Source: a bacterium
Lineage (GTDB): Bacteria > Myxococcota_A > UBA9160 > UBA6930
DNA length: 32,310 nucleotides
NCBI GenBank assembly: GCA_024228115.1
Contig: JAAETT010000337.1
Location: 1-32,310, forward strand
Direction: 5' to 3'
This document shows positions 1 to 32,310 of the stretch, in pieces. The notes under the pieces are model-generated. The model saw only the letters and a list, made by a program, of their open reading frames with translations, was not told the DNA's origin and made no database searches. The translations under genes and the position numbers were made by a program. Position 1 is the first letter of the stretch; each line of letters opens with the position of its first letter.

Positions 1-90
1 CGGCCTCAGGGGCGCGCCGAGCTGCGGATCGCTGCCGAGGCCTCCACCCGCCAACGATTCAATCGGGCCATCGAACAACTCGCCGCCTGA
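1..90 (+). CDS. C-terminal fragment of an unidentified protein (cut by window edge)
   Basis: Frame 1 is open from the first base to a TGA at 88-90 and gives 29 residues ending in FNRAIEQLAA. Its composition (Ala, Arg, Glu rich, helix-like) fits a real C-terminal helix, and it ends 46 bp before the convergent end of menE. Too little is present to name a family. It could also be a chance open frame. Confidence 0.35.
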   Translation, partial: RPQGRAELRIAAEASTRQRFNRAIEQLAA

Positions 91-136
91 CCCGGACCGA
101 TACCCTCAGGGGCCCGGATCCAATGACGGATTGGGG

Positions 137-1558
137 CTAGTCCTCAACAGAGGTGCCGTGCGGAGCCTCGAGTCCCTCGAGTCCGTGGCGCAGCACCTTC
201 CCCATGGCGTTCCGCGGTAGAGCCGTGACGAAGCGGATCTCTCTCGGCAGCTTGTAGCCCGCCAGGGATTTGCGGGCGAAGGTTCGCAGCTCGTCGACGG
301 TCGGCGGTGCATCGATCCGCTTCGGCACGACCCAGGCCGCAGCGCGTTGACCCAGGTCCGGGTCGGGCAAACCGGCGACGGCCACCTCGGAAACCGCGGA
401 GTGATCGAGCAGAGCCGCTTCCACCTCTCCCGGATGAACATTCTCACCGCCGCTCACGATCAAATCGCTTCGACGCCCGAGCATCCAGAGGCATCCGTCG
501 GCAGCGAGACGGCCTCGATCTCCAGTGTGGAGCCAGCCGTCCCGAAGTACCCGACTCGTGGCGTCCGCATCGCCCAAATACCCGGCGAACACGTGAGGCC
601 CTCGGACGCACACCTCACCCTCCTCTCCTTGGGCACGAGGCCGGCCCGCATCGTCGACCACGCGAAGCTCCGTGCCCGGCAAGGGGCGCCCCACGAAGCC
701 GGCTCCCTCGTCCTCGGGGCCCGAGGTCGCCACCTGCGAGGAGGCCTCGGTCAGTCCGTAGGTGGTTCGAACGGGAAAACCCTGCTGGCGTGCTCGTCGG
801 ACCAGGCTCTCCGGAGCGGCCGCGCCACCGAGGAGCACAGCCCGCAGAGAGCTGGGTGCGCGACCCTCAACGCGTTGGTCGAGTAGCCGTCTCAGCGTCG
901 TAGGCACGAAGGATGCGAGGGTGATCCCCTCCGAATCGAGGGACTCGTTCACACGCGTGGTGTCGAACCCGCTCTGGAGCACGACACCTGAACCATCCAG
1001 AACGCTTCGCACCAGGATCATCAAGCCGCCAACGTGAAAGAGTGGAAGGCAGGCGAGCCACCGGTCGTCTTCCTTCGTTCCCAGCAAGCGCGCCGACGCT
1101 TCGGCACTTGCCAACAGGTTCGAGTGCCGCAGACATGCAGCTTTCGGCGGCCCTGCCGTTCCCGACGTGAACAGTACGAGCGCGATGTCACCACGAACGT
1201 CGACGGGCAAAGGGCCGCCCTCCCCCATCAAGCATTCGTCTGCAGCGACGCGATGATCGGGATGAACACTCGCCAACAGACGCGAGGTCTCGCCTTCCGC
1301 GAGCCGGTCGTTCATCGGCAGCACCCGCGCACCCGCCAGCCATGCGCCCCAGAGACGCAGCGCACCCTCAACGCCACCGGGCAGCCATAGCGCCACCAGA
1401 TGGCCAGGACGAACGCCACGCTCCCGCAACGCGCAGGCTCGACGAGATGCGCCTGCCAGGAACTCAGCAAAGTCCAGGCGCTGGCTCCCCGCGAGCAGCG
1501 CCAATCGCTCGGGCGTGCGTTCCGCCCGCTCGCGCAACCAGGCGGCGGCATGCGTCAT
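137..1558 (-). CDS. menE: o-succinylbenzoate--CoA ligase MenE
   Basis: A 473-residue AMP-forming acyl-CoA ligase that activates o-succinylbenzoate with ATP and CoA in the cytoplasm, the step between MenC and MenB. The P-loop-like motif FTSGTAGPPK, the adenylate motif TTYGLTEAS, the hinge region TGDRGRL...GRRSDLIVSGGENV and the C-terminal catalytic lysine in RNAMGK are all visible. The frame is open upstream to 2011, but that extension lies over menC. The ATG at 1558 overlaps the menC stop by 4 bp (ATGA) and begins MTHAAAWLRERAERTPERLAL, the usual ligase N-terminus. The protein alone could be a generic acyl-CoA ligase; its place as the last gene of a complete men operon makes MenE the natural call. 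Confidence 0.93.
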   Translation of the reverse strand: MTHAAAWLRERAERTPERLALLAGSQRLDFAEFLAGASRRACALRERGVRPGHLVALWLPGGVEGALRLWGAWLAGARVLPMNDRLAEGETSRLLASVHPDHRVAADECLMGEGGPLPVDVRGDIALVLFTSGTAGPPKAACLRHSNLLASAEASARLLGTKEDDRWLACLPLFHVGGLMILVRSVLDGSGVVLQSGFDTTRVNESLDSEGITLASFVPTTLRRLLDQRVEGRAPSSLRAVLLGGAAAPESLVRRARQQGFPVRTTYGLTEASSQVATSGPEDEGAGFVGRPLPGTELRVVDDAGRPRAQGEEGEVCVRGPHVFAGYLGDADATSRVLRDGWLHTGDRGRLAADGCLWMLGRRSDLIVSGGENVHPGEVEAALLDHSAVSEVAVAGLPDPDLGQRAAAWVVPKRIDAPPTVDELRTFARKSLAGYKLPREIRFVTALPRNAMGKVLRHGLEGLEAPHGTSVED

Positions 1559-2580
1559 GGCCGCCACCCCAAGCCGGCCGCGGAAGGCAGCCTCACGAAA
1601 CCTCTGCTCGGCACCACTTCCTTCGTGAAACAGAGATCCAGGCCACAGGCAATGAACGGCTCGGGCCGACCCGCGGCGAGATGGAGGGCGGCACCAACGG
1701 ACACATCCCCGTCCAACAACGAGCTCACGACAATCTTCACACCGACACGATCCGCCTCTTCCGCCAAGACGCGAAAACGCGAAAGGCCAAGGGCAGCCGG
1801 CTTCAAGACCCAGACCGATGCGCCGATCTCGAGAAGTTCCGCTGGCGAGGTCGACGCCACGAGACTTTCGTCCAGGGCAATCGGCACCGCTGAGTGTTTG
1901 CAGACATCGGCAAGGCCCAGGGGATCGGAAGCCGCGACGGGTTGCTCGACGAACTCGGGGCTGAAGGGCTTCAGCGCCTCCAGCGCAGCAAGAGCTTCTT
2001 CCGCCTGCCATGCACCGTTCGCATCGAGCCGCAGTGCCACATCCGGCCCCACGGCCGTGCGAACCGACGCAACCCGGGCGACATCATCGCGGAGGCTTTC
2101 GAAGCCCACCTTGAGCTTGAGCGTATGTTGGCTCTCCGCGAGCGCCTGCTCCGTCTCCAGGCGGGATGCGCTCCGCATCAGCGCGCTCGTTGGAATTTCG
2201 CTCTGCCGAATCTCCCGACCAGCCCAGTAGGAGGCCAGGGAGACATCCGCCACCTGAGCGCCGAGGTCTCCGAGCGCTGTGTCGAGCGCCCACTGTGCGC
2301 TCGGCCCGACCTGCCCATGATCCAGAGAGAAAGCCTGCTCCGCGGTAGTGCCACGCAACTGCTCCGTGATGGAACCGAGAGTCGCTGCTACGGCGTCATC
2401 GCCCTCGGTGCCATGAGCCGGCCAGGGTGCCGCTTCACCCCAGGCAATGCGCCCGTTCTCGTCGCGCAGCTCGATCAGCCAGGTTTCGCGGACCTGGGGC
2501 ACCGAGCCCTGCGCCGTGTGCAGGGAACCTTCCAGGCGGTGCGGGTGACGGTGCAGCTTGGCGAAGGTGATTCGTGTCAT
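1555..2580 (-). CDS. menC: o-succinylbenzoate synthase MenC
   Basis: A 341-residue enolase-superfamily enzyme that dehydrates SHCHC to o-succinylbenzoate. All catalytic residues of the OSBS group are visible: K155 and K157 in TLKLKVG, metal ligands D186 (DANGAW), E212 (VEQP) and D237 (ALDES), and K260 in VLKPAALG. Length is normal for the family. It starts 3 bp after the menA stop and overlaps menE by 4 bp, so it is probably translationally coupled. A related dipeptide epimerase or N-acylamino acid racemase function cannot be excluded from motifs alone, but the operon settles the role. Confidence 0.95.
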   Translation of the reverse strand: MTRITFAKLHRHPHRLEGSLHTAQGSVPQVRETWLIELRDENGRIAWGEAAPWPAHGTEGDDAVAATLGSITEQLRGTTAEQAFSLDHGQVGPSAQWALDTALGDLGAQVADVSLASYWAGREIRQSEIPTSALMRSASRLETEQALAESQHTLKLKVGFESLRDDVARVASVRTAVGPDVALRLDANGAWQAEEALAALEALKPFSPEFVEQPVAASDPLGLADVCKHSAVPIALDESLVASTSPAELLEIGASVWVLKPAALGLSRFRVLAEEADRVGVKIVVSSLLDGDVSVGAALHLAAGRPEPFIACGLDLCFTKEVVPSRGFVRLPSAAGLGWRP

Positions 2581-2583
2581 CGA

Positions 2584-3492
2584 TCAGAATGGAAGCAGGA
2601 AGCCCAGCGTGAGCAGGCTCCCGAACACGAGCTGAAGCCGGGCAGCGCCCGCCAGGATCGGGTTCAGCTCCGTACCGCGTGCATGACGCAGGGGATGGAC
2701 GAGACGCCACGCAAGCGGCAGCGAGAGGATCGGGAGTAGCGGTGCAGCAAGCCCGCTCCCGAGTAGCGGGAGCCCGCACAAGGCGATGAAGCTCCCGGCG
2801 AGCAGCCCCTGCGCATAGCGACGAGCGCCGGCTTCCCCGAGCCGCACAGCCAACGTCTGCTTACCAACCAACTCGTCCGTCGAAACGTCACGCAGGTTGT
2901 TCACTGCCAGCACGAGGGTGGCCAGCAATCCCACGGGCAAGGCAGCGCCCGCGGCCAGCGGAAGCCAGGCGTCGGTGTGAAGATAGCTCGAGGCCGTCAC
3001 CGCGAAGAGCCCGAAGAAGAGGAAGACCGCCGCGTCGCCGAGCCCGTGGTAGCCGAGGGGCCAGGGACCGGCGGTGTACGCCCACGCGGCGAGCAATGCA
3101 AAACCTCCGGGAACGAGCAGCACCCAGCCGGCCTGGGCGGCCAACCAGAAACCGAGCCCCCCCGCGCCGAGCAGCGCCAAGACTGCAGCTCGCCGCAGCA
3201 CCGCCGGTTCGATCCAACCCATCGCTGCGGCCCGCGGTGGGCCGAGCCGCCCTTCGGCATCGGCCCCGCTCTCGAAATCCGCGTAGTCGTTGATCCAGTT
3301 GCAGGCGAGCTGAAGCAGCAGCGCCGTGGCCGCCGCCACCACCGCCCGCTCGGGCAGAAGTGGGCCGGTCTGCGTGGCCAGCGCCGTTCCTACCGCGACC
3401 GGAACCATCGATACGGAGAGCGTCTTCGGACGCGAGGCCGCCCACCACGCGGTGAACGGATCGGGACGAGCTGCAACCTCGCCGTCACTCAC
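2584..3492 (-). CDS. menA: 1,4-dihydroxy-2-naphthoate polyprenyltransferase MenA
   Basis: A UbiA-family membrane prenyltransferase of 302 residues that attaches the polyprenyl chain to DHNA and releases CO2. The first aspartate-rich motif NWINDYAD (around residues 65-72) and the second motif NNLRDVSTD are present, with hydrophobic segments throughout, consistent with a multi-spanning protein. The opening [16 protein letters not shown] is typical of MenA. The frame is open further upstream, to 3657, but the GTG at 3492 overlaps the menB stop (GTGA) exactly like the other junctions of this operon, so I chose it. Confidence 0.93.
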
Positions 3493-4310
3493 GGCCGCCA
3501 CGGGAACTCGCTGAAATCGGGATCGCGTTTTTCGACGAAGGCGTTCCGCCCCTCCTGGGCTTCCTCTGTCATGTAGAACAGCTGGGTGGCGTGGCCGGCC
3601 AGCTCCTGAATGCCCGCCTGGCCATCGCAATCCGCATTGAACGCCGCCTTCAGGCACCGGATCGCCAGCGGGCTGTGGCGGAGAATGCGACGCGCCCAGG
3701 CAACTCCAGCCTCCTCCAGCTCGTCCTGCGGCACGACCTTGTTGACGAGCCCCATGTCCAGGGCTTCGTTGGCATCGTACTCATCGCAGAGGTACCAGAT
3801 CTCGCGGGCCTTCTTTTGGCCGACCACGCGGGCGAGATAGGAGGCGCCGAAGCCCGCATCGAAGCTGCCGACCTTCGGACCGGTCTGACCGAAACGTGCC
3901 CCTTCTGCCGCGATGGTCAGATCACAGATCAGATGCAACACGTGGCCGCCACCGATCGCCCACCCGGGAACCAATGCGATGATCGGCTTCGGCAGGCTTC
4001 GGATCACGCGTTGGAGATCGAGTGCATTGAGGCGCGGAATCCCATCGTCGCCGACGTAACCCGCATCGCCGCGGACCTTCTGATCACCGCCGGAACAGAA
4101 GGCCTTGCCCCCCGCGCCGGTGAACAGGATCACGCCGATCGTCTGATCCTCCCTCGCCCGGGAGAAGGCATCGATCAACTCGAAGAGCGTACGCGGCCGG
4201 AAAGCGTTGTGGACTTCGGGCCGATCGATCGTGATCTTGGCAATGCCTTCCGCCGTTTCGTAGCGGATGTCCTCGTAGGTTCGTGCTTCCTTCCAATCCA
4301 CATTGCTCAC
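3489..4310 (-). CDS. menB: 1,4-dihydroxy-2-naphthoyl-CoA synthase MenB
   Basis: A 273-residue crotonase-fold enzyme that closes the second ring of o-succinylbenzoyl-CoA (Dieckmann-type condensation). The MenB signatures are clear: oxyanion-hole segments around CSGGDQ and [10 protein letters not shown], then [20 protein letters not shown] and [19 protein letters not shown]. Length matches the family. The start is a GTG at 4310 that overlaps the menH stop by 4 bp, and its own stop overlaps the GTG of menA. MenB usually has Tyr before AIGGGH; here it is Trp, which looks conservative. Confidence 0.96.
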
Positions 4311-5149
4311 GGCTTCTCCTTCATGGCCTCGCTCAGGAACGAGCGGGTGATACGGTTGAACTCATCCGATGCCTCGAGGTGGGCCGCATGGCCGGCCTCG
4401 GGAATCGCAAGGAAACGGGCGGCAGGTGTGCGGGCCGCCAGGTCGCGGCCCGCCTCGCAAAACGCCTCGTCCTCTGCGCCTGCCACGAAGAGGGTGGGCG
4501 CCCGAAGAGAGGGCAGATCATCGAAGAGCGGAGGCTGCGCCCCCGCACCCATTCCCCGAAGCGAGTGAGCGAGCCCTCGAGGGTTCCCGCGAAGGCGCTC
4601 CGCTCGCGCCGCTTCGAGAGCCGCTTCCCCGAGCCGAGCCTGGCTCGCGAAGATCGGTAGCGCCATCCAATGGTCGACGAACGCCTCGATCCCACCTTCT
4701 TCGATCCGATCGGCGAGGGCTTCGTCCGCGCGAACCCGCGCCACCCGTGCCGAGGGATCCTCGATTCCGGCACGGGCGCCGAGTAGCACGCAACGCCCTA
4801 CCCTTTCCGGTGCCCAGATGGCCAGCGCCAGACCCACGCGCGCTCCCATCGAATAGCCAACCACGTGCGTCCGCTCGATCCCCTGGGCATCGAGTACCCG
4901 CACGAGATCGGCAGCGCAGCTCTCCATGCGATAGGCGCGGAGACTCCCCGGCCCGGTAGGCGACTCACTTTCCCCGTGGCCGATCAGATCGACCCGGATG
5001 CGCTGGTGGCCTTCGAGAGCATCGGCGATGCCACCAAGACCCTCGGATGAGCCTGTGAAGCCATGCAACAGGAGAACAGCCGGACCTTCACCCTCGCTGC
5101 GAACGAAGAGCTTGCGCCCCACATCCATCGGAGCGGACCGGGCGTTCAT
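4307..5149 (-). CDS. menH: SHCHC synthase MenH (alpha/beta hydrolase fold)
   Basis: A 280-residue alpha/beta-hydrolase, placed between menD and menB, expected to eliminate pyruvate from SEPHCHC to give SHCHC. The catalytic triad can be assigned: S100 in the nucleophile elbow GYSMG, D227 in AGAEDE and H254 in [18 protein letters not shown] near residue 27 supplies the oxyanion-hole HGF motif. The ATG at 5149 overlaps the menD stop by 4 bp. The fold alone is generic, so the name rests on context together with HGFTGS and GYSMGAR, which are typical of MenH. Confidence 0.88.
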
Positions 5150-6915
5150 ACGAGCCCGCCTTCTCGAAGCGCGGTATCGACCAGGGCGAGTGCTCGCTCT
5201 TGAATCGCCCGTTGTTCCTTCGGATCCAAACCAACGCGGATGACGGTCGGCCCGTCGATGTCTCGAGCCGCTTGCAACGCACGGCGAAACGATTCTGGTG
5301 AAACCGCCTGATGGAAGGGAACGCCGAAGCCTTCGACCAGCGGCTCGAGATCCGCGCCGTGGGGAGTCCGAAAGAGCTCTTCGAAACGAACGCTCTCGCC
5401 GAGTTCCGCGATCGGAAGGTGGTCGAAGATGCCACCTCCGTCGTCATCGAGAACCACGATCACGAGGGGGGTCTTCATCCTCTTTGCCGCAAGGAGTCCG
5501 GATAGATCGTGCAGGAAGGCCAGATCTCCCGTCAGCAACGTCATGGAATCGCAACCGAGGCTGGCGCCGAGGGCCGTCGACACGATTCCGTCGATGCCGT
5601 TCGCGCCGCGATTGGCAAACACCCGGAGCGGGCCGGATCGGGCTGGCAGGAAGAGATCTGCGTGCCGGATGGCCAGCCCATTCGAGAGGAAGAGCCCTGC
5701 GTCGGCCGGCAACTCCCGGGCCAGTTCCTGCACCACCCGCGCAGCGGGAAGCCCGGGGCAATCCGCAACGGAGCTCGCCAGCGCAGCCATCGCGGCTTTG
5801 GTGCCGGCTCGAAACGCATGCAACCAGGCCGGATCGGAGACACCGCCGTCGAACGTCTCGGCCAGAGCTTGGAGCACGGCGCACGGATCGGCCGAGACCC
5901 AATGATCCACCCGCCAGGCAGGATCCTGGAAGCGAGCTTCTGCATCGATGGCGATCACCTCGGCCTCAGGGTGAGCCGCCATCCACCGGTGCATGGCTTT
6001 GCTCGTGGTGGGCGCACCCAGCCGCAGCACGACATCGGGCGGGTTGGCAGAGGCAAACGCGGAATTCCGCACCAACGCCTCTCCGCCCGCCAGAACGATG
6101 CCAGCAGCCGCACCCGGCCCTGCGCGAAGCTGGGAAGGGACTTCCGCGAGCACGGGCCAACCGGTCGAACTCGCGAAAGCGAGTGCTGCCTCTCCGAGGA
6201 GACGAGGGTCGGCATCGGGACACGGGCCCGCGATGAGGACACCATGCCGCGCCTGCCCCACCTTCTCGGCAAGCAGCGCGATCGCTTCGGGCATTGGCCC
6301 CCGTGCGACGGCCGGGCGCTGTACGGCGCGCCCTGAAGAGGGGGCGCCGGAAACCGCCAGGGAAGCCGCGTTCGGATGCAGCGGCTCGCGGAAGGGAACG
6401 TTCAAATGCACCGGGCCCGGTGTTCCCTCACTGGCCTCGGCGACGCAGCGGGCGGCGAGCGCACGCGAGTAGGCTGGGCCGGGGCTGTCGGTGCCTGGCG
6501 GCGGAAGCTCCGCGCCCCAACGCACGCGAGATCCGAAGATCCCGTGCTGGTCGATCGTCTGGGCAGCACCCCAGCCACGAAGCTCCGGTGGTCGATCGGC
6601 GGTCAGCACGATAAGCGGAACGCCGGCGTGAGAAGCCTCCACGACGGCAGGAAGGAAGTTGGCAGCGGCCGTCCCCGATGTACACACCAACGCCACGGGC
6701 CGGCGTTCGGCACGAGCCGCACCGAGGGCAATGAAGCCCGCAGAGCGTTCATCCAGATGGACGCTGACATCGAGCCCGGGTTGCCAGGCCGCGGCGACGG
6801 CCAGTGGAGCCGACCGGGAACCGGAGCAGACGCAGACCCGTGCGACACCGGCCTCCACCAGGCCGGACCAGAGTGCGCTTGCGAAGGCCGTGTTGGGATC
6901 CGGGACGGTCGTCAT
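5146..6915 (-). CDS. menD: SEPHCHC synthase MenD (ThDP-dependent)
   Basis: A 589-residue ThDP enzyme that adds 2-oxoglutarate-derived succinic semialdehyde to isochorismate. N-terminal GSRSAPLA and DERSAGFIALG (the cofactor-activating Glu) and C-terminal TGDLAFLHDLSGLLAA...DDDGGGIFDHLPI match MenD. Two departures from the usual sequence are visible: CSGSRS where SPGSRS is usual, and DDDGGGIF where NNDGGGIF is usual in the Mg/ThDP loop. The frame extends upstream to 7113 over menF. I chose the ATG at 6915, 1 bp after the menF stop region, because it begins the family-like MTTVPDPNTAFASALWSGLVEAG. Confidence 0.94.
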   Translation of the reverse strand: MTTVPDPNTAFASALWSGLVEAGVARVCVCSGSRSAPLAVAAAWQPGLDVSVHLDERSAGFIALGAARAERRPVALVCTSGTAAANFLPAVVEASHAGVPLIVLTADRPPELRGWGAAQTIDQHGIFGSRVRWGAELPPPGTDSPGPAYSRALAARCVAEASEGTPGPVHLNVPFREPLHPNAASLAVSGAPSSGRAVQRPAVARGPMPEAIALLAEKVGQARHGVLIAGPCPDADPRLLGEAALAFASSTGWPVLAEVPSQLRAGPGAAAGIVLAGGEALVRNSAFASANPPDVVLRLGAPTTSKAMHRWMAAHPEAEVIAIDAEARFQDPAWRVDHWVSADPCAVLQALAETFDGGVSDPAWLHAFRAGTKAAMAALASSVADCPGLPAARVVQELARELPADAGLFLSNGLAIRHADLFLPARSGPLRVFANRGANGIDGIVSTALGASLGCDSMTLLTGDLAFLHDLSGLLAAKRMKTPLVIVVLDDDGGGIFDHLPIAELGESVRFEELFRTPHGADLEPLVEGFGVPFHQAVSPESFRRALQAARDIDGPTVIRVGLDPKEQRAIQERALALVDTALREGGLV

Positions 6916-6916
6916 C

Positions 6917-8215
6917 TCAGCACGCCTGCATCGCGTCGAGCAAGGAGTGCATCTTGAGCCGGGTTTCGGCGAGTTCCTTCTCGGGATCCGAGGCCGCGAC
7001 GATCCCGGCACCCGCATACAACCGTCCACGGTTCGCCCGGAAGAGACCGCAGCGAAGCGCGACGGCGATTTCGCCGCCGCTCGTGCCATCGAGCCACCCG
7101 ACTCCGCCGGCATACCAGCCCCGTTCGAATCGTTCGTGAGACGCGATCCACGCGCGAGCCTCGGAAACCGGCGAGCCCGCCACCGCGGGTGAAGGATGAA
7201 GCTCTCCTGCGAGCCGTAGCAACTCTCCTCCGGGGATCGTTGCCTCCAGCGGTGTATGCAGGTGCTGCACGCCTCCTGTGGCGATCACTCGAGGCGCCTC
7301 GGGGACGACCACATCCCGATCATGTCGGGCCAGCGCGGTGCGCAGACCCTCGACGACAAGAGCGTGCTCTTCCTGCTCTTTCTTGCTCAGGAAGAGCGTG
7401 CGACGCAGGCGGGCTTCCTCTTCCGGGCTTTCGCCACGACGGGTCGTTCCGGCAATCGCGTCGGCCGATACGCGCTCTCCAGCGACGCATAGCAAGCGCT
7501 CGGGCGTCGCACCGAGGAAGACGGCATTGCCGCGCCGAACGCGGTAGTGCCGACAATCGGGATGCGCCCGGCGCAGTGCCGCGAGGATCCGTTCGATCGG
7601 AAAGCCCTCGTCCGACGCCACGGACGCCGCTCGGGCGACGACGATCTTCTGCAACTCACCACAACGCGTACTGGCGCAGGCCTGCGAGAAGAGCGAGCGG
7701 TCCGCAGCCCCGTTCGACCCTCCAAATGAGAGAGACGAAGCCGCAACAGCGGAGCCGGAAACACCACGCGGGGCGGCAGATTGACTCTCAGAGTCGGGCC
7801 CTGCGAAGCCCAGTCGGGGATCCCCGCCCGTCGCTTCGGCCTCGAAGGACCGACCTTTACGGCGCAAGAAGAGACGCCGTGGAACGGCGAAGCGCAGCGC
7901 CGGAAACCCGAGCCAATCCTCCCCAGCAGCGCCCGGCTCGTCGGAGAACGAAAAACCCCCGACCCAGAGCGGCGCACGAACAGGTGTGTCGCCTTCGATG
8001 GAGATTTCCTTGCGAGCCAGTTCACGGAGTGCAGCGGCTCGCTCGAAGCGGTCCGTACCCGCGCTCTGGATCTCGGCCACAGCACCCATCGCCCAGAGCG
8101 ATTCTCCGCGGCGCGGAATCTCCCAGGAGAACAAATCCTCATGGGATTCGGAGCCGAACGGCGGCCCCTCCTCTCGCGCCGGAAGCTCCTTCCAGCGGAT
8201 TGTGATCGGCATCAT
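6917..8215 (-). CDS. menF: isochorismate synthase MenF
   Basis: A 432-residue chorismate-binding enzyme that isomerises chorismate to isochorismate, the entry step of the pathway. The C-terminal catalytic half shows ELQKIVVAR (general-base Lys), GATPERLL, AIAGTTRRG, EEHALVVEGLR, ELHPSPAVAGSP, WYAGGVGWLD and YAGAGIVAASDPEKELAET, all diagnostic. The start could be 8242, but the ATG at 8215 overlaps the ubiE stop by 4 bp, the pattern of this operon; an adjacent ATG at 8212 is equally possible. A salicylate-pathway isochorismate synthase would have a similar sequence, but menD is immediately downstream. Confidence 0.94.
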   Translation of the reverse strand: MMPITIRWKELPAREEGPPFGSESHEDLFSWEIPRRGESLWAMGAVAEIQSAGTDRFERAAALRELARKEISIEGDTPVRAPLWVGGFSFSDEPGAAGEDWLGFPALRFAVPRRLFLRRKGRSFEAEATGGDPRLGFAGPDSESQSAAPRGVSGSAVAASSLSFGGSNGAADRSLFSQACASTRCGELQKIVVARAASVASDEGFPIERILAALRRAHPDCRHYRVRRGNAVFLGATPERLLCVAGERVSADAIAGTTRRGESPEEEARLRRTLFLSKKEQEEHALVVEGLRTALARHDRDVVVPEAPRVIATGGVQHLHTPLEATIPGGELLRLAGELHPSPAVAGSPVSEARAWIASHERFERGWYAGGVGWLDGTSGGEIAVALRCGLFRANRGRLYAGAGIVAASDPEKELAETRLKMHSLLDAMQAC

Positions 8216-8922
8216 CCCGTTCGTGGTCTCCGTTGGGCACAAATCAGCTGGGCAGCACCGAACAGGAAGGAGACCTTATGCACCTGATCGAATCCGCTGT
8301 CTTCGATCATGCGTTGAAGCTCGGGAGGGTTCGGCAGATAGACCGTGGATTCGGGCAGGTATTCGTAGGCGGCCCGATCCGAGAGCATGGCTCCGATGCG
8401 CGGCACGATCCGATTGAAATAGACGGAGTGGAGTGCCGCGATACCGGGGATCGAAGGTCGATCGACCTCCAGCAATGCCAGGCGGCCGCGATCGGCGAGG
8501 ACGCGCCCCATTTCGCTGAAGGCAGCCTTCAAGTCTGCGAAGTTCCGGAGCGCGAACCCACAGGTGAGGACGTCGATGGATGCATTCGCCAGCGGAAGCC
8601 GCTCGCCGTCGGCCTGAACGAGGCTGGCTCGCGGAAGCCGTCGCTTGGCGCCGACGAGCATGCCACGACTGAAATCGACGCCCGTCACGCGGGCACCGCG
8701 TGCGGCGGCTTGTTCGAGGAGATCACCCGTGCCGCAGGCAAGATCCACCACCCGATCCCCGGGGCCCACCGCAGCCCGATCCAACGCGACCCGACGCCAA
8801 CGTTGGTCGAGGCCCATCGTCATCAATCGATTCACCAGGTCGTAACGCGGAGCGATCCGATCGAACATCCCGCGTACGGCGTCGCGTTTCTCGGGTGCGT
8901 CGGGAAGTGAACTCAACGCCAC
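8212..8922 (-). CDS. ubiE: demethylmenaquinone methyltransferase UbiE/MenG
   Basis: A 236-residue class I SAM methyltransferase for the last step, C-methylation of demethylmenaquinone. MFDRIAPRYDLVNRLMTMGLDQRWRR, the SAM motif VVDLACGTGDLL, DFSRGML and CGFALRNFAD are UbiE/MenG signatures. The start is GTG at 8922, inside the 3' end of merR (10-bp overlap); a TTG at 8916 that overlaps the merR stop as TTGA is an alternative and would remove two residues. In this menaquinone operon, demethylmenaquinone is the likely main substrate; a ubiquinone role cannot be judged from the window. Confidence 0.94.
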   Translation of the reverse strand: MALSSLPDAPEKRDAVRGMFDRIAPRYDLVNRLMTMGLDQRWRRVALDRAAVGPGDRVVDLACGTGDLLEQAAARGARVTGVDFSRGMLVGAKRRLPRASLVQADGERLPLANASIDVLTCGFALRNFADLKAAFSEMGRVLADRGRLALLEVDRPSIPGIAALHSVYFNRIVPRIGAMLSDRAAYEYLPESTVYLPNPPELQRMIEDSGFDQVHKVSFLFGAAQLICAQRRPRTG

Positions 8923-9668
8923 GAGACACTGACCTCCAAGCCGGATTCCGTGGCGGCAAGCGCATCACGCAACTCCTCCGACGACCCCTGGTCCGCGACT
9001 TTGCCGAGGGCACGCGACACCAGCGTGCGCTGAAAGTGCTGAGCGACCAGGCGCGTCAGCACAGGCAACAATGTGCGGAACTGCTGCGTCACATCTGCCG
9101 GATCCCGCTCTTCTCCTGCTGCGTCCCGGCGCACGTGGCCGTCGAAGAGGTCGATCGCGGCTTCCGTGGTTTCCTGCACATGGCTCGCATGGCGAACGGC
9201 AAGCCGGAGCAGTTCCTGCATCGGGAAACCGGCTTCGAGTAGCTCCAGGCCCGCCCGTGCCATGGAGAGATCGGCCTCGCTGAAGCGCTCTTCGGCTTCG
9301 AGGAGAAGCGGTTCGATCAAGCCCGCCGTCTGGGCGGCGGTGACGAAGGCCTCCGGCACGCCGGCTTGCGCCGCGAGTTCGGCCTTCGTGTAGCTCCGCC
9401 CGGTGAGGTGCTCCTCCACCAGGGCTTCCACCAGCGAGCCTCCCGGATCATCGGATTCCTGGCTGAAGACGCGCCCGATCAAGGACAGGGTGAGCCCCTG
9501 ATCCCTCAGCTCGCGAATCCGTGTCAGCCGCTCGAGATGGGCATCGCCATACCAGGCCACGCGGCCTTCCCGTCGAGGCGCCGGCAGGAGGCCCTTCCCC
9601 TGGTAGTACCGCACGGTGTCGACGCGGATACCCGCCTGACTGGCCAGCTCTTCGACTCGATAATCCAT
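8913..9668 (-). CDS. MerR-family transcriptional regulator heading the menaquinone operon
   Basis: A 251-residue protein with an N-terminal winged-helix MerR domain (about residues 1-70: YRVEELASQAGIRVDTVRYYQGKGLLPAP) and a long helical C-terminal part of about 180 residues. This half has no cysteine cluster of the metal-sensing MerR type, so an organic ligand or protein-type signal is more likely than a metal (inference). It overlaps ubiE by 10 bp and must be co-transcribed with the men genes unless an internal promoter exists. A perfect palindrome lies 4 bp before the ATG at 9668, and no ribosome binding site is visible. I do not recognise a named member. Confidence 0.85.
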   Translation of the reverse strand: MDYRVEELASQAGIRVDTVRYYQGKGLLPAPRREGRVAWYGDAHLERLTRIRELRDQGLTLSLIGRVFSQESDDPGGSLVEALVEEHLTGRSYTKAELAAQAGVPEAFVTAAQTAGLIEPLLLEAEERFSEADLSMARAGLELLEAGFPMQELLRLAVRHASHVQETTEAAIDLFDGHVRRDAAGEERDPADVTQQFRTLLPVLTRLVAQHFQRTLVSRALGKVADQGSSEELRDALAATESGLEVSVSWR

Positions 9669-9672
9669 GTAT

Positions 9673-9687
9673 TTACTCTGAGAGTAA
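9673..9687. promoter_or_regulatory. 7-1-7 palindrome, probable MerR operator
   Basis: TTACTCT at 9673-9679 and AGAGTAA at 9681-9687 form a perfect inverted repeat around G9680, in the 95-bp divergent region between merR and the GST-like gene. The dyad shape suits a MerR dimer and suggests autoregulation of merR and the men operon. The closeness to the ATG (9668) leaves almost no leader, so a repressing mode is plausible. The assignment to this MerR is inference. Confidence 0.65.
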
Positions 9688-9763
9688 CTACTCCAACGGT
9701 TCTCATCCAGCCTGAACTAGGCTCTCGGCTCAGCTGCGAGACGGAGCGGAGTAGCGTGCCCCC

Positions 9764-10540
9764 ATGCCCACGGGCCCCACGACCCCTCGAATCAGGCTCT
9801 ACACCTACGCGATGAGCCCCTTCGCCGCGAAGGTCCACTGCTTCCTGCTCTACAAGCGCCTGCCTTTCGAGTGCTTCTACATCCATCCGTTCCGGGTCAA
9901 GCAGGATCTGCCCGTAGGCCGCCAGATCCCCGCGGTGACGATCGGCGACGAGAGCCGGGCCGACTCCACGCCGATCGGCCTGTGGCTCGACGAATGTTTC
10001 CCAGAGCAGCCGCACCTCCTGCCCGAAGGAGGAGACGAACGGGAGCAGCTGCTGAAGATCGACGAGTGGGTCTCGCATTGTTTGATCCCCTCGAGCTTTC
10101 GCTACTTCCCGGGCGAGGGGCTCGATCGCTGGAGAAACGGTTGGAACCTCTCCCGCGTGATGAGCAAGACGGCCAATGGTGGGCTCTCACCGATACTGCG
10201 CGCAGCCTGGCCGCTCCTCATCAAGAACGTCCCATTCGTCCGGCGGCTGATTGCGCAGGCAGACGATGGCCTGCCGCTTCGCGAATCCAAGACGAGGGTC
10301 TACCAGCAGTTCATCGCGCACCTGGCGGATGGGCCCTTCCTCGCGGGGCGCGACGCGCCGTCACTGCCAGATCTCGCGGCCTACCCGCAGTTCGCGCTCT
10401 ACTACCTCACAGGTTTCCGGGGCGGCGACGACATCCTCGAGTTCCCCGAGATCATGGAATGGCTGGTCCGCATGAGACCCTTCGTTTCCGGAACACCTCC
10501 TCTCGTGCCGGCCGCCGTGCGAAGGCAGGAGCTGCCGTAG
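9764..10540 (+). CDS. glutathione S-transferase-like protein
   Basis: A 258-residue protein with an N-terminal thioredoxin-fold segment (RLYTYAMSPFAAKVHCFLLYKRLPFECFYIHPF, about residues 10-45), the cis-Pro segment QIPAVTIGDESRADSTPIGLWLDE, and a helical C-terminal domain with FIAHLADGPFLAGRDAPSLPDLAAYPQF, the GST-C signature. The usual CPFC or catalytic Ser/Cys position reads SPFA, so glutathione chemistry is uncertain. It diverges from merR and could share the palindrome between them. The start at ATG 9764 has a short purine stretch (CGGAG) upstream; an in-frame ATG lies at 9812. Substrate unknown. Confidence 0.8.
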   Translation: MPTGPTTPRIRLYTYAMSPFAAKVHCFLLYKRLPFECFYIHPFRVKQDLPVGRQIPAVTIGDESRADSTPIGLWLDECFPEQPHLLPEGGDEREQLLKIDEWVSHCLIPSSFRYFPGEGLDRWRNGWNLSRVMSKTANGGLSPILRAAWPLLIKNVPFVRRLIAQADDGLPLRESKTRVYQQFIAHLADGPFLAGRDAPSLPDLAAYPQFALYYLTGFRGGDDILEFPEIMEWLVRMRPFVSGTPPLVPAAVRRQELP

Positions 10541-10553
10541 GCCCGGCTTGGAG

Positions 10554-10581
10554 GAGCGCGATTCGCACGTCGCTCGCGCTC
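10554..10581. terminator. possible bidirectional hairpin between convergent genes
   Basis: GAGCGCGA (10554-10561) and TCGCGCTC (10574-10581) are perfect complements with a 12-nt loop, lying exactly between the GST-like gene and the end of the convergent CDF-like gene. No T-tract follows on either strand, so a Rho-independent role is uncertain. Confidence 0.35.
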
Positions 10582-11194
10582 AATCAGAAGAGGCTTCCTC
10601 GAGTGCTTCCCATCCTTCCCGGAGGATCCACGGAAGCATCGCAAGCGCGGCCACCGGGTCCGCCCACCACCAGCCAAGGAGCGCGTTGGCGCCAAGGCCG
10701 AGAAGCAGCGCGAGCGACAGGTAGGAACACGCGAGGCTCTCCTTCGCATCTGCAATGAGAGCACGGCTCTCGAGTGCTCGTCCCGTTCGAAACTTCGCCC
10801 AGGCAAGAAACGGCATGACGAGGAGCGAGAGCGCGGCGAGCGCGATTCCGATCTGACTCGTGTCCGGTGGTTCCTGGAACCAGAGCGTGCTGCCAGCCTC
10901 ATAGACGATATAGAGCGAGAGAGCGAAGAAGGTGATGCCAACCACTCGAAGCGCACGGGTCTCGTGGGCTTCTGCTTCTTCGTCCGTGGCTCCCCTCATC
11001 TCTGCGCGGAGTCGGAGATAGAGGGCCGACGCTGCAATCGTTTCGATCGTGCTGTCCAACCCGAAGCCGACGAGGGCAACACTTCCCGCCAGCCACCCAG
11101 CTCCGATGGCAACCGCGGCCTCGATCACGTTCCACGAGATGGTCAGGGCCTCGAGGCGAAGACCTCTTTGGAGGAGTGCATGACGACCGCTCAT
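10580..11194 (-). CDS. short CDF-like cation transporter with unusual metal-site residues
   Basis: A 204-residue membrane protein with about five to six hydrophobic segments, resembling the transmembrane part of cation diffusion facilitators. SVALVGFGLDSTIETIAAS corresponds to the first HxxxD helix of CDFs but reads D and E at the ligand positions. ALIADAKESLACSYLS corresponds to the second and reads E and C. The cytosolic C-terminal CDF domain is absent. A compact group of bacterial 'cation transporter' proteins shows this pattern, so it is probably a real subfamily. The start is ATG 11194, overlapping the upstream gene by 4 bp; the longer frame to 11485 lies over that gene. Likely export of a metal such as zinc (inference from the operon). 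Confidence 0.75.
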   Translation of the reverse strand: MSGRHALLQRGLRLEALTISWNVIEAAVAIGAGWLAGSVALVGFGLDSTIETIAASALYLRLRAEMRGATDEEAEAHETRALRVVGITFFALSLYIVYEAGSTLWFQEPPDTSQIGIALAALSLLVMPFLAWAKFRTGRALESRALIADAKESLACSYLSLALLLGLGANALLGWWWADPVAALAMLPWILREGWEALEEASSD

Positions 11195-11757
11195 GATGCC
11201 ACCCGTGTGTGGAAGTGCGTCCATGGAATGATGCGCCACGGGACGCGACGCTTGTAGGCCTCGTAGTCCGCCCCATACGTTCGCAGGAGTGAGGCTTCCT
11301 CGATCCGTGCATGAAGCCAGAAGCTCAGCCACCAGAGAACGGTGAGTGCAACGCCCACGGTCGAGCGGAAGGCGACCGCCCAACCGAGGCACAAGACGAT
11401 GTTTCCGAGATAGGCAGGATGTCGAACGAGTCCGTAGACGCCGGTGCTCCGGAGACGCTCGGAAGCGTCCGGCGCTGTCGTCCAATGAACACGGGAGACT
11501 GGAAGAACGAACGCTGCGCCGGCACCGATGAGGACGAGCCCAAGAGGCCAGTGAAGGCCCGCGAGTTCGAAGCGAGGCTGTGGACAGAAGGGAAGCACGA
11601 GGAGGATCCGTCCAAGCATCACGGAGGCGACGACGAGCGCCCCGAGGAACCGACTCCGAGGGAGGACATCGGCGACGATGGTGTTTCCCGCGCCCATCCC
11701 CACTGCAGAGAGAAGCGCCCAGAAGAACGGATCCGTGAGAATGTCGTTGTCAGGCAT
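11191..11757 (-). CDS. isoprenylcysteine carboxyl methyltransferase-like membrane protein (CzcN-type), copy 1
   Basis: A 188-residue membrane protein with about four to five hydrophobic segments and the C-terminal ICMT/phospholipid methyltransferase signature: LRSTGVYGLVRHPAYLGNIVLCLGWA, then EEASLLRTYGADYEAYKRRVPW. The family binds SAM at this C-terminal half. CzcN and NccN of metal-resistance operons belong to it, with unclear function. A GTG at 11766 could add three residues; neither start has a strong ribosome site. It sits between a second ICMT-like gene and the CDF-like gene, so a role in the metal response is likely. The substrate is unknown. Confidence 0.8.
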   Translation of the reverse strand: MPDNDILTDPFFWALLSAVGMGAGNTIVADVLPRSRFLGALVVASVMLGRILLVLPFCPQPRFELAGLHWPLGLVLIGAGAAFVLPVSRVHWTTAPDASERLRSTGVYGLVRHPAYLGNIVLCLGWAVAFRSTVGVALTVLWWLSFWLHARIEEASLLRTYGADYEAYKRRVPWRIIPWTHFHTRVAS

Positions 11758-11777
11758 GGTCTGCACTCGACGTGAAT

Positions 11778-12335
11778 TCAGAGATAGCGCGGCGCCGTCT
11801 CTCGGTAGGCGAGGTAGGGCTCCCCGTACTGTTCCTCGAGCCAGGGCTCTTCAGCGATGGGCGCGAGAAGAAGAACGAGCGCCGTCAGTAGATGCGTCAC
11901 AGCGACGACTTCGGAGTTCGCGAGGAGTGCGACACCGACGAAGAGAAAGAAGTCTCCGACGTATTGGGGATTTCGGGTGATGCGATAGGGACCACTCGAG
12001 ACGAGTCCATCTGGGAGCCCCGAGGTCCTCTTCGCGCCTAGCGTCGCGATCCCCCAACTGACGAGCAGGGCCCCGAGGAGCGCGACAGGCAGGGCCAGCC
12101 AAAACCGGAGACCACTCTGCCAGCTGCCTGTGTTCCAGTCGAGGAACACGAACAGGGGATTGGAGAAGAAGGCGATACCGAAGAGGATCCACATCGCGTA
12201 GTACCACGCGGTTCGGCTCGTCATCGGGTAGATCCGACGGGAGGGAAACGCGATGCACCAGAGCTCGCCGGCAAGCAGTGCGCCGAGCGACGCGAGGTTT
12301 GCGTAGAGAAGGAGCTTTGCCCATCCAGCTTCCAC
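11778..12335 (-). CDS. isoprenylcysteine carboxyl methyltransferase-like membrane protein (CzcN-type), copy 2
   Basis: A 185-residue multi-spanning membrane protein with SSGPYRITRNPQYVGDFFLFVGVALL and EEPWLEEQYGEPYLAYRETAPRYL, the ICMT-family C-terminal signature. It shares little sequence with its downstream partner beyond these motifs, so it is not a fresh tandem duplicate. The start is GTG 12335, 4 bp after the arsR stop, with GGAGG about 8 bp upstream inside the end of arsR; the frame open to 12410 only shadows arsR. Co-transcription with the zinc-type repressor and CDF-like transporter points to metal stress. Confidence 0.8.
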   Translation of the reverse strand: MEAGWAKLLLYANLASLGALLAGELWCIAFPSRRIYPMTSRTAWYYAMWILFGIAFFSNPLFVFLDWNTGSWQSGLRFWLALPVALLGALLVSWGIATLGAKRTSGLPDGLVSSGPYRITRNPQYVGDFFLFVGVALLANSEVVAVTHLLTALVLLLAPIAEEPWLEEQYGEPYLAYRETAPRYL

Positions 12336-12339
12336 GGCT

Positions 12340-12726
12340 CTACCCTCCGTCCCCTGGCCTGTGGCGGAGGTGCTCGCGCGAGAGATCGAGCAACATCCGA
12401 ACATGCGCATCGTCGAGGCTGTAGAACATCATCCGACCCGCTCGGCGCGCCTTCACGATTCCCGCGGTCCGGAGAAGCCGAAGCGCGTGAGAGACGTTCG
12501 TCTCGGGTGTTCCGGTGGCAGCCGAGAGATCGCAGACACAGAGCTCGCCCGCTTCGAGGAGCGCGTAGAGGAGCCGGGCGCGGGTCAGATCGCCCAGAAG
12601 GCGAAAGAGCTGGGTGAGTCCGTCGAGTTCTTCGTCGGGAAGGAGCTCGGCCCTGGCGGCCGCGACTCGCTCTTCATCTACCACCTTGGCTGTGCAGGCA
12701 TCGAGTCCGATGACGTCTTCGGGCAT
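12340..12726 (-). CDS. ArsR/SmtB-family repressor with a CzrA-like alpha-5 metal site
   Basis: A 128-residue winged-helix repressor. LTQLFRLLGDLTRARLLYALLEAGELCVCDLSAATGTPETNVSHALRLLRTAGIVKARRAGRMMFYSL is the ArsR core. Two sensor sites are visible: C63 and C65 in the alpha-3 ELCVCDL motif, and D106, H108, H119 and H122 in the last helix. That spacing (0, +2, +13, +16) is the same as the Zn(II)/Co(II) site of CzrA (D84, H86, H97, H100). The start is ATG 12726, with a perfect AGGAGG 6 bp upstream (12731-12736). A long inverted repeat follows directly. Zinc or cobalt sensing is an inference from the ligand pattern. Confidence 0.88.
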   Translation of the reverse strand: MPEDVIGLDACTAKVVDEERVAAARAELLPDEELDGLTQLFRLLGDLTRARLLYALLEAGELCVCDLSAATGTPETNVSHALRLLRTAGIVKARRAGRMMFYSLDDAHVRMLLDLSREHLRHRPGDGG

Positions 12727-12736
12727 TGATTCCTCC

Positions 12737-12778
12737 TTGCAATCGATATATGAATAGCTCATCATATATTGATTGCAA
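12737..12778. promoter_or_regulatory. 17-8-17 inverted repeat, probable ArsR/SmtB operator
   Basis: Arms 12737-12753 (TTGCAATCGATATATGA) and 12762-12778 (TCATATATTGATTGCAA) pair with one mismatch around an 8-bp spacer. The core ATATGA...TCATAT resembles operators of the SmtB/CzrA type. The repeat abuts the AGGAGG of the repressor gene, so bound repressor would block its promoter or early elongation. The segment is strikingly AT-rich against its surroundings. Confidence 0.8.
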
Positions 12779-12832
12779 AGAGTTTGCAGCGGGTCGTGTC
12801 TGACGCCGAGCGAGGACTGAAGGTGTCGTGGC

Positions 12833-14386
12833 TCAGGCTCGAAGGGCGAGCTTCTTCCCGAGCGCAGCGACGAGATCGTCCAGCGTCGTGTCGGCGTCGA
12901 CGACACCGAAGATCACCCGATCCGGCCGGACGATGACGGCGGGGCTGGTTCCGAATACCAGGTCGGGCCCACTCCCTTCCTTGAACGCTTCGATCTCATC
13001 GAGAGCCACGAAACGCATCGAGAGCCGCTTCGCGATCCCCTCCGCCTCCGGGCCAAGCTCGAGATCCGCCCGGGCGCGGCCCACGGCGGCGAAACCGCTG
13101 CCGAGGAGTTCATCGAACAAGACGAAGTCCCCAGCAGCCGAGCGAACGATCGGCTGGCGAAGGTGCGACCCGATCGGTGCGCCCGCCTTCGTCTGCTCCA
13201 TCATCAGCACGCCCGAGCGCAGCGGCGGTGCCGTTCGTCCCTGGCCATAGCCATCGCTCTGACTCGAGTCGGGGTGCGGATTGGGTTTGCCGGCCTCCTG
13301 GGCCGCCAGGGTCTCCATCAGCTTTCCAATGCCCACGGCCCATTCCACGAGATCGCGCGCGTGCGCATCTCGCTCGTCGAAATAGCTATCGAGCAATCGG
13401 TCGTCACAGACCCCCGAGAGGACGAGCGGGAGCTTCCAGCCGAGATTCATGGCATCCCGGAAGCCCGCATTCAGCCCCTGGCCGAGGAAGGGAGGCGTCT
13501 GATGCGCTGCGTCTCCGGCAAGCAGGACGCGACCATCCCGCCATCGGTTCGCCGTCGCTGCATGGAACTGATAGACGACTGCGCGCCGGATTTCGTATTG
13601 ATCGCGGGGAAGCCAGGAACTGAGCAACGCGTCGATCCGCTCGGGCTTCGACATCTCTTCACGCGTCTCGCCCGGGACCAGCTGGAACTCCCAGCGCCGA
13701 TTCGGATCCTTCACACAGATGTAGGTGTGGATTCGCTCCGGGTCGCAGACCTGCATCGTGGCCATCGGCAGGTCGTTCGTCGGCGCCGTGGTGATGTCGA
13801 CGACCAGCCAGTCCTGATCGTAGCCAAGGCTCGTCCACTCGATCTTCGCGTGATTGCGCACGAAGCTCGCGGCCCCGTCGCAACCGAGCAGATAGGATGA
13901 GGTCAGCCGGCGTACGGAATCAGCTTCGACATCGCGCAGACTGACGATGACCCGGTCGTCGGATTGCTCGATTCCGACCGCCTCTTCGCCGAGAAAGACA
14001 TCGATTCCGGCTTCCGCGCCAACGAGCCTCCGGAGCTCTGCTTCGAGATCCGGCTGATCGAAGAAGGCCATGTCCCGCCAGCCGTGATGCCCTTCGCCCG
14101 GGGGAATTTCGATCCCAAAGATCTTCTCGTGCTTGGAGTTCGCGAACCAGACTTCGTCCTTGTTACGGGGAGGCTGGAGAAGTGCGTCGATCTCCTCGGC
14201 GAGCCCGATCCGCTGAAAGGAGCGGACGGATTCACCGTCGAGCCCGACCGCCCTCGGTAGCTCGAGCGCCTCTTTCGATCGCTCGTGAATCGAAATGCGT
14301 AGCCCGGCTCGGGCAAGGTTGAGCGCGGTAAGCGCAGCGACGGGGCCATAGCCCACGATCGAAACGTCGCAATCGAATCGGGTCAC
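12833..14386 (-). CDS. MhpA-like FAD-dependent aromatic hydroxylase
   Basis: A 517-residue class A flavoprotein monooxygenase, closest in pattern to 3-(3-hydroxyphenyl)propionate hydroxylase (MhpA) and resorcinol/phenol-type hydroxylases, using NAD(P)H, O2 and FAD in the cytoplasm. The Rossmann motif is VGYGPVAALTALNLARAG (last Gly of GxGxxG replaced by Ala), followed by LGCDGAASFVRN and the FAD motif LLAGDAAHQTPPFLGQGLNAGFRDAMNLGWKL. The C-terminal 150 residues fit the thioredoxin-like domain of this family. The start is GTG 14386, with GAGGGAG about 10 bp upstream. Its neighbour oxygenase and the VOC protein suggest aromatic ring hydroxylation before ring cleavage. The exact substrate cannot be read. 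Confidence 0.88.
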   Translation of the reverse strand: MTRFDCDVSIVGYGPVAALTALNLARAGLRISIHERSKEALELPRAVGLDGESVRSFQRIGLAEEIDALLQPPRNKDEVWFANSKHEKIFGIEIPPGEGHHGWRDMAFFDQPDLEAELRRLVGAEAGIDVFLGEEAVGIEQSDDRVIVSLRDVEADSVRRLTSSYLLGCDGAASFVRNHAKIEWTSLGYDQDWLVVDITTAPTNDLPMATMQVCDPERIHTYICVKDPNRRWEFQLVPGETREEMSKPERIDALLSSWLPRDQYEIRRAVVYQFHAATANRWRDGRVLLAGDAAHQTPPFLGQGLNAGFRDAMNLGWKLPLVLSGVCDDRLLDSYFDERDAHARDLVEWAVGIGKLMETLAAQEAGKPNPHPDSSQSDGYGQGRTAPPLRSGVLMMEQTKAGAPIGSHLRQPIVRSAAGDFVLFDELLGSGFAAVGRARADLELGPEAEGIAKRLSMRFVALDEIEAFKEGSGPDLVFGTSPAVIVRPDRVIFGVVDADTTLDDLVAALGKKLALRA

Positions 14387-14482
14387 GAAGAGTGCTCCCT
14401 CAGTTCGGAGTTTTCTCGGCCACCATTCTATTTCGTCGTGAGCGTCCTGACATCCTGGGCCCGCCGTTGCCCATCCAGCCGG

Positions 14483-15655
14483 CTAGACGAGCGCCGTGTT
14501 GGGACCGAGCCCGAGTTCCACCCGCCCCATGGTTGCGGCACCCTGAAGGGGGTCGAGCGCCGCGTGCGTGGTCATAGCCTGGGCGTCTCGGAACGCCCTC
14601 TGGATGGGGCTCGACTTGAAGATCCCGTGGGCACCGCTTGCGGCGGCAAGCTTCGCGGTCACCTCCTGGCAGGCGCGCAGGCCAAGGCCAAGGCCAACAT
14701 CGCGCTTGTAGCGCGCTCGCTCCTCCATCGTGAACTCGTGCTTCTCCTTCGTCAGCCGGGCGATCTCCGCGAGGTCACGTTCCCAAAGGAGATCGACGGC
14801 ATCCATTTGATAGGTCGCCTCACCAATCAGCACATGGACGGGAGTCTGTTCGGATACTTTCTCGGCGCTGTACGTGATCTGTCGAACCTTGGATCGCTCG
14901 ATGAAGGCCGCATAGGCACCACGGGCCAGGCCGAGCGCGGGCCCGGCCAGGGCGAAGAGCAGCATGGTTCCGAACGGAACGCGGAACAGCGCACTGTCCG
15001 AATAGAGTTCCTGGCCTGGGGAGTGCCCGTTGAAGGCATCGATCAACGAAATGGCGCGATGCTCGGGCACGATGGCCCCGTCGATCACGATGTCCTTGCT
15101 ACCTGTTCCGGCCAGCCCGCTGACGTACCAGTTGTCATCGATGCGGTACTCGGCCTCGGGCACGAGGAACATGCGCAGGTCCGGGATCGGACTCTCGGAA
15201 GGAACGACGGCGCCGACCATCATCCAGTTCGATGCGTCGCAACCGCTGGCGAACGACCAGCGCCCGCTGACCCGGATCCCGCCTTCGACACGTTCGGCTG
15301 TACCCGTTGGCGCGAACGACGCGGCCATCAGTGTGTCCGGATCCTCGCCCCAGACGTCTTCCTGGGCTTGCTCATGATAGAGACCCAGCATCCAGTTGTG
15401 GATCGCCAGGATTCCGAGGCACCAGCCGGTTGAGCCACAGCCTCGGGCCAGCTCCGAGGTGGCGCGAACGACCGAGACCGGATCGAGTTCAAAGCCCCCG
15501 AAACGCTTGGGTTGGACGATCTTGAACAGCCCTGCCTCCCGCATCTCACGCTCCGCTTCGGGCAGAAGCCTGCGCACTTCCTCGGTTTTTTCCGCTCTCT
15601 CGGCGGCGGCGGGAACCAACGAGCGGGCTGCGGGGACGACGTCTTCGAGCTTCAT
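14483..15655 (-). CDS. HsaA/HpaB-like flavin-dependent oxygenase (acyl-CoA dehydrogenase fold)
   Basis: A 390-residue group D flavin monooxygenase that would use reduced flavin supplied by a separate reductase. RLLPEAEREMREAGLFKIVQPKRFGGFELDP, ELARGCGSTGWCLGILAIHNWMLGLY, RWSFASGCDASNWMMVGAVV and SGLAGTGSKDIVI follow the HsaA / p-hydroxyphenylacetate hydroxylase C2 pattern, and ALDPLQGAATMGRVELGL closes the family domain. The catalytic base Glu of true acyl-CoA dehydrogenases is not expected in this group. The start is ATG 15655, with GGAGG about 7 bp upstream. It is transcribed from a strong promoter overlapped by a 20-bp palindrome. The reductase partner is probably the gene at 18828. Confidence 0.87.
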   Translation of the reverse strand: MKLEDVVPAARSLVPAAAERAEKTEEVRRLLPEAEREMREAGLFKIVQPKRFGGFELDPVSVVRATSELARGCGSTGWCLGILAIHNWMLGLYHEQAQEDVWGEDPDTLMAASFAPTGTAERVEGGIRVSGRWSFASGCDASNWMMVGAVVPSESPIPDLRMFLVPEAEYRIDDNWYVSGLAGTGSKDIVIDGAIVPEHRAISLIDAFNGHSPGQELYSDSALFRVPFGTMLLFALAGPALGLARGAYAAFIERSKVRQITYSAEKVSEQTPVHVLIGEATYQMDAVDLLWERDLAEIARLTKEKHEFTMEERARYKRDVGLGLGLRACQEVTAKLAAASGAHGIFKSSPIQRAFRDAQAMTTHAALDPLQGAATMGRVELGLGPNTALV

Positions 15656-15672
15656 GGGGTGGCCTCCATTTC

Positions 15673-15692
15673 AATATGACTATAGTCATATT
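15673..15692. promoter_or_regulatory. 20-bp perfect palindrome, probable TetR operator
   Basis: The half sites AATATGACTA (15673-15682) and TAGTCATATT (15683-15692) are exact reverse complements. The site covers the -10 box of the minus-strand oxygenase promoter (15679-15684), so binding of the adjacent TetR protein should repress that gene. Length and symmetry are typical of TetR operators. Confidence 0.8.
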
Positions 15693-15706
15693 TGTACTTG
15701 TGTCAA
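15679..15706 (-). promoter_or_regulatory. sigma70-type promoter of the HsaA-like gene
   Basis: On the minus strand, -35 TTGACA (15701-15706), a 16-bp spacer and -10 TATAGT (15679-15684) are close to consensus. Transcription would begin near 15672, 17 bp before the ATG at 15655, leaving room for the GGAGG ribosome site. Confidence 0.7.
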
Positions 15707-15727
15707 TTATGATTTCTGTCATTATTG
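15704..15727. promoter_or_regulatory. second, imperfect palindrome over the tetR promoter
   Basis: CAATTATGA (15704-15712) and TCATTATTG (15719-15727) pair with one mismatch across a 6-bp spacer and share TATGA/TCATA-like letters with the 20-bp palindrome. A plus-strand promoter can be drawn here (TTGTGT 15698-15703, 16-bp spacer, CATTAT 15720-15725) that would start at or next to the tetR ATG at 15733. This looks like the autoregulatory site. Confidence 0.5.
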
Positions 15728-15732
15728 ATCTC

Positions 15733-16368
15733 ATGGCATCAGAAAGCAGCGAAGTAGCGGAGGCGACCCGCAGCCAACGGCGAAGGACGGAAACCCGGAC
15801 CCGGATCGTGGAGGCGGCGGAGCGACTGATGCGGGAACGTGGAGTCGAGGCCGTCACCATCCACGACATCACCGAGGCTGCCGATGTGGGCCACGGCACC
15901 TTCTATCTCCACTTCAAGACGAAGAGCGATGTGCTTCGCCCAGTCATCGAGCAATTGGCGGAGCGCCTCCACGCCCACGTGGATCGGGCAACGGGCGGTG
16001 CAACAGACCCGGCGGTGCGCATGGCCACGGGGGTTCGCATCGCGCTGCGAACGATCGACGGTGATCCCCTCTGGAACTGGTACGTGTTTCGATCGGGGAC
16101 ACCCTTTCGCAGATTGGCCGAGGGGATGGACGGGCCGCCGGCCAAGGACATGAACCGGGGCGTGGCCAGCGGGCGTTTTCTCGCGACGGATCTGCCTGCG
16201 ACCTGGGCCTTCGTAGATGGTGCGATGACCGGAGTGCTCACCGCGTTGAGCCGGGGAACGCTAGGCGACGATGCGGTGGAAACGACTGCGGAGATGATCC
16301 TGCGGAGCCTCGGCATCAGCGCTGAAGAGGCTTCACACATCGCTCACCGGCCACTTGAATTGCATTGA
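15733..16368 (+). CDS. TetR-family regulator of the catabolic cluster
   Basis: A 211-residue TetR protein: an N-terminal HTH (TRTRIVEAAERLMRERGVEAVTIHDITEAADVGHGTFYLHFKTKSDVLRPVI, about residues 20-70) and a helical ligand domain. The frame is open to 15676, but that extension would run through both palindromes; ATG 15733 gives the normal TetR N-terminus. No ribosome binding site precedes it, which fits a leaderless transcript. It diverges from the HsaA-like gene and precedes the VOC gene by 42 bp, so it probably controls both directions in response to a substrate or intermediate. Confidence 0.88.
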   Translation: MASESSEVAEATRSQRRRTETRTRIVEAAERLMRERGVEAVTIHDITEAADVGHGTFYLHFKTKSDVLRPVIEQLAERLHAHVDRATGGATDPAVRMATGVRIALRTIDGDPLWNWYVFRSGTPFRRLAEGMDGPPAKDMNRGVASGRFLATDLPATWAFVDGAMTGVLTALSRGTLGDDAVETTAEMILRSLGISAEEASHIAHRPLELH

Positions 16369-16410
16369 CCGACGCGTCCCCACAGCCCAGGCAGGGCGAG
16401 GAGAAGAACC

Positions 16411-16971
16411 ATGACCGAAGCTCCCCGGATCCAGTTCAGCCACATCGGCATCCATGTACACGACATCGAACCGATGGTGGCGTTCTATACCGAACTGCTA
16501 GGCCTCGAAATCACCGACCGCGGCAAGCTCCCGATTCCCGGCAACCCACAGATCGTATTCCTGAGTTCCGACCCGAACGAGCATCACCAGATCGCGCTGG
16601 TGGAGGGGCGCAAGGACGGTGGCATCGAAGCAGGCGTGATCAACCAGATATCGTTCCACGTGGATAGCCTGGCGGATTTGCGCGCGATGAAGGCCGCTGC
16701 AGAGAAGGCAGGCGTCACGCGGTTCCTTCCGATCTCCCACGGGCGCGGCTGCTCGATCTACTTCCCGGATCCCGAGGGCAACGGCATCGAATGCTTCGCC
16801 GAAACGCCCTGGCATGTCCGCCAACCGGTGGTGGACGGCCTGGACTTGTCGCTCACCGACGAGGAAATCCTGGCGCAGACCGAGGCGACCTACGAGGGAA
16901 CACCGGACTTCCAGCCCATGGAGAGCTGGAAGCAGGCGCTGACCCAGCGTCTGGCGGAAAGGTGGGAGTGA
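16411..16971 (+). CDS. VOC-family protein, extradiol dioxygenase-like (single domain)
   Basis: A 186-residue vicinal oxygen chelate protein. The two beta-alpha-beta modules give a metal triad of H11 (FSHIGIHV), H83 (QISFHVDS) and E127 (GIECFAETPW), consistent with a non-heme Fe(II)/Mn(II) site. DPEGNGIECFAETPWHVRQP is common in small proteins annotated as catechol 2,3-dioxygenase-like. About 50 residues follow as a helical tail. GAGGAGAAG lies just upstream of ATG 16411. In a cluster with two ring hydroxylases, ring cleavage of a catechol is the simplest role; a hydratase or isomerase role is possible. Confidence 0.78.
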   Translation: MTEAPRIQFSHIGIHVHDIEPMVAFYTELLGLEITDRGKLPIPGNPQIVFLSSDPNEHHQIALVEGRKDGGIEAGVINQISFHVDSLADLRAMKAAAEKAGVTRFLPISHGRGCSIYFPDPEGNGIECFAETPWHVRQPVVDGLDLSLTDEEILAQTEATYEGTPDFQPMESWKQALTQRLAERWE

Positions 16972-17211
16972 GCGACGCCTGCCGGTGCATGATCGGCTGA
17001 GGCCCGGATCCGCCCGCGAGCCAACAGCAGACCTTCCGAACGGATGAAATCCGGACGGGGCAGGCGCGCTGCGACACGCCGATCGGAGTACCATCCGCGA
17101 GAGGCTGGTGGCCATGCCGCGAACGACGGGGTCGCAGATCCCAAGCGGCTGCCGTCTCCCAGGTGAAACGCCGACCGGGCCGCTTCAACCAGGCGATGGA
17201 AGATTGAAATC

Positions 17212-18777
17212 ATGACAGAGCTGAACGGTGCCCAGGCGTTGATTCGGACCCTCGTGGACTGCGGAGTCGATACCTGCTTCGCCAATCCCGGCACATCCGA
17301 GATGCACTTCGTCGCTGCACTCGACGACGTGCCGGAGATGCGCGGCGTCCTCGCGCTCTTCGAGGGAGTCGCTACCGGCGCCGCCGACGGCTACGCGCGC
17401 ATGGCGAACCGGCCGGCGGCGACATTGCTACATCTCGGTCCGGGCCTGGGCAACGGCCTCGCGAACCTGCACAACGCCCGCAAGGCTCGTACTCCGATCG
17501 TCAACATCGTTGGCGACCATGCCACGCATCACGCCCAATACGATGCCCAACTTCAATCGGATATCGCGACTGTGGCGCGCAATGTTTCGAGTTGGGTGCA
17601 CACAGTGGAGCGGCCGGAGGACACCGGTACTGCGGCATCAGACGCGGTCGCCAGGGCGGCGGGCCCGCCGGGCGAAGTCGCCACGTTGATCCTTCCGGCA
17701 GACACATGCTGGCTCGGCGGAGGCGTGGTCGCCCCACCCCGCCCCGCAGCCCAACGAGCCCGAGTGGATGACGAAGTCGTCGAGGGAATCGCGAAGCAAC
17801 TCCTCAGCGGCGAGCGGTCGACACTCTTCCTCGGTGGTTCGGCGTTCCGTGAACGCGCGCTCGCCGCTGCGGGCCGGATTGCCGCCGCTACGGGAGCCGC
17901 ACTCCTGGGCGAGACTTTCTCGGCCCGTGTCGAACGGGGCGCGGGCGTTCAGCCCATCCCCAAGCTCGCGTACTTCGCCGAGATGGCCGCGGAGCAGCTG
18001 AGCGGGTTTCGCCACCTGGTGCTGGTGGATGCGAAGAGCCCGGTGAGCTTCTTCGCCTATCCCGACAAGCCGAGCGATCTCGTCGCCAGCGGTTGTGAGG
18101 TCCACACCCTGGCGGCGGGCGGTGACGATGCAGCCGCCGCTCTCGAGGCTCTGGCAGAAGCCGTCGGCGCCCCGGCGAGATGCCCGACGCTGGCGCCGGT
18201 GGGGCGCCCTGAGCGACCGACCGGTGATCTCCACCCCGACACGATCGGCCAAGCCCTCGGCGCGCTGCTTCCGGAGAACGCCATCGTATCGGACGAGTCC
18301 ACCACATCGGGGCTCAGCCTCGGCCATCATACCGCTGGCTGCCCGCCTCACGATTGGCTCTCGCTCACGGGAGGCTCCATCGGTCAGGGTCTTCCTGTGG
18401 CCACCGGTGCCGCTGTGGCATGCCCGGATCGCAAGGTCGTATGCCTTCAGGCCGACGGCAGCGCGCTCTACACCATCCAGGCACTCTGGACCCAGGCGCG
18501 CGAGGCCCTGGATGTCACGACCGTGCTCTTCAACAACCGCTCGTATGCGATCCTGAACATCGAACTGGGACGGGTCGGAGCCAAGGCAGGCGGGCCGAAG
18601 GCCAAAGAGATGCTCGACCTTTCCCGCCCTGATATGGACTTCGTTTCCATCGCCCGGGGATTCGGCGTGCATGCGACGCGCGCAACAACTGCAGAAGAGT
18701 TCACCACCCAATTCGAGCGCGCGCTTGCCGAGCCGGGGCCGGCCCTCGTCGAGGCGATGATTCCGGGAATCGGCTAG
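17212..18777 (+). CDS. ThDP-dependent decarboxylase / acetolactate-synthase-like enzyme
   Basis: A 521-residue ThDP enzyme with all three domains. LFEGVATGAADGYARM carries the cofactor-activating Glu (about residue 51), LLHLGPGLGNGLANLHNARKARTP resembles benzoylformate decarboxylase and the short acetolactate synthase-like group, and the C-terminal cofactor motif is ADGSALYTIQALWTQAREA...NNRSYAIL. The canonical GDG reads ADG, so Mg/ThDP binding deserves a check. It follows a 240-bp gap from the VOC gene and precedes the flavin reductase by 50 bp. It may decarboxylate or ligate a 2-oxo acid produced by ring degradation. A true biosynthetic acetolactate synthase is less likely because no small subunit is present. 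Confidence 0.85.
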   Translation: MTELNGAQALIRTLVDCGVDTCFANPGTSEMHFVAALDDVPEMRGVLALFEGVATGAADGYARMANRPAATLLHLGPGLGNGLANLHNARKARTPIVNIVGDHATHHAQYDAQLQSDIATVARNVSSWVHTVERPEDTGTAASDAVARAAGPPGEVATLILPADTCWLGGGVVAPPRPAAQRARVDDEVVEGIAKQLLSGERSTLFLGGSAFRERALAAAGRIAAATGAALLGETFSARVERGAGVQPIPKLAYFAEMAAEQLSGFRHLVLVDAKSPVSFFAYPDKPSDLVASGCEVHTLAAGGDDAAAALEALAEAVGAPARCPTLAPVGRPERPTGDLHPDTIGQALGALLPENAIVSDESTTSGLSLGHHTAGCPPHDWLSLTGGSIGQGLPVATGAAVACPDRKVVCLQADGSALYTIQALWTQAREALDVTTVLFNNRSYAILNIELGRVGAKAGGPKAKEMLDLSRPDMDFVSIARGFGVHATRATTAEEFTTQFERALAEPGPALVEAMIPGIG

Positions 18778-18827
18778 ACGAACCCGGCCCTCGATCACCG
18801 GGCTCGAATGAACACCAGGGAGGGCTC

Positions 18828-19325
18828 ATGCCCATCGATACGGACGAATTCAGGAAGTGTCTCGGCAGCTGGCCTAGCGGCGTGGCCATCGTGACCAGCC
18901 GCAGCGGAGATCGCATCCACGGCATGACAGTGTCGGATTTCAGTGGCGCCTCCCTCTCCCCTCCGCTCGTTACCGTCTGCTGCAATCGCGCTTCCATCAC
19001 CACGGGCTTGATCGCCGAAGGCAAGTGCTTCGCCGTGAACATCCTCGCGGCCGATCAAGAAGAGCTCTCGAACCGCTTCGCGTCGAAGAAGTTGGAGAAC
19101 GTGCGCTTCGAAGGCATCGAGTGCGACGCGGCTGAAACCGGCGCACCCTTGATTCCCGGGGCCGTGGTCAACATGGATTGCATCCTCGTCGCGACCCATG
19201 ACGCCGGCGACCACGTCATCTACATCGGGCAGATCGAGGCAGCGCGCATTCACGGCGGCGAGCCCCTCGTCTATTGCGGCGGCGCCTACCGCACCCTTTC
19301 GGGCGAGTCCTCAGGGGCCGGGTAA
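18828..19325 (+). CDS. flavin reductase (HsaB/HpaC-like split-barrel)
   Basis: A 165-residue FMN-binding split-barrel protein that would reduce free FMN or FAD with NAD(P)H for a two-component monooxygenase. FRKCLGSWPSGVAIVTS, GMTVSDFSGASLSPPLVTVCCNRAS, FAVNILAADQEELSNRFAS and the C-terminal PLVYCGGAYRTL are characteristic. GGAGGG lies a few bases before ATG 18828. The oxygenase partner is probably the HsaA-like gene at 14483-15655, although they lie on opposite strands. Its 3' end overlaps the convergent PQQ gene by 15 bp. Confidence 0.9.
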   Translation: MPIDTDEFRKCLGSWPSGVAIVTSRSGDRIHGMTVSDFSGASLSPPLVTVCCNRASITTGLIAEGKCFAVNILAADQEELSNRFASKKLENVRFEGIECDAAETGAPLIPGAVVNMDCILVATHDAGDHVIYIGQIEAARIHGGEPLVYCGGAYRTLSGESSGAG

Positions 19326-21281
19326 CGCGTAGGCCACCACGTAGTCACCGCGGCGCGTGCCCAGCTTTCCGTGTCCGCCAGCGGAGATCACGACGAACTG
19401 GCGACCACCTTCGCGTAGGCGGTAGGTCATCGGTGTCGCATTCCCACCGGCCGGCAGCTTTTCGCGGAAGAGCTCCTCGCCCGTTTCGATGTTGAACGCC
19501 CGAAAACGACCATCCATCGATGCGCCGATCATCACGACGCCACCGGCCGTCACGATGGGCCCTCCGAGGCTCGGTAGGCCGGGCTCGAACCATGCCGGAA
19601 GCGGAGCTTGATCGGGCACGGTGCCGAACGGGCGCCTCCAGACCTCCTCGCCCGTATCGAGCGAGACAGCCATCAGCATCCCCCACGGCGGCGGAGTGCA
19701 GGGCATGAAGAAGGGACCCAGGATGGGCTCCCGCATCATGCCGTAGGGGGTTCCCGCCTGCGGTGCGTATTCGCGTACCAGCCCCCCACCTTCTTCCCGT
19801 TCACGCTCGAAGTCGTCGCGTGGAATCAGGCGCACCTCGAAGGCGAGGTTGGTGACGTTGGCCACGATCAGACGCCGCACGGGGTCGATCGCGATCCCGC
19901 CCCAATTGCTCCCTCCGGCGATTCCCGGATAGGCCAAGGTTCCTTGCAGGCTCGGCGGCGTGAAGAGGCCTTCATTTCGCAGCGATGCAATGCGTTCGCT
20001 GCATTTTCCCCGGTCGTAGGGCGTCAGGCCGAAGGCATCCTCCGGCCGCAGGGAGTTGGGAACGAGACGAGCCATGACCGTCGGAAACGGCTGGGTCGGC
20101 CATGCTTCTTCTCCCGGCACGTCGGAGGCCGGGACAGGTCGCTCTTCAACGGGAAAGACCGGCTCACCGGTGTCGCGATGCAGCACGAAGACCAGCCCCG
20201 TCTTGGTGGTCTGGACGACGACCGGGATGTCGCGACCCTCCCGACGGATATGCGTGAGGGTCGGCTGCGCGGGAGTGTCGTAGTCCCAGAGATCGTGGTG
20301 CACCAGCTGGAAGGCCCAGACCAACTCGCCGGTGCTGGCACGCAGGGCGACGACGGAGTTTGCATGCCGATCCGAGCCGAGCCGCTCGCCGCCGTAGTAG
20401 TCCGGGCTCGGACTGCTGGTCGGCACGAAGAGGAGACCCCGCTCGGCGTCGAAGGAGATCGGGGCCCAGGCGTTGGCGGCCCCGCCGCGTCGCGCCTGAT
20501 CGGGCTGCCAGCCCTCGCGAACCGCCTGTGCCGGATCGGTAGGGATGGGATCCCAAAGCCACACCAGGCCTCCGGTACGTGCGTCATAAGCACGCACCAC
20601 ACCGCGCGGCGCCTCCACCCGCTGGTTGTCGCCGATGGCCGAGCCCACGACGACCAGATCACCGGCCACCACGGGCGGCGAGCTGATCGTGAACGTCCAG
20701 GGTGTGTCGATCCGGTCCATGCCTTCACGGAGCGAGACCTCACCCCCGCTGCCGAAATCGCCACACGCCAGGCCCGTGCGCGCGTCGATCGCGAACAGGC
20801 GCGATTCGACCGTGGCCGCATAAACGCGCGTACGACACGGGGTCTCTTCATCGAGGTCCGGGTCCACGAAGGAAGCGACACCACGTGAGGTGAACTCGGG
20901 ATAGCGGCGCCCCTGGACCGTCGCGTCGAAACGCCACGATTCCTCGCCGGTTTCAGGGTCGAGCGCGAGGATGCGGCCGAGGGGTGTCGGCAGGATCAGC
21001 CGACCCTCGACCAGGATGGGCGTTGCCTGGAAGGCCATATGACCGGGAGGCGGCGGATCCGCGTCGAGATCTCCGGTGCGGATCTTCCAGGCCACCTCGA
21101 GATGTGCAGCGTTTCCGCTGTCGATCTGGTCGAGAGGCGAATAGCGACTGCCGCCAGCATCTGCGCCGTAGAATGGCCAGCCAGCAATGCCGCCACCCGA
21201 CGGAAGCGGTGGTTTCGCCGTGCAGGCCAGGAGTGTGGCGAACGCTATCAGGGCTACGCCCGGCTGAACCCAGAATCGCAT
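19311..21281 (-). CDS. PQQ-dependent dehydrogenase lipoprotein (glucose dehydrogenase-like)
   Basis: A 656-residue lipoprotein with a beta-propeller of the membrane glucose/quinate dehydrogenase type. The N-terminus MRFWVQPGVALIAFATLLACTAK gives a lipobox LLAC with C20, so the domain should be exported and lipid-anchored. GWPFYGADAGGSRYSPLDQI opens the propeller, HHDLWDYDTPAQP contains the catalytic-type Asp, VVQTTKTGLVFVLHRDTGEPVFPV the Lys, and GGSNWGGIAID a late blade. The five-helix N-terminal anchor of E. coli Gcd is absent. I chose ATG 21281 because AGGAGG lies 7 bp upstream; 21302 would overlap the tetR stop. Electrons would go to quinone, linking to the menaquinone genes in principle. 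Sugar or alcohol substrate unknown. Confidence 0.88.
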   Translation of the reverse strand: MRFWVQPGVALIAFATLLACTAKPPLPSGGGIAGWPFYGADAGGSRYSPLDQIDSGNAAHLEVAWKIRTGDLDADPPPPGHMAFQATPILVEGRLILPTPLGRILALDPETGEESWRFDATVQGRRYPEFTSRGVASFVDPDLDEETPCRTRVYAATVESRLFAIDARTGLACGDFGSGGEVSLREGMDRIDTPWTFTISSPPVVAGDLVVVGSAIGDNQRVEAPRGVVRAYDARTGGLVWLWDPIPTDPAQAVREGWQPDQARRGGAANAWAPISFDAERGLLFVPTSSPSPDYYGGERLGSDRHANSVVALRASTGELVWAFQLVHHDLWDYDTPAQPTLTHIRREGRDIPVVVQTTKTGLVFVLHRDTGEPVFPVEERPVPASDVPGEEAWPTQPFPTVMARLVPNSLRPEDAFGLTPYDRGKCSERIASLRNEGLFTPPSLQGTLAYPGIAGGSNWGGIAIDPVRRLIVANVTNLAFEVRLIPRDDFEREREEGGGLVREYAPQAGTPYGMMREPILGPFFMPCTPPPWGMLMAVSLDTGEEVWRRPFGTVPDQAPLPAWFEPGLPSLGGPIVTAGGVVMIGASMDGRFRAFNIETGEELFREKLPAGGNATPMTYRLREGGRQFVVISAGGHGKLGTRRGDYVVAYALPGP

Positions 21282-21291
21282 GAAGTTCCTC

Positions 21292-21981
21292 CTAGAGGCC
21301 AAACCCGCGAAGCAGCACGGTCACCACGGTCTCGCGAGCGATCGCATCGTCCATGGGTTGGGGGTTTGCGTCGCCATGCCGATGCATCGCAAACCATGCG
21401 ATGGTTTCGATGACGAGGCGGCCGGCAACGGCCGGATCCGGCACGGGGGACAGCGCGCCGGTTTCGATGCGCTGAGCCAGGTAGCGCTCCCAGCGGTGGT
21501 TCAGCCCGCCTCGTGCGCCGCGGTGATAGAGTTCTGCAAGCGCGGGCCAATCTGCCGCGCAGCGATCGAGCAGGCGGATCGCGCGGCGGTTCCGGGCCAC
21601 CATGTCGTATTGCTCGCCTACCAACCTCTCCAGCTCGCCGCGCACGTCCGCCGGGGCCCTCTGACGTTTCACGGCCCGCGCAATTTCGGGGGTGCGCATG
21701 CGTTGGTGCATGAGCTCGTTCACGCGCTCGACCAGGGAATCGAGCGGCGGCTCGGACACAGGCCCGTCCGTCTCGGGCAGGGGCTCATCGAAGGCCGCGC
21801 GCACCGCGAGGTCGAAGAGCGCCTCCTTGCTGGTGACGGAGCAGTAGACCGTGCCGGGCGAGAGGCCCAGTTCGGCGGCCACATCCGCGACCTGGGTGCG
21901 GCGATAGCCACGCTGGGAGAACTGGCTGAGCGCTGCCTCGGCCAGTGCCGCCAATCGTCCCTCGGGTCGTTTGCGTGCCAT
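21292..21981 (-). CDS. TetR-family regulator upstream of the PQQ dehydrogenase
   Basis: A 229-residue TetR protein with the HTH RRTQVADVAAELGLSPGTVYCSVTSKEALFDLAV (about residues 26-60) and a long helical C-terminal domain of the kind with an extra TetR-C domain. It ends 10 bp before the PQQ gene start, so the two form an operon. No ribosome site precedes ATG 21981, and the promoter predicts a leaderless message. A palindrome lies between the -35 and -10 boxes, which suggests simple autorepression of the pair. Confidence 0.88.
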   Translation of the reverse strand: MARKRPEGRLAALAEAALSQFSQRGYRRTQVADVAAELGLSPGTVYCSVTSKEALFDLAVRAAFDEPLPETDGPVSEPPLDSLVERVNELMHQRMRTPEIARAVKRQRAPADVRGELERLVGEQYDMVARNRRAIRLLDRCAADWPALAELYHRGARGGLNHRWERYLAQRIETGALSPVPDPAVAGRLVIETIAWFAMHRHGDANPQPMDDAIARETVVTVLLRGFGL

Positions 21982-21987
21982 CGGACG

Positions 21988-22015
21988 GTTATAACGAAAT
22001 GATTCATTTATTCAA
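21988..22015 (-). promoter_or_regulatory. promoter and operator of tetR-PQQ operon
   Basis: On the minus strand, -35 TTGAAT (22010-22015), 16-bp spacer, -10 TATAAC (21988-21993). The spacer contains the perfect palindrome AAATGA-T-TCATTT (21997-22009). The expected start point falls at the ATG (21981), so the transcript should be leaderless. Confidence 0.65.
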
Positions 22016-22120
22016 TTATCACTACCGTCGATGACGGCGACGACCGGAGCTCCATCCCGGCCATCGGGGAGGATCGCGCGATCCCAGTGGCCCGGCAGGA
22101 CGGGCGGCCCATCCTTTTCC

Positions 22121-22954
22121 TCAGCTGCCCGCCGGTACGTCGAGTTCGCGGCGCAATGCCTCGAGCGGCCGCGGCTCTGCCCGCCAGAGCCCCGCAAAGG
22201 GATAGTCGAGATCGAAGAGCGACATGTAGAGCACGGTTATGGCGCTCGCCGTGAAGCTCAGCAACAACGCTTCGAGCAATGGCGCTCGCAAGTCGAGGAT
22301 CAGGAAGCCGATCATCATCAAGGTCGAGAGCAACTCGATCTGGAACCAATGGATGCGCGGGATCGGGCGCGTCGAGATGGCAAGACGGTCGCTTCGGGCG
22401 CGGGTCGCCGCACGGAGCTCGTCATGGATGGCGGCCAGGGTGACACGATCCACTTCGTCGGCAACGCCGTCGGCGCTGAGACCATGCAGAACGCCGAGCA
22501 CCTCGAACAGGATCGGTGCGGCCTCGGCCGGTTCCAGATCATCGGGCGGGAACTCGACGTCCAACACATGCCCGACATAGGTACGCACGCGCCGGTCGAT
22601 CTCGCTCCGCTCCGAGCTTCCGCCCATCGCGCGTCCCAGTAGCAGGAGGCTCCAGAGACTGCTCGCCTCGGCCCGGAGTGCCGTGCGCAGATCGATCTGC
22701 CGCGAATAGGCCTGCTGGAAGGTGAAGCCCAGGATGAGGGCGTAGATGATGCCGATGACGGTGAGGAATGTGCCGACACCCTCTCCCAGATCATGGGCGG
22801 ACGCCGTACCGAGGGGTTCCTGGACGAGGTCGGCCAGGAGGTGGTGGACGGCAAAGGCGGCGCTCGCAGACAGGGCCGGCGCCGCGAAGAGCACCCAGGG
22901 CTGAGACTGGATCAGCTGGTTGACGTACTTCTGGAGCCGGGAGAAGGGATCCAT
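22121..22954 (-). CDS. DUF4239 (bestrophin-like) membrane protein
   Basis: A 277-residue membrane protein with two hydrophobic segments near the N-terminus (PWVLFAAPALSASAAFAVHHLL and VGTFLTVIGIIYALILGFTF), a soluble helical middle with conserved-looking SRQIDLRTALRAEASSLWSLL, and two more segments near the C-terminus (LLSTLMMIGFLILDL, LLLSFTASAITVLYMSLFDLDYPFAG). This layout and the FDLDYPFAG ending match DUF4239 proteins. The start is ATG 22954, with a GGAGCCGGGAGAAGGGATCC-like purine-rich region falling inside the gene rather than before it, so the ribosome site is weak. Function unknown; ion conductance is only suggested by the family's fold relation. Confidence 0.8.
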   Translation of the reverse strand: MDPFSRLQKYVNQLIQSQPWVLFAAPALSASAAFAVHHLLADLVQEPLGTASAHDLGEGVGTFLTVIGIIYALILGFTFQQAYSRQIDLRTALRAEASSLWSLLLLGRAMGGSSERSEIDRRVRTYVGHVLDVEFPPDDLEPAEAAPILFEVLGVLHGLSADGVADEVDRVTLAAIHDELRAATRARSDRLAISTRPIPRIHWFQIELLSTLMMIGFLILDLRAPLLEALLLSFTASAITVLYMSLFDLDYPFAGLWRAEPRPLEALRRELDVPAGS

Positions 22955-23058
22955 CGTTCCGCAGGATCCTAACCCAGGCGCCTCCCATTCCTCGCACCCG
23001 CATGGAGGGATCCTCCGGTGGGTTACGATGCGCTCTGCAGGCTCACGGAGACATCCCA

Positions 23059-24066
23059 ATGCAGATTGCTCAGCCCGTACTGGTCACCGGAGGGACGGGT
23101 TTCATCGGACGGCGGCTGATCGATCGGCTGCTCGAAATGAACCTGGAAGTCGTGAGCTTCGCCTTGCCGGGCGAACCGGTTCCGGACCATTGGGGCGAGA
23201 AGGTCAAACTCCTGCGAGGCGACATCACGAAGGCGGAAGACGTCCGCGCGGCCATGGCCGGCATCCAGACGGTCTTCCATCTTGCGGCGGTGGTCGGCAT
23301 GGGCGCCTACGACGTGCATTGGGCGGTTACGGTCGAAGGCAGCCGCAACGTCTATGACGCGGCGCTGGCCAACGGCACGAAGGTCGTCCTGGCCTCATCC
23401 ATCGTGGTGTACGGAGACCAGATCCAGAATGGGATCTGCCATGAAGGGCTCGACCACGGCAGCCACCAGGGTGCCTACAGTCGCGCCAAGATGGCCCAGG
23501 AGAAGCTTGCGCTCGCCTATCGTGCGGATCGGGGCCTGGACCTCGTGGTCGTGCGCCCCGCGAATGTGTATGGGGTGGGCAGTGGACCGTGGGTCGAGGG
23601 GATGCTGGGCTTGATCCAAACGGACATGCTTCCCGTCGTTGGTGATGGTTCCGGCAACGCGGGCCTGGTGCATGTCAACAATCTCGTCGATGCGTTCCTG
23701 CTAGCCGCGGGCGACCCGATAGTACTCCCAGCGCGCTCCCTGGGGATCGATCGCCCAGACCTTGTTCTGGCTGGCATAGCAGCAGGTCTGCTCGTCCTCG
23801 ACCGAATCTACCAGGCCGGCGGACTTCAGACGATCGGTGGCGGCATGCACGTCGGCGTCGTCGAAGACTTCCACACCCAGATGATTGAGACGCTCGTCGG
23901 CCTCGGGGTTCTCGAACAACACGAGCTTGAGGGGCGGTTTCTCGATGGCGAAGTTCGCATAGCCGGGCTTGCGCTTGTTGGCCTTTACGTCGAAGAGCTT
24001 CGAGTAGAACTCCACGGCCTCGTCGAGATCCTTGACGTTCAGTGCGAGTTGGACACGCATGTGTGA
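23059..24066 (+). pseudogene. NAD-dependent epimerase/dehydratase, 3' end lost at the arsenic-island border
   Basis: Codons 1 to about 219 encode an extended SDR: VLVTGGTGFIGRRLIDRLLE (NAD motif), DITKAEDVRAAMAGIQTVFHLAA, SSIVVYG, YSRAK (Tyr-x3-Lys catalytic pair) and RPANVYGVG, up to VHVNNLVDAFLLAAGDP at about 23715. From there the frame stays open to a TGA at 24066, but only by reading the antisense of the cadI/arsI gene, so about 115 residues of chance sequence replace the expected substrate-binding C-terminus. Intact relatives are about 320-340 residues. A GGAG lies 9 bp before ATG 23059. It may be expressed as a chimeric protein but is unlikely to be active. Confidence 0.7.
23701..24060 (-). 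CDS. CadI/ArsI-type VOC protein (C-As lyase-like), shortened C-terminus
   Basis: A 119-residue VOC protein: MRVQLALNVKDLDEAVEFYSKLF, YANFAIEKPPLKLVLFENP, RLNHLGVEVF and TCCYASQNKVW. The vicinal pair C93-C94 and K100 are the ArsI/CadI arsenic-binding signature. The metal triad reads Q4, H60, E112. ArsI cleaves the C-As bond of trivalent methyl- or aromatic arsenicals with Fe(II) and O2; CadI is the mycobacterial cadmium/arsenic-induced relative. The usual tail after WEVYTV is missing; the stop comes five residues after WEYYR, at the junction with the epimerase gene. ATG 24060 is preferred over GTG 24069 because AAAGG sits 8 bp upstream. It is last in the arsR-tauD-arsM operon. Confidence 0.82.
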   Translation of the reverse strand: MRVQLALNVKDLDEAVEFYSKLFDVKANKRKPGYANFAIEKPPLKLVLFENPEADERLNHLGVEVFDDADVHAATDRLKSAGLVDSVEDEQTCCYASQNKVWAIDPQGARWEYYRVARG

Positions 24067-24108
24067 CACCTTTGCTTGAATTGGACTCGTTGTCGAGGTT
24101 GAGGAAGT

Positions 24109-24954
24109 TCAGCCCTTGCGAGCGAAGATGTGAAGGCTCGTCACCGAGCCGGCGTATTCCTTCACCTGTTCCGGCGAGAGGCCGAGTTCTTCTACGACGC
24201 CCTGAACGATCGGATCGTCGAGTGCAATCGCATCGAGAAACGACGACTCGCGATCCACCCGGATCTCGGCGAAACCCGCCTTCCGAATCGTCTCCAGGTA
24301 CGTCTCTCGAAGGCTCGCTCCCCCCACGCAGCCGAGGTAGGCATCGACGCTCGCAACCACGGCCGCCGGAAGCTCTTGCTCCAGCACGATATCGGAGACC
24401 ATGACCCTGCCGCCGGGCCGCAAGACACGAAACGCCTCCTTGTAGACGCTCTCTTTGTCGGGAGAGAGGTTGATCACGCAGTTGGACAGGATGACGTCGA
24501 CGCTCTCGTCCTCGATCGGCAGATCCTCGATATGGCCCTCCCGGAACTCGACGTTGGTCACACCCGTCTTGCGCGCGTTCTCTCGTGCCTTTTCGAGCAT
24601 GGCCGGCGTCATGTCCACACCGATCACCCGCCCCGTCGGACCGACCTGCCGTGCGGCCAGAAATGAATCCATTCCCGCACCGGAGCCCAGGTCGACCACC
24701 GTCTCGCCCGGATGGAGGGCATCGATCGCGGTCGGATTCCCGCACCCTACGCCCAGGTTGGTCCCTTCCGGGACCGCAGAGAGCTGTTCATCGTCGTAGC
24801 CGATGCGGCGCGCCGCCTCGTTTGCGCGCTCGGTATCGTCGAAAGCTTCGACGACGCGGGTATAGCCTTCCTTGACCTGCTCGCGGAGCGCCTCGGCACC
24901 TTCGGCGCGGCGACGGGCCGGTGCGATTCCTGAACTCTCGGGATGGTTGCTCAT
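24109..24954 (-). CDS. arsM: arsenite S-adenosylmethionine methyltransferase ArsM
   Basis: A 281-residue SAM methyltransferase that methylates As(III) to mono-, di- and trimethylated forms. [41 protein letters not shown] contains the SAM motif and C71; [26 protein letters not shown] carries C159, and YLGCVGGA carries C209. These three cysteines match the As(III)-binding set of the algal enzyme; the extra N-terminal cysteine of four-Cys ArsM proteins is absent. GAAGGAA lies 8 bp before ATG 24954. It sits between the TauD-like dioxygenase and the C-As lyase-like gene. Confidence 0.95.
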
Positions 24955-24995
24955 GGTTCGTTCCTTCTTGAATGAAGTTTCGAGAGAATCAAAGC

Positions 24996-26042
24996 TCAGC
25001 CAGCACTCCCTGCGTTGGCTGCAGCAATATCGGCGGCGTCGGAAACGACACCCTCTTTCACGGGAATGCCCTGCTGGACGAAGACGTCACCGTCCGCCCA
25101 ATGACCATGTGCCGTGAGCCACATTCGGATCAGATGGCGCTTTCGCTCCGGCTCCTCGTGATCCTCGAAGGCGGTACGCATGTGCAATGCGGCGCTGTTC
25201 TTCAGGTAGGCGATCTCACCGGGAACGAACCGGAACTCGAAATGGAATTCCCGGTCGAGGGCAATCTCGTCGATCAAGTCGAGAAGCTGGACCTGTTCGG
25301 CGGAGAGGCGGGGCGCCTCGGCGTGGCGTTGCGCATTGCGGATGTACCACCCGATGTAGAAGAGGCGAAAGCGTTCCTCGTGGTAGGAACAGATGGGCAG
25401 GTTGAAGATCGGGGCTTCCCCTTCACTCTGCTCGTTGTTCCGATCCCAGGCGAACGGCTGGTAGAGAACCGGGATGAGATCGGGCCGGCGTCGCAGGATC
25501 TCGTTGTAGATCGCTCCGCAGCTCGCCAATCGGCTCTTTCCGCCCCACGGCGATTGCTTGAGGCATAGCAGCGCGACGATGTCCGATCCGTCGCTGTGAA
25601 AACCCAGTTCGATGTTCGTCTTGTAGAGCCGTTTGCCACGGTCGCCGGGGTTGGCGCCGACGTCGCGGATATGGCTCAGCAGATCGCCCGCCGCGTTCTG
25701 GGAAACGCCTGTGCCCATATGGGTGCCGATCCCCCAGTGGATGATCTCCATGTCTTGCTCGCTATAGCGGTCGATGGGGAGGCCCTTCACGTTGATGAAG
25801 CCAGCGCCCCGGTACAGCACGTGCATCCAACGAGCGATCGAGGGGTGAAGAGTTTCCAGCGGAAAATCGCTCTGGGTCAACTCGGTCAGCGGCTTGCCCG
25901 TTGCCTTCGCATGGGTGAGGGCGGCGTGGATGTCTTCGAGTTCGTCCGAGCTCAACGTGTGCTGCCAGTCGGATCGCAGGATGATGTCGGCAGACTTCCA
26001 GACAGTGGCGTCCTTGAGCGGCTCGTTGAGAATTTCGGTCAT
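24996..26042 (-). CDS. TauD/TfdA-like Fe(II)/2-oxoglutarate dioxygenase in the ars operon
   Basis: A 348-residue protein with the double-stranded beta-helix pattern of the TauD/TfdA family. [13 protein letters not shown] (about 78-90) is the usual N-terminal motif, GFHSDGSD gives H149 and D151, [15 protein letters not shown] gives the distal H287, and RHLIRMWL supplies the Arg (306) for 2-oxoglutarate. The start is ATG 26042, with AGAAGGAG just upstream; a longer frame to 26120 runs into arsR. It is the second gene behind arsR (29-bp gap) and 41 bp before arsM. I know of no established arsenic function for this family. Oxidation of a methylated or larger organoarsenical is a reasonable guess from context only. 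Confidence 0.82.
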
Positions 26043-26071
26043 CGTTTCTCCTTCTGGGTTCCTGGCCAGCG

Positions 26072-26392
26072 CTAACGATCCGTTTCGCTGCCGAGCTCGC
26101 AGCCATCCACACCCTGACAACAGTTCGCCGTCAGGAAATCGAGCAGACCACTCATCGCGGCGAAATCGGGGCTGTAGATCCGAGACCTCCCCTCGCGCGT
26201 GCAGCAGACCAGGCCCGCGCTCTTCAGCTCTTTCAAGTGGAAGGAAAGCGTCGCGGACGGGATGTCGAGAGCAGCGCCGATGGCGCCGGCGGGCAGCCCT
26301 TGCGGGCCCGCTTGGACCAGCGTCCGGAAGACGTCCAGGCGTGTCTCTTGAGCCAGTGCTGCAAGTGCGCTGATCACGATTTGTTTTTCCAT
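26072..26392 (-). CDS. arsR: ArsR arsenite-responsive repressor (CC-x5-C type)
   Basis: A 106-residue ArsR protein: ALAQETRLDVFRTLVQAGPQGLPAGAIGAALDIPSATLSFHLKELKSAGLVCCTREGRSRIYSPD is the winged helix. The C-terminal tail holds C91, C92 and C98 (NCCQGVDGC), the same spacing as the As(III) site C95, C96, C102 of Acidithiobacillus ferrooxidans ArsR. The alpha-3 ELCVC motif of plasmid-type ArsR is absent. ATG 26392 follows a promoter so closely that the transcript should be leaderless. It heads the dioxygenase-arsM-cadI operon and diverges from the ACR3 operon. Confidence 0.92.
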   Translation of the reverse strand: MEKQIVISALAALAQETRLDVFRTLVQAGPQGLPAGAIGAALDIPSATLSFHLKELKSAGLVCCTREGRSRIYSPDFAAMSGLLDFLTANCCQGVDGCELGSETDR

Positions 26393-26399
26393 ATTTCCA

Positions 26400-26427
26400 A
26401 TAGTATATAGATATCGAAACGTGTCAA
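26400..26427 (-). promoter_or_regulatory. promoter of the arsR operon
   Basis: On the minus strand, -35 TTGACA (26422-26427), 16-bp spacer, -10 TACTAT (26400-26405). The AT-rich spacer (CGATATCTATATA) is a likely ArsR-binding region, though I cannot define a clean dyad. Initiation would fall about 26393, at the arsR ATG. The 147-bp divergent region 26393-26539 must also hold the plus-strand promoter of the hydroxylase-ACR3 pair, which I cannot place with confidence. Confidence 0.6.
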
Positions 26428-26539
26428 GTGGCGAAACCGGATGAATTGCAACCGCTTCAACTAGTTGTTTTTACGCCGATTTTCACCATCCCAAAGCGGG
26501 CGCCGGGATTCTGGCAGCTGAAGAGAAGGAGAGACCGAG

Positions 26540-27115
26540 ATGGAAACCACTCTCGCCTTGGGTCTGCTGGCCCTGTTCGGCGTCCTCGAAACCCTGGCCG
26601 GCGCCTACTCGCGCGGGGAGTTCCGGCGTGACGACTGGATCATCAACCTTCCGAACCTCGGCCACCTGGCGATCATCGTGCGGCCAGCCATGGTCGGCAT
26701 CGTGGCCTTCCTGCTCGGAGGGCTCGCGCCCGAGTTCGAAGGAGCACTGGCTTCGACGCCTCTATCGATCGCCGTACTCGCCGTCCTGCTGCCCGACCTG
26801 TGGGGACGGCCATGGAAACTCCACCGTACCCACCACACGACGCCTAGCATGAAGGTTGGCGTGTCCTACCAGGAGAACAGCCTCTGGTTCGGCGAATGGA
26901 GCCACGGGCAGGGCAACTACGCTACGCTCGTGTTCCTCTACGACGTCCTCTTCGGAACTGCCGCCCTGCCCCACCATCCGCCCACATCCATCGGCATCGA
27001 AGACGATTCGAAAGACCCGTGGTACGTCCAGCTGTACTGGCCCTTCATGAAGGCCAGCGACCCGAGCAGCGATTTTGCAGCTGCTCCGCCGCGCCATCCG
27101 GTCTCGGACAGCTGA
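26540..27115 (+). CDS. sterol desaturase/fatty acid hydroxylase family protein, internally shortened
   Basis: A 191-residue protein recognisable as the membrane di-iron hydroxylase family by [25 protein letters not shown] (box H95-x2-H98-H99), [23 protein letters not shown] and the C-terminal [11 protein letters not shown]. Intact members are about 280-300 residues. The first His box (HxxxH) expected just before residue 95 and about 70-80 residues expected between F117 and G118 (transmembrane segment and part of the third His cluster) are missing, with no frame shift that would restore them. AAGGAG precedes ATG 26540. Its stop overlaps the ACR3 start (TGATG), so it may survive mainly as a translational lead for ACR3. 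Activity is doubtful. Confidence 0.7.
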
Positions 27116-28140
27116 TGGGCATCTTCGAGCGCTACCTGACGCTGTGGGTGACGGCTGCGATCGTTGCGGGGATCGCCCTCGGTGCGCTCCTGCCCGGCGC
27201 CTTTTCGGTCCTGGCCGATCTCGAGATCGCCCAGGTCAACCTGGTCGTTGCCGTTCTCATCTGGGTGATGATCTACCCGATGATGGTGAACGTCGACCTG
27301 GCGTCGCTTCGCCACATCGGCGATCGCCCGAAGGGTCTTACCATCACGATCATCGTGAACTGGCTGATCAAACCCTTCACGATGGTCGGTCTGGGCTTTC
27401 TCTTCTTCGAGGTCTTCTTCGAAGCCTGGGTGAGCCCTGCGGACGCCCGGGAGTACATCGCGGGGATGATCCTGTTGGGCGCTGCGCCCTGTACCGCGAT
27501 GGTCTTCGTCTGGAGTCACCTCACCCGGGGAGATCCGGCTTACACCCTCGTGCAGGTCTCGGTCAACGATTTGATCATGGTCTTCGCGTTTGCCCCGCTG
27601 GTCGCGCTGCTGCTGGGTGTCGCGGATGTGATCGTCCCGTGGTCGACGCTCTTGCTCTCGGTCGTGCTCTACGTGGTCGTCCCGTTGGTTGCGGGCTATT
27701 TCACGCGACGGGCATTGATCGACGAGGGCGGAGGCGAAGATCGCATCGCCGCGTTCAGTGCGAAGCTCAAGCCCTTTACCATTGTGGGTCTGCTCGCGAC
27801 CGTCGTTCTGCTATTCGCCTTCCAAGGGCCACGCATCCTCGATCAGCCCCTGTTGATCGCGATGATTGCGATTCCCCTGCTCGTCCAGAGCTACGGGATC
27901 TTCCTGCTCGGCTACGGATGGGCCTGGGCCTGGGGGCTGCCCTTCTCGATCGCCGCCCCGGCCGCCCTGATCGGCACGTCGAACTTCTTCGAGCTGGCTG
28001 TGGCCGTTGCCATCAGCCTTTTCGGGCTGGAGAGTGGGGCCGCACTCACGACCGTGGTGGGCGTGCTCGTCGAGGTACCCGTCATGTTGTCATTGGTGGC
28101 GTTGGCGAACCGGACGCAGGGGCACTTCCCGAGAGCGTGA
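27115..28140 (+). CDS. arsB: ACR3-family arsenite efflux permease
   Basis: A 341-residue inner-membrane protein with about ten hydrophobic segments. The conserved Cys in [17 protein letters not shown] and the [18 protein letters not shown] segment are ACR3 hallmarks, and [12 protein letters not shown] near residue 55 is also typical. It exports As(OH)3 (and sometimes antimonite) using the proton gradient. ATG 27115 overlaps the upstream TGA by one base, so translation is coupled. Frame-open sequence upstream to 26896 shadows the hydroxylase gene. The symbol acr3/arsB is used loosely for this family; it is not the ArsB fold of E. coli. Confidence 0.95.
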
Positions 28141-28254
28141 ATCGCCGCGGAAGCCGAGTCCGCCGAAAAGGTGTCCAGCCGGAGAACCCGGCCGAGCCGC
28201 CAGGACCGGAAATCATCTATGGTGAGACCGAACCCTCGAAAAGGAACTCCGCCA

Positions 28255-28701
28255 ATGACCGACTTCAGCAAGGTTCCGTGGATTGCCGACCACATCGAGC
28301 TCTACCGGACCGACCCGGAAAAGGCGCACATGTGGGATTCATCGGCAGTCGGCGGCACGGGATTTCTCCCGACGCTGCTGCTCACGACGATGGGTAGGAA
28401 GTCCGGCAAGCCGCGTGCGTTGCCGTTGATCTACGGCGAAGCCGGAAACAGCTACGTCATCATCGCGTCGAAGGGCGGCATGCCGGATCACCCTCTCTGG
28501 TACTTGAACCTCGAGTCGAACCCGGAATGTGAACTCATGGTGGGCCCGAAGGCAGTCTCCGCCCGGGCCCGCGTGGCCGAGGGCGAAGAGCGGGAGCGTC
28601 TCTGGAAGCGAATGGCAGAGATCTACCCGCCCTACGACCAGTACCAGACGAATGCCGGCGCTCGCACGATTCCGGTGATCGTACTCGACCCGGTGGGCTG
28701 A
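28255..28701 (+). CDS. deazaflavin (F420)-dependent nitroreductase family protein (DDN-like)
   Basis: A 148-residue split-barrel protein of the DDN/Rv3547 family. LLLTTMGRKSGKPRALPLIYGEAGNSYVIIASKGGMPDHPLWYLNLESNPECELMVG is the family core, which binds the F420 phosphate with the GRKSGKPR segment. Members reduce quinones, nitroaromatics or unsaturated ketones with F420H2. AAGGA lies 11 bp before ATG 28255. It starts 114 bp after ACR3 and probably belongs to the following catabolic genes rather than to arsenic resistance. Confidence 0.88.
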   Translation: MTDFSKVPWIADHIELYRTDPEKAHMWDSSAVGGTGFLPTLLLTTMGRKSGKPRALPLIYGEAGNSYVIIASKGGMPDHPLWYLNLESNPECELMVGPKAVSARARVAEGEERERLWKRMAEIYPPYDQYQTNAGARTIPVIVLDPVG

Positions 28702-28811
28702 TCGTCGACCGGGGCTCGGAACCAGCTGGATTCTGCTTCCCTCCAACTCGGCGGTGGCCTTGACCACGGCCGCATGGCGGCTCCCAGGAGCAGAGAACAG
28801 GAGACGGGATC

Positions 28812-30002
28812 GTGAAGGTATTGGCACTCGGCGGATGCGGAGGCATGGGGCGTCATGCGGTGCGGACGGCGATCGGCTTCGACTTCGTGCAGGAAGTGAT
28901 CGTTGCCGATCGGGACGGCGAAGCCGCCTCGAACTTCGCGAAGAGCTGCGGAGGCAAGGCCCGCGGAGTGCATGTGGACGTCACCGACGGCGTAGCCCTG
29001 GGCAAGCTCCTCGGGGATGCCGATGTCGTCCTCAATACGGTGGGCCCCTTCTACCGCTTCGGCGTGCCGATCCTCGAAGCGACCATCGATGCCGGCTGCC
29101 ACTACCTCGACATCAACGATGATTGGGAGCCAACGCTGGACATGCTGGCGCTCCACGGGCGCGCCGAAGATGCCGGTGTCACAGCGATCATCGGGCTCGG
29201 TGCGAGCCCCGGCATCTCGAACATGCTCGCGGTCAAGGCGATGGCCGGGCTCGACAGCGTCGACGAGGTGCTGACCGGTTGGAGTCTTGGCGAAATTGGC
29301 GATTCGCTGGAAGAAGAATCGTCAGCCACAGGAGGCCCGAGTGCCGCCCTCGTCCACTGGATGCACCAATGCTCCGGGTCGATTCGCGTGTGGCGAAACG
29401 GCGCGTTCGCGGACGTGCGCCCGGTCGAAGAACGCGCGGTCGATTTCCCGTCCATCGGTGCGGGCCGAGCCTGGTCGGTCGGCCACCCGGAAGCCATCAC
29501 GCTTCCGATGACCTTCCCCGAGATTGGCAGTTCGGCCAACCTGATGACTGGACCGGCCTCGCTGATGCGCGCCGTGGTCGAGCTTCGCGATGCGATCGAC
29601 GCGGGAGACCTCACGGTAGAGCAGGCCGCGCAGATGATGGCGCAGCCGATACCCGATGACATGAAGAAATCGATGCGGGCCGAGCGTGGCAATGCGAACG
29701 AACTTCCTCCGCTCTTCGCTCTGGCGACCGGAAGCAAAAGCGGTGCGCCGCGAAGCATCGGCGCAATGATCCTGGGCGCGCCGAGCGGTGGCATGGGCGG
29801 CGTCACCGGCATTCCCCTGGCCTTGGGGCTGCCACTCTTTGCGTCGGGCGAGGCCCCCCGTCGCGGCGTCTTCGCTCCCGAAGGCGCCGTCGATCCGGAC
29901 GCGTTCTTTGAAGCCCTGGCACCCTTCTGCCATGCACCAGGAGACGAGACACCCTTTGCTTCTGCAAGCGAGCTGATTCTCGTCACCACGGACGGTCGAT
30001 GA
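28812..30002 (+). CDS. saccharopine dehydrogenase-like NAD(P)-binding oxidoreductase
   Basis: A 396-residue protein with an N-terminal Rossmann domain: MKVLALGGCGGMGRHAVR is the nucleotide-binding loop, VIVADRD the second strand, and NTVGPFYRFGVPILEATIDAGCHYLDINDDW the usual saccharopine dehydrogenase NADP-domain segment, followed by GLGASPGISNMLAVKAM. The C-terminal 200 residues are family-typical but not diagnostic of lysine metabolism. The start is GTG 28812 with GGAG 9 bp upstream. True saccharopine dehydrogenases act in lysine metabolism; no such gene is nearby, so the substrate is left open. Confidence 0.82.
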   Translation: MKVLALGGCGGMGRHAVRTAIGFDFVQEVIVADRDGEAASNFAKSCGGKARGVHVDVTDGVALGKLLGDADVVLNTVGPFYRFGVPILEATIDAGCHYLDINDDWEPTLDMLALHGRAEDAGVTAIIGLGASPGISNMLAVKAMAGLDSVDEVLTGWSLGEIGDSLEEESSATGGPSAALVHWMHQCSGSIRVWRNGAFADVRPVEERAVDFPSIGAGRAWSVGHPEAITLPMTFPEIGSSANLMTGPASLMRAVVELRDAIDAGDLTVEQAAQMMAQPIPDDMKKSMRAERGNANELPPLFALATGSKSGAPRSIGAMILGAPSGGMGGVTGIPLALGLPLFASGEAPRRGVFAPEGAVDPDAFFEALAPFCHAPGDETPFASASELILVTTDGR

Positions 30003-30122
30003 GCCCATGCCGAATACGCTCAACTCCATCGTGATGGATCTTCCTGATCAACAGGAACACGTCGCTGCGGGGAATCCCCAGGCGCACTCATTCGAGTGCG
30101 TTCATCCATCCTGGCAGAGGCC

Positions 30123-31508
30123 ATGACGCGCAGACTGATTCGCGGAGGCTGCATCGTCAGCCTGGACCCCGACGTGGGAGAGATCCCTCGCGGCGATGTC
30201 CTGATCGAGAGCGGAAAGATCCTCGAGATCGGCCCCAGCATCGATGCGGGCGACGCCGAGGTCATCGACGCCAAGGACACCATCGTGCTTCCTGGCTTCG
30301 TCGACACCCACCGCCACATCTGGCAGGCGGCCATGCGGAGCATCACGGCGGACTGGTCGCTGATGGACTACTTCCGCGGCATCCGGATGCGGGCGGCGCC
30401 GGCCTTCCGCCCCGAAGACATGTACGCCGCCCAACTTGCAGGGGCACTGGAAGCCCTGGACGCCGGGGTCACCACCGTCGTCGACTACTGTCACAACCTG
30501 CTCACACCGGATCATGTCTCCGAATCCATTCGGGGACTGCAAGATGCCGGACTTCGCGCGGTCTGGTGCTTTGGCTTCAACACACCGCCCGGGACGACCT
30601 CGAAACCGAGCGACACCGAGGGGAAGGCAGAACTCGCCCACAAGATGGCTGCCGAGCACTTCGCGTCGAAGGACGCGCGGTTGACGTTCGGGATCGCACC
30701 CGAGGAGCCGGGACTCACGACACCGGAGCATTGCGAGTTCCAGTACCGGACCGCTCGCGAGTTGGATGCCCGCATCACGCAGCATGTGAACTGCCTGCGC
30801 ATGGGAAGCGACCCGGAAGAAGTCGCGAAGCTCCTCGGACCTCGCGGGTTGCTGGGACCTGACGTGCTGCTAGTCCATATGGGCTACACGACCGGCGACG
30901 AGTGGAAGATGGTCGCCGACGCCGGAGCGGCGGTCTCGTTCACGCCCGAGACCGAACTGCAGATGGGGATGGGCATCCCGCCCACCGGAGTCGTGAGACG
31001 CTTCGGCATCACCCCCACCTACGGGGCCGACATCGTCTCGAACAACAGCGGCGACATGTTCTTCCCGCTGCGCCTGGCGCTCCAGGTAGAACGCGGTGTC
31101 GCCAATGGTCCGATCGTCGAAGGCGGCTCGATGCCCGAAGGGGTGACCGTCAGTTGCCGGGAGATCCTCGAATGGGGAACGCTCGGCGGGGCAAAGGCCG
31201 TCGGCCTCGATCATCGAATCGGCAGCCTCGCGCCCGGCAAGCAGGCCGACCTCGTGTTGATCCGCACCGACGGCATCGGCTTCGCCGGCTGGAACGAGCG
31301 GGATCCGATCGCGAGCGTGGTGCTCCAGGCAAATGCCGGCATCGTCGACACCGTGCTCGTGGGTGGCGAGATCGTGAAACGGAATGGGAAGCTGTGCGCT
31401 GACGTGGCAGCCGCTCGTGAACTCCTGGCCACTGCGGTTCAGCACGTCGCAGAAGAGGCCGAGGCCTTGGGCGGCTTCCATGTTCCCGGCCAAGGCCTCG
31501 AGGTCTGA
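30123..31508 (+). CDS. amidohydrolase (TrzN/AtzA/MtaD-like deaminase or hydrolase)
   Basis: A 461-residue metal-dependent hydrolase of the amidohydrolase superfamily. Metal and catalytic positions are visible: H63-x-H65 in GFVDTHRHIW, H221 in ITQHVNC, H252 in LLVHMGYTT and D303 in YGADIVSNNSGDMF, matching the mononuclear subtype (AtzA, TrzN, S-adenosylhomocysteine/5'-methylthioadenosine deaminase). N-terminal IRGGCIVSLDPDVGEIPRGDVLIESGKI and C-terminal GSLAPGKQADLVLI complete the family. ATG 30123 is preceded by GGCAGAGG; an upstream GTG at 30096 is less likely. It is followed by the LLM gene after 1 bp, so they are co-transcribed. The substrate (N-heterocycle or amide) cannot be read. Confidence 0.9.
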   Translation: MTRRLIRGGCIVSLDPDVGEIPRGDVLIESGKILEIGPSIDAGDAEVIDAKDTIVLPGFVDTHRHIWQAAMRSITADWSLMDYFRGIRMRAAPAFRPEDMYAAQLAGALEALDAGVTTVVDYCHNLLTPDHVSESIRGLQDAGLRAVWCFGFNTPPGTTSKPSDTEGKAELAHKMAAEHFASKDARLTFGIAPEEPGLTTPEHCEFQYRTARELDARITQHVNCLRMGSDPEEVAKLLGPRGLLGPDVLLVHMGYTTGDEWKMVADAGAAVSFTPETELQMGMGIPPTGVVRRFGITPTYGADIVSNNSGDMFFPLRLALQVERGVANGPIVEGGSMPEGVTVSCREILEWGTLGGAKAVGLDHRIGSLAPGKQADLVLIRTDGIGFAGWNERDPIASVVLQANAGIVDTVLVGGEIVKRNGKLCADVAAARELLATAVQHVAEEAEALGGFHVPGQGLEV

Positions 31509-31509
31509 G

Positions 31510-32181
31510 ATGGAATTCGGCATCGCGCTCGCCACGAGCATGGAATCCTGGAATGCCGTGAAACGTGCCGAGCTGCTCGGCTTCTCGCACGCCTGGTTCT
31601 ACGACACCCAGCTCCTGAACCCCGACGTCTTCGTCGGGATGACCCAGGCGGCGATGCAGACCGAGCGCATCCGCCTCGGCACCGGGGTGCTGATCCCGTC
31701 GAACCGCATCGAGCCCGTCGCAGCCAACGCGTTCGCCTCACTTGGCAGGATCGCGCCCGGGCGGATCGATTTCGGTGTCGGCACCGGCTTCACGGGCCGC
31801 CGCACGATGGGCCTCGGTGCGCTGCCTCTGGCTCGGATGAAGACCTACGTGGAGCGCGTGCAGGCGCTGCTGCGCGGCGAGACGATCGAGTGGGATTTCG
31901 AGGGCAAGGTTCGCAAGATCCGCTTCCTGAACCCGGACTTCGGCCTGATCAACCTGGAAGACGACATTCCGCTCCACGTCTCTGCCATGGGCCCAAGGGC
32001 CCGGCGGGTCGCTGCCGAACTCGGCGGCGGCTGGCTGAATTTCGGAGGACTGGTGGAGCCGGCGATCTCCGACCTGGAAGACATGCAATCCGCGTGGAAG
32101 GAAACCGGGTGCACCGAGCCACTCCACAGCACACTGTTCATCCTCGGCTGTGTGCTCCAACCCGGTGAAGCACTAGCCTGA
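31510..32181 (+). CDS. LLM-class (luciferase-like) flavin/F420-dependent oxidoreductase, truncated
   Basis: A luciferase-like TIM-barrel protein: MEFGIALATSMESWNAVKRAELLGFSHAWFYDTQLL, ERIRLGTGVLIPSNRIEPVAANAFASLGRIAPGRIDFGVGTGFTGRRTMG, MKTYVERVQALLRG and PLHVSAMGPRARRVAAELGGGWLNFG. It ends at TGA 32179-32181 after 223 residues, against about 320-340 for the family, so the last barrel strands and helices are missing. The frame after the stop and the two other forward frames do not resume a recognisable LLM sequence within the remaining 129 bp. Starts 1 bp after the amidohydrolase stop. Either flavin or F420 could be the cofactor; the DDN-like gene nearby favours F420. Confidence 0.8.
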   Translation: MEFGIALATSMESWNAVKRAELLGFSHAWFYDTQLLNPDVFVGMTQAAMQTERIRLGTGVLIPSNRIEPVAANAFASLGRIAPGRIDFGVGTGFTGRRTMGLGALPLARMKTYVERVQALLRGETIEWDFEGKVRKIRFLNPDFGLINLEDDIPLHVSAMGPRARRVAAELGGGWLNFGGLVEPAISDLEDMQSAWKETGCTEPLHSTLFILGCVLQPGEALA

Positions 32182-32184
32182 ACT

Positions 32185-32310
32185 ATGCACGAAAGTTGGC
32201 TGAGAAGCTGGCTTTCCAATGTTTCAGCGTGCCGCGCGGCGATTGACGCTGACGGATCTCGTTTTGGGTGGTCGATGCCCATTCCGTGGCGCGAATGCGG
32301 AGTGTGCTTC
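32185..32310 (+). other. sequence after the LLM break, open frame to the window edge
   Basis: From ATG 32185 a frame stays open for 42 codons to the end of the window (MHESWLRSWLSNVSACRAAI...), and a second frame from ATG 32219 is also open. Neither has a recognisable motif or a ribosome site. The stretch is somewhat less GC-rich than its surroundings. It may be the edge of an inserted element or of a different gene. I cannot decide from 126 bp. Confidence 0.25.

Follow-up and report, generated by a model that had tools for sequence, protein, structure and literature searches.

TauD, the taurine dioxygenase of Escherichia coli, hydroxylates the carbon of taurine that lies next to the sulfonate, and the product then gives sulfite and an aldehyde. 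ArsI is a C-As lyase that acts on trivalent methylarsenite; it is iron-dependent, uses oxygen and is encoded in ars operons. ArsH, ArsP, ArsL/ArsQ and other accessory genes of ars operons likewise serve organoarsenicals, but none of them is a 2-oxoglutarate (2OG) dioxygenase. To our knowledge the bacterial enzymes that act on C-As bonds are few (ArsM, ArsI, ArsL, ArsS and BsnN), and we know of little on the aerobic breakdown of di- and larger alkylarsenicals. A study on the demethylation of dimethylarsenate in paddy soil states that the driving microorganisms had remained unknown (PMC10579292).

Here we describe a gene for a TauD/TfdA-family Fe(II)/2OG dioxygenase that is the second gene of an arsR operon, at positions 24996-26042 on the minus strand of the window (the whole 32,310-nt stretch of DNA that was analysed). 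The gene starts with ATG and encodes 348 aa. It matches the TauD domain PF02668 over profile positions 3-267 of 267 (E 2.3e-33; 116.7 bits against a cut-off of 27), and a search of the NCBIfam models gave no match. The first-pass annotation had read an intact HxD...H iron site from the letters, and the triad H149, D151 and H287 is indeed present and is invariant in 48/48 aligned sequences, comprising the 11 members of the clade described below and 37 other relatives. Two arginines after the last histidine, R302 (His+15) and R306 (His+19), are candidates for 2OG binding; R306 is invariant and R302 is replaced by Gly in G008. The AlphaFold model of the protein is poor, with a mean pLDDT of 62.6 and active-site segments below 50. 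The source genome holds a second homologue at E <0.001, which is 39% identical and lies outside any ars locus.

When solved chains in the PDB were searched by sequence, only FrbJ and 7n7v reached E 1e-3. The closest is FrbJ (PDB 5eqn; E 1.9e-44, aligned over residues 1-311), the Fe(II)/2OG phosphonate hydroxylase of an FR-900098-type phosphonate antibiotic biosynthesis cluster. FrbJ and the window protein have the triad and an RHLxRxW stretch in common, but a C-terminal tail (WADGDxFVQQGIP...GVxSD) and the residues K86, K141, W232 and K281 set the ars clade apart, and no phosphonate biosynthetic genes were recognised beside the dioxygenase in the window or the sister ars loci. The PF02668 domain and the triad are also common to TauD, but down to an E threshold of 0.001 the PDB sequence search yielded no chain of TauD proper, and the gene neighbourhood differs, being an ars locus and not a taurine or ssu locus; identity with taurine dioxygenase was thus not borne out. 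The first-pass annotation had held that closeness to a dioxygenase for taurine, 2,4-D or quaternary amines would speak against a role in arsenic metabolism, and no such closeness emerged, the nearest solved relative being a phosphonate hydroxylase. Nor does the protein have the VOC fold and vicinal cysteines of ArsI, which belong to its neighbour at 23701-24069. The outcome that we propose for the dioxygenase, C-As cleavage, would be shared with ArsI, but ArsI is a small VOC-fold protein of no sequence relation to it, and the two genes are often found side by side.

The gene order in the window is, as the first-pass annotation had proposed, arsR, dioxygenase, arsM, arsI; all four are on the minus strand, with gaps of 29, 41 and 39 nt. 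The ArsR repressor (26072-26392) has 106 aa and carries at its C-terminus a CC-x5-C tail of the AfArsR kind (Cys95/96/102 type). ArsM (24109-24954, 281 aa) retains C71, C159 and C209 and scores 313 bits with the arsenite methyltransferase model NF008823 (cut-off 263), while remaining far under the NCBIfam cut-offs for arsinothricin and arsenosugar ArsM. The ArsI/CadI-family lyase (23701-24069, 122 aa, vicinal CC; start GTG, or ATG at 24060) scores 174 bits with NF041414 (cut-off 116). Divergent from arsR, an ACR3 arsenite efflux transporter is encoded on the plus strand at 27115-28140 (TIGR00832, 389 bits, cut-off 283).

A sigma-70-like promoter, TTGACA-16-TACTAT, is predicted from the sequence before arsR (26400-26427, minus strand) and is the only one found in 23600-26700. 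As about 0.8 such promoters are expected by chance, its conservation is the better argument: TTGACA-N16-TAnnnT recurs in relatives at the same distance to the arsR ATG. The arsR start codon lies a few nt past the -10 element, a pattern also kept in relatives, and this may leave the transcript with hardly any leader. Overlapping the -10 is an imperfect inverted repeat (26391-26415, minus strand), of the form ATATTTCCA...TTGGAAATAT and clearest in G069 as ATATTTCCAATATATTGGAATTAT, which is conserved before arsR genes both with and without a dioxygenase and is the probable ArsR operator. An Rfam scan of the window gave no hits. The dioxygenase gene has the orientation of arsR and lies downstream of it and of its promoter, with no promoter of its own found in 23600-26700, which points to a component of the ars operon. 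Among the ArsRs compared, the CC pair at the C-terminus is invariant, and a third cysteine beyond it occurs in 9/9 dioxygenase-linked ArsRs versus 3/11 of the others examined. AfArsR binds As(III) through Cys95, Cys96 and Cys102, whereas SpArsR, without the third Cys, responds to MAs(III) only (PMC11868830). Read by analogy with this pair, the third cysteine of the dioxygenase-linked repressors suggests that the operon is probably As(III)-responsive.

Homologue searches of the order (80 genomes) and the class (91 genomes) revealed a sharp break in identity, with 11 proteins at 54-100% and none of the rest above about 45%; a clade profile showed the same break (611 versus 419 bits). These 11 proteins formed one clade with support of 100/99 in an IQ-TREE phylogeny of 48 sequences. 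Nested within it, nine ars-located members formed a clade of their own (86/81), with G017 and G074 as a sister pair. Residues specific to the 11 include, among many, N84, S114, I230 and E276 and the basic K86, K141, K281 and H267 alongside W232, and the C-terminal tail is equally specific. The four basic residues were gained by the clade and are invariant there, and on sequence grounds would suit an oxyanion substrate. Outside the clade, the nearest relative (44%; G030, L060:8880-9914) adjoins methylmalonyl-CoA-mutase-like and MeaB-like genes and not ars genes. No clade member was detected outside the class in a phylum-wide search (379 genomes by protein, 378 by clade profile), in 72,556 plasmid records (best match at most 39% identity) or in viral contigs; genome contigs were also scanned with exact 8-mers of the query, which 60%-identical members could escape. 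Within this range of searches, the clade is known only from uncultured members of one bacterial class.

A search of gene neighbourhoods, which the first-pass annotation had suggested as a check, placed 9/11 clade members in ars loci versus 0/37 other homologues (Fisher p 3e-8, which serves as a guide since the genomes are related and not independent, and many of the 37 were viewed with 1.5 kb of flank only). A single change on the tree is enough to account for the ars-locus label, and together these results indicate that the linkage is more than chance. A predominance of homologues outside ars loci had been named in advance as evidence against the arsenic reading; the wide family shows this pattern, but the clade does not. 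An arsenic link for the family in its entirety was rejected, since none of the 37 other homologues sampled has ars genes next to it. Within the clade, G017 and G074 keep the clade-specific residues but have no visible ars locus. A decayed twelfth copy in G043 (L078:4260-5159), with its middle missing, lies beside an arsR without the third Cys.

In most loci whose contig reaches arsR, this gene stands directly 5' of the dioxygenase with gaps of about 10-40 nt, and acr3 is divergent in five loci (the window, G066, G065, G081 and G083). The partners on the 3' side vary, being arsM-arsI in the window, arsI-arsM in G006 and G008, arsM (fused to the dioxygenase) in G007, arsI in G083, none in G066 and a soxC-cytochrome c pair in G081. 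The order in G036 is arsR-arsI-dioxygenase. One contig of G065 starts inside the dioxygenase and continues as arsM-arsI-soxC-cytochrome c, and a second ends in F420-acr3-hydroxylase-arsR; the two probably join. No arsM is nearby in G066, G081 and G083. The occurrence of acr3-arsR-dioxygenase with neither arsM nor arsI alongside in G066 and G081 suggests that the core of the system produces or handles arsenite, the substrate of ACR3.

Between clade members dN/dS is about 0.09-0.17 (NG86), which points to purifying selection on the dioxygenase. In comparison of the window with G065, ArsM, ArsI and ACR3 are about 94% identical while the dioxygenase is only 65% identical, the window copy being closer to those of G066 (84%) and G081 (82%). 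This indicated that the dioxygenase has been swapped in place between operons. In addition, copies from distant families interleave on the dioxygenase tree, implying that the cassette moves horizontally.

A fusion of the dioxygenase with ArsM was found in G007 (L052:9433-11262), where a single 609-aa open reading frame joins residues 1-345 of the dioxygenase to ArsM, which begins at its residue 16. Pfam detects both domains, the tail typical of the clade is present in full and ArsM retains its cysteines. This fusion comes from one MAG and an assembly cause is possible, but the spacer, the stop and the ArsM start are all missing with no frameshift. It would imply a shared substrate or product. 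In G006 (L051:1337-2533), ArsI and ArsM also lie in one frame, which contains an internal ATG and may encode an ArsI-ArsM fusion, and matches to ArsR, ArsI and ArsM share a 582-aa open-frame length at G079:C232:26184-27857, perhaps a longer fusion.

A second type of partner is a SoxC-cytochrome c pair. The stop of the dioxygenase in G081 overlaps the start of SoxC by 4 nt (ATGA, L057:9258-9261), a cytochrome c follows (L057:8224-11115 overall), and this SoxC is above the TIGR04555 cut-off. The pair follows arsI at the operon end in G065 (L050:2382-4224), and in G066 C5 (L081:6600-8668) it follows a short in-frame decayed dioxygenase remnant (MNGILNEPLEDA...). Identity to the G081 SoxC is 83% for the G065 protein and 81% for the G066 protein, whereas the remaining SoxC compared are at 47-56% and lie away from the dioxygenase. 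For the clade, we rejected the pair as a constant component, as it is beside an intact copy in only 2/9 loci and is absent from beside the intact dioxygenase in the window, G066, G083, G006, G007, G008 and G036. A further explanation, that the pair is a mere flank of the insertion site (G066 C5 corresponds to the flanks of the window without the ars cassette), is countered by the in-frame remnant before SoxC, which indicates that a dioxygenase once stood at this site. The association may support release of sulfite from a sulfonate or a role for the molybdoenzyme with arsenicals.

We regard a role for the enzyme in arsenic metabolism as well supported and quite probable. Our preferred reading, to which we assign a probability of roughly 40%, is that of an oxidative C-As lyase, by analogy with TauD. 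The arsenic-responsive dioxygenase would hydroxylate the arsenic-adjacent carbon of a methyl- or alkyl-arsenical, as TauD does on taurine, and the resulting alpha-hydroxy-arsenical would collapse to an aldehyde and arsenite, which would then be exported by ACR3 or methylated by ArsM. Beside ArsI, such an enzyme could widen the range of organoarsenicals handled. The enzymatic activity, the arsenic-bearing substrate, the position of attack and the release of arsenite are the parts of this scheme that we infer. It accounts for the constant association with ACR3 and a repressor of the As(III) type, for the optional presence of ArsI as a second C-As lyase and for the coupling to ArsM, and we count in its favour that the phosphonate substrate of FrbJ is an oxyanion with the same geometry. 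Two observations count against oxidative C-As cleavage: G017 and G074 keep the clade residues without a visible ars locus, and the SoxC-cytochrome c of G081 and G065 is not explained by it. The ArsM fusion is also compatible with an enzyme acting after ArsM. Thus the dioxygenase could tailor the ArsM product in a biosynthetic pathway, converting the methyl of a methylarsenical to a stable hydroxymethyl or other organoarsenical, and the adjacency of the two genes elsewhere and the tailoring role of FrbJ fit this proposal. We judge it unlikely because the window ArsM conforms to the ordinary methyltransferase model and scores far under the arsinothricin and arsenosugar cut-offs, genes of the ArsL, ArsS or phosphonate type were not noticed next to the operon and three loci have no nearby arsM; the suggestion in the first-pass annotation that an organoarsenical is made here loses weight for the first of these reasons. 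The fusion would also suit an enzyme that oxidises arsenic itself, turning trivalent methylarsenicals, as are the products of ArsM, into less toxic pentavalent forms by ferryl oxygen-atom transfer, in the manner of ArsH but with another fold. The ArsR, of a type for trivalent arsenicals, agrees with this, but Fe/2OG enzymes of the TauD/TfdA family mostly attack C-H bonds, the clade has no cysteine of its own (C160 is present in most non-clade relatives too) and MAs(III) is readily oxidised by air, so that selection for an enzyme is less obvious; direct oxidation of arsenic seems rather improbable to us.

The SoxC-cytochrome c pair could be accommodated by a dioxygenase for sulfonates or other organosulfur compounds under arsenic control, in which freed sulfite would serve thiols during arsenic stress and be oxidised by SoxC and the cytochrome. 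Membership of the TauD family and the position of the pair after the dioxygenase (G081), ArsI (G065) and the decayed remnant (G066) are in keeping with this proposal, which we nevertheless hold to be improbable. SoxC is missing at seven intact loci and, of the 18 SoxC genes in the class, the majority lie away from the dioxygenase; SoxC has an apparent Tat signal and the dioxygenase has none; the ArsM fusion is left unexplained; and TauD proper did not appear at E 1e-3 among solved structures. Lastly, mobility of the cassette, evident from interleaved families and differing flanks, together with decay of the gene in G043 and at one G066 site, could reflect an unrelated dioxygenase that merely rides along. 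Its retention right behind arsR across several downstream arrangements, the purifying selection, the replacement in place by a diverged allele and the single ArsM fusion make such a passenger very unlikely.

The claim of the first-pass annotation that the locus holds an undescribed oxidative member of the ars genes is supported by the existence of a clade specific to ars loci, by the promoter shared with arsR and by the ArsM fusion. The chemistry that it put forward, oxidation of a methylarsenical or formation or cleavage of an alkyl-arsenic bond, is a reasonable hypothesis. A search of the open-licence literature on ars operons, C-As lyases and organoarsenical biosynthesis found no TauD-family dioxygenase among ars genes, which is weak evidence of novelty, and we regard the dioxygenase as a genuine and probably new accessory component of ars operons. 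It is possible, though rather doubtful, that it represents an undescribed branch of arsenic metabolism based on 2OG-dependent oxygenation of organoarsenicals, coupled to methylation in the dioxygenase-ArsM protein and, in one lineage, to SoxC and cytochrome c, so that oxidation of organoarsenicals might feed a respiratory chain. An arsR-controlled 2OG dioxygenase fused to ArsM would widen the chemistry of ars operons and offer a concrete, easily assayed candidate for alkylarsenical breakdown. The clade suggests an undescribed step in the microbial making or breaking of carbon-arsenic bonds.

Several features of the window concern the surroundings of the cassette. Between arsR and acr3 lies a 191-aa remnant of a fatty-acid-hydroxylase-type (PF04116) gene (26540-27115, plus strand), which has an internal gap or deletion relative to an intact 280-aa copy in G065 (L080:5895-6734). 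An NAD-dependent epimerase gene (PF01370; 23047-23710, plus strand) seems truncated at its 3' end, where arsI lies, and this end is likely to be the cassette boundary. On the other side, plus-strand genes for an F420-type oxidoreductase, a saccharopine dehydrogenase and an amidohydrolase (28249-31508) have syntenic counterparts in G066 C5, where the ars cassette is missing. In G081, which belongs to a different family of the class, the amidohydrolase gene is again found flanking the cassette.
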